DNA of 64,000 nt, taken from positions 310,001 to 374,000 of the forward strand of contig CCRI01000001.1 of NCBI GenBank assembly GCA_000985875.1, written 5' to 3'. Under the pieces are notes generated by a model. The model worked only from the letters and a program-made list of their open reading frames with translations, did not search any database and had not been told where the DNA came from. This DNA comes from Neorhizobium galegae bv. officinalis (GTDB lineage Bacteria; Pseudomonadota; Alphaproteobacteria; Rhizobiales; Rhizobiaceae). The translations under genes were made by a program, and so were the position numbers. Below are positions 1 through 64,000 of the stretch, piece by piece (the stretch's first letter is position 1; the number at the start of each line of letters is the position of its first letter).

Positions 1-298
1 GCCAGTTCAGCTCGAAGGTCGGATCGATGCGATCCTTGCCTTCCGTCGCCTTGATGAAGACGAAGGCGATGCCGGATTTTTTCACGGCGGGCCAGTCGAT
101 ATCGGTGCCGTTCCACTTGGAAACGTCGATGCCGTGAATTTCGTGGAGCCCAGGGTGAGTTTTGCCGAAATCCTGCGGGTCATTGTCCTTGAACCGCATC
201 TTCTTGACCGAGGACGTTTCCATCAGGTCATAGCTTGAGGATGTGCATCCCGTGGCAAGGAGCGCGGTGGCAAGGAGGGCCAGAAGGAGCCGAGGCAT
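1..298 (-). CDS. GH25-family lysozyme (muramidase) lipoprotein, 5' part only
   Basis: Partial gene: the start codon and about 99 codons are present and the rest runs off the left edge. The first 17 residues form a lipoprotein signal (hydrophobic LLLALLATALLATG followed by Cys18, a lipobox). The mature part soon reads HGIDVSKWNG, then DWPAVKKSGIAFVFIKATEG, which is the beginning of the glycosyl hydrolase 25 barrel (first catalytic Asp in GIDVSKW and the IKATEG strand). GH25 enzymes cleave the MurNAc-GlcNAc bond of peptidoglycan. The lipobox suggests membrane attachment facing the periplasm. Substrate and the remaining catalytic acids cannot be checked because the C-terminal part is missing. 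Confidence 0.85.
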   Translation of the reverse strand, partial: MPRLLLALLATALLATGCTSSSYDLMETSSVKKMRFKDNDPQDFGKTHPGLHEIHGIDVSKWNGTDIDWPAVKKSGIAFVFIKATEGKDRIDPTFELNW

Positions 299-441
299 GA
301 ACATCCCGTGTGGTGTCGACGTGGAAGCCTCTTGCCCCGTTCGACGCAAAACAGGGAGGCATGAACTCCATATTCACCATAACGTCGTAAAAAATCGGTT
401 AGGGCAAGAGGATTTCACGCCCGAGATGCCGGGCCGCGGCT

Positions 442-1110
442 TCAGCCGCGACGGCGGATGACGGCGTGCCAGGCATAACCCCGGCCGATCTCCTCGAAGA
501 TCATGTCGGCATCCGCGGCGGCCAGTTTGCTTTCCAGCACTTCGTGCAGGTCTGGCCGCGGCGTGACGTGGAAACGCGTAAGCCAGGCCTTCAAGAGCCG
601 TCCGAACCAGCCAGGCAGCCGTTCCTGCTGGCCGAAATCGACGATATGCAGCGAACCGTGCGGTGCCAAAGCCGCAAGCGAGGCGTCGATCGCCTTTTCC
701 CAGTCGGGAATCATCGACAATGCGTAGGAGATCAGGATGCGGTCAAAGCCGGTGGCGCCGAATTCCTCTGCCTTGAAATTGGTAGCATCGGCGACGCGGA
801 ATTCCGGCATGACCGGCAGGCCGCGGAAATTGGCGCGGGCGCTCTCCAACATTTCGGCGGAGATATCGAGGCCGTAGAGTTTCGCCGCCGGATAATGCCG
901 GTGGGCAAGTGCCAGGTTGCGGCCCGTGCCGCAGCCGACTTCGAGAAGCGAGGCATTCGGGGGCACGTTCAGCCCGGCAATCGCCCGGTCGCGGCCGAAG
1001 AGGTAATATTTGCGGGTGATGTCGTAGATGTGGCGCTGATACCGGTACATCCGGTCCATGCGCTCGGCGTGACCATTCGACAGGGAGCTGCTCGCCATAT
1101 CCGTCGCCAT
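442..1110 (-). CDS. btaB: BtaB, S-adenosylmethionine-dependent N-methyltransferase of betaine-lipid (DGTS) synthesis
   Basis: 222-residue class I methyltransferase with the SAM-binding motif LLEVGCGTGRN at about residues 55-65 and the acidic loop YGLDIS about 20 residues later. It lies directly behind btaA: the btaA stop TGA and this ATG share one base, so translation is coupled. BtaB places three methyl groups on diacylglycerylhomoserine made by BtaA, giving the phosphorus-free membrane lipid diacylglyceryl-N,N,N-trimethylhomoserine. The same reading frame is open upstream of this ATG to 1341, but that extension lies over btaA coding sequence and is not protein-like. In rhizobia the pair is induced by phosphate starvation; I see no convincing Pho box here. 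Confidence 0.93.
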   Translation of the reverse strand: MATDMASSSLSNGHAERMDRMYRYQRHIYDITRKYYLFGRDRAIAGLNVPPNASLLEVGCGTGRNLALAHRHYPAAKLYGLDISAEMLESARANFRGLPVMPEFRVADATNFKAEEFGATGFDRILISYALSMIPDWEKAIDASLAALAPHGSLHIVDFGQQERLPGWFGRLLKAWLTRFHVTPRPDLHEVLESKLAAADADMIFEEIGRGYAWHAVIRRRG

Positions 1111-2357
1111 CAGGCTTTCTTCACATAGATGTGGAAACCGCCGTAGATCGCCGACCGATCCTCGAGATTGAGCTCGTGGGAGCGCTCTTCCAGATAGGAC
1201 CACTGGTCGAAAAGAGCCGGGGAAAGGCGACCGTCGAGCACGCTCTTTTCGGCGGCGGTGCGGAAGATCACGCGGGCGCCGGGCGCGGCCGTGCGGCTGA
1301 TTTCCGACCAGACGTCGTTGAGCTGCTCGTCGTTCATCCAATCCTGCGCATCGAGCAGGACGTAGCGGTCGACCGAACCCGCGGCCTTCTGGGCCAGAAG
1401 CTCGGTGAAGCTGGCATGGTGGACCGTGACGCGCTCGGCATTGTCGCGGATGGCGCGGTAGTTTTCAGCCTTCAGGTAGGTCGGCAGCGTGCCTTCCTCC
1501 GGTTTCGGATAACGGCGCGCGAAGGCCTGCCAGGCAAAATAGTTGTCGCGCAGCGGGAAATGGCAGGCGAGCTTTTCGAGGCGCTGGCGCAGGACCGGTG
1601 CGATCGATCCGTCGGAGGCGAGGCTCGCCAGCTCGTCATACTGCTGCGGCGGAATGCCGAGGCCGAACAGCGAGCTCTTGCGGCTGGTGATCCAGCGGAT
1701 CAGCGGCCTGTCGAACAGCGGGGCGATACGGTCGTCGAAGAACTGGCGCTGCTCGCGCAGCGACTTGGCATTGGCCATCTCGGTCAGATTGATGCCATGC
1801 AGGCGGGCGATCAGGTGACCGGCGCCGATGAAACGGCCGAGCAGGCCGGTCTTGTAGATATTGCGGTCGAAGACCTCGATCCGGCGGCGGCCGGCAAGCG
1901 AGCGCTTGTCCCAGTAGACGCGGGTCGGGGCATCGAGGTTCGGCGCGATGAATACGTCGTAGCTCTTGCTGTTGGTGCGGATGCCATCCATGCCGAAGTG
2001 GCGCACGACATCGCCATGGCCGGGCAGGTGGCGGAAGGCGGCGAGCTTCAGGCGGTTCAGAGCGACATGATGCGGGTTCAGATCGACGACGTCGATCTTC
2101 TTCGGCGAGCGGGAGAGATAAGCGAGCATGTTGCAGCCGCCGGAACCGATGGTGACGATCGAATGCTGGTCGGAAAGCTCCATCGCCGTCATGTCGACTT
2201 CCGGGTCTTCCCAGATCTGCGGATAGACGAGACCGGAGAACAGGAGGCCGAAAAGCCTTTCTGAGAAACCCTGCCGAGACAGAGCTTTATGCTGCAGAAG
2301 GGCGTCCTTCAGCTTCTGGTTTTTCCGAAAACCGGCTTCCTGTGCAATATCCGCCAT
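1110..2357 (-). CDS. btaA: BtaA, SAM:diacylglycerol 3-amino-3-carboxypropyltransferase
   Basis: 415 residues, the usual length for rhizobial BtaA. The protein transfers the aminocarboxypropyl group of SAM to diacylglycerol, the first step of betaine lipid (DGTS) synthesis at the cytoplasmic membrane. A SAM-binding core is visible at residues about 68-97: IVTIGSGGCN, then VDLNPHH. The start is the ATG ending at 2357 (MADIAQEAGF); longer in-frame starts lie over non-protein-like sequence. The gene forms a two-gene operon with btaB. The upstream neighbour is divergent, so the 165-bp gap 2358-2521 should hold both promoters. A single CTGTCAT half-site at 2399-2405 lacks a good partner, so PhoB control is expected from the family but not shown. 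Confidence 0.93.
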   Translation of the reverse strand: MADIAQEAGFRKNQKLKDALLQHKALSRQGFSERLFGLLFSGLVYPQIWEDPEVDMTAMELSDQHSIVTIGSGGCNMLAYLSRSPKKIDVVDLNPHHVALNRLKLAAFRHLPGHGDVVRHFGMDGIRTNSKSYDVFIAPNLDAPTRVYWDKRSLAGRRRIEVFDRNIYKTGLLGRFIGAGHLIARLHGINLTEMANAKSLREQRQFFDDRIAPLFDRPLIRWITSRKSSLFGLGIPPQQYDELASLASDGSIAPVLRQRLEKLACHFPLRDNYFAWQAFARRYPKPEEGTLPTYLKAENYRAIRDNAERVTVHHASFTELLAQKAAGSVDRYVLLDAQDWMNDEQLNDVWSEISRTAAPGARVIFRTAAEKSVLDGRLSPALFDQWSYLEERSHELNLEDRSAIYGGFHIYVKKA

Positions 2358-2521
2358 GGTCGAGTCCCGCCTTGTCCAGAGTTTCAGCGCGTGTAAACCT
2401 GTCATGCTACAGATTGATGACGCCGCCTGTGGCCAGCCTCCCGATCGGCCCGACGCGGCCGAACACCCCTTCCTTGGACCTGAGAATCCTGATTGCATGC
2501 GGCCTTGAGATGGAGGCAGGC

Positions 2522-3874
2522 ATGCGGTTGTTGATGCGGTTCGTAAAAATCCTCTGCGGCGTCATCGTCGTCGGCCTGATCGGGCTCGGGATCTGGCTCT
2601 ATACCTCGCCGCCGGACCTGCTGAGGGTCGGCAGCGGCTATTCGGCCAAGATGGTCTGCTCGAACGTCTTTCTTGCCGGCCGCGACAGCAGCGAGGTCCT
2701 GGCCGTCGACGTGCAGGCACCGGGTCACCCGCTTCTGAAATTGATGCGGGTCTCCGTCGATCGAACGGAAAAGCGGGTTCATGCGGCACTGCTCGGTATT
2801 TTTGCCGGCAATGACGCGGTCTATCGCGAAGGGCTCGGCTGCGCCGTCGTCCCCGATGGGACGCCAGCGGCGGCTGCCGGCATTCCGCTTCCTGCCGTTA
2901 CGTCAATCGATCCGTCCGTGCTTTGGCCGGAAGGCGGAAAAGTCGAGTCCGATCCGTCGCTTGCGCAGGTTCTTTCCGATGCGGGCCTTGCCGGTCCGGG
3001 CCTTCGGGCGGTGGTCGTCGTCAAGCGGGGACGGATCGTCGGCGAGGTGTATTCGAGCGGTTTTTCCAAGGATACGCCGCTGCTCGGCTGGTCGATGACC
3101 AAGACCGTGAACGCCGCGATCCTCGGCACTCTGGTTCGCGACGGAAAGCTTTCGCTGGAAGACAAAAACCTGTTCCCGCAATGGCAGGGCAACCAGCGGG
3201 GCGATATCCGGATTGCCGACCTCGCCGCCATGGAAAGCGGGCTTGCCTTCAACGAGAATTACGGCGCGGTCGCCGATGTCACCCGCATGCTCTATCTCGA
3301 GCCGGACATGGCGAATTTCGCGGCCGACCAGCCGCTGGAGGCAGATCCCGGCACGCGATTCGGCTATTCTTCCGGTACGACCGTGATGCTGTCGAAAATC
3401 TGGATGGACAGGATCGGCGACAGGGCTGCGGCGCTCTCCTATCCCCGTACTGCCCTGTTCGGTCCGCTAGGAATGACGAGCACCGTCATGGAGACCGATG
3501 CGGCCGGCACCTTCGTCGGCAGCTCGTATATGTATGCGACCGCGCGGGACTGGGCCCGGATCGGGCTGCTGCTTGCGCGGGACGGCGTCTGGAACGGGAA
3601 CCGGATCCTGCCGCAAGGTTTCGTCGCCCTGATGCACCAGGCCAACGCCACGTCGAACGGCCGTTATTCGAAGATGCAGACCTGGCTGCCCGGTAAGAAC
3701 AATCCGGGCATGCCGGCGGATGCCTTTTTCCTGCAGGGGCATGACGGGCAGACCATCACGGTCATCCCGTCGCTCGATCTGGTGGTGGTGCGGCTCGGGC
3801 TGACGCCGAGCTGGAACCGCTACGATCCGACCCGGCTGGTCGCCGAGGTGGTGAAAACAACAACGGCGCCCTGA
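2522..3874 (+). CDS. Membrane-anchored serine hydrolase of the beta-lactamase (class C/EstB) family
   Basis: 450 residues. One N-terminal membrane helix (about residues 7-28, FVKILCGVIVVGLIGLGIWLY) would put the enzyme in the periplasm. The catalytic signature of the serine beta-lactamase/DD-peptidase fold is present: SMTK at 191-194 (nucleophile Ser191, Lys194), YSS at 282-284 in place of YxN, and HDG at 407-409 in place of KTG. HxG is typical of class C-like esterases and 6-aminohexanoate-dimer hydrolases rather than true cephalosporinases, so substrate is unknown. Start chosen at 2522 because GGAGG lies about six bases upstream; an ATG at 2510 is possible. Divergent from btaA and convergent with the next gene. 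Confidence 0.85.
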   Translation: MRLLMRFVKILCGVIVVGLIGLGIWLYTSPPDLLRVGSGYSAKMVCSNVFLAGRDSSEVLAVDVQAPGHPLLKLMRVSVDRTEKRVHAALLGIFAGNDAVYREGLGCAVVPDGTPAAAAGIPLPAVTSIDPSVLWPEGGKVESDPSLAQVLSDAGLAGPGLRAVVVVKRGRIVGEVYSSGFSKDTPLLGWSMTKTVNAAILGTLVRDGKLSLEDKNLFPQWQGNQRGDIRIADLAAMESGLAFNENYGAVADVTRMLYLEPDMANFAADQPLEADPGTRFGYSSGTTVMLSKIWMDRIGDRAAALSYPRTALFGPLGMTSTVMETDAAGTFVGSSYMYATARDWARIGLLLARDGVWNGNRILPQGFVALMHQANATSNGRYSKMQTWLPGKNNPGMPADAFFLQGHDGQTITVIPSLDLVVVRLGLTPSWNRYDPTRLVAEVVKTTTAP

Positions 3875-3881
3875 GGCGCCG
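3864..3881. terminator. Shared hairpin between convergent genes
   Basis: Seven-base-pair GC stem (CGGCGCC/GGCGCCG) with loop CTGA, overlapping the stop codon of the serine hydrolase. Read on the minus strand it is followed by TTGTTGTTTTC, so it fits best as the terminator of the convergent lytic transglycosylase gene; on the + strand a short T-run comes later (CGTTTTC). Confidence 0.5.
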
Positions 3882-3913
3882 CCGAACGTTTTCAATCAAG
3901 CACTTCAGCCTGG

Positions 3914-5029
3914 CTATTTCTCCAGGACGTCCAGCATGTTCTTGCGTTTGGCGTCGTAATAATAGCCGCGCGCGTAGAGCTTGATGGCATTGTCGTTTCT
4001 GTTGTCGGCCACAAGCCAGGCGCCGCGCAGATATTTGATCGCGTATTTGAGATTGGTCTCGGCATCGAGCAGGCCGGCCGGCGGGCCTTCGTAGCCCATG
4101 GACTTGGCGGTCGAATACTTGATCTGCATGAGGCCCCAATAGCCGTTCTTGTGATAGGCCTTGGGATCATACTTGCTTTCCCGATGCACGACGCGGTGCA
4201 CCAGCGATTCCGGCACGCCGTACATGCCGGCATAACGCTTGATGAGCTTGCTCAATTCGGGCGGAGCGCCGGTGGCCGTGGATGGCATCGGCTCGCCGGG
4301 CGCCGGCGGGAATTCCATGGCGGACAAGGCGGCAACGGCTCTCGGCTGCGCCGCATAGGCGAGCGTCGCGGTGTCCGGGCGCGGGGTCGGTACGACAGTC
4401 TGCAGGGCGACCATGTCCGGTGTCAGTTCCCGTTCATCCAGCGCGATCGCTGAGGCTGCCGCCGGCTGGATCTTGCCTTCGGTAACCGCCGGGGCGATCG
4501 GCGGCGACACAAGGCGGCCGCCCTTCGGCGAGGCAAGGCTCGCCGGCTGGGCCGAAGCGAGAATTGTCGAAGTGGTCGGGGCAACGGGCGGGGGCATCAT
4601 CGCCGGGCCGGGCGCGGGGGCGAAAGCGACGAGCGGCGCCATGGCGGGCGATGCCATTGCGGCGGACTGAACGGACATCGCATCGGCTGCCGCCGGCAGC
4701 GGAACGGGAAGTCTTGCGGTCTTGGCGAGCGCCACGGTCGGCTGCGTGCCGACCGTCTGGGCGGCCGAGGCGACCTGAACGCCTGGAGGAGTCATCTGGC
4801 CTGCGGTCTGGGCCTGCCCGTTTACCGGGAGATCGGATTTGTACTGGATAGTCGTCTGGCCATCCGCGGATGCCGTCTGGACAGGTCCGGTCGCCTGGCC
4901 GCTGGTCGGTACGGCTGTCTGTGTCGCTGCAAGCTTTTGCTCGCGTTCGACACTCGAACATCCGGCGAGAACCGAAGAAACGGCGCACGCCACAGCCGTT
5001 CCGCGGCCGAGGAATCGGATTATCGCCAT
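3914..5029 (-). CDS. Lytic murein transglycosylase lipoprotein (SLT domain)
   Basis: 371 residues in three parts: a lipoprotein signal (VACAVSSVLAGC, lipobox LAGC), a long low-complexity stretch of about 220 residues rich in Ala, Pro, Thr and Val, and a C-terminal SLT catalytic domain of about 110 residues. The domain shows the ES-type catalytic motif VVHRESKYDP, the GLMQIK motif and the ETNLKYAIKYL helix. These enzymes cleave glycan strands to 1,6-anhydromuropeptides in the periplasm. The Pro/Ala linker probably spans from the outer membrane to the murein. The start at 5029 (MAIIRFLGRG) gives a normal signal peptide; an in-frame upstream start would spoil it. Gene 5' region 5030-5130 is non-coding. 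Confidence 0.88.
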   Translation of the reverse strand: MAIIRFLGRGTAVACAVSSVLAGCSSVEREQKLAATQTAVPTSGQATGPVQTASADGQTTIQYKSDLPVNGQAQTAGQMTPPGVQVASAAQTVGTQPTVALAKTARLPVPLPAAADAMSVQSAAMASPAMAPLVAFAPAPGPAMMPPPVAPTTSTILASAQPASLASPKGGRLVSPPIAPAVTEGKIQPAAASAIALDERELTPDMVALQTVVPTPRPDTATLAYAAQPRAVAALSAMEFPPAPGEPMPSTATGAPPELSKLIKRYAGMYGVPESLVHRVVHRESKYDPKAYHKNGYWGLMQIKYSTAKSMGYEGPPAGLLDAETNLKYAIKYLRGAWLVADNRNDNAIKLYARGYYYDAKRKNMLDVLEK

Positions 5030-5130
5030 TGGGTCGCTTTCATGAAAAATGGTTACCCCAGTCCGCCCAAACGCCACCAAAAGAGTGTTTTGATTAACCT
5101 ATTGGGCAGCGTCCGGCAAGATGGCGAGCG

Positions 5131-5766
5131 TCAGGCGGCGATCCGGCGATAGCCGGCTGTGACCGCGCGCCGCGAAATGAAGCGCGTCTGTGGCTTGCGC
5201 GAGGCGGAGTTGAGGTTGGCGGGCCGCCGCCTGCGGTCGAGCACGCGGCGCGGAAAAAGCACGTGAATTCCAGCCCCAAGCGCGGCGCAGACAAGGAAGG
5301 TCGCCTGCATTTCGAGAAGCTGGGGCAGGAGGGAGCGGTCGGGATCGACGAACTGGGCGAGCACGGCTGCAAGGACGACGGCATAACGCGCCCGGAAGGC
5401 GGATTTGCCGAACAGGCATCCGAAGATTCGGGCTGCCCGACATTCGGGAAGATTGTCGTTGTCGGCGATGGGGCCGGAGATGCGCGGGTCCTGGTAGGAC
5501 CAGATCACATAGAGCATCAGATAACCGAGCCCCGCCCAGGACATCATGTCCATGAGCTTGGGAAGATAGACCGCGATCAGGGCCATGGGAATCATGGCGA
5601 CGATCAGCGCCGCAGACATTCCGACGGCAAGCCCCGGAACCGTCGCGATCGCCGTGCGGCGACCGCGCTGGAGCGAGAAGCTGGCGGTGAGGCAAGCGAG
5701 AGGGCTTGGAAGGAGGGCGAGAAAGATCGCGGTCGCAGCAAAAGCGAGCCAGATGTCAGCCGTCAT
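5131..5766 (-). CDS. LysE/RhtB-family amino-acid exporter
   Basis: 211 residues. The N-terminal half is strongly hydrophobic with the LysE-like start (MTADIWLAFAATAIFLALLPSP), where the PSP motif ends helix 1, followed by further membrane segments around residues 42-70, 75-92 and 130-170. The family exports amino acids or related small molecules across the inner membrane. The last 45 residues are unusually basic (RRVLDRRRRP and onward) and do not look like a membrane segment, which is atypical; a late frameshift or natural divergence could explain it. A GGGAGGA ribosome binding site lies ahead of the ATG. Substrate unknown. Confidence 0.72.
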   Translation of the reverse strand: MTADIWLAFAATAIFLALLPSPLACLTASFSLQRGRRTAIATVPGLAVGMSAALIVAMIPMALIAVYLPKLMDMMSWAGLGYLMLYVIWSYQDPRISGPIADNDNLPECRAARIFGCLFGKSAFRARYAVVLAAVLAQFVDPDRSLLPQLLEMQATFLVCAALGAGIHVLFPRRVLDRRRRPANLNSASRKPQTRFISRRAVTAGYRRIAA

Positions 5767-5815
5767 TCCATTTTCCTCCCGGGCGCCCGTTTGCGGCGCC
5801 CGCCAATTTCCTGTC

Positions 5816-7027
5816 TCAAGCCTCTTCGAAGGGCTGGCCGATATGATCCATCACTTCGCCGAACCATTTTGCCGTCAGATCGAAATGTTTTCCACCCTTG
5901 ATTCTGGGAAATTCGATCGTCCGCAGTTTTCCGTTCTGTTCCTCGTCGTGGCCGGTGACGCCCGAAACCCTGTTCAGCGCGCTTTCGACGGCGAGATCCA
6001 CCATGCCCTGGATGAGGCGCAGGTCGTCGCCGTTTGCCGGCGCCGAGCGGGCGAAATAGCCGGACTTCTGCACCATCGAGCGATCAGCGCCGATCAGCGC
6101 CGCGAACTGCTTCTGGAACCAGCCGCCGACATTGATCGTGTCGATCTTAACATGTCCGAACGCGTCGCGCTTGATCGATTCGCCTGCCGCTTCCCGTTCG
6201 GCGACGATCGTATCGAGACCGGCACCTTCCGAAACGAACAAGGTCACGAAACCGCGCTTGTCCATGACGTCCTTGAGGCGTGCGGCTTCCTTGTCCAGGT
6301 CGAAGGCCATCTCCGGCAGGTAGACACCGTCGATGTTCTTCATCGCGCTGTTCATCATGAAGCCCTCGACATATTCATTGCCTTTGGTCTTCTGAATATA
6401 GGCCCGCGCGGTCGCGGCGGTAAGCCAGCCGCAGTGACGTCCCATCACTTCGTGAATCACAAATGTGCGAGGAGCGGCACTCTGCTCGTTGGAAACGTTG
6501 TCAAAGAATGAGGCGCCGACTTCGGCAGCCGTCCAGGCGCCGAGCGACTGACGGATCGGCACGATGTCGTTGTCGACGGTCTTCGGCAGGCCGACGACGG
6601 TGAGGTCGTAGCCGTTGGCCCCGAGATAGGCTGCGAGGTCGGCTGCCGTCGTGTTGGTGTCGTCGCCGCCGATCGTGTGGAGGATGGTGATTCCATCGGC
6701 TGCCAGCCGGTCGGCGGCAATGCGAAGCGGGTTCTCGCCTTCCTTGACGAGGCCGCGCTTGACGCAGTCTGCGGCATTGGTGAGCTTGACGCGGCTGTTG
6801 CCGATCGGCGAGCCGCCGTAGCGATGAAGCAAATGCGCTTTTTCGCGCATGTCCTTGGTGATTTCGATACGGTCGCCGAGCAGGACGCCCTGATAACCGG
6901 AACGGTAGGCGACCATCTCGATATCAGGCGCGACGTCGTTGTAGCGCTCGATCAGGCCGCCCACGGCGGAAGACAGACAAGGCGCAAGGCCCCCTGCGGT
7001 CAGCATTGCTACTTTCTGTTTGGCCAT
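5816..7027 (-). CDS. pfp: Pyrophosphate-dependent 6-phosphofructokinase (PPi-PFK)
   Basis: 403 residues, typical for the rhizobial PPi-dependent class. It interconverts fructose 6-phosphate and fructose 1,6-bisphosphate using pyrophosphate. Diagnostic residues: GGDD at 120-123, where ATP-dependent enzymes carry GGDG, and PKTVDND at 148-154, whose Lys marks PPi use. The sugar-phosphate motif MGRHCGWL is also present. A strong AAGGAGG Shine-Dalgarno sequence precedes the ATG. The reaction is reversible, so in an organism that relies mainly on the Entner-Doudoroff route the enzyme may serve gluconeogenesis as well as glycolysis (inference). It reads away from the next gene, separated by a 327-bp divergent intergenic region. 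Confidence 0.93.
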   Translation of the reverse strand: MAKQKVAMLTAGGLAPCLSSAVGGLIERYNDVAPDIEMVAYRSGYQGVLLGDRIEITKDMREKAHLLHRYGGSPIGNSRVKLTNAADCVKRGLVKEGENPLRIAADRLAADGITILHTIGGDDTNTTAADLAAYLGANGYDLTVVGLPKTVDNDIVPIRQSLGAWTAAEVGASFFDNVSNEQSAAPRTFVIHEVMGRHCGWLTAATARAYIQKTKGNEYVEGFMMNSAMKNIDGVYLPEMAFDLDKEAARLKDVMDKRGFVTLFVSEGAGLDTIVAEREAAGESIKRDAFGHVKIDTINVGGWFQKQFAALIGADRSMVQKSGYFARSAPANGDDLRLIQGMVDLAVESALNRVSGVTGHDEEQNGKLRTIEFPRIKGGKHFDLTAKWFGEVMDHIGQPFEEA

Positions 7028-7354
7028 CGATCCTCCTTCACGCGCATGCTCGCGTATAGTTCAAAACCGCTGGAATGGATGCGACAGAGACAGGCCCCTG
7101 TAAAGTGAATTTCTCAAGAAAAACCGCAGCTTCGACTTCTCGGCTCAGGAGAGCCTAATATAATCGATTCAACTGTCGCGGCCCCTCGATCCCGCTTGTG
7201 GAAAAACAGATTCGGAGGCTTCGCAATTGTCCCAAAGAGCAGGGTCACCTGTCTGTGAGCGCCGGTGATTGTTCGGAAAACATGAACATAGTTTAATCTA
7301 AGACGGACCGTCGGTCGCCTTGCAATCCCAATTATAATCTGGTCCACTGCGCTC
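7028..7354. other. Divergent intergenic region with a perfect -10 box
   Basis: Non-coding gap between pfp (minus) and the TerB/J-domain gene (plus). On the + strand a perfect TATAAT occurs at 7333-7338; transcription from it would start about ten bases before the ATG at 7355, leaving an almost leaderless message. No recognisable TTGACA lies 16-18 bases upstream. I see no RNA gene, repeat or clear operator in the remainder. Confidence 0.45.
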
Positions 7355-8104
7355 ATGATCTGGGATTTCGCCTGCCTTCACTTTTCCTCCCTTTGGGAAC
7401 GGCTTCTCGGCGCCATGGGCGACGCGGCCGGGAACGCGCTCGGCCGTGTCATCGAGGCGATCCGCACCACATTCGAGGGTGACCCGGAAACGCGCCGGCA
7501 GGTGTCTTTCTCGGTCGCGATCATCGCGCTGTCGGCCAAGATGGCGAAGGCTGACGGTATCGTCAGCGAGGCCGAGGTCAAGGCCTTTCAACAGATATTC
7601 GATTTTCCCGACGAGGAAGCTCGCAACGTCGCGCGCCTCTATAATCTCGCGCGCCAGGATGTCGCGGGTTACGAAGCCTATGCGGCAAAGCTTGCAGGCC
7701 TGTGCAGCCCGGGTGCGGGCAGGGCTGAAAACTGCCCGATGCTGGAAAACGTCGTCGACGGCCTGTTCCATATCGCCAAGGCGGACGGCCTTGTGCATGA
7801 GGCGGAGCTGGCGTTCCTGTCGCGCATCGCCGAGATATTCCGCATCGACGAGGGGCATTTCCGCCGCATCATGGCGCGGCACGTGCATCTCGACGGCCGG
7901 GATCCCTATCTTGTGCTCGGCGTTTCACCGGAAGACGATTTCGCCAAGATCCGCAAGCAGTACCGCTCTCTGGTTTCCGAGCATCATCCGGACCGGTTGA
8001 TCGCCCGCGGCGTTCCGGCTTCGCTGCACGCTGCCGCCAATGAACGCATGGCCGCGCTCAACGCCGCCTATTCGGCGATCGAGAAAGAGCGCCGCGCTGC
8101 ATGA
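7355..8104 (+). CDS. TerB-domain plus J-domain protein (DjlA-like co-chaperone)
   Basis: 249 residues. Residues about 50-175 form a TerB-like helical domain (AKADGIVSEAEVKAF, later AKADGLVHEAELAFL: the repeated acidic D-G-x-E-x-E pattern). Residues about 185-249 are a J domain with the HPD tripeptide (SEHHPDRL) that stimulates the ATPase of DnaK. The arrangement matches DjlA, but without an obvious N-terminal membrane helix; only a weakly hydrophobic beginning is seen. Partner proteins are unknown. Its stop overlaps the next start (ATGA at 8101-8104), so it is co-translated with the amidase, hinting at a shared envelope-maintenance role (inference). Confidence 0.85.
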   Translation: MIWDFACLHFSSLWERLLGAMGDAAGNALGRVIEAIRTTFEGDPETRRQVSFSVAIIALSAKMAKADGIVSEAEVKAFQQIFDFPDEEARNVARLYNLARQDVAGYEAYAAKLAGLCSPGAGRAENCPMLENVVDGLFHIAKADGLVHEAELAFLSRIAEIFRIDEGHFRRIMARHVHLDGRDPYLVLGVSPEDDFAKIRKQYRSLVSEHHPDRLIARGVPASLHAAANERMAALNAAYSAIEKERRAA

Positions 8105-8862
8105 CGCCGTTCAACGCCGATTATGCCGGCGCGACGGTAAGGCCTTCCCCCAATCACGGCGAGCGCGTCGGCGGGCGCCGGGCCGACATGATCATCCTGC
8201 ATTACACCGGGATGCCGAGCGGCAACCAGGCGCTCTCCTGGCTCTGTAACGAGGAGAGCCAGGTCTCGAGCCATTATTTCGTCCACGAGGACGGGGGCGT
8301 GGTGCAGCTCGTGCCGGAGGACCGCCGGGCCTGGCATGCCGGCAAGAGTTCCTGGGCCGGCGAGACCGACATCAATTCCTGTTCGATCGGCATCGAAATC
8401 GCCAATCCCGGCCATCCGGGAGGCCTGCCGGACTATCCGTCCGTGCAGATCCAGGCCGTCCTCGAATTGTGTCGCGATTGCGGCGAAAGGTGGCAAATCG
8501 CGCCTGAACGTGTGCTCGGGCACTCCGATGTCGCCCCCATACGCAAGGTCGATCCGGGGGAAAATTTCCCCTGGGAGAAATTGCACCTTGAGGGTGTCGG
8601 ACATTGGATCGATCCAGCACCGATCAGCGGCGGGCGGTTTTTCCAGTTCGGGGAGAGCGGCCAGCCCATCGAGGCATTGCAGTCGATGCTGTCGCTCTAT
8701 GGCTACGGAATTGAAATCACGGGTAATTTCTGCGAGCGCACGAGGGGCGTGGTCGAAGCCTTCCAGCGTCATTTCCGGCCGCAGCTGGTCGACGGCATCG
8801 CCGATTTTTCGACGATCGACACGCTTCATCGGCTGCTCAAGTCCTTGCCAAAATTCAATTAG
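8101..8862 (+). CDS. N-acetylmuramoyl-L-alanine amidase (Amidase_2 + peptidoglycan-binding domain)
   Basis: 253 residues. Amidase_2 fold at about 20-170: zinc ligand His in MIILHYTG (His34), SSHYFVHEDG, the substrate loop AWHAGKSSW, the conserved SIGIEIAN strand and the second metal ligand region VLGHSDVAP. Residues about 185-250 match a PG_binding_1 domain (GESGQPIEALQSMLSLYGYG). No signal peptide is visible, so it resembles AmpD/AmiD-type enzymes that recycle anhydro-muropeptides, though export by another route cannot be excluded. The ATG overlaps the stop of the J-domain gene by four bases. Confidence 0.88.
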   Translation: MTPFNADYAGATVRPSPNHGERVGGRRADMIILHYTGMPSGNQALSWLCNEESQVSSHYFVHEDGGVVQLVPEDRRAWHAGKSSWAGETDINSCSIGIEIANPGHPGGLPDYPSVQIQAVLELCRDCGERWQIAPERVLGHSDVAPIRKVDPGENFPWEKLHLEGVGHWIDPAPISGGRFFQFGESGQPIEALQSMLSLYGYGIEITGNFCERTRGVVEAFQRHFRPQLVDGIADFSTIDTLHRLLKSLPKFN

Positions 8863-9104
8863 CGTGGCTGCCGCACCGGTCGTTCGGGACCGCGTCGGAA
8901 TCGCAAAATTTTGCAGTGCCACATCATCTCCTTATTAGCCCTATCTAAAGGACCCGCTAACGGCAGCCGCCATGTTGGACGGGGGTTGCAGAGATAAACG
9001 ACCAGGAATCGTGAAGCATCGCGCCGTCAATCCGGCGACGCGCTGAGAGGGTGTTTGCGTAACGACACCCGCGGTTCCTGTTGGTCCGGAGACACTTCAC
9101 CTAA

Positions 9105-9701
9105 ATGAATACAATGATTGTTGCTGCCGCGGCGGGCCTTGCCATGCTGGTCGCGGGAACCGAACTCGTGCGTGCTGAGGACGACGCCGTTACCACCTAT
9201 ACCAAGCCGCTGATCATTCCATGGGAAACGCGCGAGCCCGGTTTTGCCGCGCCCACCGACGAAGCCAGGCGCCTGGTTCGGCAGCTTCATTATTCTCAGC
9301 TGATCTCGAAATATGCGGATGAATACGACGTTCCGGAAGAGCTTGCGCTGGCGGTGGTGCAGATCGAGAGCAATTTCCGCCCGACCGTCAAGGGCAGTGC
9401 GGGCGAGATCGGGCTGATGCAGATCAAGCCGGCGACGGCAAGGCTGATGGGTTACCGGGGGCCGGACTATGGCCTCTACGATCCCGAAACCAATATCCGC
9501 TTCGGGATGAAATATCTGGCCGGCGCGCACGAACTCGGTGGCGGCAAGATCTGCGGCACCATCCTCAGATACAATGCCGGCCACGGCGCCAAGCGCATGA
9601 ACCCGGTTTCCAAGCGTTATTGCAATCGGGTGCAGGCGGTGATCGAGACCGCCGAACAGTCGACCGAACAGACTGCGTCGCTTTCGCCTGTGGCATTTTG
9701 A
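9105..9701 (+). CDS. Small periplasmic lytic transglycosylase (SLT domain)
   Basis: 198 residues: signal peptide of about 24 residues (ends VRAED) and a single SLT domain of about 120 residues with AVVQIESNFRP (catalytic Glu), GEIGLMQIKPATA, and NIRFGMKYLAGA plus LRYNAGHGA. This is the minimal catalytic form, resembling VirB1-like and housekeeping SLT enzymes, but no secretion genes are nearby. Ribosome binding is probably GGAGA twelve bases ahead of the ATG; an internal ATG at 9114 is a less likely start. The 242-bp gap before it shows no gene. Confidence 0.85.
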   Translation: MNTMIVAAAAGLAMLVAGTELVRAEDDAVTTYTKPLIIPWETREPGFAAPTDEARRLVRQLHYSQLISKYADEYDVPEELALAVVQIESNFRPTVKGSAGEIGLMQIKPATARLMGYRGPDYGLYDPETNIRFGMKYLAGAHELGGGKICGTILRYNAGHGAKRMNPVSKRYCNRVQAVIETAEQSTEQTASLSPVAF

Positions 9702-9768
9702 TTCCGAAAACGGCTAGAAGTACTTCCGACAGAAGACATTTCGGCCGGTGGAATCGAAAGGCAAGGGC

Positions 9769-10959
9769 ATGACGGAGCGGTTCAGATTTATCGTGATCGG
9801 GAGGGGCATGATGGGCGCTGCGGCAGCCCGCTACCTCTCGAAATGGACCGACGGTATTGCGTTGGTCGGTCCCGGTGAGCCGGCGGACTACGGGCGCCAT
9901 GACGGCGTCTTTGCCAGCCACTACGACGAGGCGCGCATCACCCGGACGATCGATCCCGATCCCGAGTGGGCGCGCCTCGCCAACCGTTCGATCGAACGCT
10001 ACGGCGAGATCGCCCGTGAAAGCGGGGTGGATTTCTATTCCGAATCGGGCTGCCTGCTGGTCGGCCCGAAGCGGGGCGACGGCCCGTCCTATGTGGCAAA
10101 CGTCCTGGATGCGGCAGACAAGCTCCGCGTTTCGACCGAGACGCTGTCGGATGCGGATCTTGGCAGCCGATTCGGCTTCTTCTCCTTCCCGAAGGACAGC
10201 GAGGGCGTCTGGGAGCCGAAGAATGCCGGTCACATCAATCCGCGCCGGCTGGTGAAGGCTCAGGCCCTCATCGCCGAGCGCCAAGGAACGGCGATCATTC
10301 CCGAAACGGTGGTTTCCGTGCGGCAGGACGGCGATTCCGTCACCGTGACGACCGCCGAGGGCCGCGGCTATTCGGCGGAAAAGGTGCTGGTGGCGGCCGG
10401 TGGGTTCTCGATCAACGAAAATCTTTTGCCGCGGCGTCTCGACCTCAACGTCTATGCGCGCACCGTTGCCTTTTTCGAGGTTGACGAAGCGGCAATGGAA
10501 GTCTGGGGCAGGGTGCCTTCGCTGATCTGGAAATGGCGCGAGGGCGAGGACGGCATCTACCTCCTGCCGCCGGTGCGCTATCCCGACGGCAAGATCTACC
10601 TGAAGATCGGCGGCGATCCGGACGACCTGCTGCTGCCGACGGAGCCCGATATCCGCGCCTGGTTCCGCTCGGGCGGTCGCGAAAGCACCCGCGCCCGGCT
10701 TGCCGAGATCATGACGCGGTTGATGCCGGAACTCGATCTCTCGCGTTCGTCGATGGCGGCCTGCGTCACCTCCTTCACGCCGACCGGATATCCGGCGATC
10801 GCGATGACCGATGCTTCCCGCATCGGCATCCTCAGCGGCGGCTGCGGGGCGGCGGCCAAAAGTTCGGACGAGATCGGCCGGCTGGGCGCCGAACTGATCT
10901 TCCATGGGCAAATCCGGGACGAGGCCTATTCGACGGATTTCCGGGCCGATTATCTCTGA
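9769..10959 (+). CDS. FAD-dependent amine oxidase of the monomeric sarcosine oxidase / N-methyltryptophan oxidase type
   Basis: 396 residues. The N-terminal FAD-binding Rossmann motif reads FIVIGRGMMGAAAARYLS, a GxGxxG variant. A DAO-family fold follows, with FYSESGCLLVG, AGHINPRRLV, the second flavin strand KVLVAAGGFS and a C-terminal TPTGYPAIAM/GCGAAAKSSDEIG stretch that closes the FAD pocket. Members oxidise N-methylated or other secondary amines, often with covalent flavin on a Cys near the C-terminus; Cys in SGGCGAAAKSS is a candidate. Start at 9769 is chosen for the sense of the Rossmann fold and an AAGG upstream. Actual substrate is not evident. Confidence 0.8.
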   Translation: MTERFRFIVIGRGMMGAAAARYLSKWTDGIALVGPGEPADYGRHDGVFASHYDEARITRTIDPDPEWARLANRSIERYGEIARESGVDFYSESGCLLVGPKRGDGPSYVANVLDAADKLRVSTETLSDADLGSRFGFFSFPKDSEGVWEPKNAGHINPRRLVKAQALIAERQGTAIIPETVVSVRQDGDSVTVTTAEGRGYSAEKVLVAAGGFSINENLLPRRLDLNVYARTVAFFEVDEAAMEVWGRVPSLIWKWREGEDGIYLLPPVRYPDGKIYLKIGGDPDDLLLPTEPDIRAWFRSGGRESTRARLAEIMTRLMPELDLSRSSMAACVTSFTPTGYPAIAMTDASRIGILSGGCGAAAKSSDEIGRLGAELIFHGQIRDEAYSTDFRADYL

Positions 10960-11028
10960 CGAGATTATCTCCGGCCTGATTGCTTGCCGCCTATGGCTTT
11001 CGCTCCACATCTCGGTTATGTGACCGCT

Positions 11029-11462
11029 GCCAGTTGGCCGGGCAGCCGCGCTTTACCAATGCCGAAAGGCGGTAGGGTGAGGAAAGTCCGGGCTCCACGG
11101 AAACACGGTGCCGGATAACGTCCGGCGGGGGCGACCCTAGGGAAAGTGCCACAGAAAGGAAACCGCCCCGCTTGCTGTACCGCTTCGACAAAGCGGCAGA
11201 GCTAGCGGGGTAAGGGTGAAAGGGTGGGGTAAGAGCCCACCGCGCTTCTGGTAACAGCGGCGGCAAGGTAAACCCCACCGGGAGCAAGACCGAATAGGGA
11301 TGACGCGGGTCCAAGCGAAAGCGCGGGCTACAGCCTGTTTCCGGGCCAGTCATCCGGGTGGGTTGCGTGAGGCGATATGCAAATATCGTCCCAGATGAAT
11401 GGCTGCCGCGTTCCGGTGCTTGCACCGGGGCCTTACAGAACCCGGCTTACAGGCCAACTGGC
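11029..11462 (+). ncRNA. rnpB: RNase P RNA (class A)
   Basis: About 434 nt. The universally conserved core is present: GAGGAAAGTCCGGGCTCC near 11078 (P4 5' strand), the AGGGAAAGTGCCACAGAAA segment near 11139-11158, GGTAAGGGTGAAA, the GGTAAACCCC stretch, and ACAGAACCCGGCTTA near 11436 (P4 3' strand). Terminal helix P1 is formed by GCCAGTTGGCC at 11029-11039 and GGCCAACTGGC at 11452-11462, which sets the ends to within a few bases. The RNA is the catalytic subunit that trims tRNA 5' leaders with RnpA. It lies between the amine oxidase gene and the dcw cluster. Confidence 0.96.
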
Positions 11463-11524
11463 GTTTATTTCCCCTTCCTCGCGATTCTGTGTGCGCCTGC
11501 CAGAGACGAGGCAGGCGTCGCAGG

Positions 11525-11541
11525 AGGCCCGTTTCGGGCCT
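11525..11541 (+). terminator. rnpB terminator
   Basis: Seven-pair stem AGGCCCG/CGGGCCT with loop TTT, followed by TGTCTTTTA. A second hairpin (8-pair stem CGCCTGCC/GGCAGGCG, 11494-11517, loop AGAGACGA) lies between the mature 3' end of rnpB and this terminator and may mark the trailer that is removed during processing. Confidence 0.75.
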
Positions 11542-11648
11542 TGTCTTTTATATGAGGAATTTTGAAAGCTATTTGATTTTCCGCAGCTTACTGGGTGTCC
11601 CAAATCGACTTGCCGGACACTGCCAAGGCGGTTTCTTCGCTTCCTCTA

Positions 11649-11663
11649 ATAACCCTTTGTTAA
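11649..11663. promoter_or_regulatory. CtrA-like box upstream of mraZ
   Basis: ATAA-N7-TTAA (ATAACCCTTTGTTAA), one mismatch to the alphaproteobacterial cell-cycle regulator CtrA consensus TTAA-N7-TTAA. It sits about 55-65 bases upstream of the putative mraZ -35 box. Short degenerate motifs occur by chance in AT-rich intergenic DNA, so this is only suggestive. Confidence 0.3.
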
Positions 11664-11714
11664 ACTTAACAGCTTATAAATAAATCCTGCTTGGGAGTGG
11701 CTAGCGGGGCTTCT

Positions 11715-11748
11715 CCCATTGACGCCCATATGGTCCCATGGTATCCCA
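11715..11748. promoter_or_regulatory. MraZ operator: four direct repeats with 10-bp period
   Basis: CCCA occurs at 11715, 11725, 11735 and 11745, exactly ten bases apart; on the minus strand these read TGGG with six-base gaps. MraZ of other bacteria binds three or four direct TGGG-type repeats at ten-base spacing ahead of its own operon, so this is the expected autoregulatory site. The repeats cover the best -35/-10 pair in the region, as expected for repression. Confidence 0.8.
11719..11747 (+). promoter_or_regulatory. Putative dcw-cluster promoter
   Basis: TTGACG at 11719-11724, a 17-base spacer and TATCCC at 11742-11747. The -35 is strong, the -10 weak, as is often seen in rhizobial sigma-70 promoters. 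The predicted leader to mraZ is about 160 bases. It is interleaved with the CCCA repeats. The remainder of the gap 11542-11915 shows no gene. Confidence 0.5.
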
Positions 11749-11915
11749 AAATCGCACTTCACAAGGGCGAATGAGCGCCCGCCAATCCCAGAATTTCGGT
11801 CGTCCTGCGGCCGGGCGGATATCCGCCCATCCGGATGGCGAAGCTGTGTTTGGTGTAGTGCTGAGCGGTGGACGGGCTTCCGTCTTCAACCATAACGGGG
11901 CGGATGTTTGGCGTG

Positions 11916-12350
11916 ATGAGCCGCTTCCTGTCGAATGCGACGAACAGGATCGATGCGAAGGGACGGGTCTCCGTTCCGGCGAGTTTTCGTTCGGTCCTTT
12001 CGGAGCGTGGGATCCAGGAGCTTTATTGCCTCCAGGATTTCACCTATCCGGCGATCAGCGTCGGCGGGCCGGATCTGCTCGATCGTTACGAGCGGCAGAT
12101 CGCCTCCGTCGATCCGTTTTCGCCGGAAGCGAACCGGATGTCGCTGCTCGTTCACGGTGGCGGCGTCTTCATGAGGCTCGATGCGGAGGGCCGGCTGATG
12201 GTCACGGATTTCATCCGCGACTTCACGGGAATCGGCTCGGATATCACCTTCGTTGGGCGCTCGGATCATTTTCAACTTTGGCAGCCGCAGGCGTTTCACG
12301 AGGCGCAGGCGGCGGCGAGAGAGGGGCGCTTCGGTTCGCGTCCCGCGTAA
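11916..12350 (+). CDS. mraZ: Transcriptional regulator MraZ
   Basis: 144 residues. The protein has two SpoVT/AbrB-like swapped-hairpin domains: the first begins [21 protein letters not shown], trimmed here as [15 protein letters not shown], and the second holds [11 protein letters not shown] at about residue 85. MraZ forms a ring and binds direct TGGG repeats to repress the division and cell-wall operon it heads. The ATG at 11916 is preferred by homology; an in-frame ATG four codons upstream (11904) is also possible. It is the first gene of a run of twelve closely packed genes, with rsmH following after 14 bases. Confidence 0.93.
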
Positions 12351-12364
12351 GACAGGGGAACGGA

Positions 12365-13390
12365 ATGGCGGCGAATCCAGGCGACGGAACAACCGAGCCC
12401 GAAGGCGGACCGGTTCGTCACATTCCGGTTCTTCTGAAAGAAGTTCTCGAGGCACTCGAGCCCCGGGCCGGCAAGATCATTCTCGACGGTACGTTCGGGG
12501 CGGGCGGTTACACATCCGCGATCCTTGCCGCGGATGCCGAGGTGATCGCGCTCGATCGCGACCCGAATGCGATTGCCGCCGGCAAGGCGCTGGTCGATGC
12601 CCACAAGGGTCGCCTCCACCTCATTCAGTCGCAGTTTTCCAACCTCGCCGATCACGCGCCGGAAGGCGGGCTTGACGGCGTCGTGCTCGATATCGGCGTT
12701 TCCTCCATGCAGATCGACGAGGCCGATCGCGGCTTCTCGTTTCAGCGCAACGGTCCGCTCGACATGCGCATGTCGTCGAGCGGCGTGTCGGCGGCCGATG
12801 TCGTCAATCGCGCCAAGGTCGGCGATCTCACCCGCATCTTCGGTTTCCTCGGCGAGGAAAAGCAGTCGGGCCGTATCGCCCGCGCCATCGAGAAGCGGCG
12901 CCTCACCGAACCCTTCACCACGACGCGCGAACTCGCAAACCTCATCGAGACCGTCAATCCGCGCAAGGCCAAGGACAAGATCCATCCCGCGACCCGCGTC
13001 TTCCAGGCGCTCAGAGTGTTCGTCAACGACGAGCTCGGCGAGCTCGCGCAGGCACTGTTTGCGGCCGAGCGGGCGCTGAAGCCCGGCGGCCGGCTGGTTG
13101 TCGTCACCTTCCATTCGCTGGAGGACCGGATCGTCAAGCAGTTCTTCGCCGATCGTTCCGGCAAGGCCTCCGGTTCGCGCCACCTGCCGATGGTCGTGGC
13201 AAAGCCCGCGATCTTCGAGCCGCTCGGCAAAACGATGATCTCGGCGAGCGACGAGGAGGCGGAGCTCAATCCGCGCGCCCGTTCCGCCAAGCTTCGTGCA
13301 GGTCTGCGGACGGAAGCCCCGCCGCGGTCCGCCGACATGTCCATTTTCGACCTGCCCGATCTCGCCAGCCTTGCAAAGATGGGAGCCTGA
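12365..13390 (+). CDS. rsmH: 16S rRNA m4C1402 methyltransferase RsmH (MraW)
   Basis: 341 residues. The N-terminal segment [13 protein letters not shown] is the family hallmark, followed by the SAM motif [24 protein letters not shown], and the catalytic-region sequences [27 protein letters not shown] and [16 protein letters not shown]. The enzyme N4-methylates C1402 in the ribosomal P site. The ATG at 12365 follows a purine-rich GGGGAACGGA. The same frame is open far upstream through mraZ in a different phase, but that portion is not protein-like. Position directly behind mraZ is the standard dcw order. Confidence 0.95.
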
Positions 13391-13393
13391 TAC

Positions 13394-13855
13394 ATGCTGC
13401 GTAGCTTCGATCTTGTCCTGATCGGTGTGATGACGGCGGCGGCCGTCGTCACCTATTCGATCAAGCACCGCGCCGATGAAAAACTCAGCGAAGTTCACCG
13501 GCTGGAATCGGAAATCAAGCTGGAGAAGGACACGATCGATCTCCTGAAGGCGGACTGGGCTCTGCTGACCCAGCCGAACCGCCTGCACCGGCTGATCAAC
13601 GTCTACAATTCCGAGCTGGCGCTGGCTCCCACGGAGACGACGCAGCTCGCGATGCCGAAGGAGCTGCCGATGCCGAAGGCGCGGCTTCCGCAGCCCGAGA
13701 CCACCATCGAGGACATCATTGCCGGCAAGAACAGCGAAGTCGCAGCCGCGCTGAAGGGCGTTGCCGCCGCCAAGGCCAAGCCCGCCGCGAAAATCCCCGT
13801 GCCGCTGCGGCGCGGTCCCATCGAAGTCATCTCCACAGGATCGGTGAAACGCTGA
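13394..13855 (+). CDS. ftsL: Cell-division protein FtsL-like
   Basis: 153 residues, single-pass bitopic topology: membrane helix at about residues 3-21 (RSFDLVLIGVMTAAAVVTY), then a periplasmic coiled coil of roughly 35 residues (ADEKLSEVHRLESEIKLEKDTI in the alignment sense, heptad spacing of Leu/Ile) and an Ala/Pro-rich tail. FtsL pairs with FtsB and FtsQ to recruit and activate FtsWI. Sequence conservation is low, so the name rests on size, topology and position between rsmH and ftsI. Three bases separate it from rsmH, and its TGA overlaps the ftsI ATG by one base. Confidence 0.82.
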   Translation: MLRSFDLVLIGVMTAAAVVTYSIKHRADEKLSEVHRLESEIKLEKDTIDLLKADWALLTQPNRLHRLINVYNSELALAPTETTQLAMPKELPMPKARLPQPETTIEDIIAGKNSEVAAALKGVAAAKAKPAAKIPVPLRRGPIEVISTGSVKR

Positions 13856-15597
13856 TGTCTTTCCTGTCCCGTATCATGATCGTCAAGAGCCGCGCGCATT
13901 TCTCCTCCGGCAGCCGTGTAAGCGGCTCCGAGAAGGCCTCCTTCGAGGGAACCCGCAAGCGTAAGTCCGCCCAGGCGAAAAACCGCGTCGGCCTGCTGAT
14001 CGCCGGCTTCACGGTCTTCTACTGCGTCATCGGCGGCCGCCTGATGCAATATGGCGTCGCGCAGCCGCTGACGACGTCGAGCATTCTGCCGGCGGACCGG
14101 CTTCTGGCCTCGCGGCCCGACCTCGTCGACCGCAACGGCGCGGTTCTGGCGACCGACATCCGCACGGTTTCGCTGTTTGCCGAACCCAACAAGATCATCG
14201 ACGCCGACGAGGTGATCGAGAAGCTGGCGACGGTTCTGAACGACCTCGACGTCAAGGGCACCTATTCGAAGCTGACCTCGAACTCGCGTTTCCAGTGGCT
14301 GCGCCGCCAGTTGACGCCGAAGCAGCAGAGCCAGATCCTGGCGCTTGGAATTCCGGGCATCGGGTTCCGGCCCGAGAAGCGCCGTTTCTATCCGGGCGGC
14401 CCGACCGCCGCGCATGTCGTCGGTTATGTCAATATCGACAACCGCGGCGTTGCCGGCATGGAGCGTTACGTCGACAACCAGGGGCTTGCCGATCTCGCGG
14501 CCGTCGGCATGACTTCCAGCCAGCCGCTGGAGCCGGTCAAGCTGTCCATCGACCTGCGCGTCCAGTCGATCGTTCGCGACGTGGTGACCGAGGCGATCAG
14601 CAAGTACAGCTCGATCGGTGCCGGCGCGGTCGTTCTCGACGTCCATACCGGCGAAATCGTCGCCATGGCGTCCGCGCCCGATTTCGATCCCAACAATCCG
14701 GCCGAAGGCGGCGAGGAGGGATGGTTCAACCGCATGTCGAACGGCACGTTCGAAATGGGCTCGACCTTCAAGTCCTTCACCATCGCCATGGGCCTCGATT
14801 CCGGCAAGGTGAACCTTCAGAGCACGTTCGACGCCCGGTTCCCGATCCGCATCGGCGGCTTCACCATCAAGGATTTCCACGGCAAGGGGCGTGTGCTGAG
14901 CGTTCCGGAAATCTTCCAGTATTCGTCCAATATCGGCACCGCCAAGATTGCCGATACGGTCGGCATCGAAGGCCACAAGGATTTCCTGACCAAGCTCGGC
15001 CTGCTGACGAAAATGCACACGGAGCTTCCGGAAGTCGCCTCTCCGAGCCAGCCGCGCGAATGGAAGAAAATCAATTCGGTCACCATTTCCTTCGGCCACG
15101 GCGTCTCGACGACGCCACTGCAGACGGCGGTTGCCGGTGCGGCGCTCGTCAACGGCGGAAAATACATCCCGCCGACTTTCCTGCCGCGCAACCGGGCAGA
15201 AGCCGATAAGGTCGCTACCCAGGTGCTCAAGCCCTCGACCAGCAAGGACATGCGCTTCCTGTTCGAATGGAACGGCGCCAACGGATCGGGCCGGAATGCG
15301 CGCGTCGCAGGCTTCAACGTCGGCGGCAAGACGGGTACGGCGGACAAGGTCGTCAACGGACGTTACGCCCATGACAAGAACTTCAACGCGTTCCTCGCCG
15401 CCTTCCCGATGGACAACCCGCAATATGTCGTGCTGACGTTCTGCGACGAACCCAAGACCGACAAGGGCAATGGCGCAGCGCTTGCCGCAACTTCTGCCGC
15501 GCCGATGGTCAAGGAGATCATCACCCGCGCCGCGCCCATTCTCGGTGTAAAGCCGAAATTCGGCAATGACGGTTCTGCCCTGCTTGTGTCTTATTGA
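13855..15597 (+). CDS. ftsI: Septal peptidoglycan DD-transpeptidase FtsI (PBP3)
   Basis: 580 residues. A cytoplasmic basic N-terminus precedes the membrane helix at about 44-64, then the PBP dimerisation domain (LLASRPDLVDRNGAVLATDI) and the transpeptidase domain with the three penicillin-binding motifs: STFK at 303-306 (acylated Ser303), YSSN in IFQYSSNIGTAK, and KTGTAD near residue 490. It crosslinks septal murein together with the glycosyltransferase FtsW. Translation is probably coupled to ftsL through the TGATG overlap. Confidence 0.96.
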   Translation: MSFLSRIMIVKSRAHFSSGSRVSGSEKASFEGTRKRKSAQAKNRVGLLIAGFTVFYCVIGGRLMQYGVAQPLTTSSILPADRLLASRPDLVDRNGAVLATDIRTVSLFAEPNKIIDADEVIEKLATVLNDLDVKGTYSKLTSNSRFQWLRRQLTPKQQSQILALGIPGIGFRPEKRRFYPGGPTAAHVVGYVNIDNRGVAGMERYVDNQGLADLAAVGMTSSQPLEPVKLSIDLRVQSIVRDVVTEAISKYSSIGAGAVVLDVHTGEIVAMASAPDFDPNNPAEGGEEGWFNRMSNGTFEMGSTFKSFTIAMGLDSGKVNLQSTFDARFPIRIGGFTIKDFHGKGRVLSVPEIFQYSSNIGTAKIADTVGIEGHKDFLTKLGLLTKMHTELPEVASPSQPREWKKINSVTISFGHGVSTTPLQTAVAGAALVNGGKYIPPTFLPRNRAEADKVATQVLKPSTSKDMRFLFEWNGANGSGRNARVAGFNVGGKTGTADKVVNGRYAHDKNFNAFLAAFPMDNPQYVVLTFCDEPKTDKGNGAALAATSAAPMVKEIITRAAPILGVKPKFGNDGSALLVSY

Positions 15598-15640
15598 GCG
15601 ATAACAACGTGAGCGCACGATTCGAGGGACGACGCTCAGA

Positions 15641-17116
15641 ATGGAACATCAGCCAATGAAATTGCGAGAACTCGCAGGACGGGATTTCCCCGAAATAGCC
15701 GACCTGATGGCCGGGCCGGCAGGCGATCTCGAGGTGACGGGCATTACTTCCGATAGCCGGAAGGTAAAACCCGGCATGCTGTTTGCGGCACTCGCAGGCA
15801 CGAAGGCGGACGGTTCGAGCTATATCGGCGATGCCGCCGCCCGCGGCGCGGTCTCGGCAATTGCAGGGCATTCGGCGGAAGCGGGCATTCCGGTTCTTGC
15901 CGTTTCCAATCCGCGCCGGCTCCTGGCACTGGCTGCCGCCCGTTTCTATCAGGCACAGCCGGAAACCATGGTTGCCGTGACCGGCACGGCCGGCAAGACC
16001 TCCGTTGCCTCGTTCACCCGCCAGATCTGGGCGCATGCCGGCCATGCCGCGGCGCAGATCGGCACGACCGGGGTCGTTTCGCCGACCCGCAACGATTACG
16101 GCTCACTGACCACGCCGGATCCGGTCGAGTTGCAGAAGCTGCTGGCCGAACTGGCGGCCGAAGGCGTTACCCATGCCGCCATGGAAGCCTCCAGCCACGG
16201 TCTCGACCAGAGCCGGCTCGACGGCGTTCGTCTCGCGGCCGCCGGTTTCACCAATCTCGGCCGCGACCACATGGACTACCATCCGACCGTCGAGAGCTAC
16301 ATGGCCGCCAAGATGCGGCTCTTCGATACACTGATGCCGAAGGGCGCGCCGGTTGTCATCTTCGCGGACGACGCATGGTCGGAGGAAGCGATACGGGTGG
16401 CGACAGTTGCCGACCTCGAAGTCCGCACCGTCGGTCGTCGGGGCGATTATCTCTGCCTCAAGCGCGTCGAGCATTTCCGCCACAAGCAGACGGCGGAAAT
16501 TCATGTCGGCGAGCAGATTTTCGAAGTCGATATTCCGCTCGCGGGTGATTTCCAGGTGTCAAACGCGCTGGTCGCTGCGGGGCTTGCCATGTCGACCGGG
16601 GTTCCGGCCCCCGTTGCCATGGCCGCGCTTGAAAAGCTGGTCGGCGCCTCGGGTCGTCTCGAACTGGTCGGCCAGACGAAAGACGGCGCGGTCGCCTATG
16701 TGGATTACGCCCACAAGCCGGATGCGCTGGAAAACGTGCTGGCCTCCGTCCGCCCGTTCACGACCGGCCGCGTCATCGTGGTGTTCGGCTGCGGCGGCGA
16801 CCGCGACAAGGGCAAGCGGCCGATCATGGGCGACGTGGCGACGCGGCTTGCCGATGTCGTCATCGTCACCGACGACAATCCGCGTTCTGAGGTTCCCGAG
16901 GTGATCCGTTCCGAGATCATGGCGGCGGCTCCGGGCGCAATCGAGATCGGCGACCGGGCGAAGGCAATCCGCGAGGCGGTCGGGATGTTGCGGTCGGGCG
17001 ATACGCTGATCGTCGCGGGCAAGGGCCATGAGGAGGGCCAGACGATCGGAACGACGGTCCTGCCGTTCTCCGATCACGTCGAGGTCCGCAAGGCGCTGGA
17101 GGAGCTGAAATCGTGA
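15641..17116 (+). CDS. murE: UDP-MurNAc-Ala-Glu:meso-diaminopimelate ligase MurE
   Basis: 491 residues. Mur-ligase features in order: the UDP-binding N-terminal domain ([14 protein letters not shown]), ATP-loop GTAGKTS near 115-121, EASSHGL at 182-188, the carbamylated-lysine region and the C-terminal domain with DNPR at 412-415, which specifies meso-diaminopimelate rather than lysine as the third stem amino acid. The ATG at 15641 follows GAGGGA; an internal ATG at 15656 has no ribosome site. A 43-base gap to ftsI is the largest in this stretch. The last codons overlap the GTG of murF. Confidence 0.96.
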
Positions 17117-18543
17117 ACTGGCTATGGACCTCGGAGGATTTGACGTCTGCCATGGGCGGCCGGCCGATCGGTGCGCTTCCGGCGGGTATCACCGGAATCT
17201 CGATCGACAGCCGTTCCATCGGCCAGGACGAAGCTTTCTTTGCCATCAGGGGCGACCGCGTCGACGGTCATGACTATGCGAGCCTCGCTGTCGCCAACGG
17301 GGCGACGCTGATCGTCGTCAACGAGGCGAAACTGCCGGCGCTCGGCAAGCTGAGCGTGCCGATGATCGTCGTCGAAGACGTGCTGGCGGCGCTGGGGAAA
17401 CTGGCGCTTGCCGCGCGGGCGCGCAGCCGGGCGCGGATCGTCGCGGTGACCGGTTCGGTCGGCAAGACCACCACCAAGGAGATGCTGCGCCACGCGCTTG
17501 CGCCCTCCGGAAAGGTGCATGCCGCCGTTGCCTCCTTCAACAATCACTGGGGCGTGCCGCTGACACTTGCCCGCATGCCGGCGGATACCGATTTCGGCGT
17601 CTTCGAGATCGGCATGAATCACCCGGACGAGATCCGCCCGCTGGTGAAGATGGTGCGTCCGCATGTGGCAATGATCACCACGATCGCCGCCGCCCATCTC
17701 GGCCATTTCAAGAACCTCGAGGAGATTGCGAGCGCCAAGGCCGAGATCTTCGAAGGCCTCGAGCCTGGGGGTTCGGCGATCCTCAACCGCGACATCAAGC
17801 AGTTCGGTTTTCTGCAGAAAAAGGCGCAGGAGGCCGGCGTCTCGCACATCCACACCTTCGGCCAGCATGCCAAGGCGGATTTTCGGCTGGCGGATTTCGA
17901 GGGCAATGGGGAAAACTCGGTCGTCTGGGCGGTGCTGAACGGCGAGACGTCGGAAGTCCATATCGGCGCGCCGGGCCGGCATATTGCCGAAAACGCCATG
18001 GCAGTCCTCGGCGCCTGCCTTCTGGTCGGCGCGGACATGGCCGGCGCCATGGAAGCGCTTGCGGCGCTGAAGCCGGTCAAGGGCAGGGGCGAGCGTCACC
18101 GTCTCGGCATCGGCGAGGGTCATCTGACGCTGATCGACGAGAGCTACAACGCCAATCCGGCCTCGATGCGGGCGGCGATCGCGCTTCTGGCATCCTCGGC
18201 ACCGGAACTGACGGGCCGGCGGATTGCCGTACTCGGCGACATGCTGGAAATGGGCGAATTCTCCGCCAAGGTGCATGAGGAACTGGCAGGTCCGCTGCTT
18301 GCGGCCGGCATCGAACATGTCTGGTTGGCGGGTGCGGAAATGACGGCTTTGCGCGATGCGCTGCCCGACAGCGTCGACGTGCAATATTATGAAAAGACTG
18401 CGGATTTGGCCGATTTCGTCGTGCGCTCGGTGATGCCGGGCGACGTGGTGATGGTGAAATCCTCGCTTGGCATCGGTTTCGGCAAGATCGTGGCCGCACT
18501 TATTGACAACTACCCGGCATTCTCCGACACGGAACGCCACTAA
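17113..18543 (+). CDS. murF: UDP-MurNAc-tripeptide:D-Ala-D-Ala ligase MurF
   Basis: 476 residues from a GTG start that overlaps the murE stop (GTGA). ATP-loop TGSVGKTT lies at 113-120, followed by the [10 protein letters not shown] and [11 protein letters not shown] motifs and [11 protein letters not shown] in the C-terminal domain, all diagnostic for MurF. The enzyme adds the D-Ala-D-Ala dipeptide made by DdlB (encoded downstream at 27.1 kb) to complete the UDP-MurNAc-pentapeptide in the cytoplasm. The rare start codon and overlap suggest that it depends on ribosomes finishing murE. Confidence 0.95.
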
Positions 18544-18573
18544 TTAAGACGCGGCTTCTAGAAAGGGCGCTGA

Positions 18574-19677
18574 ATGCTGATCTGGCTTGTGGAACTGGCG
18601 GATAAAGTCCAATTTTTCAACCTGTTCCGGTACATCACCTTCAGGACGGGCGCTGCGCTCTTTACGTCTGCGCTGATCGTCTTCCTGTTCGGGCCGATGA
18701 TCATCGCATCGCTTCGCCTGCGCCAGGGCAAGGGACAGCCGATCCGCGCCGATGGGCCGCAGACCCATTTCAAGAAGGCCGGCACGCCGACCATGGGCGG
18801 CCTGATGATTCTTGCCGGCATCGTCGGCGGCTCGCTGCTCTGGGCCGACCTTTCTAACGTCTACGTGGTGGCGACCCTGCTCGTTACGCTGGGTTTCGGC
18901 GCGATCGGCTTTTATGACGACTATCTCAAGGTCACCAAGCAGACCGACAAGGGTTTTTCCGGCAAGGCCCGGCTCGGCATCGAGTTCGTGATCGCCGGCA
19001 TTGCGGTCTTCTTCATGATGCGGATGGCGCTCGCCACCGGCCAGTCGAGCAATCCGACGCTCGGCACCTCGATCGCCTTCCCGTTCTTCAAAGATCTGTT
19101 CATCAATCTCGGCATCTTCTTCGTGCTGTTCGGCGGTTTCGTCATCGTGGCGGCCGGCAATGCGGTGAACTTGACGGACGGGCTCGACGGTCTCGCCATC
19201 GTGCCCGTGATGATCGCCGCGGCCTCCTTCGGCGTCATTGCCTATCTCGCCGGCAACGCGGTGTTTGCGGGATACCTGCAGATCAATTTCGTGCCCGGCA
19301 CCGGCGAGCTCGCCGTCATTCTCGGAGCGGTAATCGGAGCGGGCCTCGGCTTCCTCTGGTTCAACGCGCCGCCGGCCGCCATCTTCATGGGCGATACGGG
19401 ATCGCTGGCTCTCGGCGGCTTGATCGGCTCGGTCGCCGTCGCCACCAAGCACGAGATCGTCATGGCGATCGTCGGCGGCCTGTTCGTCATGGAAACGCTG
19501 TCTGTCATCATCCAGGTCGGCTTCTTCAAGATGACCGGCCGGCGCGTCTTCCTGATGGCGCCGATCCACCACCATTTCGAAAAGCTCGGCTGGACGGAAA
19601 GCCAGGTGGTGATCCGCTTCTGGATCATCGCCGTCGGCCTTGCCATGCTCGGCCTTTCGACGCTCAAGCTGCGGTGA
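18574..19677 (+). CDS. mraY: Phospho-MurNAc-pentapeptide transferase MraY
   Basis: 367 residues, ten predicted membrane segments. Conserved cytoplasmic loops hold the Mg-binding and catalytic residues: GTPTMGGL near 70, the DDYLK motif near 115, [10 protein letters not shown] near 192 and the [11 protein letters not shown] and PIHHHFE sequences in the C-terminal half. MraY transfers phospho-MurNAc-pentapeptide to undecaprenyl phosphate, forming lipid I. A GAAAGGG ribosome site precedes the ATG, and murD follows after seven bases. Confidence 0.97.
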
Positions 19678-19684
19678 CACGGCG

Positions 19685-21082
19685 ATGATCGCGGTCACCA
19701 CGTTCAAGGACAAACCGGTCGCACTCTTCGGCCTCGGCGGCTCGGGGCTGGCAACCGCCAAGGCGCTCGTCGCGGGCGGCGCGAAGGTGGTCGCCTGGGA
19801 CGACAATCCCGACAGCGTGGCCAAAGCCACAGCCGAGGGCATCGCGACCGCTGACCTGCGGGGCATCGACTGGTCTGTCCAGACCGCATTTGTGCTGTCG
19901 CCGGGCGTGCCGCTCACCCATCCGAAGCCGCATTGGAGCGTCGACCTCGCCCGGTCTGCCGGCGTCGAAATCATCGGCGATGTCGAGCTTTTCGTGCGCG
20001 AGCGGCGGGCGCATGCGCCGGATTGCCCGTTCATCGCGATTACCGGCACCAACGGCAAGTCGACGACCACGGCGCTGATCGCCCATATCCTGAAGTCGAG
20101 CGGCCGCGATACCCAGCTTGGCGGCAATATCGGCACTGCGATCCTGACGCTCGATCCGCCGAAGGCCGAGCGTTATTTCGTCGTCGAATGCTCGTCCTAC
20201 CAGATCGATCTGGCGCCAACGCTCAATCCGACCGCCGGCATACTGCTCAACCTCACGCCTGACCATCTCGACCGGCACGGCACCATGCAGCACTATGCCG
20301 ACGTCAAGGAACGGCTCGTTGCCGGCAGCGGCACGGCGGTGATCGGGGTCGACGATTCGTTCTGCGCCCTCATCGCCGACCGCGTCGAGCGGGCCGGCGT
20401 CGCGGTCAAGCGGATCTCCAAGCGGGTCGTCGTTGCCGACGGACTTTATGCCGAGGGCAGCCGGATCATCGAGGCGCATGGCGGCGCGACGTCGCTGCTC
20501 GTCGATCTCGACGGCATCCAGACGCTCAAGGGCAGCCACAATGCCCAGAACGCGGCGGCGGCCATCGCCGCCTGCCTGGCGGTCGGCGTGTCGCGGGACG
20601 AGATCCGAGCGGGACTGAAGTCCTTCCCCGGCCTGAAGCATCGGATGCAGCCGGTCGGCCGCCGGGGCCAGGTCGTGTTCGTCAACGATTCGAAGGCGAC
20701 CAATGCGGATGCGGCAGCACCGGCGCTCTCCAGCTATGACCGGATCTACTGGATTGCCGGCGGCCTGCCGAAGGAGGGCGGCATAGTCAGCCTCGCTCCA
20801 CTCTTCCCGCGTATCGTCAAAGCCTATCTGATCGGAGAAGCCGCACCGGCATTCGCGGCGACGCTTGGCGAGGCGGTGCCCTACGAGATTTCGGGCACAC
20901 TCGAAAAAGCGGTCGCGCATGCCGCAGCGGATGCAGGAGCCGACACGACACCGTCCGCGGTGATGCTGTCGCCGGCCTGCGCCAGCTTCGATCAGTTCAA
21001 GAATTTCGAGGTTCGCGGCGACGCCTTTGTCGGTCATGTCGCGGGTCTCGATGGCGTCACGATGTTGGTCGATTCAGATTGA
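19685..21082 (+). CDS. murD: UDP-MurNAc-L-alanine:D-glutamate ligase MurD
   Basis: 465 residues. The N-terminal Rossmann-like domain begins [26 protein letters not shown] follows, then the ATP loop [12 protein letters not shown] at 119-130 and [11 protein letters not shown]. The C-terminal domain contains [13 protein letters not shown] and the closing [15 protein letters not shown] signature. The enzyme adds D-Glu to UDP-MurNAc-Ala. The start at 19685 ([10 protein letters not shown]) is favoured: an in-frame upstream ATG at 19640 lies inside mraY. Confidence 0.96.
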
Positions 21083-21107
21083 TCGAGACGGAAAAGGGGA
21101 ACGACAG

Positions 21108-22262
21108 ATGGTAAGCCGCGCAGACCGTGGGCCGCTCGCAGACTGGTTCTGGACGATCGACCGTTTCTTCCTCGTCGCCTTCGTGTTGCTGATGGGGGTC
21201 GGTTTCATGCTCTCCTTCGCGGCGTCGCCGGCGGTCGCCGAGCGGATCGGCCTCGGCAGTTTCCACTTCGTCGAGCGTCACGCGCTGTTCCTGCTGCCGT
21301 CGCTGATGGTGATGGTCGGCCTGTCCTTCCTGACGCCGCGGCAGGTGCGCCGGACCGCGATCGTCCTCCTGATCATCTCGCTGGCGCTGATGGTGCTGGC
21401 GCTGTTCTTCGGCGTCGAGGTCAAGGGATCGCGGCGCTGGATCGGCGTCGGCATGTTCTCGATCCAGCCGTCGGAATTCATGAAACCGGCCTTCGTGGTC
21501 GTCTGCGCCTGGCTGTTTGCCGAGCACGCGCGGCAGCCGGAAATCCCCGGCAATCTCTTCGCCATCATCCTGTTCGGCATCGTCGCGGCGCTGCTCGTCG
21601 CCCAGCCGGACCTTGGCCAGACGATTCTCACCAGCGTCGTCTGGGGCGGCATGTTCTTCATGGCCGGCATGCCGTGGCTGTGGATCGTCCTGCTTGGCGG
21701 CGTCGGCGCCGGCGGCATCCTCACCGCCTATTACATGCTGCCGCACGTGACCGCCCGCTTCGACAAGTTCCTGACCGGCGAGGGCGACCGCTTCCAGATC
21801 GAGACCGCGCATGAAGCGATCCTGCAGGGTGGCTGGTTCGGGCAGGGGCCGGGCGAGGGCATCGTCAAGCGCATCCTGCCGGACAGTCACACGGACTTCG
21901 TGTTCTCGGTTGCAGCCGAGGAATTCGGCATTATCTTCTGTATGGCACTGGTGGCGATCTTCGCCTTCATCGTGCTGCGCGGCCTGAACCACGCCTTCAA
22001 GGAGCGCAACGACTTCAACCGGTTCGCGGTCGCTGGCCTCGTCCTGCAGATCGGCATGCAGTCGCTCATCAATATCGGCGTCAACCTCGAACTCATGCCG
22101 GCCAAGGGCATGACGCTCCCCTTGATCTCCTATGGCGGCTCCTCGATGATCGCGATCTGCATCACTGCAGGCTTCATCCTGGCGCTGACACGCCATCGTC
22201 CGGAGAAGCGAGCGCAAGAGCGGAGCCTGTTCCGGGTCGCCCAGGGCGTACCCGCGGAGTAG
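21108..22262 (+). CDS. ftsW: Septal peptidoglycan polymerase FtsW (SEDS family)
   Basis: 384 residues, about ten membrane helices after a short cytoplasmic start ([13 protein letters not shown]). SEDS signatures: [33 protein letters not shown] with the catalytic Asp region, and the C-terminal [14 protein letters not shown]. FtsW polymerises lipid II at the septum with FtsI. The start chosen at 21108 follows AACGACAG; the 25-base gap after murD contains the purine run GGAAAAGGGGAA, a good ribosome site. murG follows after seven bases. Confidence 0.96.
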
Positions 22263-22269
22263 AAGTCCA

Positions 22270-23394
22270 ATGACCAAGGGCATCATATTGCTTGCCGCCG
22301 GGGGAACCGGCGGTCATGTGTTTCCGGCGGAAGCGCTGGGGCACGAACTGAAGAAGCGCGGTTATTCCGTGCATCTCGTCACCGACAGCCGGGCCGAGCG
22401 TTATGCCGGCACGTTTCCTGCCGACGAAATCCATGTCGTTCCGTCCGCCACGTTCGGATCCAAGAACCCGATCGCGCTCGCCCGCACCGGCTGGAAGCTG
22501 TGGACGGGCCTGCGGGCCGCCCGCCGCCTGATCGGCCGTCTGAAGCCGCTCGCCGTCGTCGGGTTCGGCGGTTATCCGACCGTGCCGCCGCTGATGGCCT
22601 CGACGGCCATGGGCGTGCCGACGATGATCCACGAACAGAACGCCGTGATGGGCCGCGCCAACAAGGCGCTGGCCGCCAAGGTCCAGGCGATTGCCGGCGG
22701 CTTCCTGCCGGAAGGCAGCGGTCCTTATGCGGACAAGACCGTCACCACAGGCAATCCGGTGCGTCCGGCCGTGCTTGCGGCCTCGAATGTTCCCTATGTC
22801 GCGTCACGGGGCGATGACCCGTTCCGGCTGGTCGTCTTCGGCGGCAGCCAGGGCGCGCAGTTCTTCTCGTCGGTCGTACCGACGGCGCTCAGCCTGCTCG
22901 ACCAGGCCGAGCGCGATCGTGTCGTCGTTACCCAGCAGGCGCGTCCGGAAGACAAGGATCGCGTCAGTTCCTGCTTTGCAAAGCTCAAGGCGCCCGCGGA
23001 TATCTCTTCGTTCTTCTCGGACATGGCCGAACGGCTTGCCACCGCGCATCTCGTCATCTGCCGTTCCGGCGCCTCGACGGTGTCGGAAATTGCGGTGATC
23101 GGCCGGCCGGCCATTCTCGTGCCTTACCCGCATGCTCTGGATCACGATCAGGCAGCCAATGCCGAGGCGCTGGTGGCGACCGGCGGCGCAAAGGTCGTGC
23201 CGCAGTCGGAGCTTTCTCCGGAAAAGCTCGCCTCGATCATTTCGGGTGCGATGAAGGATCCGGACAAGCTCGAAAGAATGGCGGCTGCCGCCAAGTCCGC
23301 CGGACGGCCGAACGCGACCGGCCAGCTTGCGGATCTGGTCGAGGCAATCGCGGAGCGGAAATCGATTTCGGAATTTAAGGGAGTGCGTGCATGA
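22270..23394 (+). CDS. murG: Lipid II synthase MurG (UDP-GlcNAc transferase)
   Basis: 374 residues, GT-B fold. First glycine-rich loop [17 protein letters not shown] near residues 8-22 binds lipid [16 protein letters not shown] and [13 protein letters not shown] follow. The second domain begins with [13 protein letters not shown] and contains the UDP-GlcNAc site ([31 protein letters not shown], given here as landmarks SGASTVSE and ILVPYP). It is a peripheral membrane enzyme that completes lipid II. Its stop overlaps the murC start by four bases (ATGA). Confidence 0.97.
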
Positions 23395-24800
23395 AGATGC
23401 CGAAGGCCATAGGGCTCGTCCATTTCATCGGCATCGGCGGTATCGGCATGAGCGGTATCGCCGAGGTGCTGCATAATCTCGGCCACAAGGTCCAGGGATC
23501 CGACCAGGCCGACGGCGCCAATGTGCAGCGCCTGCGCGACAAGGGCATCCCGGTCTTCGTCGGCCATCAGGCCGAAAATATCGGTGATGCCGAGGTGGTC
23601 GTCGTCTCGACGGCGATCAAGAAGAACAATCCGGAGCTGATGGCGGCGCGCGAAAAATCGCTGCCGATCGTCCGCCGTGCCGAAATGCTCGCCGAGTTGA
23701 TGCGCTTCCGCAATGCGATCGCCATCGGCGGCACGCATGGCAAGACCACGACCACTTCGATGGTCGCGACACTGCTCGAAGCCGGCAATCTGGATCCGAC
23801 CGTCATCAACGGCGGCATCATCAACGCCTACGGCACCAATGCCCGTATGGGCGCCGGCGAATGGATGGTGGTCGAGGCCGACGAATCGGACGGCACCTTC
23901 CTGAAGCTCCCCGCCGATGTTGCCGTCGTCACCAATATCGATCCCGAGCATCTCGACCATTACGGCAATTTCGACGCGGTGCGCGCCGCCTTCCGGCAAT
24001 TCGTCGAGAACGTGCCGTTCTACGGTTTCGGCGTGCTCTGCCTTGATCATCCGGAAGTGCAGGCGCTGGTCGGCCGCATCGAGGACCGCAAGATCGTCAC
24101 CTATGGCGAGAACCCGCAGGCCGACGCGCGGTTCTCGAATGTCCGCATGGAAGGCACCAGGTCGATCTTCGACGTGGAAATCCGCCGCCGCCGTACAGGC
24201 CGGGTGTTCCAGTTCAAGGATCTTGCGCTGCCTATGCCCGGGCGCCATAACATTTCCAATGCCACGGCCGCGATCGCGGTCGCCAACCGGCTCGGCATTT
24301 CGGAAGAGGATATCCGCAAGGGGCTCGCCAATTTCAGCGGCGTCAAGCGGCGCTTCACTTTGACCGGCACCTGGAACGGCGTCTCGATCTTCGACGACTA
24401 CGGCCACCATCCGGTGGAGATCAAGGCCGTGCTGCGGGCAGCGCGCGAATCGTGCCAGGGCCGCATCATCGCCGTCCACCAGCCGCATCGCTACACGCGC
24501 CTGTCGAGCCTGTTCGAGGATTTCGCCAATTGCTTCAACGATGCCGACAGCATCATCCTCGCGCCAGTCTACGCCGCCGGCGAGGAACCGATTGACGGGG
24601 CCAATTCGGAAGCGCTGATTTCGCGCATCCGTTCGGGCGGCCATCGCGACGCAAGATACATGGCATCGCCGACGGAACTCGCTTCGATTGTATCGGGCAT
24701 TGCGAAACCGGGTGATTTCGTGGTTCTTCTGGGGGCGGGTAATATCACGCAGTGGGCGGCAGCATTGCCGAAGGAACTGGAAAGCATATCGGGACAGTAG
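23391..24800 (+). CDS. murC: UDP-MurNAc:L-alanine ligase MurC
   Basis: 469 residues. Glycine-rich [17 protein letters not shown] at 11-27, ATP loop [11 protein letters not shown] at 112-122, [12 protein letters not shown] and [12 protein letters not shown] in the central domain, and [13 protein letters not shown] plus HQPHRYTR in the C-terminal domain. It commits UDP-MurNAc to the pentapeptide pathway. Translational coupling to murG through ATGA and a three-base gap to murB place it firmly in the operon. Confidence 0.97.
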
Positions 24801-24803
24801 GAA

Positions 24804-25778
24804 ATGAAACAGGTGAACGGGGAAAAGCTTCTGGCGTCTTTGGGGGATGACGTCAACAAACTGCGCGGAAGGCTGACGCCGGATGCGCCGATGGATCGCG
24901 TTACCTGGTTCCAGGCCGGCGGGCTCGCCGAACTGATGTTCCAGCCCCACGACGTCGAGGATCTCGTGACCTTCCTGCAGATCCTGCCGGAAGAAGTGCC
25001 GCTGACGGTCGTCGGCGTCGGTTCGAACCTGCTCGTCCGCGACGGCGGCATTCCGGGCGTCGTTCTGCGCCTCTCGGCCAAGGGTTTCGGCGGGGTAGAC
25101 CTCGTCGGCGACAACCGGATCAAGGCTGGCGCGATCTGCCCCGACAAGCACATTGCCGCAATGGCGATGGACAACGGCATCGGCGGTTTCGCCTTCTATT
25201 ACGGCATTCCGGGCTCGATCGGCGGCGCTCTGCGCATGAATGCCGGCGCCAATGGCGGCGAAACGGCCGGGCGCGTCATCGAAGTTCATGCCGTCGACCG
25301 CAAGGGCGTTACGCATGTCTTCTCGACTGCCGAGATGGGCTACAGCTATCGCCATTCCTCGGTCCCGGCGGAGATGATCTTTACCCACGCGGTCTTCGAA
25401 GGATATCCCGAGGAGCGGGCAAAGATCCGCGCCGAGATGGATGCCGTGCGTCAGCATCGCGAGACGGTGCAGCCGATCAAGGAAAAGACCGGCGGCTCGA
25501 CCTTCAAGAATCCGGAAGGCCATTCCGCGTGGAAACTGATCGACGAGGCAGGCTGCCGCGGACTGGTCAGCGGTGGAGCACAGATGTCGTCGCTCCATTG
25601 CAACTTCATGATCAATATCGGTCATGCCAGCGGCTACGACCTCGAATATCTCGGCGAAACCATTCGCCAGCGGGTCTTCGAACATTCCGACATCAAGCTC
25701 GAATGGGAAATCAAGCGCCTCGGCATCTTCATGCCCGGCCGCGAGGTGAGACCCTTCCAGGGCATGACCAGTGAATGA
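24804..25778 (+). CDS. murB: UDP-N-acetylenolpyruvoylglucosamine reductase MurB
   Basis: 324 residues. FAD-binding PCMH domain with [15 protein letters not shown] near 34-48 and [12 protein letters not shown] at 71-82; [20 protein letters not shown] carries the conserved flavin loop, and [10 protein letters not shown] provides the catalytic Ser. It is MurB type I by length. The enzyme uses NADPH to reduce the enolpyruvyl group, giving UDP-MurNAc, the substrate of MurC. Last of the uninterrupted mur genes; a 270-bp non-coding gap with no clear terminator separates it from the aquaporin. Confidence 0.96.
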
Positions 25779-26048
25779 TGGGGACCGGCCGATAGGCTGA
25801 GCCACGGGCGTTCTGCCGAGGCAAAGAACGGTTCCCTGCGAAAGTTCGGAAAACAGGAACTTATGGCGGCTCTTTCACATCCTGGTTTCATAAACCGGGC
25901 CGAAGCGGCCGCCTTATTGTGAACGCTTTCTTCAGAACTTGCTTATTCATTGAGCATTCATGACCGTATATTGCATAATGACCCTGTCTTGAATGAGATT
26001 CGTGCCAAGAACCGGCAGGGTGCCGGGGCACGAGCAGGGGGATATCCA

Positions 26049-26750
26049 ATGTTTAAAAAATTAGCGGCCGAGTTCTTCGGCACTTTCTGGCTTGTCTTCG
26101 GGGGCTGCGGCAGCGCGGTTCTGGCTGCGGCATTTCCGGATCTCGGCATCGGCTTCGTCGGCGTTGCGCTCGCGTTCGGCCTGACGGTGCTGACCATGGC
26201 TTATGCGGTCGGCGGTATTTCCGGCGGACACTTCAATCCGGCGGTATCGGTGGGGCTGACGGTGGCGGGCAGGTTCCCTGCTTCAAGCCTTCTGGCCTAT
26301 GTCGTCGCCCAGGTGGTGGGGGCCATCGTCGCGGCCCTGGTTCTTTATCTCATCGCTTCCGGCAAGGCTGGTTTCCAGCTCGGCGGCTTTGCGTCCAACG
26401 GCTATGGCGAGCATTCGCCCGGCGGTTATTCGTTGACCTCCGCGCTGTTGATAGAACTGGTGCTCACCGGTTTCTTCATCTTCATCATCCTGGGCGCGAC
26501 TGGGCCGAAGGCGCCGGCCGGGTTTGCTCCGATCGCGATCGGCCTCGCGCTGACGCTGATCCATCTGATCTCGATCCCGGTCACCAACACATCCGTCAAC
26601 CCGGCACGTTCGACCGGCGTCGCGCTGATCGTCGGCGACTGGGCTCTCGCACAGCTTTGGCTTTTCTGGGCGGCACCGATCGTCGGCGCCATCCTCGGCG
26701 CGCTGGCATGGAAGCTGGTGGACGATTCGGGAGAGCGGGCCGCGGCCTGA
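26049..26750 (+). CDS. aqpZ: Aquaporin Z
   Basis: 233 residues with six membrane helices and both NPA boxes: [10 protein letters not shown] in loop B and [12 protein letters not shown] in loop E, the latter with the Arg of the selectivity filter. A narrow ar/R filter of the water-channel type is supported by the AqpZ-like start ([21 protein letters not shown]), so it should pass water rather than glycerol. The ATG at 26049 follows AGGGGGATA; the open frame extends upstream to 25950 without protein-like sequence. Its place between murB and ddlB inside the dcw region is unusual. A strong terminator follows. Confidence 0.93.
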
Positions 26751-26786
26751 TCTCAGGAAGAACGGTCCATTCCATCGAGGTAAAGG

Positions 26787-26815
26787 AGCCCGCGAAGCCG
26801 CACGCTTCGCGGGCT
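26787..26815 (+). terminator. Rho-independent terminator after aqpZ
   Basis: Twelve-pair perfect stem AGCCCGCGAAGC/GCTTCGCGGGCT with a five-base loop (CGCAC), followed by TTTTCC. It separates the mraZ-to-aqpZ block from ddlB-ftsQAZ, so the latter needs its own promoter in 26816-27098. Confidence 0.92.
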
Positions 26816-26961
26816 TTTCCGTGCCTCGAACGTCGGGAATCGTCCGCCGATTCGAGAGGCCCGACCTACCCTTTATTGCTGTTCCGAATGTTGCCGCAAA
26901 CTGGGCGTTAACATCCAGCGATTCGATTTTTCCTTTGTTTTCATGCTTTTGGCTGCCCAGG

Positions 26962-26986
26962 TTAATCAAGGTAAACGGTTTGTTAA
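26962..26986. promoter_or_regulatory. CtrA-like boxes upstream of ddlB-ftsQAZ
   Basis: Two overlapping near-matches to TTAA-N7-TTAA: TTAA at 26962 followed after seven bases by AAAC, and TAAA-N7-TTAA at 26972-26986. In Caulobacter the ftsQA promoter is CtrA-controlled, which makes the location attractive, but the matches are imperfect. The 348-bp gap 26751-27098 otherwise contains only the aqpZ terminator and an AT-rich promoter-like stretch. Confidence 0.35.
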
Positions 26987-27098
26987 CTATATTCCGGCAC
27001 TAATGCAGGCATACCTAACGTCCGGCGAGAATCGTCAGAGAACAGGTTGGCGCAAGCGCCGTACTAGAGAGTGAAGTCCTTTTTGGCGGGAGTGATTG

Positions 27099-28025
27099 AT
27101 GAGCGACAAGCACGTGGCTGTTTTGATGGGAGGGTTTTCCTCCGAGCGGCCTGTCAGCCTGTCCTCGGGCAATGCCTGCGCGGAGGCTCTCGAAGGTGAA
27201 GGCTATCGCGTTACCCGAGTCGATGTCGGCCGGGATGTGGCGGCCGTTCTCTCGGAGCTTCGGCCGGACGTTGCCTTCAATGCCTTGCACGGACCTTTCG
27301 GCGAGGACGGGACGATCCAGGGCATCCTCGAATATCTCGAAATTCCCTATACCCATTCCGGCGTGCTGGCCTCGGCGCTCGCCATGGACAAGCATCAGGC
27401 CAAGCACGTGGCCAAGGCGTCCGGCATTCCGGTCGCTGAGGCCAAGGCCATGAGCCGCTTCGATATCGGCAACACTCATCCGCTGAAGCCGCCCTATGTG
27501 GTGAAGCCGGTGCGCGAGGGGTCGTCCTTCGGTGTCGTGATCGTCCAGGAAAATCAGTCGCATCCGCCGCAGATCATCGGCTCCTCCGAATGGCGTTACG
27601 GAGAGCGCGTCCTGGTCGAGCGCTATATCTATGGCCGCGAACTCACCTGTGGCGTGATGGGCGATGTGGCGCTTGGTGTCACCGAAGTGGTGCCGCTCAG
27701 CCACGCCTTTTACGATTACGATGCGAAATATGCGGAGGGTGGTTCGAAACACGTCATCCCGGCACAAATTTCACCGAATATTTACCAAAAGATTCAAACA
27801 CTAGCGCTCAAGGCGCATCAGGCGATGGGCTGCCGTGGCGTCAGTCGCTCCGACTTTCGCTACGACGACCGCTTCTCCGAGAACGGCGAGGTTGTCTGGC
27901 TGGAAATCAACACGCAGCCGGGCATGACCCCGACATCACTGGTGCCCGAAATGGCCGGCCATGCCGGTCACTCATTTGGTGAACTCGTCCGTTGGATGGT
28001 GGAGGACGCTACGTGTTTGCGTTGA
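27099..28025 (+). CDS. ddlB: D-alanine:D-alanine ligase DdlB
   Basis: 308 residues, ATP-grasp fold. N-terminal [19 protein letters not shown] holds the first D-Ala site, [14 protein letters not shown] the next, then [15 protein letters not shown] (ATP-binding loop), and C-terminal [15 protein letters not shown] with the Mg-binding Glu and Asn. Makes the dipeptide used by MurF. The ATG at 27099 is preferred to the TTG immediately upstream; GGCGGGAG lies ahead of it. The 3' end overlaps ftsQ by 13 bases. Confidence 0.96.
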
Positions 28026-28945
28026 TCGGCAGAAAGGCGGGTGGACCGCGAGGCCGTTCCCAGGCTCAGTATCTCGGTGCCGAAGAGCGCCGGGTTCTTC
28101 CGCGCCCGCTTCGCCGGGTGTTCCGTTTCTGCGCCAGTCTCGCCACCGGCCGCATCCATATTCCGCGCCATACCGGGACCCTTTCCGCTCTCGGCTTCTT
28201 TGCCGCGGTCGGTCTTTACGGCATGTCGCTCGGCGGTCACGGCCAGGCGGTCGCGCAGGCGACCACAGCGGCTGTCGGCTTTGCGATCGAGGATGTGCGC
28301 GTCTCGGGCAATGACCAGACTTCCGAAATCGACATCCTGCAGCTTCTCGGCCTCGACGGCACGACCTCGCTGGTCGCTCTCGATATCGATTCCGCCCGCC
28401 GCAAGCTCTCGGCGCTTCCCTGGGTCCAGTATGCGGAAGTCCGCAAGATCTATCCGAAGACGATCGAGGTGATGCTGAAGGAACGTCAGGCTTTCGGCAT
28501 CTGGCAGCACGGCGCTGAGCTGTCGCTGATCGAAAAGAACGGCAGCGTGATCGCGCCGCTGCGTGACAACAAGTTCGCCTCGCTGCCGCTTTTCGTTGGC
28601 CGCGATGCCGAGACGGCCGCATCCTCATTCGAGGATGCCATGGCGGGCTGGCCGGAACTGAAGAACCGCGTGAAGGCCTATGTCCGCATTGCCGGTCGCC
28701 GCTGGGATCTGCATCTCGACAACGGCGTCGTGCTGAAGCTGCCGGAAGCCAACGTCGCCAAGGCGCTCCGCGTGCTCGCACGGCTCGAAAAGGAGCAGGG
28801 CTTGCTGGAGCGCGATGTCGCCGCCGTCGATCTGAGGCTTGAGGATCGCACCACCGTCCAGCTTACTCCCGGTGCCCTGGATCGCCGCAGAGAGGCGCTC
28901 GATGCGCGGACGAAAGCCCTGAAGAAACTGGGAGAGCAGTCTTGA
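28013..28945 (+). CDS. ftsQ: Cell-division protein FtsQ
   Basis: 310 residues: basic cytoplasmic tail, one membrane helix near 62-78 ([17 protein letters not shown]), a POTRA domain ([21 protein letters not shown]) and a beta domain. FtsQ links early and late divisome proteins by recruiting FtsBL. The start is a GTG preceded by GGAGGA with seven-base spacing, all inside the end of ddlB, so both the ribosome site and start overlap the upstream gene. Its TGA overlaps the ftsA TTG by three bases. Confidence 0.93.
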
Positions 28946-30273
28946 GCGTATTCGGTTCCTCCCATTTCGGTCTGCCGCGCATGAGGCCGCTGTCTTCCAA
29001 GCGCAGCCATGTCGTTTCGGTCCTCGACATCGGCTCCACCAAGGTGGTCTGCATGATCGCCCGGCTGACGCCGCGCCAGGAAAGCCAGGTTCTGCCCGGC
29101 CGCACCCACAATATCGAGATCATCGGCATCGGCCATCAGCGCTCGCGTGGCGTGAAGTCCGGCGTGATCGGCGATCTCGATGCCGCGGAAAGCGTCGTCC
29201 GTCTCGCGGTCGATGCCGCCGAGCGTATGGCGGGGCTTACCGTCGACAGCCTGATCGTCAACGTCTCCGCCGGCCGCATCACCAGCGACGTCTACACGGC
29301 GACGATCGATCTCGGCGGCCAGGAAGTGGAAGAGGCCGATCTCAAGAAGGTTTTGGTGGCGGCAAGCCAGCAGTCGCTGCGCCAGGACCGCGCCATCCTG
29401 CACTCGCTTCCGACCGGCTTCTCGCTCGACGGCGAACGCGGCATCCGCGATCCGCTGGCGATGTTCGGCGATACGCTTGGCGTCGACATGCATGTCGTGG
29501 CCGCCGAGCGCGCCACGCTGAAGAACCTCGAACTCTGCGTCAACCGTGCGCATCTCTCGGTCGAAGGCATGGTCGCAACGCCTTATGCCAGCGGCCTTGC
29601 AGCGCTCGTCGACGACGAAGTCGAACTCGGCTGCGCCGCGATCGACATGGGCGGCGGCACGACGACGATCTCGGTCTTTGCCGAGGGCAAGCTCGTCCAT
29701 ACGGATGCGATCAGCCTTGGCGGTCATCACGTGACGACGGACCTTGCTCGCGGGCTTTCGACCCGCATCGAGGATGCCGAGCGCATGAAGGTCGTGCACG
29801 GTTCGGCGCTAGCCAACGGTGGCGACGAGCGGGATGTGATCTCCGTTCCGCCGATCGGCGAGGACGACCGTGATCAGCCGACCCAGGTGCCGCGCTCGCT
29901 GGTCACCCGCATCGTGCAGGCGCGCATCGAAGAGACGCTTGAGCTCATCCGCGACCGCATCCAGAAGTCGGGTTTCAGCCCGATCGTCGGCAAACGCGTC
30001 GTGCTCACGGGTGGCGCCAGCCAGCTTACCGGCCTTTCGGAAACGGCGCGCCGCATCCTGGCGCGCAACGTCCGCATCGGTCGTCCGATGGGCGTCTCCG
30101 GCCTGCCAACGGCAGCCAAGGGACCGGCCTTTTCGACGGCGGTCGGACTGATGATCTATCCGCAGGTCGCGGATCTCGAAACACACGCCTCGCAGAGCGG
30201 CCTGATGGCCACGCTGGGAAGCGGCAATGGCAGGCTGGCCCGCGTGGGTCAGTGGTTGAAGGAAAGTTTTTGA
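28942..30273 (+). CDS. ftsA: Cell-division ATPase FtsA
   Basis: 443 residues of the actin-like family. VSVLDIGSTKVVCMIARL begins the phosphate-1 motif, AAIDMGGGTTTISVF is phosphate 2, and VVLTGGASQLTGL the adenosine motif; the SHS2/1C subdomain lies between. A conserved amphipathic membrane-targeting tail is visible (LARVGQWLKESF). FtsA tethers FtsZ to the membrane. The start is TTG, overlapping the ftsQ stop, with GGGAGA nearby; an ATG 13 codons downstream (28981) is an alternative but would trim a conserved-looking tail. Confidence 0.94.
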   Translation: MSVFGSSHFGLPRMRPLSSKRSHVVSVLDIGSTKVVCMIARLTPRQESQVLPGRTHNIEIIGIGHQRSRGVKSGVIGDLDAAESVVRLAVDAAERMAGLTVDSLIVNVSAGRITSDVYTATIDLGGQEVEEADLKKVLVAASQQSLRQDRAILHSLPTGFSLDGERGIRDPLAMFGDTLGVDMHVVAAERATLKNLELCVNRAHLSVEGMVATPYASGLAALVDDEVELGCAAIDMGGGTTTISVFAEGKLVHTDAISLGGHHVTTDLARGLSTRIEDAERMKVVHGSALANGGDERDVISVPPIGEDDRDQPTQVPRSLVTRIVQARIEETLELIRDRIQKSGFSPIVGKRVVLTGGASQLTGLSETARRILARNVRIGRPMGVSGLPTAAKGPAFSTAVGLMIYPQVADLETHASQSGLMATLGSGNGRLARVGQWLKESF

Positions 30274-30360
30274 TGCGAAGGGCTTCGGCCCGCGCATCGG
30301 AGAAGAGTTGCAATGAATTGGCCGGCGGCGATGCGGCCAGCAAAAGAAGGAACTGGTGCA

Positions 30361-32154
30361 ATGACCATCAAGCTGCAAAAGCCTGATATCACCGAGTTGA
30401 AGCCTCGGATTACCGTGTTTGGCGTCGGTGGCGGCGGCGGTAACGCCGTCAACAACATGATCACAGCCGGCCTCGAAGGCGTCGATTTCGTCGTCGCCAA
30501 TACCGATGCCCAGGCGCTGACCATGACCAAGGCCGAGCGCATCATCCAGATGGGCGCCCGGGTCACCGAAGGTCTCGGCGCCGGTTCGCAGCCGGAAGTC
30601 GGCCGCGCCGCCGCGGAAGAGTGCCTCGACGAAATCGTCGATCACCTGCACGGCACGCACATGTGCTTCGTCACCGCCGGCATGGGCGGCGGCACCGGCA
30701 CGGGTGCCGCTCCGGTCGTCGCACAGGCCGCCCGCTCCAAGGGCATCCTGACCGTCGGCGTCGTCACCAAGCCGTTCCATTTCGAAGGCCAGCGCCGCAT
30801 GCGGCTTGCTGAATCCGGCATCCAGGAACTGCAGAAGTCGGTCGACACGCTGATCGTCATTCCGAACCAGAACCTTTTCCGCATCGCCAATGACAAGACG
30901 ACCTTCGCCGACGCGTTCGCGATGGCCGACCAGGTTCTCTATTCCGGCGTCGCCTGCATCACCGACCTGATGGTCAAGGAAGGCCTGATCAACCTCGACT
31001 TCGCCGACGTCCGCTCGGTGATGCGCGAGATGGGCCGCGCGATGATGGGTACCGGCGAAGCATCCGGCCCGGGCCGTGCCATGCAGGCCGCCGAAGCCGC
31101 CATCGCCAACCCGCTGCTCGATGAGACCTCGATGAAGGGCGCCCAGGGCCTCCTCATCTCGATCACCGGTGGCCGCGACCTGACGCTGTTCGAAGTCGAC
31201 GAAGCTGCGACCCGCATCCGCGAAGAAGTCGATCCGGATGCGAACATCATCCTCGGCGCGACCTTCGACGAAGCGCTCGAAGGCCTGATCCGTGTGTCGG
31301 TCGTGGCGACCGGCATCGATCGTGCCGCCGGCGCCGTCGATATTCGTGCCGCCGAAATGCGCGCTGCCACGAAGCCGATCATCCGCCCGTCGGCCGCCAT
31401 TGCTCCGGCTCCGGTTGCCGCTCAGCCGGTCCCGGTCATGCAGGCAGCCCCGGCGCCGAAGCCGGTCGTCGATCCGATCGCCGAGACGATCCGCATGGCG
31501 GAAGCCGAAATGGAACGCGAACTCGCCATCGCCGAGCCGCAGCAGCAGTATGCGGCACCGGCACCCCAGCCGGTCGCTCAGCAGCCGGTGATGCAGCAGC
31601 AGGAAGAGTTCCGTCCGCAGAGCCGCATCTTCGCAGCAGCTCCGGCCGAAGCACCGGCTCCGGTCATGAGCCGCCCGGCTCTGGCCCCGCAGCCGGCCCC
31701 GGTTCATCATCACCTGCAGCAGCCCGCTCCGGCGATGAGCCAGCCGGCTCCGCGCCCGGCGCAGCCGGTCTACCGCGAGCCGACGGCGCCTTCCATGTCG
31801 CAGGTGGTCGAACCGGTTCGCATGCCGAAGGTCGAGGATTTCCCGCCGGTCGTGAAGGCCGAAATGGATCGCCGCGCCCAGCCCGTGCAGCATGTTCAGG
31901 AAGAACGCGGCCCGATGGGTCTCCTGAAGCGGATCACCAACTCGCTCGGTCGCCGCGAAGAGGAAGAGCCTGCTCACATCGAGCCGGCCGCACCGGCTCC
32001 GGCCCCGCAGCAGCGTCGTCCGCTGTCGGCCGAGGCAAGCCTCTACGCGCCGCGCCGCGGCAATCTCGACGATCATGGACGTGCGGTTCCGCAGGCCCAT
32101 CACGAGGAAGACCAGCTCGAAATTCCGGCCTTCCTGCGCCGCCAGTCGAACTGA
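30361..32154 (+). CDS. ftsZ: Cell-division GTPase FtsZ with long C-terminal linker
   Basis: 597 residues, the long alphaproteobacterial form. Tubulin-like core at about 15-320: [14 protein letters not shown], the GTP signature GGGTGTG at 109-115, and [11 protein letters not shown] (T7 loop). A linker of roughly 260 residues rich in Pro, Ala and Gln follows, then the conserved C-terminal peptide [10 protein letters not shown] that binds FtsA and other partners. An 87-base gap after ftsA and AAGGA ten bases ahead of the ATG set the start; an in-frame ATG at 30313 has no such site. Gene ends the cluster, followed by a strong terminator. Confidence 0.97.
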
Positions 32155-32178
32155 GTTAAAGACGGTCACGAAACGTGA

Positions 32179-32209
32179 AGAAGGCCCGGATCACGCATCC
32201 GGGCCTTCT
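32179..32209 (+). terminator. Rho-independent terminator after ftsZ
   Basis: Thirteen-pair stem (AGAAGGCCCGGAT paired with ATCCGGGCCTTCT) with loop CACGC, followed by CGCATTTTG. It closes the ddlB-ftsQAZ unit and isolates lpxC, whose promoter must lie in 32210-32410. Confidence 0.88.
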
Positions 32210-32410
32210 CGCATTTTGTCAATCAACACGCAGGGTTAACAACGTAACAATCCGAAATGAACAGTGATTTGGATTGTGCCGGATGGCTGCGTATGAAAGA
32301 CGCTGAGACACGCCGACAGAGATCGACCGAATTCAGGCGATCGGTCCGGCAGGCGTTAAGAATATCGGATCCTTCTGCTTTACGGATCCGGCGAAAAGAA
32401 GGCAGCAGGA

Positions 32411-33367
32411 ATGACCATCGGACTGTTCGGTTTCCAGACCACCATCGCCTCCCCGGTAACCCTGAAGGGCATTGGCGTTCATTCCGGAGCCCCCGTCAGC
32501 CTTACTTTTCAGCCTGCAGAAGCCGGCACCGGCGTAATATTCACGCGTCTTCTGGACGACGGCAGCTCGGTCGAATATCGGGCCGTTTCCTCCCAGGTCG
32601 GCAATACCGATCTCTGCACCGTTCTCGGCACTTCGCTTTCCCGCTCCGTCGCGACGATCGAACATGTGATGGCCGCGATTTACGCGCTCGGCATCGACAA
32701 CCTCATGGTCGAAGTCGACAGCGGCGAGATGCCGATCATGGACGGCAGCTCCCTTCCTTTCATCGAAGCGATCGAGCAGGCCGGCATCGTCAACCTCGGC
32801 ATCAAGCGCCGTTATATCCGTGTCCTGAAGCCGGTCCGTATCGACTCCGGCGCTTCCTGGTCCGAGTTCCGCCCCTATGACGGCACGCGCTTCGAAGTCG
32901 AGATCGATTTCTCCTCGCCGCTGATCGGCCGCCAGAGCTGGAAGGGCGACCTGACGCCTGAGACCTTCAAGAAGGAACTCTCCCGCGCCCGCACATTCGG
33001 CTTCATGCGCGACGTCGAGCGTCTCTGGGCCGCCGGTTACGCACTCGGTTCCTCGCTCGAAAATTCGGTTGTCATCTCCGACGACGACACGATCGTCAAT
33101 GTCGAGGGCCTTCGTTACAAGGATGAATTCGTCCGCCACAAGACGCTCGACGCCGTCGGCGACCTGGCGCTTGCCGGCGCCCAGTTCATCGGCTGCTACC
33201 GCTCCTACCGCGGCGGCCACAAGATGAATGCCAATGCGCTGAAGGCGCTGATGAGCGACCCGACGGCTTACGAGGTCGTCGAGGCTCCGTCGTCGCGTGC
33301 GGCCCGCGTGCGGGCAGGGGAGTTCGTACCGGTCAACGTGCCGGAACTCGCGTCCTGGTTTGCCTGA
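32411..33367 (+). CDS. lpxC: UDP-3-O-acyl-GlcNAc deacetylase LpxC
   Basis: 318 residues. First committed step of lipid A synthesis, removal of the N-acetyl group from UDP-3-O-acyl-GlcNAc. Zinc ligands are in place: His85 in ATIEHVMAA, His243 and Asp247 in RHKTLDAVGD; the general base region Glu84 and His270 (YRGGHKMNA) are present. The N-terminal QTTIASPVTLKGIGVHSG is typical. The ATG is preceded by GCAGGA. Short intergenic stretch with its own promoter and terminator indicates monocistronic expression. Confidence 0.97.
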   Translation: MTIGLFGFQTTIASPVTLKGIGVHSGAPVSLTFQPAEAGTGVIFTRLLDDGSSVEYRAVSSQVGNTDLCTVLGTSLSRSVATIEHVMAAIYALGIDNLMVEVDSGEMPIMDGSSLPFIEAIEQAGIVNLGIKRRYIRVLKPVRIDSGASWSEFRPYDGTRFEVEIDFSSPLIGRQSWKGDLTPETFKKELSRARTFGFMRDVERLWAAGYALGSSLENSVVISDDDTIVNVEGLRYKDEFVRHKTLDAVGDLALAGAQFIGCYRSYRGGHKMNANALKALMSDPTAYEVVEAPSSRAARVRAGEFVPVNVPELASWFA

Positions 33368-33388
33368 TAAAGTTGATCCAGTCGACTC

Positions 33389-33410
33389 GGCCGCTTCTCC
33401 GGAAGCGGCC
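33389..33410 (+). terminator. Rho-independent terminator after lpxC
   Basis: Nine-pair stem GGCCGCTTC/GGAGCGGCC-type (GGCCGCTTC with GAAGCGGCC) and four-base loop, followed by TTTTTCTTTTT. A near-ideal intrinsic terminator 21 bases after the lpxC stop. Confidence 0.95.
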
Positions 33411-33586
33411 TTTTTCTTTTTGGGAGACAGGTTCCGATTTAACCTTGAAATGCCGTATATTGCGGCGACGTGCCACAAAAATGCATTAATGCCACAGCAT
33501 TGCGTTGCTCTCCCTTTGCTTTTATGGCTAGAACGGCCTGCTTGGGCAGCGGGCTTTTCAGGCGCGGGACGATCAGGAACTGTCGA

Positions 33587-34453
33587 ATGAACCATGTAAG
33601 GTCTGTTGGAATGCGTAAGACGGCAAGAGTAGCGCTTGTGTCGCTGGTGCTGGCCGGCGCCGGCTTTGGCATGACCGCGTGCCAGTCGGATCCCGATATC
33701 GACATCACCAAGCTCGGTCTCGAAACGGATGCGCCGGAGACGCTCTACAACCAGGGTCTCGCCAACATGAAGGCCGGCAACCTTGCCGAAGCGGGCCGCA
33801 AGTTCGATTCGATCGACCGCCAGAATCCCTTCACCGAATGGGGCCGCAAGGCGCTCGTCATGAGCACATTCACCAAGTACCGGCTCGGCCGCAACGACGA
33901 GGCGGTGGCCACCGGCAACCGCTACATGAGCCAGTATCCGCAGTCGCAGGATTCGGCCTATGTCCAGTATCTCGTCGGCCTCGCCTACTCCAAGCAGATC
34001 GCCGACGTGACCCAGGACCAGCGCGCTGCGGTGCGCACCATCGATGCGATGAACAAGGTCGTGACCAACTATCCGACCTCGGAATATGTCGAGGATGCGC
34101 AGGCGAAGATCCGCTTTGCGCGCGACCAGCTCGCCGGCAAGGAAATGCAGATCGGCCGGTATTATCTGGAGCGCAAGGAATATCTTGCCGCGATCCAGCG
34201 TTTCCGCAACGTGGTCGAGCAATATCCCAACACCAACCAGGTGGAAGAAGCGCTGGCGCGCCTGACGGAAGCCTATTATGCGATGGGCATCACGGAAGAG
34301 GCGCAGACCGCTGCTGCCGTCCTCGGGCGCAATTATCCCGACAGCCAGTGGTATGCGGATTCCTTCAAGCTGCTGAAGGGCAACGGCGTCGAACCGCGCG
34401 AGAATCGCGGTTCGTGGATTTCCCGCGCCGGGGCCAAGCTGATCGGCGCTTAA
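33587..34453 (+). CDS. bamD: Outer-membrane assembly lipoprotein BamD
   Basis: 288 residues. Signal sequence with lipobox GMTAC, then a chain of tetratricopeptide repeats (APETLYNQGLANMKAGNLAEAGRKF, given as YNQGLANMKAGN; RYYLERKEYLAAIQRF; VEEALARLTEAYYAMG). BamD is the essential lipoprotein of the BAM complex that inserts beta-barrel proteins in the outer membrane. The ATG at 33587 has AGGA eight bases upstream; the ATG at 33611 gives a shorter, more usual signal peptide, so the start is uncertain. It neighbours lpxC and recN, the conserved rhizobial order. Confidence 0.93.
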   Translation: MNHVRSVGMRKTARVALVSLVLAGAGFGMTACQSDPDIDITKLGLETDAPETLYNQGLANMKAGNLAEAGRKFDSIDRQNPFTEWGRKALVMSTFTKYRLGRNDEAVATGNRYMSQYPQSQDSAYVQYLVGLAYSKQIADVTQDQRAAVRTIDAMNKVVTNYPTSEYVEDAQAKIRFARDQLAGKEMQIGRYYLERKEYLAAIQRFRNVVEQYPNTNQVEEALARLTEAYYAMGITEEAQTAAAVLGRNYPDSQWYADSFKLLKGNGVEPRENRGSWISRAGAKLIGA

Positions 34454-34463
34454 GGTCTGAGAC

Positions 34464-36137
34464 ATGCTGATCCAGTTATCGATCCGCGATATCGTTCTGA
34501 TCGAGCGGCTGGACCTTGCCTTCGAGACCGGCCTTTCGGTGCTGACCGGCGAAACCGGGGCCGGCAAATCGATCCTTCTCGACAGTCTTTCGCTGGCGCT
34601 CGGCGGCCGCGGTGACGGCAGCCTGGTGCGTCATGGCGAGGACAAGGGCCAGGTAACGGCCGTCTTCGACGTGTCCGGCGGCCACGGCGCCCGAAAACTC
34701 CTGCGCGATAACGGCATCGACGACGACGGCGACCTGATCTTCCGCCGCATCCAGTCGGCCGACGGGCGCACCCGCGCTTCTATCAACGACCAGCCGGTCA
34801 GCGTGCAGCTGATGCGCCAGGCCGGCCAGCTTCTGGTCGAGATCCACGGGCAGCACGACGACCGAGCGCTGATCGATACCGACGCCCACCGCATGCTGCT
34901 CGACGCATTTACCGGCCTTGGCGACGAGGTGCTGCAGCTTTCCGGCCTTTATCGCTCGTGGCGGGACGCGGAACGGGCCTTCAAGACCCATCGCGCCAAG
35001 GTCGAGGCCGCGGCCCGCGAAGCCGACTATATCCGCGCCTCCGTGGAAGAGCTCGAAGCGCTCTCGCCGCGCGACGGCGAAGAGGACGAGCTTGCCGAGC
35101 AGCGCTCGCGGATGCAGAAGTCCGAACGCATCGCCGGCGACATTTCCGAAGCCTCCGAATTCCTCAACGGCAATGCATCGCCCGTGCCGCTGATCGCCTC
35201 GCTGGTGCGGCGCCTGGAGCGCAAGAGCCACGAGGCGCCGGGCCTGCTCGAAGAGACTGTCGAGCTTCTCGACCAGGCGCTGAACTATCTCTCCAATGCC
35301 CAGATGGAAGTCGAGGCGGCGCTGAGGCGCACCGAATTCGATCCGCGCGAACTGGAGCGGGTCGAGGAGCGGCTGTTTGCGCTCCGGGCCGCCGGCCGTA
35401 AATATTCGATCCCGGTCGCCGACCTGCCGGAGCTTGCCCAAAAAATGATATCGGACCTTGCCGATCTCGATGCCGGCGAAGAGAAGCTCGCCGAGCTGGA
35501 AAAGCTGACCGCCGCTGCCAAGGCCGCCTACGATCAGGCCGCCGCCATCCTGTCCGAGAAGCGCCGGCACGGCGCCGAGGCTCTGGCCGAAGCCGTCATG
35601 GCCGAGCTGCCGGCTCTGAAGCTCGAACGGGCCCGCTTCATGGTCGATGTGGCGAGCGATCCGGAAGCGGCGAGCGCCGAAGGCATCGATACCGTCGAAT
35701 TCCATGTCCAGACCAATCCCGGCACGCGCCCCGGCCCGATCATGAAGGTCGCTTCCGGTGGCGAGCTGTCGCGTTTCCTTTTGGCGCTCAAGGTCGCGCT
35801 CGCCGATCGCGGCTCGGCGCCGACGCTGGTGTTCGACGAAATCGATACCGGTGTCGGCGGTGCCGTCGCCGATGCGATCGGCCAGCGGCTGAAACGGCTG
35901 TCGGACAAGGTGCAGGTGCTGTCCGTCACCCACGCGCCGCAGGTGGCCGCACGCGCTGCAACCCATCTCCTGATCTCCAAGGGTCCGGCCGGCGAGGGCA
36001 CCGACAAGATCGCCACCCGCGTCGCCACCATGGAGCCGGAACACCGCACCGAAGAGATCGCCCGCATGCTCGCCGGGGCTTCTGTCACCGACGAGGCGAG
36101 GGCGGCGGCCAAGCGGCTGCTGGCTGGGAACGGATAG
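34464..36137 (+). CDS. recN: DNA repair protein RecN
   Basis: 557 residues, SMC-like ATPase. Walker A GETGAGKS at 29-36, a long central coiled coil of about 250 residues broken in the middle, the ABC signature VASGGELSRFLLALK and Walker B LVFDEIDTGVGG, followed by the VLSVTHAPQVAARA switch region. RecN acts early at double-strand breaks. It starts ten bases after bamD, so the two are probably co-transcribed. A SOS LexA-type box upstream is not apparent. Confidence 0.96.
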   Translation: MLIQLSIRDIVLIERLDLAFETGLSVLTGETGAGKSILLDSLSLALGGRGDGSLVRHGEDKGQVTAVFDVSGGHGARKLLRDNGIDDDGDLIFRRIQSADGRTRASINDQPVSVQLMRQAGQLLVEIHGQHDDRALIDTDAHRMLLDAFTGLGDEVLQLSGLYRSWRDAERAFKTHRAKVEAAAREADYIRASVEELEALSPRDGEEDELAEQRSRMQKSERIAGDISEASEFLNGNASPVPLIASLVRRLERKSHEAPGLLEETVELLDQALNYLSNAQMEVEAALRRTEFDPRELERVEERLFALRAAGRKYSIPVADLPELAQKMISDLADLDAGEEKLAELEKLTAAAKAAYDQAAAILSEKRRHGAEALAEAVMAELPALKLERARFMVDVASDPEAASAEGIDTVEFHVQTNPGTRPGPIMKVASGGELSRFLLALKVALADRGSAPTLVFDEIDTGVGGAVADAIGQRLKRLSDKVQVLSVTHAPQVAARAATHLLISKGPAGEGTDKIATRVATMEPEHRTEEIARMLAGASVTDEARAAAKRLLAGNG

Positions 36138-36150
36138 GGCTGCGCCAGAA

Positions 36151-36323
36151 CGCCCCCCTCTGCCCTGCCGGGCATCTCCCCCACAGGTGGGGAGATTGGC
36201 TGGGCGTTCGCTCACCACTCCCGATCTGAATCCGTTCCTGCGCGAGATTTTAGGAAGCGGGGAGCACGCTGCTTGTAATCTCCCCACCCGTGGGGGAGAT
36301 GCCCGGCAGGGCAGAGGGGGGCG
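36151..36323. repeat. 47-bp inverted-repeat pair, RIME-like intergenic element
   Basis: Left arm 36151-36197 and right arm 36277-36323 are inverted copies that differ at one position of 47; the 79-bp spacer is unrelated. Each arm also holds an internal palindrome around CATCTCCCCCAC...GTGGGGAGAT. GC-rich elements of this style, with CCCCTCTG...CTGCCGGGCATCTCC ends, are scattered through rhizobial intergenic regions and are known as Rhizobium intergenic mosaic elements; assignment to that class is by resemblance. The structure can fold into a very stable hairpin and separates recN from ligA. The rest of the 309-bp gap 36138-36446 shows no gene. Confidence 0.85.
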
Positions 36324-36440
36324 GGCACGGCACGCCCTGTCTTTAAGGGCACTGCGAAATGCATCCCGCATCCGCGTCCTCCACCCTTCCCATCGGTAAA
36401 TTTTGCTCTACAAAACGACTCCTCGCTACCCGAGGAGTAG

Positions 36441-38603
<2,163 letters not shown>

Positions 38604-38609
38604 CGAAGG

Positions 38610-39149
38610 TCACGCCCTGAACCGCGCCATCGAATAGGCGTCGATATATTCGCCGTCGCGGAAGGCGAATTGCTTGAAATGGCCTTCCTTCACGAAGCCG
38701 TTCCGCTCGTAGAGGCGGATCGCCGTTTCGTTGTCGGTATAGACGGTCAGCTCGATGCGCTTCAGATCCAGCCACCGGTCGGCGGTGGCGAGGATTTCCC
38801 CGATCAGGGCGCGGCCGATCCCGCGACCCGTATAGGCATCGTGGACGCCCATGCCGATACTTCCTGCATGGACGCGGCGATTGGCGTAACGCGTCATCCC
38901 CACATCGCCGACGATCCTATCTTTCAGGACGGCGACCAGCGATATGAAGTTGGCCGACTGGTTTTCGATGCCTTTGCGGATTTCCTCAGGGCTGTGGTGG
39001 GGCGTGCGCAGGGTGCCGTAGCGATAGCCTGGCAGGTTGTGCAGCGCCGTGATATCAGGCGCGTCTGCCGGCGTGCGTGCGCGGATCGACAGGCCTTCGG
39101 GCCATCGAGCGTCTGGGTCCAAAGGCGGCGGGATATCGAAATCTGGCAT
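38610..39149 (-). CDS. GNAT-family N-acetyltransferase
   Basis: 179 residues. Full acetyltransferase fold of about 150 residues: SIRARTPADAPDITALHNLPG (first strand and helix), IVGDVGMTRYANRRVHAGSIGMGV (beta 2-4), the acetyl-CoA pyrophosphate loop DAYTGRGIGRALIGEIL and LTVYTDNETAIRLYERNGFVKEG near the C-terminus. It resembles the RimJ/RimL and phosphinothricin-acetyltransferase-like branch, but the acceptor cannot be deduced. The start at 39149 follows AAGGAGAGCACG; upstream in-frame codons to 39254 lack such a site. Confidence 0.88.
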   Translation of the reverse strand: MPDFDIPPPLDPDARWPEGLSIRARTPADAPDITALHNLPGYRYGTLRTPHHSPEEIRKGIENQSANFISLVAVLKDRIVGDVGMTRYANRRVHAGSIGMGVHDAYTGRGIGRALIGEILATADRWLDLKRIELTVYTDNETAIRLYERNGFVKEGHFKQFAFRDGEYIDAYSMARFRA

Positions 39150-39363
39150 CGTGCTCTCCTTGGTCTTCGCCGAGGCAGAGCGGAAACACCGAACCCTGCC
39201 ATCGGCAGGGTTGGTGAACGGATGACCGGTTAACGCGCCAAAACCGCCACGCACCCTGCGGGGTGAATGGTCACGGTAAGATGCATGTGGGCGGCGAAAC
39301 GGATCATGGCGCGCAAGGTCTCAGACAAGCGCCGAAACGTCAAGAGTGCAATCACTTGATTTG

Positions 39364-39378
39364 TTCCCGTATTGGGAA
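39364..39378. promoter_or_regulatory. Palindromic operator of the higBA module
   Basis: TTCCC-N5-GGGAA inverted repeat ending 11 bases before the higB start codon. HigA antitoxins bind such short palindromes to repress their own operon, so this is the probable autoregulatory site. AT-rich TGATTTG and AATAATTT flank it. Confidence 0.6.
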
Positions 39379-39389
39379 TAATTTGTGCC

Positions 39390-39686
39390 ATGCAGGTGAT
39401 TGCGAAATCGACCTTGAGATCGTTTTGGGAGCGCCACCCGCAAGCAAAAGGGCCGCTCGGTTTCTGGCATGCCGCAGTCAGCAAAGCGGAATGGAATGGT
39501 CCGGTGGACGTGAAGCGTATGTTTGGCGCAAAAGTTGATTTTATCGCGGACAATCGTCTCATATTCGATATCGCGGGCAACAAATACCGCCTGATCGTTC
39601 ACGTCGCCTACGAATACCGGCGGGTGCTGATCAAGTTCGTGGGGACGCATTCCGAATATGACCGGATCGACCCGGAGACGATATGA
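39390..39686 (+). CDS. higB: HigB-family toxin (mRNA interferase)
   Basis: 98 residues, RelE/HigB fold. Diagnostic sequences: MQVIAKSTLRSFWERHP at the start, FDIAGNKYRLIVHVAYEYRRVLIKFVGTH trimmed here as GNKYRLIVHVAY and VLIKFVGTHSEYD at the end, as in HigB toxins that cleave translated mRNA on the ribosome. Toxin-first order, with the antitoxin start overlapping the stop by four bases, is typical for HigBA. ATG at 39390 is favoured over the earlier in-frame ATG at 39372, which lies inside the operator. Confidence 0.9.
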   Translation: MQVIAKSTLRSFWERHPQAKGPLGFWHAAVSKAEWNGPVDVKRMFGAKVDFIADNRLIFDIAGNKYRLIVHVAYEYRRVLIKFVGTHSEYDRIDPETI

Positions 39687-40066
39687 TGGAAAATATCAGA
39701 CCGATCAGGAATGAAGACGATCTGAAATGGGCAATCGAAGAAGTCGCCCCCTATTTCGACCAGCCTCCGGCCAAGGGAAGTGCTGATGCCGATCGATTCG
39801 ATGTGCTCTCCGACCTTATCGAAGCCTATGAAAACCGATCCTTCCCAAAGGAGGAGCAGGAGCCGATCGAATTTCTGCAAGGGTTTATGGAGATGACCGG
39901 TCGGACCCAGAGCGACCTTGCGGATATTCTGGGTTCACGCTCCCGCGCATCGGAAATCCTCAATCGAAAACGTGCCCTGACGGTCGAAATGATCTTTAGG
40001 CTTCAGCAGGACTGGGGCGTGCCGGCCGATTGTCTGGTGAAGCCCTATTCCCTTGCCGTGGCGTGA
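39683..40066 (+). CDS. higA: HigA-family antitoxin (HTH Xre type)
   Basis: 127 residues. N-terminal acidic toxin-binding region (RPIRNEDDLKWAIEEVAPYFDQ) and C-terminal HTH: FMEMTGRTQSDLADILGSRSRASEILNRKRALT, trimmed as TQSDLADILGSRSRASEILN, a HigA recognition helix. It neutralises HigB and represses the operon through the palindrome at 39364. Two adjacent ATG codons (39683, 39686) could serve as start; the first gives the four-base overlap. Confidence 0.9.
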   Translation: MMENIRPIRNEDDLKWAIEEVAPYFDQPPAKGSADADRFDVLSDLIEAYENRSFPKEEQEPIEFLQGFMEMTGRTQSDLADILGSRSRASEILNRKRALTVEMIFRLQQDWGVPADCLVKPYSLAVA

Positions 40067-40135
40067 TAGCAACGACTGTTTTGCCGAATCGAGGCACTCG
40101 CTGTAGAGAAGATTGAGTTTCTGCAGGATTGCTCC

Positions 40136-40726
40136 GTGAAAACCATCGCCATCGATTTCGAAACCGCCAACGAGCAGCGCGGCAGCGCCTGTTCGGTCGG
40201 GCTTGCCTGGCTGGAGGGCGACGAGGTCGTGCGGGTGGAGGAACGGATGATCCGCCCGAAGGACATGCGGTTTTCCTCCTTCAACATCGCGATCCATGGC
40301 ATCCGGCCGGAACATGTTGAGGACGCCGGCGAGTTTCCGGAAGTGATGGACGAGTTCGCCGACGATTTTCGCGGCGCGACGATGATCGCCCATAATGCCG
40401 CCTTCGATTTCAGTGTCTGGCGGGCCTGCCTCGATGCCTATCGGCAGAGCTATCCGGAGCTTTCCTATCTCTGCAGCGTAAAAATGTCGCAGAAGGTCTG
40501 GCCGCATCTCGGCTCGCACAAGCTCAACGTCCTTGCCCAGCATCTCGGCCTTCGGTTCGCCCACCACAATGCGGCCGAGGACGCGGCGGTCTGCGCCCGG
40601 GCGACGATCGCGATCGCCAAATCGCTTGCCGTGCCGCATGTCCGTGACATTCCGGAGATGATTGGCATGAAGGTCGGCCGGCTGTTTTCCGGCGGTTACG
40701 CGCCCTGCACCTGCCGGATGAAATAG
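40136..40726 (+). CDS. DEDDh 3'-5' exonuclease (DnaQ/RNase T-like)
   Basis: 196 residues. DEDDh catalytic residues: Asp7 and Glu9 in IAIDFETAN, Asp in MIAHNAAFDFSVW, His and Asp in HHNAAEDAAVCA. The fold resembles the epsilon proofreading domain but it is a stand-alone protein; substrates may be RNA or DNA 3' ends. The start is GTG with AGGA eight bases upstream. The gap 40067-40135 to higA is short, but there is no sign that the exonuclease belongs to the toxin module. Confidence 0.85.
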   Translation: MKTIAIDFETANEQRGSACSVGLAWLEGDEVVRVEERMIRPKDMRFSSFNIAIHGIRPEHVEDAGEFPEVMDEFADDFRGATMIAHNAAFDFSVWRACLDAYRQSYPELSYLCSVKMSQKVWPHLGSHKLNVLAQHLGLRFAHHNAAEDAAVCARATIAIAKSLAVPHVRDIPEMIGMKVGRLFSGGYAPCTCRMK

Positions 40727-40807
40727 GAGTTCCGCCGGCACCTGCTTGTTTCCGCTCCGGCAATCCTTATCTCTGATCACGGATCGTTTACCGGAGTCGA
40801 AGTCCCC

Positions 40808-41317
40808 ATGAGACACCCCATGAACCGCCTTGCCTGCCTTGCATCCGCCGCAGCCTTTGCGCTCGGCACGCTTGTCCTTCCCGTTTCCGCCCAGGTGGTC
40901 GGCGAGGTCGGCGTCGATTGGATCGGCAACGACATCATCGTCGAGGCGGTCGCCGATCCGCAGGTGAAGGGCGTCACCTGCCACGTCACCTATTTCGAGC
41001 GCGGCATCATCGACCGGCTGAAGAATGGCAACTGGTTCGAGGATCCGTCCAACAATTCGATCGCCTGCCGCCAGACCGGACCGATCGAGATCGGCGAGAT
41101 CGACCTCGGCAAGGGCGGCGAGGAAGTGTTCCGGCAGGGCCGCTCGCTGATCTGGAAGGACTTGCTCGTCAAGCGCATCTACGACAACGCCAACGACACA
41201 CTGATCTATCTCGCTCACTCGCGGCAGGTGGTGGACGGTTCTGCCAAGATGGCCATCTCGACCATCCCGCTTTACAACCAGAACGTCGCCTGGAAGAACG
41301 GCAAGCCCAAGCCGTAA
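40808..41317 (+). CDS. creA: CreA-family secreted protein
   Basis: 169 residues with a signal peptide ending near VSAQVVG. The mature sequence matches the CreA family: VGVDWIGNDIIVEAVADPQVKGVTCHV, trimmed as IIVEAVADPQVKGVTCHVT, the ISNNSIACRQTGPIEIG-type motif (SIACRQTGPIEIG) with a Cys pair (VTCHV and IACRQ) that probably forms a disulfide in the periplasm, and LIYLAHSRQVVDGSAKMAIS. Function is unknown in any bacterium. ATG at 40808 is used; M5 at 40820 is also possible. It converges with the FAD dehydrogenase. Confidence 0.88.
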   Translation: MRHPMNRLACLASAAAFALGTLVLPVSAQVVGEVGVDWIGNDIIVEAVADPQVKGVTCHVTYFERGIIDRLKNGNWFEDPSNNSIACRQTGPIEIGEIDLGKGGEEVFRQGRSLIWKDLLVKRIYDNANDTLIYLAHSRQVVDGSAKMAISTIPLYNQNVAWKNGKPKP

Positions 41318-41326
41318 CCACAAGGC

Positions 41327-42985
41327 TCAGCCAAGGGCGGCTGCCGCCGCCCGGCCGGCATTGCGGCCGGAAAACAGGCATCCGCCGAGAAAGGTGCCTT
41401 CGAGCGCCCGATAGCCGTGCATGCCGCCACCGCCGAAACCGGCGGCCTCGCCGACGGCATAAAGCCCCGGGATCGCTTCTCCGTTCTCACCGAGCACGCG
41501 GGCCGAGAGATCCGTCTCGATCCCCCCGAGCGTCTTGCGCGTCAGGATATTCAGTCTCACCGCGATCAGCGGCCCGTGCGCCGGATCGAGAATGCGGTGC
41601 GGTTTTGCAGTCCGCACCAGCTTTTCGCCGAGCGAGCGGCGGGCATTGTGGATGCCCATGATCTGCGCATCCTTGGCAAAGGGATTGGTCACCTGGCCGT
41701 CGCGGGCCGATATTTCGCGCTCGATTTGGGCGAGGTCCAGAAGATTGCTGCCGACAAGCCGGTTCATGCCGGCCACCAGCTCGCCGAGGTTCTCGGCGAT
41801 CACGAAATCCTCGCCATGTTCCTTGAAGGCCTCCACCGGCCCGGTCGCCTTCCTGCCGATCGCCCGTTTGGCCGTCAGCTTCCAGTCGCGACCGGTGAGG
41901 TCCGGGTTCTGTTCGGAGCCGGAGAGGGCGAATTCCTTGCGGATGATGCTCTGGTTCAGCACGAACCAGCTGTAGTCGTAGCCGGTCGCCATGAGGTGCT
42001 GCAACGTGCCCAGCGTATCGTAGCCGGGATAAAAAGGGGCGGGCAGGCGCTTGCCCGTCGCGTCGAACCACAAAGAGGAGGGACCGGGCAGGATGCGGAT
42101 GCCATGGTTTTGCCAGATCGGGTTCCAGTTTCTCAGGCCTTCCGTGTAGTGCCACATGCGGTCGCGGTTGATCACCTGCCCCCCGGCTGCCCGGGTGATG
42201 CCGAGCATCCGGCCGTCCACGTGTTTCGGCACGCCCGAGACCATGAAGGCCGGCGGTCGCCCCAGCCTTGCCGGCCACATCTGCCGTACGAGGTCCTGAT
42301 TGCCGCCGATGCCGCCCGAAGCGACGATGACGATCGGCGCGCCGATCTCGAAGTCACCGGCCGGTGTCCTTGAGGTTTCCTCGCCACGCAGCGCCGTGCT
42401 CGCCGCAAGGACCGTGCCTGCGACCCCTGTTATGGCGCTGCCGGTCTTGACCAGGTTATCGACGCGGTGCCGCCAGAGAAAGCGGATCCTGCCGCTTTTT
42501 TCCGCCTCGCGCGCCCGTCGCTCGAACGGTTCGACGACACCGGGGCCGGTGCCCCAGGTGGTGTGGAACCGAGGCACGGAATTGCCGTGCGTGGTCGCCG
42601 AGCCGCCGCCGCGTTCCGCCCAGCCGACGATCGGAAAGATGCGATGGCCCATCTGCCTGAGCCATGAGCGTTTCTCCCCGGCGGCAAAGGCCACATAGGC
42701 TTCCGCCCAGAGGCGTGGCCAGTGGTCCTCCTCGCGGTCGAAACCGGCGGTGCCGAGCCAGTCCTGCCACGCGAGGTCGAGCGAATCGCGGATACCCATC
42801 CGCCGCTGCTCGGGAGAATCGACGAGGAACAGCCCGCCGAGCGACCAGAAGGCCTGGCCGCCGAGGTTCTGTTCCGGTTCCTGGTCGAGGATGACGACGG
42901 AGCGGCCGGCATCTGCAAGTTCGGTCGCGGCGACGAGACCCGAAAGGCCCGCGCCCACCACGATGGCGTCAACTCTGTCGCTCAA
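41327..42985 (-). CDS. FAD-binding dehydrogenase (3-ketosteroid dehydrogenase / fumarate reductase-like flavoprotein)
   Basis: 552 residues. Opens with the dinucleotide motif AIVVGAGLSGLVAATELADAG and VVILDQE; VIVASGGIGGNQDLV and the C-terminal FAD loop GLYAVGEAAGFGGGGMHGYRALEGTFLGG, trimmed as GEAAGFGGGGMHGYRAL, follow. The family oxidises or reduces diverse substrates; none is implied by neighbours. The start is a TTG at 42983-42985 behind an excellent GGGAGGAG; the frame continues upstream to 43081 but that part has no ribosome site and covers the terminator-proximal gap. Confidence 0.85.
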   Translation of the reverse strand: MSDRVDAIVVGAGLSGLVAATELADAGRSVVILDQEPEQNLGGQAFWSLGGLFLVDSPEQRRMGIRDSLDLAWQDWLGTAGFDREEDHWPRLWAEAYVAFAAGEKRSWLRQMGHRIFPIVGWAERGGGSATTHGNSVPRFHTTWGTGPGVVEPFERRAREAEKSGRIRFLWRHRVDNLVKTGSAITGVAGTVLAASTALRGEETSRTPAGDFEIGAPIVIVASGGIGGNQDLVRQMWPARLGRPPAFMVSGVPKHVDGRMLGITRAAGGQVINRDRMWHYTEGLRNWNPIWQNHGIRILPGPSSLWFDATGKRLPAPFYPGYDTLGTLQHLMATGYDYSWFVLNQSIIRKEFALSGSEQNPDLTGRDWKLTAKRAIGRKATGPVEAFKEHGEDFVIAENLGELVAGMNRLVGSNLLDLAQIEREISARDGQVTNPFAKDAQIMGIHNARRSLGEKLVRTAKPHRILDPAHGPLIAVRLNILTRKTLGGIETDLSARVLGENGEAIPGLYAVGEAAGFGGGGMHGYRALEGTFLGGCLFSGRNAGRAAAAALG

Positions 42986-43086
42986 GCGCGCTCCTCCCAA
43001 AGCATGGGACGCAAGCCATGTTGCATCCCGTCGACGAATACAGTCATGCGGTGTGGCTGAGGTCAACAGGATGGCCGGCAAAACGA

Positions 43087-43119
43087 CAAAACCGGGCTCG
43101 GCAAGCGAACCCGGTTTTG
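43087..43119 (-). terminator. Terminator of the 107-residue secreted-protein gene
   Basis: Ten-pair stem CAAAACCGGG/CCCGGTTTTG around a 13-base loop. On the minus strand it is 26 bases beyond the stop codon at 43145 and is followed by TCGTTTT, so it fits as an intrinsic terminator of that gene. Confidence 0.7.
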
Positions 43120-43144
43120 AAATCCGTGGGGAATGGTGGGCTAA

Positions 43145-43468
43145 TCAGCGGACGTAGACGATCCGGCTGCCATCGGCGGCGGTGTCGATCGCCACGACGT
43201 TGTTCAGTTCGACGTTGTGGCTCAGAAGATCGGCGCGCAGCGCGCGGTCGGTCTTCACTTCGTTCTGCGCCTTCTGGATGGTGGCCTGATCCGGATGGAT
43301 GAAGGCGTCCGGAACGTCCAGCCGCTTTGCGCTGTTATCGATTTCCGGGTCGGTGTAGACGATGGCGACGTCGCCGGCGGGTTTTGCCGTCATGCCCATA
43401 TCGCGGGCATAGGCCGTTCCCACCGTGGCGGCGGACATCAGGACTGCGAGAGCAAAAGCCTTGTTCAT
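43145..43468 (-). CDS. Small secreted protein of unknown function
   Basis: 107 residues; a signal peptide of about 22 residues (MNKAFALAVLMSAATVGTAYA, cut after AYA) is clear. The mature part of 85 residues is acidic and hydrophilic, with no Cys and no motif I can name; VAIVYTDPEIDNSAKRLDVP and TDRALRADLLSHNVELNNVV stand out as ordered segments. Start at 43468 follows GGAGAACGACC. It has its own terminator and no obvious operon partner. Function not recognised. Confidence 0.75.
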   Translation of the reverse strand: MNKAFALAVLMSAATVGTAYARDMGMTAKPAGDVAIVYTDPEIDNSAKRLDVPDAFIHPDQATIQKAQNEVKTDRALRADLLSHNVELNNVVAIDTAADGSRIVYVR

Positions 43469-43673
43469 GGTCGTTCTCCTATCTTGGGTAAACCAGCCGA
43501 AGAGCTTTTGAAGCGGTCCGGTTGGGCGTTTGCGGCAGGAGAACGTGGAGCCGCTTCCTCGGTTCCGTTTAAAATTGTTACAAATAAGCAATGATTACAA
43601 TAAGTTAATCTCCCGTCACATCTGCGTGTAACGGGAGATCCGGACATGGTTTCGAACTTTTTTGCGCCGCAGA

Positions 43674-44141
43674 TTACGCGGCTTCGCGCGCGAGTTCGTC
43701 GGCGATGACGGTGTCGAGGTTCAGGAAGCAGACCATGGTCTTTTCGAGCGCCACGATGCCGCGGCAGAAGGCGCGCTGGGCTTCCGGAATGATTTCCGGG
43801 GCCGGCTGCAGGTCTTCCCCACGGATGGTCATCATGTCCGATACCTGTTCGACCAGCAGGCCGACCAGCTTGCCGGCGATGTCCGTGACGATGATCGCGG
43901 AGCGTTCCGACGGTTCGGTCATCTTCATGCCGAGGCGGCAGGCCATGTCGATGACCGGGATCACCGCGCCGCGCAGGTTGATGAGGCCGAGCACGTAAGG
44001 CGGGGTGTGCGGCATCGGGGTCACCGGCGCCCAGCCGCGGATTTCGCGGATCGCCATGATGTCGATGCAGAATTCCTGGTCTCCGAGATGAAAGGAGACG
44101 ATTTCGAGGTAGGCGCCGGACTGCTTGATGGCGTTGGTCAT
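43674..44141 (-). CDS. cheW: Chemotaxis adaptor CheW
   Basis: 155 residues of the CheW fold: EIVSFHLGDQEFCIDIMAIREI, then VTPMPHTPPYVLGLINLRGAVIPVIDM trimmed as VLGLINLRGAVIPVIDM (receptor- and CheA-binding face), and AIIVTDIAGKLVGLLVEQVSDM. CheW couples receptors to the kinase CheA. It lies one base behind the MCP gene and is doubtless co-translated with it. No cheA or cheY is seen in the window, so it serves a kinase encoded elsewhere. Confidence 0.94.
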   Translation of the reverse strand: MTNAIKQSGAYLEIVSFHLGDQEFCIDIMAIREIRGWAPVTPMPHTPPYVLGLINLRGAVIPVIDMACRLGMKMTEPSERSAIIVTDIAGKLVGLLVEQVSDMMTIRGEDLQPAPEIIPEAQRAFCRGIVALEKTMVCFLNLDTVIADELAREAA

Positions 44142-44142
44142 G

Positions 44143-46107
44143 TCAGAACTCTTCCCATTTGTCTGAGGATCCCACGGCCTTCGGCTTGGCGGAGGTGGGG
44201 CTGTTGCTGAAGGCTCCCGCGAGCTTGTTCATCAAGTTGAGTGCGGGCGATGGTTTGGGTGGCGTGGAAGCGCTCGCAGCCTCGACGGCGCGAGGGCCAT
44301 TGCCTCCACGGATCTGGAAATGGCCGATCAGCTTGTTCAGGTTTTCGGCATCGCTGGCCAGCGAATGGCTGGCGGCAGTGCTCTGCTCCACCATTGCGGC
44401 ATTCTGTTGCGTTGCTTGGTCCATCTGGCCGATCGCCATATTGATCTCGGTTAGTCCGGTCGATTGTTCGCGCGCAGAAGTGAAAATCGCGTGAACGTGA
44501 TCGTTGATTTTCAGCACGTCGTCGCCGATCCGGGTCAGGGCGTCGCCCGTCGCCTTCACCAGGTCCACGCCGGTCTTGACCTCGTGGTTCGAACGGGTGA
44601 CCAGTGCCTTGATGTCCTTGGCCGCGCCAGCGGCGCGCCCGGCGAGTTCGCGCACTTCCTGGGCGACGACGGCAAAACCCTTGCCGGCCTCGCCCGCACG
44701 GGCCGCCTCGACCCCGGCATTGAGAGCCAGCAGGTTGGTCTGGAAGGCGATTTCGTCGATGACGTTGATGATCTTGCCGATTTCGGCGGTCGCGCCCTCG
44801 ATCCGCCCCATGGCGGCCGTGGCATCGCGAACCACGCCGGAGGACTTTTCGGTATAGTCCTTGGCATCGCTTACCATCTGCGTCGCTTCCTCGGCGCGGC
44901 TGGTGGCGTTGCGTACGGTCGCGGTGATTTCTTCGAGGGCTGCCGATGTTTCCTCGAGCGAGGCCGCCTGCTTCTCGGTCCGCTTCGCCAGGTCGTCGGC
45001 AGCGGAGCGCATCTGGTTGGCGTTGGCGCCGATGGAGCTGGAGCTGTTGGCGACCTCTGTCATGATGTGGCGCAGGCGCTCGACGACCCGGTTGAAGTCG
45101 GTGCGCAGGCGCTCAAGATCTCCGCGGAAGGGACGGTCGAGGGCGGCTGCGAGGTCGCCTTCGGAAAGACGGTTGAGCGCGGTTGCAAGCGAATCGACGG
45201 CGAAATGCAGCGCCTGGGCTTCGGCCTTCTGTTCCGATTCGCTCGCCTGCCGCTGGGTTTCGTTCCGGCGGCGTTCGTCGTCCAGGCTGTTCTCCAGGGT
45301 CTGGCGCTCGACGGCCGCAAGCCGGAAGATATCGGTGGCGCGCGCCATCTCGCCGATCTCGTCGCTGCGGTCGATGCCGGGCACGGCGGTGCTGTAGTCG
45401 CCACCGATGATCCGCTGCATGCTGGCGCGAACCCCGTCGATGCCGCGCCGGATGGCGCCGCCATGAACGCTTTGCAGGATTGCCATGGCGACCAGTGCGA
45501 TCAGACCGCAGGCAAGCTGCACATAAAGAGCGTTCGAGGAAAGCGTGTTCGCCTCCTGGACGCGATTGCTGACAAGCTTTTCGCCTGCGACGGCTGCTGT
45601 CTCGAGCGTTGTGCCGACCCGTTCGCCGGCACCGTCGATGACGTCGTCGATCTTGTCATAGGCTTCGTCGGATGCGCCGGTTTCGACCATTTTTCTGAGA
45701 TCGACCTGGATCGCGGTGGAAACGGCCGCGAGATCCGTTTCGAAACTTGCAACGAGGCCTGGATTGCCGATGTCGGCCGCGAGTTTCTTCAGATCGCCCG
45801 AAGAACTTTTCAACTTGTCGATGGAGTCCGCCATCGCCTTCAGCCGGGCGGGATCGACGCGTTTGTCGTCGCGGTCTACGATCGTGTCCATCGCTGCGAG
45901 GACGAGTTCGAGGTTGGCGATGCGCATGCCGTTGACGGTATCCACGTGTTCCCGGATCTCGGTGGCGCGCTGCAGCGCTTCGTTGACCTGGTGGCCCTCG
46001 TACCAGCCGACAAGCAGCATGGCGCCGATACCGGCAAAGGCGGATCCTGCCAGCGTCCATAGCCGGTGATTGACCGATAGCGTCTTGCGAATGGGTTTTG
46101 CCGTCAT
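44143..46107 (-). CDS. Methyl-accepting chemotaxis protein
   Basis: 654 residues. Membrane helix 1 at about 16-36 ([21 protein letters not shown] in part), a periplasmic four-helix-bundle sensor region of about 155 residues, membrane helix 2 near 195-215, a HAMP domain, a HAMP-like second module, and the signalling hairpin with [20 protein letters not shown] and [18 protein letters not shown]. The C-terminus ends DKWEEF, resembling the xWExF pentapeptide that tethers CheR/CheB. Start at 46107 ([11 protein letters not shown]). A chemoreceptor of unknown ligand coupled to its own CheW. Confidence 0.93.
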
Positions 46108-46386
46108 GCTGCTGAAATTCTCCCGGCGCCGGGCAGGTCCGGCAAGCTTTCGGATAGAGATGGGAACAGGGAGCGAGCCGATATCGGCGACGTCATGTCT
46201 TCGGGGGTTCTCGCGATATCGCGGCACTCGGTGCGATGCGTTCTGCATCTCACCCCCATGTGCCGCAACGATTCGTGAACCACCTTCGCCGCCGTAAGAT
46301 CTCAGACAGATATTAATCTTACGCTAAGCTTGTTTGGAGGTTGTGCCACCTTCCAAGAAGCCGGAAAAGGTTGTAGATTGAACACC

Positions 46387-46542
46387 ATGGATAGCACCCT
46401 TGACGGTTACCGACTGCCGCTGATCACCGCCCTGAGCCTGCTCTTGCTCGGGTTCGGCGGCATCGCCTTTTACGGCTGGCTCCGGTTCGGCTCTTCCATC
46501 CTGCTGACGCTCGGTGAAACCGGTCTTTCCTGGTGTTTCTGA
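46387..46542 (+). CDS. Putative small membrane protein (51 residues)
   Basis: Short ORF starting MDSTLDGYRLPLITALSL with one strong hydrophobic helix (LPLITALSLLLLGFGGIAFY region, residues about 9-28) and a C-terminal LGETGLSWCF. It is positioned 122 bases upstream of the SCO gene on the same strand and could be part of that transcript. The amino-acid order looks protein-like and not like a shadow frame, but I do not recognise it; membrane localisation is inferred from hydrophobicity only. Confidence 0.5.
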   Translation: MDSTLDGYRLPLITALSLLLLGFGGIAFYGWLRFGSSILLTLGETGLSWCF

Positions 46543-46663
46543 CCGCTGCCTTGCCATTGAGACAAATCAGCGCGATGTCTTTCGAAAACGACTTCTTGAA
46601 TTGCGCGCCCGCCGGCTCGGGTCTATCGCTCCCCTCAACTGGGCCTGAGCTGAAGAGATACTG

Positions 46664-47263
46664 ATGAAGAGCTTCCGAATCGTTCTGTGGATCGCCGTCG
46701 TTGTGTTGGCGGGCGTGCTGGTGGCGCTGACGCTGACATTGACGCGTTCGAAACAGCAGCTTGCCGAGGGTCCGTTCGGCGTACCGTTCCAGCTCGTCGC
46801 CCAGAACGGCCAGCCGATCACCGAAAAGGCCTTCCAGGACAAGCCGACAGCGCTGTTCTTCGGCTTCACCCATTGTCCGGAAGTCTGCCCCACGACTCTT
46901 TTCGAGCTCAATGGTTGGCTGCGCAAGGTCGATCCGGACGGCACGAAGCTCAACGGATATTTCGTCAGCATCGATCCGGAGCGCGACAGCCCGGAACTGC
47001 TCGGCCAGTACGTTTCCAATGTCACCGACCGGGTGAAGGGCATTTCCGGCCCGCCGGCCAAGGTCCAGGAGATGGCCAAGGGCTTCAAGGTCTATTTCAA
47101 GAAGGTTCCGGTCGACGAAAAGGATCCGAACGGCGACTACACCATGGATCACACGGCGTCGGTATTCCTGCTCGACGATGGCGGGCGCTTCGCCGGCACC
47201 ATTGCCTATGGCGAAAACCCGGACGTCGCGATCAAGAAGCTCGAAAATCTGATCAAGGGCTGA
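46664..47263 (+). CDS. SCO1/SenC-family copper chaperone
   Basis: 199 residues, membrane-anchored by the N-terminal helix at about 5-26 with the thioredoxin-like domain in the periplasm. Copper ligands are complete: Cys71 and Cys75 in THCPEVCPTT and His163 in TMDHTASVFLL. SCO proteins load copper into the CuA site of cytochrome c oxidase subunit II or act as thiol reductants. FVSIDPERDSP is the family motif. ATG at 46664 follows GAAGAGATACTG. Independent of nearby oxidase genes, as is usual in rhizobia. Confidence 0.93.
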   Translation: MKSFRIVLWIAVVVLAGVLVALTLTLTRSKQQLAEGPFGVPFQLVAQNGQPITEKAFQDKPTALFFGFTHCPEVCPTTLFELNGWLRKVDPDGTKLNGYFVSIDPERDSPELLGQYVSNVTDRVKGISGPPAKVQEMAKGFKVYFKKVPVDEKDPNGDYTMDHTASVFLLDDGGRFAGTIAYGENPDVAIKKLENLIKG

Positions 47264-47340
47264 TACGTTTGGCGTTGAAGCCGACACAGCTTCTGTGGCA
47301 ATCCTCTCCGCCACCGATCAATAGCTGAGAGACCGTTTCC

Positions 47341-48219
47341 TTGAGCGAAATCCGCCTTTACGTCACGTCCACCGAAAAAGGTGCGACCGAGATCCTCGAT
47401 ATCCTGTCGGAGGTCTTCGGCGAGGAGGATTTCGCCATTGCCACCACCGAGGTCGATGAGAAGAAGGATATCTGGGAAGCCTCCGTCTACATGATGGCGG
47501 ACGACGAGGAGATTGTGCGTGAGCGCATCGCCGAAGGTCTCGCCCACGCCTTTCCCGCCCTGGAAATCCAGAGGGAAGTCATTCCGGATATCGACTGGAT
47601 CGCCAAGTCGCTGGAAGGGCTGAAGCCGGTAAGGGCCGGGCGGTTCATCGTCCACGGGTCGCATGACCGCGACAAGGTGAAGGTCAACGACATCGCCATC
47701 GAGATCGATGCGGGCCAGGCCTTCGGCACCGGCCATCACGGCACCACCGCCGGCTGCCTCGAAGTGATCGAGGACGTGATGCGCGCAAGACCGGTTCGCA
47801 ACGCGCTCGACCTTGGAACCGGAAGCGGCGTGCTGGCGATTGCCGTGCGCAAGCTGCGCAATATTCCCGTGCTCGCGACCGACATTGATCCTGTCGCTGT
47901 GCGGGTGGCGCGGGAGAATGTCCGACGCAACGGCATCGCCACCGGCATCCGCCTGGAGACCGCGCCGGGATTTCATTCGCCGGCCTTCGGTCGGGAAGGG
48001 CCGTTCGACCTGATCATCGCCAACATTCTCGCGCGGCCGCTGATGAAGATGGCGCCGCAGCTGGCGGCACATCTGGCGCCTGGCGGGTCGGTGATCCTGT
48101 CCGGCATCCTGGCGGGACAGCGCTGGAAGGTGCTGGCCGCCTATAGCGGCGTCCATCTCGCCCATGTCCGCACCATATGGCGCAATGGCTGGGTGACGAT
48201 CCATCTGCGCAGCCGGTGA
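47341..48219 (+). CDS. prmA: Ribosomal protein L11 methyltransferase PrmA
   Basis: 292 residues. An N-terminal L11-binding alpha/beta domain is followed by the methyltransferase domain with IDAGQAFGTGHHGTTAGCLE, motif I NALDLGTGSGVLAIAV, ATDIDPVAVRVA and FDLIIANILARPLM. PrmA trimethylates L11 lysines and its N-terminus. TTG is the start codon, with GAGAGA about 11 bases ahead, a weak site. Downstream of SCO by 77 bases. Confidence 0.93.
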   Translation: MSEIRLYVTSTEKGATEILDILSEVFGEEDFAIATTEVDEKKDIWEASVYMMADDEEIVRERIAEGLAHAFPALEIQREVIPDIDWIAKSLEGLKPVRAGRFIVHGSHDRDKVKVNDIAIEIDAGQAFGTGHHGTTAGCLEVIEDVMRARPVRNALDLGTGSGVLAIAVRKLRNIPVLATDIDPVAVRVARENVRRNGIATGIRLETAPGFHSPAFGREGPFDLIIANILARPLMKMAPQLAAHLAPGGSVILSGILAGQRWKVLAAYSGVHLAHVRTIWRNGWVTIHLRSR

Positions 48220-48275
48220 TCCATTTCGCAATGCAGCATTGAACTATCTGCATGGCTTCTGGTGCAGACAGCAAA

Positions 48276-48300
48276 AAGGCGACACCAGTGGTGCCGCCTT
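48276..48300 (-). terminator. Hairpin followed by T-run on the minus strand
   Basis: Stem AAGGCG/CGCCTT extended, after one A-C mismatch, by CACC/GGTG around loop AGT. On the minus strand it is followed by TTTTTGC, the signature of an intrinsic terminator. It lies 130 bases beyond the DUF1127 stop on that strand and could also form a hairpin behind prmA on the + strand, where no T-run follows. Confidence 0.65.
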
Positions 48301-48430
48301 GCGATCAGTTCCGGGACTGATCTACCCGCGAGCGTGAGGGAGGATCTGCTCGAGCGGGCCTCGTATCCTGAAAGCCGGGGCGGGTGAGGGAGGAGAGCCC
48401 GCGCCGGCCGTATGATCAGGATTACGCAGC

Positions 48431-48604
48431 TTAGAATACGTAGCTCTGGGCACCCTTGCGGCGGAGTTCTTCGCGGCTGGTGCCGAGGCCCTTCAGCGTT
48501 TCGTCGTCGAGGTTCAGCAGGGCGCCGTTAACGTAGCGGGCAACCTGACGCTCGCGCGCTTCGACCACGCGGTTGAAGGCATTGCGGAAGAAAGAGTTGG
48601 CCAT
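48431..48604 (-). CDS. DUF1127 mini-protein
   Basis: 57 residues. The C-terminal half carries the DUF1127 pattern: ARYVNGALLNLDDETLKGLGTSREELRR, trimmed as LLNLDDETLKGLGTSREELR. Small arginine-rich DUF1127 proteins occur in many copies in rhizobia and have been linked to RNA turnover, phosphate or carbon metabolism and sRNA stability. AAAGGATCG precedes the ATG at 48604. Start upstream in the same frame would add a non-family N-terminus. Confidence 0.88.
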   Translation of the reverse strand: MANSFFRNAFNRVVEARERQVARYVNGALLNLDDETLKGLGTSREELRRKGAQSYVF

Positions 48605-48858
48605 GGAAGCGATCCTTTTGATACGGGCCTTGTTCGGCGCCCGTTCGATAATGTGAATATAGCGATTGCTGCACTGCACAGTGAGAGGGCTTCTCTCATT
48701 GGTGGTATGCGCGTGCTGCATAGGATGAGTAGATCTGCGCCAGACCTGTTGAGCAGATGCACAATCGCCGCTCATCCGGCCCGTCTGGCAATGTCTGTCG
48801 AAGATCGGCTAACATGGGTTCAACCTCTCGGAATCAGGCAGCCCGGAAAAACAACCCC

Positions 48859-50691
48859 ATGTTCCAGTCCTTCGAAGTGAAGTCCGCCCCGCAGTTCGGC
48901 CGCGATCGCGTCAGCGCGCTCAGGGCGAGATTCGCCGATCTCGGCATTGACGGTTTTCTCGTCCCCCGTGCCGACGAATACCAGGGTGAATACGTGCCGG
49001 CCTCGGCCGAACGCCTGTCCTGGCTCACCGGCTTCACCGGATCGGCCGGCATGGCGCTGGTCACGCAGCGTGAGGCTATCGTTTTCGTCGACGGACGTTA
49101 CGTCACCCAGCTTGCCGAACAAGTGGATGGCTCGGTCTTCACCGCCGGCGATCTCGTCAACGAACCGCCGCATGTCTGGCTGCCGCGCCACGGTGCAAAA
49201 GGTTTCCGGCTCGGCATCGATCCATGGCTGCATGCGGGGGCGGAAGTGCGCCGGCTTGAAAAGGCGCTGGCCGAGATCGGCGGTTCGCTGGTGCTGCTCG
49301 ATGCCAATCCGCTCGATGCGATCTGGACAGATCGGCCGGCCGAACCGCTCGGCGCCGTCTCCATTCAGAAGCAGGAGCATGCCGGCACGCTGGCAAGCGA
49401 AAAGATCGCGGCGATCGCCGCACAGGTGAAGGAGAAGGGGGCTGCTGCGGTCGTTGTGGCCGATCCGACGTCGGTCGCCTGGATTTTCAATATCCGCGGC
49501 GATGACGTGCCGCACACGCCCTACCCATTGTCGCGGGCGATCATTTCGGCCGAGGGCAAGGCCGAGATCTTCCTCGACCAGATGAAGACCGGTATCGAAC
49601 AGGCCGCCTATCTCGCCCAGATCGCCGTCCAGCGCCCGCCTTCGGAGTTCCTCGCGCGGCTTGCGGCCTTCTCGGCGGACGGCGCAAAGATCCTCATCGA
49701 CCCCGAGTTGACGCCGCTGGCGCTCACCAGGGCGATCACGGCCGCCGGCGGCGAGGTGGTCGAGGCTTCCGATCCGGCAAAACTGCCGCGTGCCTGCAAG
49801 AACCGCGAGGAACTCGAAGGTTCGGCCAAGGCGCATCTGCAGGATGGCGCCGCAATGGTCGAATATCTCTGCTGGCTCGACGCCCAGGCGCCCGGGACTA
49901 TCACCGAGATCGACGCGGTCAAGGCGCTGGAGGCGACCCGTGCCCGCGTCGGCCAGAACATGCAGAACCCGCTGAAGGACATTTCCTTCGATACGATCTC
50001 CGGCGCCGGCGAACATGGCGCGGTCATCCACTATAGGGTGACGACAGAGACCAACCGCAAGCTTGAAGCCGGCGAGCTTTTCCTGGTCGATTCGGGCGCG
50101 CAATATGTCAACGGCACGACCGACATTACTCGCACTGTCGCGGTCGGCTCTGTTCCGGAAGAGCACAAGCGTTTCTTCACGCTGGTGCTGAAGGGCATGA
50201 TCGGCATCAGCACCGCGCGGTTTCCCAAGGGCACGCGCGGCTGTGATCTCGATCCGCTCGCCCGCATCGCGCTCTGGAAGGCCGGCGGCGATTATGCGCA
50301 TGGCACGGGCCACGGCGTCGGCTCGTATCTCTCGGTGCATGAAGGACCGCAGCGGATCTCGCGGCTAGCGACCCAGGAACTGCTGCCCGGTATGATCCTT
50401 TCGAACGAGCCGGGTTATTACCGTCCCGGCTCTTTTGGGATCCGCATCGAAAACCTGATTTATGTGACCGGAGCGGAAGAGATCGACGGCGGCGACCAGC
50501 CGATGCTCGCCTTCGAGACGCTGACCTGGTGCCCGATCGACCGTCGCCTCGTGCTGCCTGACCTGATGACCGCCGAGGAACTCGGCTGGCTGAACGGCTA
50601 CCACGCCGCCGTGCGCGAAAAGCTGCTGCCGCTGATCGAGGACGACGCGGTCAAGACCTGGCTGGTGAAAGCGACAGAGCCGCTTTCCTGA
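48859..50691 (+). CDS. pepP: Xaa-Pro aminopeptidase (aminopeptidase P, M24B)
   Basis: 610 residues, the long three-domain form. Two creatinase-like N-terminal domains (FLVPRADEYQGEYVP and LDANPLDAIWTDRP) precede the pita-bread catalytic domain with two-metal ligands: VDSGAQYVNGTTDITRT (two Asp), HGTGHGVGSYLSVHEGP (His), NEPGYY (Glu) and the C-terminal RIENLIYV (Glu). It removes the first residue ahead of proline. ATG at 48859 (MFQSFEVKSAP) is chosen for family length; divergence from the DUF1127 gene leaves a shared promoter region 48605-48858. Confidence 0.93.
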   Translation: MFQSFEVKSAPQFGRDRVSALRARFADLGIDGFLVPRADEYQGEYVPASAERLSWLTGFTGSAGMALVTQREAIVFVDGRYVTQLAEQVDGSVFTAGDLVNEPPHVWLPRHGAKGFRLGIDPWLHAGAEVRRLEKALAEIGGSLVLLDANPLDAIWTDRPAEPLGAVSIQKQEHAGTLASEKIAAIAAQVKEKGAAAVVVADPTSVAWIFNIRGDDVPHTPYPLSRAIISAEGKAEIFLDQMKTGIEQAAYLAQIAVQRPPSEFLARLAAFSADGAKILIDPELTPLALTRAITAAGGEVVEASDPAKLPRACKNREELEGSAKAHLQDGAAMVEYLCWLDAQAPGTITEIDAVKALEATRARVGQNMQNPLKDISFDTISGAGEHGAVIHYRVTTETNRKLEAGELFLVDSGAQYVNGTTDITRTVAVGSVPEEHKRFFTLVLKGMIGISTARFPKGTRGCDLDPLARIALWKAGGDYAHGTGHGVGSYLSVHEGPQRISRLATQELLPGMILSNEPGYYRPGSFGIRIENLIYVTGAEEIDGGDQPMLAFETLTWCPIDRRLVLPDLMTAEELGWLNGYHAAVREKLLPLIEDDAVKTWLVKATEPLS

Positions 50692-50706
50692 ACCGGGCGC
50701 TTTAGT

Positions 50707-51021
50707 TCAGAAGCCCAGGAGGTGGCGGCAGATCATCGCTGCCGCCCAGCCGGCGCCGAGCAGCAAGAGGCCCGGATACCGGACCCCAACCACAAGTGCC
50801 GCCAGCATGGCGATCTTCACGTCCCAGCCGCCATTGAAGAAGGCGGGGGCGACGAGCGTGGTCAGAACCGCTGCCGGCACGGCGTTGAGGGCCTGTTCCA
50901 TGCGCGGCGGGATCGTCTTCATCCGGGTGATCAGCACATAACCGCCGATGCGGGTGAGGAAGGTTGCGACCGCTGCGGCGAGAATCAGGACGACCATGTC
51001 CATCGAGAGCTGGTCTGCCAT
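50707..51021 (-). CDS. azlD: AzlD-like branched-chain amino acid exporter subunit
   Basis: 104 residues, four membrane helices: residues about 7-25, 44-63, 66-80 and 84-100 (VVLILAAAVATFLTRIGGYVLITR begins the first). Works with AzlC as the small subunit of a branched-chain amino acid export system, as BrnE does for BrnF. One base separates the azlC stop from this ATG. Convergent with pepP, with 15 bases between stops. Confidence 0.9.
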   Translation of the reverse strand: MADQLSMDMVVLILAAAVATFLTRIGGYVLITRMKTIPPRMEQALNAVPAAVLTTLVAPAFFNGGWDVKIAMLAALVVGVRYPGLLLLGAGWAAAMICRHLLGF

Positions 51022-51022
51022 G

Positions 51023-51742
51023 TCAGCTCTCCGTCTCGGCGACAGCCGTCACCGGCGCGGGTTCCGTGGACAATGGCAGGAGGGCGGCGACGACCACGCC
51101 GACCGCGGCACCGATGCTGACATGCCAGGGTGAGCCGACGAAATGATAGCCGAGCACCGAGCCGAGCGCGCTTGCCGCCACCACTGGATAAAAGCCCGGC
51201 TTGCGACGAAAACCGATGACCAGCCCGAGGAAATAGACCGGCAGCAGCACGTCGATCGCAAGCGCTCGCGGATCGCCCATCATCCGCCCGAAAAAAGCGC
51301 CGACGACGCTGAAGAACAGCCAGGGAAAATAGATCGCGGCGCCAAAGCCGATATACCAGGGGAAGCTGACGCCCCGGCCGCTTTCGCCACGTTGCACGGC
51401 TTCCGCAAATTGCGGATCGGTCAGGACGAAGAAGGTGAAGAACTTCTGGACCGGCGAGAAATGGGAAATATAGCGAGTGAGCGCCGCCGAATAGAGGATA
51501 TGACGGAAATTCACGGCAAAGACGGAGAGCACGATCAGCCACGGCGCCACCTGGTGGCCGAAAAGTTCGATGCCGACGAGCTGGCTGGCGCCGGCATAGA
51601 CGGTGGCGCTCATCAGGCCGGCTTCCATCACCGACAGGCCGTTATCGCTCGCCACGGCGCCGAACAGTACCGCGAAGGGGGCCGAGGACAGGGCGATGAC
51701 GAGACCGCCTTTCATACCCTGGTTGAATTCGCTGCGATTCAT
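51023..51742 (-). CDS. azlC: AzlC-family branched-chain amino acid permease
   Basis: 239 residues with about seven membrane helices. Typical opening FNQGMKGGLVIALSSAPFAVLFGA and ATVYAGASQLVGIELFG with the QxxG motif, then NFRHILYSAALTRYIS with the conserved NxRH region. With AzlD it exports valine, leucine and isoleucine or related molecules through the inner membrane. Start at 51742; AAGGATTTC is a plausible ribosome site nearby. Separated by 112 bases from pncA on the same strand. Confidence 0.92.
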   Translation of the reverse strand: MNRSEFNQGMKGGLVIALSSAPFAVLFGAVASDNGLSVMEAGLMSATVYAGASQLVGIELFGHQVAPWLIVLSVFAVNFRHILYSAALTRYISHFSPVQKFFTFFVLTDPQFAEAVQRGESGRGVSFPWYIGFGAAIYFPWLFFSVVGAFFGRMMGDPRALAIDVLLPVYFLGLVIGFRRKPGFYPVVAASALGSVLGYHFVGSPWHVSIGAAVGVVVAALLPLSTEPAPVTAVAETES

Positions 51743-51854
51743 CGAAGAAATCCTTTTCGCACGGCTTTAGAGCCCTGCGACAGGCGGCGCAATTCAATTG
51801 GGTTGATGCAATGATCGATTCCGCTGAACTGACGGGCTCGTCTGCCCGTGGCGA

Positions 51855-52481
51855 TCAGTCGGCAAGGATATCCTTGCTCTTGACGATGCCGATGCCCTTG
51901 GCTCTCATTTCGGCGATGGCGCTCTTCACGCCCTCCGAATCGATGCCACGGCTTGCATCCTCGATGAAGCGCACTTTGACGCCCGGCAGCATGTCGACGG
52001 CGTCGAGGGCGGAGAATTTTACGCAATAGTCGGTTGCGAGCCCGCAGAGATCAAGCTCGGTCACCTGCTGGGCTCTCAGATAGCCGGCCAGGCCCGTTAT
52101 TGCGGCCTGGTCGTTGTCGCGGAAGGCGGAATAGCTGTCGACCGCAGGGTTCTCGCCCTTCTGCTGGATATAGTCCACCGCCTCGACGTTGAGGTCCGGG
52201 TGGAACTCCGCATCCGGCGTGCCCTGCACGCAATGGTCCGGCCACATGACCTGCGGCTGGCCGGACAGTTCGCCCATGTCGAACGGTTTCTTGCCCGGAT
52301 GCCGGGAGGCAAAACTGCCGTGGTTTTCGGGGTGCCAGTCCTGCGAGGCGACGATGACGTCGTAACCGCCGCCTTCGATCAGCTGGTTTGCGACCGGGAC
52401 GATCTCGTCGCCGTGCGCCACGGGCAGGTTGCCGCCCGGGCAAAAGCCGTTCTGAATGTCGATCAGGAGCAGCGCTTTCAT
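51855..52481 (-). CDS. pncA: Nicotinamidase PncA
   Basis: 208 residues of the cysteine hydrolase fold. Catalytic triad: Asp8 in LLLIDIQNGF, Lys in HPGKKPFDMG region, and the nucleophilic Cys in CGLATDYCVKFSALDA (Cys of DYCV). The metal site DWHPENHGSFASRHPG and QVMWPDHCVQGTPDAEF are also diagnostic. It deamidates nicotinamide to nicotinate in NAD salvage. Start at 52481 (MKALLLIDIQNG); upstream extension to 52520 is not conserved-looking. Confidence 0.94.
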   Translation of the reverse strand: MKALLLIDIQNGFCPGGNLPVAHGDEIVPVANQLIEGGGYDVIVASQDWHPENHGSFASRHPGKKPFDMGELSGQPQVMWPDHCVQGTPDAEFHPDLNVEAVDYIQQKGENPAVDSYSAFRDNDQAAITGLAGYLRAQQVTELDLCGLATDYCVKFSALDAVDMLPGVKVRFIEDASRGIDSEGVKSAIAEMRAKGIGIVKSKDILAD

Positions 52482-52565
52482 CGGTCGTCCTCCGAATCCT
52501 GGATCGCTGGAGGATGCCAAGGGTGGGAGGCGGGATCAAGGCCGATGTGTTTTGCAGCGCAGCAG

Positions 52566-53183
52566 TCAGCGCGGTTCCGTCGCCAGATCGAGCATCGCGT
52601 CCCTGCCGAGCAGATCGTCGTTCGGACCCACGATCAGCCGATACCCCATCAGCCTGGAAATGGGGGCGAGGGCGGCGAACATCAGCTTCTGCACCCAGAT
52701 CGGCGGGCCGGCGAGATAGAGATGGTCGCGATAGGCGTGAAGCTTCAGCGCGATGGCCAGCAGCTTCGGGTCCCCCTGCGGCGAAAAATTCTCCGGCGTG
52801 AGCACGGTCGACGCGGCAAGGTTGACGAAAAAACGCAGATGCTTCTGGCCGGGCGTGAACGACACCGTGGCATGGGCCTCGCCATCGCCGGCATTGCGGA
52901 AGAAATGCGCTTTTCCGCGCGGCACCATGACGGTCTCGCCGGCATCGGCAAAATGTTCGACGCCGTCGATCATGATCATCAGGCGGCCTTTGTGGATGTG
53001 GAAATATTCGTCCGCCTTCGGATGGATATGGGCAATCGCATTGCCGCCGCCCGAGCCACCCTTTTCGAGGATGACGTCGAATTTGGACACAGCCTCGCTT
53101 TCCACCGGGTCGGTGAAGACGAAGGTCTCCTTGTTGAAACGGTTGACGATCCTGGTATGGGCAGGCACGAGCGCTTTCGGCAT
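52566..53183 (-). CDS. Cupin-domain protein
   Basis: 205 residues. A cupin core spans residues about 30-115: GGSGGGNAIAHIHPKADEYFHIHKGRLMI trimmed as HIHPKADEYFHIHKG (metal-binding His, His, Glu pattern) and VMVPRGKAHFFRNAGDGEA with a fourth His. A helical C-terminal part of about 80 residues ends DLLGRDAMLDL. Enzyme or storage function unknown; the His-rich motif fits a metal-dependent enzyme. ATG at 53183; a TTG six codons upstream is less likely. Divergent from the LysR gene, which may control it. Confidence 0.82.
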   Translation of the reverse strand: MPKALVPAHTRIVNRFNKETFVFTDPVESEAVSKFDVILEKGGSGGGNAIAHIHPKADEYFHIHKGRLMIMIDGVEHFADAGETVMVPRGKAHFFRNAGDGEAHATVSFTPGQKHLRFFVNLAASTVLTPENFSPQGDPKLLAIALKLHAYRDHLYLAGPPIWVQKLMFAALAPISRLMGYRLIVGPNDDLLGRDAMLDLATEPR

Positions 53184-53355
53184 GGGGTCTGTCTCTCGCA
53201 AGCTGTTGACGGGGCCGATCTGTCGAACGGGAAAGTGCCGGGGGAACGGGCGGCAAGGCCAGTTCCGCCGGCGATGAAAGGCGTGTAGATTGGCGGCGAA
53301 ACAACCGCAAACACCGTTTCTGCTTCATCGTTCACCGTTTTTGCATAACCGACCC

Positions 53356-54276
53356 ATGGGCCAGTTGAACTACGACGATCTGCGCTTTCTGCTCGCCGTA
53401 GCCGAGACAGGCTCGACGCTCTCCGCTGCGCGGAACCTGAAGGTGAGCCAGAGCACGGTATCGCGGCGCATTGCCGGGCTGGAACAGGGCCTCGGCGTCG
53501 AACTGTTCGACAAAAGGCGCACCGGTTATGATCTCACCGATATCGGTCGGGCGCTGATCGGCCCCGCGGCAGAGGTGCGCAACGCGATGGAGGCGTTTTC
53601 CAACGCGATCGACGCGGTCTCCCGCGAGATTGCCGGAAGCGTCCGTTTCACCACCAACGATGTGTTTGCGGCGCGCTTCCTGCCCATACTGATCAGCCGC
53701 CTCAAGGCGACGCATCCCAATATCAGCCTGCATGTGGTGACGACCGACAGCCGGCTCGATCTTGCACGAGGGGAAGCCGATATCGCGCTGCGCGCCGCCG
53801 CCCGTCCGACCGACGCCGGCCTCGTCGGCGTACGGATCGCCGACGACATCTGGAGCCTCTATTGCAGCCGTGACTATGCCGACAGCCACGGCGTGCCCCG
53901 TGATGTCGCAGAGCTCCACCGGCATTCGCTGATCGCCCTGGACCCGCATATCAAGGATCATCCCGCCGTTCTGTGGGTGCGGGAAAACTACCCCGAGAGG
54001 GCGATCGTGGTGCGGCAGAGTTCTGTCTCTGCAACGCTGTCGAGCATTCGCAGCGGGCTGGGCATAGGGCTGTTTTCGGAGTTCCTGGCGGCCGGTGACG
54101 AGGACCTGATTCACTGCTTCCGGCCCGGGATACCGCCTGCCGCGGAGATCTGGCTGATCACCCATGAGCGGCTTCGGTATACACCTCGGGTTCGGGCCGT
54201 CATGGACGTCGCCAAGGCACTGCTGTCGGAATATGTGGCCGAGGGCCGGCGGCGGGCGGAGAGGGAAATGGTATAA
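53356..54276 (+). CDS. LysR-family transcriptional regulator
   Basis: 306 residues. N-terminal winged HTH: LRFLLAVAETGSTLSAARNLKVSQSTVSRRIAGLEQGLGVELF, trimmed as SAARNLKVSQSTVSRRIAGLE, a textbook LysR signature; the C-terminal effector domain (VRFTTNDVFAARFLPILISRLK and GEADIALRA) has the periplasmic-binding-protein-like fold. It is divergent from the cupin gene and the 172-bp gap between them probably contains its operator. Family precedent suggests it regulates that neighbour. Start at 53356 (MGQLNYDDLRF). Confidence 0.9.
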   Translation: MGQLNYDDLRFLLAVAETGSTLSAARNLKVSQSTVSRRIAGLEQGLGVELFDKRRTGYDLTDIGRALIGPAAEVRNAMEAFSNAIDAVSREIAGSVRFTTNDVFAARFLPILISRLKATHPNISLHVVTTDSRLDLARGEADIALRAAARPTDAGLVGVRIADDIWSLYCSRDYADSHGVPRDVAELHRHSLIALDPHIKDHPAVLWVRENYPERAIVVRQSSVSATLSSIRSGLGIGLFSEFLAAGDEDLIHCFRPGIPPAAEIWLITHERLRYTPRVRAVMDVAKALLSEYVAEGRRRAEREMV

Positions 54277-54598
54277 AAATTGTGATAAGCCTTGAAAGAC
54301 TTGGATTTTGTGGCTAAACAGCAACGGTCGTTGGCTTGACTAGCCTCAATTGTGCACGGGGCGGACACCCTGTTGCCGCAATTCGGTTAAACTTCCGACG
54401 GCATGCGCTTTTATGTGCACCACCGAAACCAAATCGGGGCGACGTAAAGACATTGGTTACCATAATCGTTCATCCTCACATGCAGTCGATAGGCGGCAGT
54501 GAGCAAAATCTTCGTTTGCTCAGCGCTCGCCAGGGTTGTGTTGGCGGTCTCGCGGAAGCGATCCCCGCCTGTGTGAGTAACGGTTCGGGTAACGAGTG
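54277..54598 (+). other. Non-coding gap ahead of the DUF2778 gene
   Basis: 322 bases without a credible gene; open frames here are not protein-like. The first third is AT-rich (around 54280-54330). I see no hairpin with a T-run, no tRNA and no clear operator. It should contain the promoter of the DUF2778 gene. Confidence 0.5.
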
Positions 54599-55978
54599 AT
54601 GGCGCGTTCGGTCCAGACGTCGGTAAATGGCAGGCAGGCAGGCAAAGCTCCGCAGCGCCGCAAGAAATCCCGCTCTCTCCTGGTCAATGTCACGGTCGGT
54701 TTCGGCCTGACGGTCGCCGCCCTGATGGGTGCGTCGATGGTTACCATGGCGACCGCCGTGAAGTCGGCTTCCGATGTGAAGTTCGAGACGGCGTTGGCAA
54801 AACCGATCGCTCTTGCCGTTCCTGCTGTCGCGACGCGTGAACGCGAGATCGACGTTTCGAAATTCTCCCGCCTTCCGGGCAGCGCGCCTGCCGATTCCAA
54901 GGGCAATCGTCTTGCTGGCGCTGATGTGGCAGCCCTTGAAGCCCGCAAGCCGGATCTTTCGAACGTCAGCCGGGTGCTGACCGTGGCAATGGCCAAGGCC
55001 GCCCGGCATCAGGAGCACGAACAGCGGTTTGCCGCACTCGAAAAAGCCCGTCCGGACGCCAATGCGATCCGCGCGGTGCTCGGCCCTGCGATGGAAAGCC
55101 TCGTGGTCGTGGCGCCTCGCTCGGCGACCGGCACCTTGCCGGATATGATCCAGGATGCCGAGACGGTCGCCACCGTTGACGAGCTCAAGGACATGAAGCC
55201 GGTCGAAATGGCCGCGCTTGAAGAAACCGCCCTGGAAGAAGACGGTGCCGAGGAGAGCGAGGTCGCGGTTGTCGAGGAGGCCGTTCCCGCGGCGCCTTCT
55301 CATGCGCTGCCGAAGGCCGGTCCGCTGCCGGTGATCCGTCCGGGCTCTGCCGCCGACAAGCCAAACAAGCCGGCAGCCCTGGCGGCCATCGCCGCTGTCG
55401 CGCCGCAAAAGCCCGCCAGGACGGATGACGGCGACGACAAGCCGACCGCGCTCGCCTTTGCCAAGCCCGACAATCCGATGCGCGAGGAGCCGACCCGCCC
55501 GTCGCAATCCGCGCCGGCCTGGCCAGGCATCGGCACGAAAGTGGCCGTCTACGATATTTCCGGCGGCATGGTCTATATGCCGAACGGCTCCAAGCTTGAG
55601 GCGCATTCCGGCATCGGCAGCATGCGCGACAACCCGAAATATACGCATGTGAAGATGCGTGGCCCGACGCCGCCCGGCACCTACAAGCTGTCGATGCGCG
55701 AAAAGCTGTTCCACGGGGTCGCGGCGATCCGCCTGACGCCGGTCGACGGCAGGGCGCCGCAGGGCCGCACCGGCCTGCTTGCCCACAGCTTCCTGCTCCG
55801 GGTGCGCGGCGACTCGCACGGCTGCGTCGCCTTCGCCGATTACGACAAGTTCCTGAAGGCTTTCCAGCGCGGCGACATCACCCACATGGTGATCGTTCCC
55901 AAGTGGGACGGCAAGCGCCCCGGACGGGGCACCGATGGCGGGTTCATGGCCAAGCTGTTCGGCAACAGCGACGCGTGA
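54599..55978 (+). CDS. Membrane-anchored DUF2778 (Tlde1-like L,D-transpeptidase fold) protein
   Basis: 459 residues. An N-terminal basic stretch and membrane helix (about 29-52, LLVNVTVGFGLTVAALMGASM) precede a long Ala/Pro/Glu-rich linker of some 270 residues and the C-terminal DUF2778 domain (about 320-440): VAVYDISGGMVYMPNG and LLAHSFLLRVRGDSHGCVAF. The S-H-G-C motif (Ser406, His407, Cys409) matches the catalytic Cys of the Tlde1 L,D-carboxypeptidase/transpeptidase family found as T6SS effectors; here the membrane anchor argues for a housekeeping periplasmic enzyme. ATG at 54599 used; a GTG one codon earlier exists. Confidence 0.85.
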   Translation: MARSVQTSVNGRQAGKAPQRRKKSRSLLVNVTVGFGLTVAALMGASMVTMATAVKSASDVKFETALAKPIALAVPAVATREREIDVSKFSRLPGSAPADSKGNRLAGADVAALEARKPDLSNVSRVLTVAMAKAARHQEHEQRFAALEKARPDANAIRAVLGPAMESLVVVAPRSATGTLPDMIQDAETVATVDELKDMKPVEMAALEETALEEDGAEESEVAVVEEAVPAAPSHALPKAGPLPVIRPGSAADKPNKPAALAAIAAVAPQKPARTDDGDDKPTALAFAKPDNPMREEPTRPSQSAPAWPGIGTKVAVYDISGGMVYMPNGSKLEAHSGIGSMRDNPKYTHVKMRGPTPPGTYKLSMREKLFHGVAAIRLTPVDGRAPQGRTGLLAHSFLLRVRGDSHGCVAFADYDKFLKAFQRGDITHMVIVPKWDGKRPGRGTDGGFMAKLFGNSDA

Positions 55979-55995
55979 TCGGGACTGGATGATGG

Positions 55996-56016
55996 TGACG
56001 CCGCATGAAGGCGTCA
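55996..56016. terminator. Hairpin between convergent genes
   Basis: Seven-pair stem TGACGCC/GGCGTCA with a seven-base loop, in the 51-bp gap between two convergent stop codons. No T-run follows on either strand, so termination activity is uncertain. Confidence 0.35.
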
Positions 56017-56029
56017 TCCGTTCAGGGCA

Positions 56030-57175
56030 TCAGCCGAGAATATCCCGCGCCACGCGAATGAAGATCTTCGTGCCGATCGGGATCAGGTCATCGGGGAAAT
56101 CGTAGTTCGGATTGTGCAGGTTCGGCATGTCTTCGCCGGCGCCGAGGAAGAACATTGCCGATTTCGAGACTGTCGCGAACCGTCCGAAATCCTCCGAGCC
56201 GCGCATCGTCTCACCGATATCGTGGGGAACGCCCTCAGCATCCATCGCCGCCCGCAGCATCTCGGCGGCTTCGGCATGGTTTTCGCAATGGCCGAAGATG
56301 TCGTGATAGTCCATCTCGCATTTCAGATCGCCAGTTGCCGCGATCTCGCGAACCAGGCCCTCGGCCCTGGCGGTCAGCGCTTCCATCTGGCTGTCGGTCA
56401 TCGTGCGCAGTGTCACCCACACCTCGGCATGGCCGGGGGCGATGCCGAATGCGGGTTCGCCGACCGAGGCATGTGTCACCGTCGCGAGTATGAGGTCGCC
56501 CGCCGTGATCGAGCCCTGGCTGAGAGCGGTCAGCGCCGGCATCAGCGTTGCGACCGCCGGTACCGGCGAGATGCCCGTCTCCGGCATGGAGGCATGCGCC
56601 GTGCGCCCGGTCATCGCGATCCGCAGGCCGCGCGAGGCGCAGTTGACGATCCCGTCCTTCAGCCAGGCATGGCCGAGCGGCAGGCCCGGCATGTTGTGCA
56701 GCGAAAAACTGTAGTCCGGGGCCAGTTCCTTGAACTTCTCGTCGGCGACGACCGCCGCGGCGCCGGCGCCTGTCTCTTCCGCCGGCTGAAAAAGCAGGAT
56801 GGCGCGGCCGCGCTTCGGCCTTTCGCGGCCGAACTGCCGCCCGAGTGCCGCGAGCATGGCCATATGGCCGTCGTGCCCGCACATGTGGCCCTTGCCGGGG
56901 ATTTTCGAGCGATGGTCCGGCAAGCCGATTTCCTCGATCGGCAGCGCGTCCAGCTCGGCGCGGAACAGGATGGTCGGGCCGGGAAGCCCGCTGTCGTAGA
57001 CGACCGCAACGCCGGTGCCCCCGAGGCCGGTCACGACCCGGTCGGGCGCCGTATCGGCGAGGAACCCTTGCACCTCGGCGGCGGTGGCAATCTCCTCGCC
57101 TGATACCTCCGGCATGGAATGCAGCTTGCGCCGCCAGGCGGTGAGCTCGATGACGTCCTGATTGGTGAGAAACAT
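56030..57175 (-). CDS. M20-family amidohydrolase (hippurate/N-acyl-amino-acid hydrolase type)
   Basis: 381 residues. Metal and catalytic motifs: RAELDALPIEE (Asp/Glu), HMCGHDGHMAM (Cys-His pair and general base region), FQPAEETGAGA (Glu-Glu), and MRGSEDFGRFA near the C-terminus. This is the cysteine-containing M20D/IAA-amino-acid hydrolase branch. The substrate is an N-acyl amino acid or amide of unknown identity. Start at 57175 follows GGGAGCGGCC. Convergent with the DUF2778 gene and preceded by an unrelated dehydrogenase. Confidence 0.9.
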   Translation of the reverse strand: MFLTNQDVIELTAWRRKLHSMPEVSGEEIATAAEVQGFLADTAPDRVVTGLGGTGVAVVYDSGLPGPTILFRAELDALPIEEIGLPDHRSKIPGKGHMCGHDGHMAMLAALGRQFGRERPKRGRAILLFQPAEETGAGAAAVVADEKFKELAPDYSFSLHNMPGLPLGHAWLKDGIVNCASRGLRIAMTGRTAHASMPETGISPVPAVATLMPALTALSQGSITAGDLILATVTHASVGEPAFGIAPGHAEVWVTLRTMTDSQMEALTARAEGLVREIAATGDLKCEMDYHDIFGHCENHAEAAEMLRAAMDAEGVPHDIGETMRGSEDFGRFATVSKSAMFFLGAGEDMPNLHNPNYDFPDDLIPIGTKIFIRVARDILG

Positions 57176-57257
57176 GGGGCCGCTCCCTGATCGCCTGGTC
57201 TGGTCCCGAGGTAGCCGGGGCAGGGGTTCTCCGCAAGGAAAACCTCCGCCCGACCGA

Positions 57258-58259
57258 TCACCACTCGATGCCGATCTTGCCGAAATGGCTGCCGCTCATC
57301 TCGTAGCGAAACGCGTCGCCGAGTTGTTCGAGCGGAAACACCTTGTCGATCACCGGCCGGACCAGCCCTGTATCGAGCGCCCGGACGAAATCCTGCTGCT
57401 GCCTGCGGCTGCCGACCAGAATGCCGGACAGAACCGCCTGCTTGCCCATCAGCGCCGCGGTCGGCACCTCGCCGCGCGGGCCGGTCAAGACGCCAATCAT
57501 GGCGATATGGCCGCCCATCTTCACCGCCTGGATGGATTGGCCGAGCGTTGCCGGACCGCCGACCTCCACCACATGGTCGACGCCGCGGCCGCCGGTCCAG
57601 TCGAAGACCTGTTTGCCCCAGTCGGCATTGTCCTTGTAGTTCACCGTAAACTCGGCACCGAGCTTCCTGGCGCGCTCCAGCTTGTCGTCCGAGGAGGAGG
57701 TGATCGCCACCCGCGCGCCCATGGCTCTCGCGATCTGCAGCGCATAGATCGACACGCCGCCCGTGCCGAGCGCCAGCACCGTCTCGCCGGCCTTCAGTCG
57801 CCCAAGCTCCGCCAGCGCCCGCCAGGCGGTGAGGCCGGCCGTGGTGATCGTCGCCGCTTCCACATGGCTGAACCCTTTTGGCGCCAGCGTGAAGGCCGCC
57901 GCCGGCCTTACCGCGTACTCCGTCGCGAACCCGTCGATCCCGTCGCCCGGCGTGCGCGAAAAACCGCCGGGTAAAGGCGGACCGTCCTGCCAGTCCGGAA
58001 AGAAGCAGGAGACGACGTGGTCCCCCGGCCTGAACTCGCTCACACCTTCGCCGACCGCCTCGACCACGCCGGCCCCATCCGCCATCAGCACCCGCCCATC
58101 GGTCGGCGTCCTGCCGCTTGCGACGCTCAGGTCATGGAAATTGATAGAACTCGCATGCAGCGCCACCCGGATTTCGCCGCGACCCGGTTTGCCGGGGTCC
58201 AGGAGATCTACGAGTTTCAGGGCATCGAGGCCGCCTGGGGCCGTGACGACGGCTTTCAT
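57258..58259 (-). CDS. Quinone-oxidoreductase-type NAD(P)-dependent dehydrogenase (MDR family)
   Basis: 333 residues of the medium-chain dehydrogenase superfamily. GroES-like N-terminal domain (ALHASSINFHDLSVASG, DGAGVVEAVGEGVSEFRPGDHV) with no zinc-binding Cys/His cluster, then the nucleotide motif VLALGTGGVSIYALQIARAMGA. Zinc-free members reduce quinones or enones. The ATG at 58259 is chosen because GGAGGA lies six bases ahead; the in-frame ATG at 58271 would place that site inside the gene. This gene forms the left GC-rich border of the AT-rich cassette. Confidence 0.9.
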   Translation of the reverse strand: MKAVVTAPGGLDALKLVDLLDPGKPGRGEIRVALHASSINFHDLSVASGRTPTDGRVLMADGAGVVEAVGEGVSEFRPGDHVVSCFFPDWQDGPPLPGGFSRTPGDGIDGFATEYAVRPAAAFTLAPKGFSHVEAATITTAGLTAWRALAELGRLKAGETVLALGTGGVSIYALQIARAMGARVAITSSSDDKLERARKLGAEFTVNYKDNADWGKQVFDWTGGRGVDHVVEVGGPATLGQSIQAVKMGGHIAMIGVLTGPRGEVPTAALMGKQAVLSGILVGSRRQQQDFVRALDTGLVRPVIDKVFPLEQLGDAFRYEMSGSHFGKIGIEW

Positions 58260-58332
58260 GGTGTCCTCCATTTATCGAGTCGCGATACGCTGATTTGCTC
58301 GCGCAACCAAACAAGTACTAATATTGGGTCAG

Positions 58333-58349
58333 TAGGCGATCTGTGCCTA
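58333..58349. promoter_or_regulatory. Inverted repeat upstream of the radical-SAM gene
   Basis: TAGGC-N7-GCCTA in the leader, about 60 bases ahead of the start codon. Immediately upstream lies a promoter-like pair: TTGCTC at 58295-58300 and TAATAT at 58319-58324 (18-base spacer). The repeat may be an operator over the transcription start. Only weak statistical weight. Confidence 0.35.
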
Positions 58350-58408
58350 TTGACGATCTCTCCCTAAGGTTGCATTCTTTTGTTTCGAAATATTTCATTG
58401 GGGGAGAC

Positions 58409-59302
58409 ATGACTACTATTATACGAAAACTCTCTAGCGAAATCGATCAATCCTTAAATTTTGTATTTCCATCCGGATCCGGATCCTATTTTGAAGCGCG
58501 GCTTGTGTTGCGAGATGGACATAAAGCAGTAGTATATATTTCATCTCAAGATGGTTGTTCTCAAGGTTGTAGGATGTGTTACCTTACGAGTTTGCGCCAA
58601 AAAAAGATGACTAACGCTATGCTCGAAGATATTTTATTTCAAGCTGAAACGGTAATATCTGCTCTTCTGGATTTAGACATTGCAGTAAAGAATTTGCACT
58701 TTAATTTTATGGCTAGAGGAGATGTTATTAGCAATATTGATCTGGTTCGATCATGGAGTGATGTCGAGCTTGGTCTTTCTTCCTTAGCTCAGAGAAAGAA
58801 TATTTCTGCAAATGCAGCCATCTTAGTCTCAACGATTTTTCCCAAAAAGATTGGATTCGAGTATATCGAGAATTTATTTGAATCAAGGATTACTAATATA
58901 TACTATTCTTATTACTCAAAGAAGGATTCATTTAGAAGGCGTTGGCTTCCAAATTCCCAATCTGTAGAGGAATCCTGTCTTTTTTTGAAAAAATTTCACG
59001 AATCTTCTGGAAAGAGGCCTAGATTTCATTTTTGTTTTATTGACGGCCAGAATGACTCTATGGAGGATCTTGATGATTTAATTGATGTGGCATCGGATTT
59101 TTCTCCTTTTTTTGATGTCAATATTGTTCGTTTTAATCCTCCCCCTGGATCAAATTATGCCGAAAGCCCTGAGGAAAGAGTTCTCAAGAACGTGGAATAT
59201 CTGCGCAAATATTTGCCAAGCTCAAATGTAAAAATAATATCGAGGGTTGGATATGATGTTAAAGCCTCATGCGGGATGTTCTTGGAGGATGTAAATGTTT
59301 GA
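58409..59302 (+). CDS. Short RlmN/Cfr-like radical-SAM protein
   Basis: 297 residues. The cluster motif VYISSQDGCSQGCRMCYLT puts Cys50, Cys54 and Cys57 in CX3CX2C, and its ISSQxGCxxxC context is that of RlmN and Cfr, the enzymes that methylate C2/C8 of A2503 in 23S rRNA or A37 in tRNA. At the C-terminus GYDVKASCGMFLED (Cys288) matches the R-x-x-G-x-D-I-x-A-A-C-G-Q-L motif, whose Cys carries the methyl group in RlmN. RlmN proteins are about 350-400 residues; this one lacks their N-terminal helical accessory domain. ATG at 58409 follows GGGGGAG; an upstream GTG start is less likely. Its 3' end overlaps the next gene by eight bases. Substrate unknown: RNA methylation is the family precedent, another target is possible. 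Confidence 0.8.
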   Translation: MTTIIRKLSSEIDQSLNFVFPSGSGSYFEARLVLRDGHKAVVYISSQDGCSQGCRMCYLTSLRQKKMTNAMLEDILFQAETVISALLDLDIAVKNLHFNFMARGDVISNIDLVRSWSDVELGLSSLAQRKNISANAAILVSTIFPKKIGFEYIENLFESRITNIYYSYYSKKDSFRRRWLPNSQSVEESCLFLKKFHESSGKRPRFHFCFIDGQNDSMEDLDDLIDVASDFSPFFDVNIVRFNPPPGSNYAESPEERVLKNVEYLRKYLPSSNVKIISRVGYDVKASCGMFLEDVNV

Positions 59303-59981
59303 GATATTCAGGCGTGATGAAGTGATTAATAATGTAGCTAAAGGAATCTCATTTAAAGACCTAGGGCATGATCATCTGAATGACAAAGATATCGCTTGGT
59401 TCGATCTTCATGTATCACCATCTGCTTACAAGCTTCCGGACCCCTTGGAGCAGGAGCCTTGGCGTGCATTTGAAAAAGTCAGAAACGGTGGAAGTCGCTT
59501 TGTTACTATAAGGCCTGGTGAGTCCCTTATTCTGCAGACGCACCAGATTATAAAAACTGCTTCGGATATCACTGGTATAGTTGTTGGGTCGGCCGGCTCC
59601 AGCATAAGAGGGCTGTCGGTCACGTCAGGGAAAGTAGATCCAAATTTCGGACCGCAAAGCTTAGCTGTGAATGTGTATAATGGGTCACAGAGGGATATTT
59701 ACATCAATGATGGTGATAAGATTGCTGTCGTCGGATTTATAAAGACGTCAAGGCCCGTTGATAATGAAAAAGTCGTCGGCCCCGCCAAGGCGGCGGAAGA
59801 TTTCCTGCCGGAATGGATCTACAGGGTATTTGCTAAAATTAAATCCTTTTTTAGGAGATATAGAAGCCTTTCTATATGGTCTGTTATTTTGTATATTGTA
59901 ATTTTGCTTACGCAAGCTCAGGTGCGTAGCTGGGCAGATAGTGTTTGGGGCTGGATCTCAGGTTTTTGGAACGTGCCGTGA
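59295..59981 (+). CDS. dCTP deaminase/dUTPase-fold protein with C-terminal membrane helix
   Basis: 228 residues. Residues about 30-155 resemble the trimeric Dcd/dUTPase beta fold: FDLHVSPSAYKL, FVTIRPGESLILQTHQII, the loop GSAGSSIRGLSV at 98-109 (counterpart of the RSSLARLGL motif), KVDPNF at 113-118, then LAVNVYNGSQRDIYINDGDKIAVVGF. E. coli Dcd uses Ser111, Arg115 and Glu138; here the Ser pair and an Arg exist with shortened spacing, but the Glu position appears to be Asn126, so deaminase activity is doubtful. After a linker, residues about 193-209 (IWSVILYIVILLTQAQV) form a membrane helix preceded by a basic stretch (FFRRYR), giving a cytoplasmic domain tethered to the inner membrane. Codon usage is AT-rich. 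Function not established. Confidence 0.65.
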   Translation: MFEIFRRDEVINNVAKGISFKDLGHDHLNDKDIAWFDLHVSPSAYKLPDPLEQEPWRAFEKVRNGGSRFVTIRPGESLILQTHQIIKTASDITGIVVGSAGSSIRGLSVTSGKVDPNFGPQSLAVNVYNGSQRDIYINDGDKIAVVGFIKTSRPVDNEKVVGPAKAAEDFLPEWIYRVFAKIKSFFRRYRSLSIWSVILYIVILLTQAQVRSWADSVWGWISGFWNVP

Positions 59982-59987
59982 GTTCTC

Positions 59988-62462
59988 TCACACCCGCTCC
60001 ACAAACCCGTCCAGCACGCGCTTCTGCCCGGCCCGATCGAACTCGATCGTCAGCTTGTTCCCCTCGATCGCCGAAATATTGCCGTTCCCGAACTTGACGT
60101 GAAACACCCTATCCCCGACCGAGAACTGCGAAGGCGTGTCGGCCACCGATTTGGCCACCAGTTCGCCGTCGATCGTGCGGGTGCGCGGGCCGCTTTCGCC
60201 GTAGCCGATGCGTTCCACGGCGTGGCCGGAGCGGGTGCCCCAGTTGTCGCGGGTGGCGTCGGTCTTGTTGGCCTGGGCGCGTTTCCACCCCGGTGTCGAG
60301 TAGGTGTTGGTAAAGGGGTCGGCCTTGTCGAAACGCGACTGGCCGTAGCCGCCGCGCCCGCCATAACCGCCGTAATTGCTGTCCGACGCCGCGACATCCA
60401 CATGGGCTGCCGGCAGTTCGTCGAGGAAACGCGAGGGCATGGTCGATTGCCACAGGCCGTGGATGCGGCGGTTAGAGACGAACCAGATATGGCAACGGTG
60501 CTTTGCGCGCGTCAGGCCGACATAGGCGAGGCGGCGTTCCTCCTCCAGGCCTGAGCGGCCGCCCTCGTCGAGCGCCCGCTGGTGCGGAAACAGGCCTTCC
60601 TCCCAGCCGGGCAGGAAAACGGTGTCGAATTCCAGGCCCTTGGCCGAATGCAGCGTCATGATCGAGACGGCGTCGAGGTTTTCGTTGGTCTCGGCATCCA
60701 TGACCAGCGACACGTGCTCGAGGAAGCCGCGCATGCTCTCGAAGGCCTCCATGGAACGCACGAGTTCCTTGAGGTTTTCGAGCCTTCCGGGCGCTTCCGC
60801 GGATTTGTCGTTCTGCCACATGGCGGTATAGCCGCTCTCGTCGAGGATCTGCTCGGCGAGCGTGGTGTGCAACGTGTTTTCGAGCAGGCCCTGCCAGCGG
60901 CGGAAATCGGTCACCACGTCGAACAGCGCCTTGCGCGCCTTGGGCTTCAGTTCGTCGGTCTCGATGATGTCGGCGGCGGCCTGCAGCATGGGGATGTCGC
61001 GGGCGCGGGCATAGTCGTGCAGGTAGCGCACGGTCGTGTCGCCCAAGCCGCGTTTCGGGGTGTTGATGATCCGCTCGAAGGCAAGGTCGTCGGATGGCTG
61101 GCAGACCATGCGGAAATAGGCCATGGCGTCGCGGATCTCGAGCCGCTCGTAGAAGCGCGGGCCGCCGATGACGCGGTAGTTGAGGCCCAATGTCACGAAC
61201 CGGTCTTCGAATTCGCGCATCTGGAAGGAGGCGCGCACCAGGATCGCCATGTCGTTGAGCTTGTGCTTGCCCCGTTGGAGGTTCTCGATCTCCTCGCCGA
61301 CGGCGCGCGCTTCCTCTTCCGAATCCCAGGCGGCATGCACCACCACCTTCTCGTCGTCGGGATCGGAGCGGTCGGTGAACAGCGTCTTGCCGAGCCGGCC
61401 CTCGTTATGGGCGATCAGGTGGCCGGCGGCGCCGAGGATGTGCTCGGTGGAGCGATAGTTGCGCTCCAGTTTGATCACCTTGGCGCCCGGAAAATCCTTC
61501 TCGAAGCGAAGGATGTTGTCGACTTCCGCGCCGCGCCAGCCGTAGATCGACTGGTCGTCGTCGCCGACGCAGCAGACGTTCTGGGGAATGTCCTTCGGCC
61601 GCTGGGCAAGCAGCCGCAGCCACATGTACTGCGCCGTGTTGGTGTCCTGATACTCGTCGACCAGGATATAGCGGAATTTGCCGTGATATTCCTTCAAGAG
61701 GTCCGGGTTCTTGCGGAAGATTGCGATCGGGTGCAGCAGGAGGTCGCCGAAATCGCAGGCGTTCAGGGTGCGCAGGCGGTTTTGATAGGCGGCGTAGAGT
61801 TCGCGGCCCTTGCCGTTAGCAAACGCGCGCGCGTCGCCCTCGGCAATGTCGGGCGGGGTCAGGCCCTTGTTCTTCCAGGTGTCGATCATGCCGGCGAACT
61901 GTTTTGCTGGCCAGCGCTTGTCGTCCAGCCCCTCGGCCTGGATCAGCTGCTTGATCAGCCGCACCACGTCGTCGGTGTCGAGAATGGTGAAGTCGGAGCG
62001 AAGGCCCGCCATTTCCGCATGGCGGCGCAGCAGTTTGACGCCGATCGAGTGGAAGGTGCCCATCCAGGGCATGCCCTCGACCGCGCCGCCGACCAGAACG
62101 CCGACGCGTTCCTTCATCTCGCGCGCCGCCTTGTTGGTGAAGGTGACGGCAAGGATCTGCGAAGGGAAGGCCCGGCCGCTCGCAAGGATGTGGGCGATAC
62201 GGGTCGTCAGCACCCGCGTCTTGCCCGTGCCCGCGCCCGCGAGCACGAGGACAGGGCCGTCGAGCGTCTCGACCGCTTCGCGCTGTTCCGGGTTGAGGCC
62301 TGCGAGATAGTCCGGCGCCCGGTTCTGGTCGCGGGCCGCCATGGCGCGCGCCGCGATGCCGAGGCCGCCGTTTCCGGCCGGCTGCGCCAGGGTGGGGGCC
62401 TTGCGCTGCGCCTGCTGGGGTTCTTCGTCGAAGAACGGAATGTCGTCGAAACTGTTCGTCAT
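59988..62462 (-). CDS. uvrD: DNA helicase II UvrD/PcrA
   Basis: 824 residues, superfamily 1A helicase. Walker A VLAGAGTGKTRVL near 73-85, motif Ia TFTNKAAREMKERV, Walker B ILVDEYQDTN, motif III CVGDDDQSIYGWRGAE, motif V MTLHSAKGLEFDTVFL and VI RRLAYVGLTRAKHR. The C-terminal portion has a Gly/Tyr-rich linker (GGYGGRGGYGQ) and the Tudor-like tail VGDRVFHVKFGNGNISAIEGN that in PcrA binds RNA polymerase. Roles: nucleotide excision and mismatch repair. Start at 62462 (MTNSFDDIPFF); frame upstream is not protein-like. Confidence 0.96.
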   Translation of the reverse strand: MTNSFDDIPFFDEEPQQAQRKAPTLAQPAGNGGLGIAARAMAARDQNRAPDYLAGLNPEQREAVETLDGPVLVLAGAGTGKTRVLTTRIAHILASGRAFPSQILAVTFTNKAAREMKERVGVLVGGAVEGMPWMGTFHSIGVKLLRRHAEMAGLRSDFTILDTDDVVRLIKQLIQAEGLDDKRWPAKQFAGMIDTWKNKGLTPPDIAEGDARAFANGKGRELYAAYQNRLRTLNACDFGDLLLHPIAIFRKNPDLLKEYHGKFRYILVDEYQDTNTAQYMWLRLLAQRPKDIPQNVCCVGDDDQSIYGWRGAEVDNILRFEKDFPGAKVIKLERNYRSTEHILGAAGHLIAHNEGRLGKTLFTDRSDPDDEKVVVHAAWDSEEEARAVGEEIENLQRGKHKLNDMAILVRASFQMREFEDRFVTLGLNYRVIGGPRFYERLEIRDAMAYFRMVCQPSDDLAFERIINTPKRGLGDTTVRYLHDYARARDIPMLQAAADIIETDELKPKARKALFDVVTDFRRWQGLLENTLHTTLAEQILDESGYTAMWQNDKSAEAPGRLENLKELVRSMEAFESMRGFLEHVSLVMDAETNENLDAVSIMTLHSAKGLEFDTVFLPGWEEGLFPHQRALDEGGRSGLEEERRLAYVGLTRAKHRCHIWFVSNRRIHGLWQSTMPSRFLDELPAAHVDVAASDSNYGGYGGRGGYGQSRFDKADPFTNTYSTPGWKRAQANKTDATRDNWGTRSGHAVERIGYGESGPRTRTIDGELVAKSVADTPSQFSVGDRVFHVKFGNGNISAIEGNKLTIEFDRAGQKRVLDGFVERV

Positions 62463-62739
62463 GCGGCCAATGTAGTGATTCGGACCTGAAAGACCAGAAA
62501 ATGTTCTGCTTTCATTCCGACTGTTCACACAAGGCAAGGCCAAATTGTGAAGAGGCCGCCGGTTGCCCACTGCGAAAGCGGCGATTTTAGGAGTATATGT
62601 ATGCCTCCGATCTAACATATGCGTGAAATTTCGTGAGGTTACATTTTTGTAAGGTTGCCGAACACCCATTGCGTGAGCAGCCGCAAAAAAGGATACTCCC
62701 GGGCAATATGGCCTCTTGGTGCCGCCATCGGAGAATTGA

Positions 62740-63966
62740 ATGCGGATTTGGAAACAGCTTCTGCTCTGTCTCGTAGTCCTGGCCGGAGCTCTCGCTCTGT
62801 GGGTCTACCTGGTGCCGAGCGCCGGCGGAACCCTGACAAAGATGGGCGTTCCCGGTGAAGTGATCGCCGCCGTCATTCCCAGAACCTCAGCCCAGCCTGC
62901 ACCTGCTCCAGCGGGTGGTGCCAGCGGCAATGCTGCGGCGCGTCCGCAGGGCGAGGGCGGAGCACAGGGCGCCGCGCAGCGCGGGGCAGGTGGGGGCCAA
63001 GGCGGCAACCGGGCGACGCTCGTGGTGACCCAGCCGGTCGCGATCGGCACCGTCAACGACCGCCTCTCGGCGATCGGCAGCGGTCAGGCCATCCAGTCGG
63101 TCGTCGTCATGCCGCAGGCTTCCGGTACCGTCAACGAGATCATGGTGACGTCGGGCCAGAAGGTCACCAAGGGCCAGGTTCTCGCCCGCCTCGATGACGA
63201 GGAGCAGACGATCGAGCGCGACAAGGCGCGCGTGGCGCTGGCCAGTGCCCAGGAAAAATCCGCTTCCTACAAGAACCTGCAGTCGTTCTCGCGGCTTGAC
63301 GTTTTCGATGCGCAGATTGCCGAACAGGCCGCAAAGCTCGCCCTCTCCACCGCCGAACTCAATCTCAGGCGCCGCGATATCGTTGCCCCGATCGACGGCA
63401 TTGCCGGCATCGTCGCGGTCAATATCGGCGACAACGTCACCACCCAGACCAATGTCGTGACGCTCGACGACCGCACGGCCATTCTGGTCGACTTCTGGGC
63501 GCCGGAGCGTTTCGCGGTGGCGATCGAGCCGGGCCAGCCTGTGGAGGCAAGTTCGATCGCCCGTCCGGGCCAGGTCTTTTCCGGCAAGGTCGAGGCGATC
63601 GACAACCGCATCGATCCTGCAAGCCGCACGATGCGCATCCGCGCTCGCGTGGAAAATCCTGGCGACGTGCTGCGCGCCGGCATGGCCTTCAACGTCGGCA
63701 TGCGCTTTGCCGGCGAAAGATATCCGGCGGTCGACCCGCTGGCCGTCCAGTGGGACGGCGAGGGTTCGTATGTCTGGCAGATCAGGGACAACAAGTCCGT
63801 CAAGACCCGCGTGCGCGTCGTCCAGCGCAACCCCGATGCGGTCCTCGTGGGCGCCGAGCTCAAGGATGGCGACAGAATAGTGACCGAAGGTCTGCAGCGT
63901 GTGAGGGAAGGGGCGCCGGTGCGGATTTCCGGTGCGCCGGAAACGGCTGAGGTGGCGCGCCAATGA
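62740..63966 (+). CDS. RND efflux periplasmic adaptor (MdtA/HlyD-like)
   Basis: 408 residues with an N-terminal membrane anchor or signal (about 5-25, LLLCLVVLAGALALWVYL), a Gly/Ala-rich stretch, a lipoyl-like half (QASGTVNEIMVTSGQKVTKGQVLARLDD), a short alpha hairpin (about 150-190), the other lipoyl half (RRDIVAPIDGIAGIVAVNIGDNVTTQT trimmed as IVAPIDGIAGIVAV) and a beta-barrel (TRVRVVQRNPDAVLVG). Bridges an RND pump to an outer-membrane channel. GGAGAA precedes the ATG. The stop overlaps the next start by four bases, fixing the operon. A 277-bp divergent gap lies between it and uvrD. Confidence 0.92.
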   Translation: MRIWKQLLLCLVVLAGALALWVYLVPSAGGTLTKMGVPGEVIAAVIPRTSAQPAPAPAGGASGNAAARPQGEGGAQGAAQRGAGGGQGGNRATLVVTQPVAIGTVNDRLSAIGSGQAIQSVVVMPQASGTVNEIMVTSGQKVTKGQVLARLDDEEQTIERDKARVALASAQEKSASYKNLQSFSRLDVFDAQIAEQAAKLALSTAELNLRRRDIVAPIDGIAGIVAVNIGDNVTTQTNVVTLDDRTAILVDFWAPERFAVAIEPGQPVEASSIARPGQVFSGKVEAIDNRIDPASRTMRIRARVENPGDVLRAGMAFNVGMRFAGERYPAVDPLAVQWDGEGSYVWQIRDNKSVKTRVRVVQRNPDAVLVGAELKDGDRIVTEGLQRVREGAPVRISGAPETAEVARQ

Positions 63967-64000
63967 AGATCGAACTCCCGGGCGCTGGCCATGACGACGA
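63963..64000 (+). CDS. Start of the downstream gene, probably the RND transporter subunit
   Basis: Only twelve codons (MKIELPGAGHDD) fall inside the window. The ATG overlaps the adaptor stop as ATGA. By operon logic the next gene would be the inner-membrane RND pump, but the sequence shown is too short to prove it. Confidence 0.5.
   Translation, partial: MKIELPGAGHDD

Follow-up and report, generated by a model that had tools for sequence, protein, structure and literature searches.

A horizontally acquired AT-rich cassette in Neorhizobium galegae bv. officinalis encodes an RlmN/Cfr-like radical-SAM protein lacking the Cys118 equivalent and a probable membrane-anchored, non-catalytic Dcd-fold protein

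We analysed a 64,000-nucleotide stretch of DNA from N. galegae bv. officinalis (hereafter the window), which carries a foreign, accessory and horizontally acquired cassette of two genes. Gene 1 encodes an RlmN/Cfr-like radical-SAM (rSAM) protein and gene 2 a protein of the dCTP-deaminase (Dcd)/dUTPase fold. The most solid new point, taken from sequence alignment, is that the cysteine equivalent to Cys118 of RlmN is lost across the whole gene 1 subfamily. As to function, we tentatively regard the cassette as an accessory operon that entered by horizontal transfer at a small variable site behind a helicase gene, with phage conflict (defence) as its most likely role. Such an accessory defence-like module is the likeliest reading, and two unrelated accessory genes are nearly as likely.

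The cassette consists of two plus-strand ORFs that overlap by 8 bases and are flanked on both sides by minus-strand ORFs in the ORF list of the window (Table 1). From their sequences, we take the left flank gene to be oxidoreductase-like and the right flank gene to encode a UvrD/PcrA-like helicase. The GC content is 0.367 for gene 1, 0.444 for gene 2 and 0.401 for the cassette from 58409 to 59981, compared with a mean of 0.628 (SD 0.021, minimum 0.570) over the rest of the 64 kb, measured in 1180 overlapping 1573-base segments. The compact AT-rich cassette on the strand opposite to both neighbours, with its overlapping genes, had been pointed out in a first-pass annotation of the sequence and is confirmed here, at 40% GC versus 62.8%. 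Gene 1 is listed with a GTG start as 58343-59302 (319 aa), the GTG being located inside the leader. The ATG at 58409 is probably the start, judging by the sequence, and gene 1 was taken as 58409-59302 (297 aa) because this ATG is preceded by gggggag, which resembles a ribosome-binding site; family-model scans of gene 1 were run on the 319-aa (GTG) reading.

Table 1. Position and coding capacity of the cassette, its leader and the flanking ORFs in the window.
Feature	Position	Strand	Basis or remark
Leader, AT-richer	58272..58408	+	GC 0.445; ends gggggag just ahead of ATG 58409
Gene 1, RlmN/Cfr-like radical-SAM protein, 297 aa	58409..59302	+	ORF and family models
Gene 2, dCTP-deaminase/dUTPase-fold protein, 228 aa, C-terminal hydrophobic segment ~192-210	59295..59981	+	ORF (ATG), Pfam
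Left flank ORF, 337 aa	57258..58271	-	ORF list
Right flank ORF, 893 aa	59988..62669	-	ORF list

The host genome possesses its own housekeeping RlmN (393.9 bits), a two-domain Dcd and a further Dcd/dUTPase-fold gene, and the cassette is therefore an extra. The overlap and the common AT-rich composition of the two genes suggest that they form one operon and arrived together. Both cassette proteins were also run against PADLOC-DB 2.0.0 at E up to 1, and 0 families matched.

RlmN/Cfr enzymes are radical-SAM methylases of 23S rRNA A2503 and tRNA A37. Gene 1 resembles them in its radical-SAM core, its CxxxCxxC motif and its equivalents of Glu105, Met176 and the methyl-carrier Cys355, but it remains far below the cut-offs of both family models, with 64.9 of 290 bits against TIGR00048 (RlmN model, E 6.2e-18) and 47.9 of 550 bits against rSAM_Cfr. 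Only 28 residues (50 with the GTG start) lie ahead of the Glu105 equivalent, versus 104 in E. coli RlmN (counted), which in the predicted protein leaves no room for the RlmN N-terminal helical domain. Gene 1 belongs to the same family as the jumbo-phage proteins of phrog_27142, described as 'Fe-S-cluster redox domain-containing', which it matches strongly from residue 26 to residue 315 when read as 319 aa (E 6.8e-76). The AlphaFold model of gene 1 is a confident one, with a mean pLDDT of 91.5 and a pTM of 0.90.

Relatives of gene 1 occur in jumbo phages that infect Pseudomonas, Caulobacter and Brevundimonas and on large plasmids from Pseudomonas, Miltoncostaea, Rhizobium, Acidiphilium and Acetobacter; the close phage and plasmid relatives are about 33-41% identical to gene 1. 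Scanning 84,980 species genomes gave 21 loci, and viral contigs gave 71 loci, some of which belong to these same phages. Within its own family, gene 1 was found in the window's genome only (297 genomes, E up to 1e-12), and a single-protein scan of genome contigs with the gene 1 protein gave nothing useful. From these sequence matches, the gene 1 subfamily is a sparse RlmN/Cfr-like radical-SAM group with members in jumbo phages, on large plasmids and in scattered bacteria. A recent capture from a known phage was rejected, since no sequence found exceeded 41-42% identity to gene 1. In 6 of the 10 annotated phage loci that were read (L015, L018, L019, L020, L021 and L022), a tRNA nucleotidyltransferase, RtcB, RNA ligase or tRNA gene is located within about 4 kb of the rSAM gene.

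To describe the subfamily, we aligned 56 gene 1 sequences, namely the window protein, 19 of the 21 genome loci and 36 of the 71 viral loci, the partial L042 and L044 being excluded. An earlier alignment contained 19 sequences and had a reduced version without L017, L022 and L023. E29, C50, C54, C57, M101, R103 and C288 are kept in all 56 sequences, the window included, and position 43 is a tyrosine in 56/56. In a profile alignment to solved chains, Tyr43 aligns with Cys105 of Cfr and Cys118 of RlmN (RlmN numbering counted), so that every aligned member differs from RlmN/Cfr by Cys118 to Tyr and Met178 to Arg. The host's own RlmN, read in the same columns, has Cys at 43, Glu at 29 and Met at both 101 and 103. 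Among more distant phage proteins, L017 carries Cys and L023 Val in the Tyr43 column.

To resolve the protein-RNA crosslink, RlmN is described as needing Cys118 and Cfr as needing Cys105, both residues being essential for activity, and a C118A mutant of RlmN trapped the crosslink in a crystal structure (PMC9692996). In the same source, Cys355 of RlmN is the methyl carrier and Glu105 deprotonates the methyl group borne by Cys355 (PMC9692996). Taken together, the conserved residues and Tyr43 indicate that the subfamily retains the residues of the first half-reaction, while one residue of the second half is changed. Among the literature matches listed, which covered few subscription papers and no preprints, no Cys118-less RlmN subfamily is named. 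Gene 1 as a housekeeping RlmN or Cfr was rejected on three counts: the scores below the cut-offs, the absent N-terminal domain and the change of Cys118 to Tyr.

Gene 2 matched the Pfam dUTPase model above its gathering score (E 3.5e-8) and the Pfam DCD model below it (E 7.7e-5), and reached 29.4 of 92.8 bits against the dCTP deaminase model TIGR02274. Family-model matches therefore support both folds named in the first-pass annotation, the RlmN/Cfr-like radical SAM and the Dcd-like one. The membrane tether that it assigned to gene 2 is also found, as a single C-terminal hydrophobic segment (residues 192-210, mean hydropathy 1.9) preceded by a basic stretch. The catalytic residues of E. coli Dcd are E138 and R115, and dUTPases have five motifs, the C-terminal GFGSTG among them. 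Gene 2 shares with Dcd and the trimeric dUTPase (Dut) the fold family and the pocket Asp and Asn, but it differs from them in its added membrane segment and in lacking both sets of catalytic features: the Dcd catalytic Glu column is Asn and the Arg column Ile, whereas 9/9 canonical Dcd have Glu and Arg, and in an alignment read by eye dUTPase motifs 1 and 5 are absent and motifs 2 and 3 altered. The AlphaFold model is of moderate quality (mean pLDDT 74.3, pTM 0.48). From its sequence, gene 2 is probably a membrane-anchored, non-catalytic Dcd-fold protein.

Other proteins share this architecture. When aligned with the 9 canonical Dcd, 20/20 anchored Dcd-fold relatives prove to have lost the catalytic Glu and Arg, and the pocket-region Asp and Asn columns are kept in gene 2 and in all 20. 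Gene 2 has the features of this anchored group, that is, the Dcd fold, the C-terminal membrane segment and the loss of catalytic residues, and in a tree it groups with L293 and L296 (support 0.923). A profile of the anchored group built without the window protein gave gene 2 28.8 bits, versus 24.2 for a canonical dUTPase, and by score gene 2 is a weak candidate for membership. Gene 2 differs from the group in its radical-SAM partner and in two further pocket-region residues, with Ser where 20/20 relatives carry Arg or Lys, and Asn where 20/20 carry the Gly of DPG. The pocket is therefore more divergent in gene 2, which weakens the idea of nucleotide binding. The identity of gene 2 to the anchored relatives is 17-25%, and its Pfam score is higher for dUTPase than for DCD, the reverse being found for L003 and L004.

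Anchored Dcd-fold proteins occur mostly on alphaproteobacterial plasmids and genomes. Plasmid records with such relatives numbered 19 in one search and 28 in another, and 7 regions were read. In the family, 2 weak matches were obtained besides the window's own (297 genomes). In the order, 19/397 genomes matched at E up to 1e-8 with a profile that included the window protein; the weaker matches are long frames that we take for ordinary Dcd. At class level, 10/385 genomes matched at E up to 0.01, own included, and the five best after it (L292-L296) share the architecture, with a C-terminal segment above the hydropathy cut-off in 4/5 cases. At phylum level 24/398 genomes matched, own included, and each of the nine loci read (L301-L309) has the GRSSLAR motif known from ordinary Dcd. 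The gene 2 protein yielded nothing useful in tblastn against plasmids and phages or in a single-protein scan of viral contigs.

The first-pass annotation had presented the two genes as a putative novel system. We searched the surroundings of 110 other rSAM loci (L006-L115) with Dcd and dUTPase profiles. These loci include some copies of one phage, and their flanks extend up to 6 kb and are sometimes ended by the contig. An anchored Dcd-fold partner was absent at all 110, so the pair is not supported as a recurring system, which is the outcome that the first-pass annotation had named as refuting it, and in this the cassette is unlike its phrog_27142 relatives; the pair as a widespread operon was rejected on the same count. 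Any Dcd/dUTPase-fold neighbour was found at 1/110 loci only, the viral contig L091, where an rSAM gene of the subfamily and a gene for a canonical dUTPase share 4 bases (L091:3995-5361). This overlap is suggestive but could be due to chance, because dUTPase is common in viral contigs: at least 595 of 600 candidate stretches encode a relative. Among the literature matches listed (few subscription papers and no preprints covered), the pair of an rSAM and an anchored Dcd-fold protein is not named.

Since the pair was not found elsewhere, the functional link between the two genes rests on the 8-base overlap and the shared composition. It is quite possible, although somewhat doubtful, that they are two unrelated accessory genes overlapping by chance. 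The rSAM protein would then modify tRNA or rRNA to the benefit of a mobile element, a role that its relatives in jumbo phages may also play, while the function of the anchored Dcd-fold protein would be a separate one. Besides the missing partner, this reading is favoured by the lack of a shared rSAM neighbour, as seen by eye across 29 loci (closely similar plasmids excepted), and by the RNA-processing or tRNA genes close to the rSAM gene in phages. The signs of a single operon in the window, and the rSAM-dUTPase overlap at L091, speak against it.

We then considered the setting of the anchored group by reading 21 loci (L116-L122, L143-L150, L154 and L310-L314), up to ~6 kb on each side. They cover part of the plasmid and order matches and are not independent, L116 and L143, for example, being close copies. 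By raw count, a UDG, MazG, 5-hmdU-kinase, dCMP-deaminase or ThyA-type gene is located nearby at 13/21 loci (L116, L117, L118, L120, L122, L143, L144, L145, L148, L149, L150, L154 and L314). The assignment was made by annotation for L118 and L120 and by likeness to L142 for L143, and the UDG of L154 is just below the gathering score. DUF1643 alone is nearby at four loci (L119, L146, L147 and L313), coaBC-type genes adjoin at two (L310 and L311), and nothing was recognised near the last two (L121 and L312). At L122:4467-9816, a dCMP-deaminase-like gene is divergent from the anchored Dcd-fold gene, and genes that seem to encode a Vsr nuclease and a methyltransferase acting on cytosine are close by. 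Directly upstream of the anchored gene, L145, L146, L147, L150 and L313 share a conserved protein of 184-194 aa, with an HDxRNHxDI-like motif in 4/5; a Pfam scan of the one from L150, the one scanned of the five, gave no match. Several of these neighbour types appear in the DefensePredictor study, which includes aGPT-Pplase, MazG, MazG-C and dUTPase among the domains predicted to act in defence but not validated, whereas thymidylate synthase and 5-hydroxymethyluracil kinase are among those that it newly validated (PMC13092281).

A different setting was observed for the nearest gene 2 relatives. L293 and L296 adjoin coaBC-type genes, a setting that is not defence-like: at L310:4438-7206 and L311:302-3106 the anchored Dcd-fold gene is located between coaBC-type and ThiF-like genes (the ThiF neighbour was assigned from a Pfam match at L310 and from the sequence alone at L311). 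The slot beside coaBC-type genes is the usual place of dut, and the anchored genes at L310 and L311 may therefore replace dut. This would fit gene 2 as a membrane-bound protein of nucleotide housekeeping or house-cleaning, e.g., a divergent dUTP- or dNTP-binding enzyme, with no conflict role. We consider this unlikely, as gene 2 lacks dUTPase motifs 1 and 5 as well as the residues used by Dcd in catalysis, the host genome already has Dcd and Dcd/dUTPase-fold genes, and the window gene lies outside the coaBC/ThiF slot. A dCTP-depleting or nucleotide-destroying defence effector, as the first-pass annotation had proposed, would agree with the Dcd/dUTPase fold of gene 2 and with dCTP deaminases being known defence proteins, but it is very improbable given the lack of a PADLOC match, the absent dUTPase motifs and the catalytic Glu to Asn and Arg to Ile changes, on which dCTP depletion was rejected.

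The tentative reading of the cassette as a defence module draws on its location. The 3' part of the helicase gene was matched in 40/40 genus genomes, and its 3' side is a variable insertion site. We surveyed 20 stretches (L185-L204) with heuristic gene calls and compared 19 of them, L197 in part and L198 in part at most. The left flank gene is recognisable at the site in 8/19 congener stretches. In G692, only 146 bp separate the left flank and helicase genes. The insert of G699 encodes an AT-rich SIR2 protein (PADLOC class PDC-S25, E 3.9e-74), that of G704 a YLATT + winged-helix protein (E 9.8e-19) and that of G713 an AT-rich DUF7946/DUF7947 protein; the remaining four of the eight have other DNA at the site. 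YLATT belongs to conflict systems. In G691, which has a different left neighbour, a HEPN-like protein was found just below the Pfam score.

Ten insert proteins, one per region, were hand-picked for scanning from the 20 regions. With Pfam, four gave the SIR2, YLATT, DUF7946/DUF7947 and sub-threshold HEPN matches, one was AAA-type and five had none, while PADLOC matched one of the ten strongly and two weakly (E above 0.001), the other seven having no match. Several congener inserts are GC-rich and ordinary-looking. These mixed inserts indicate a variable site with some defence-type cargo and not a pure defence island. The defence setting suggested in the first-pass annotation is thus upheld in part, by the SIR2/PDC-S25 and YLATT proteins of congeners and by the nucleotide- and base-chemistry genes near relatives of gene 2, with a site that is only partly defence-like.

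If the cassette is a defence module, its mode of action could be as follows. The radical-SAM protein would load a SAM-derived methyl group onto Cys288, with Glu29 acting as the base, and generate a methylene radical as in RlmN, which may add to a base of RNA or of a nucleotide. With Tyr43 in the place of Cys118, the adduct would be released differently or slowly, and the product or the substrate may differ from those of RlmN/Cfr. The Dcd-fold protein, as a non-deaminase retaining the pocket Asp and Asn, could bind a nucleotide or the product and act at the inner membrane as a sensor or effector. This would amount to a two-part immunity, in which the RlmN-like enzyme without Cys118 produces either a modified base or a protein-RNA adduct that is stable and covalent (compare RlmN C118A), while the dead, anchored Dcd-fold protein reads this product, or a change in the nucleotide pool, and has the membrane as its target. 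In this full form the scheme is a long shot.

What the cassette brings to light concerns two protein families. In the gene 1 subfamily of jumbo phages and large plasmids, every aligned member carries a tyrosine where RlmN needs Cys118 for the release of RNA. Moreover, the presence of deaminase-dead anchored Dcd-fold proteins near base-modification genes suggests that there is a class of nucleotide receptors which would escape searches aimed at active enzymes. If the two-part scheme were true, anchored dead-Dcd proteins would be a general receptor, paired with different base-chemistry enzymes in each element.
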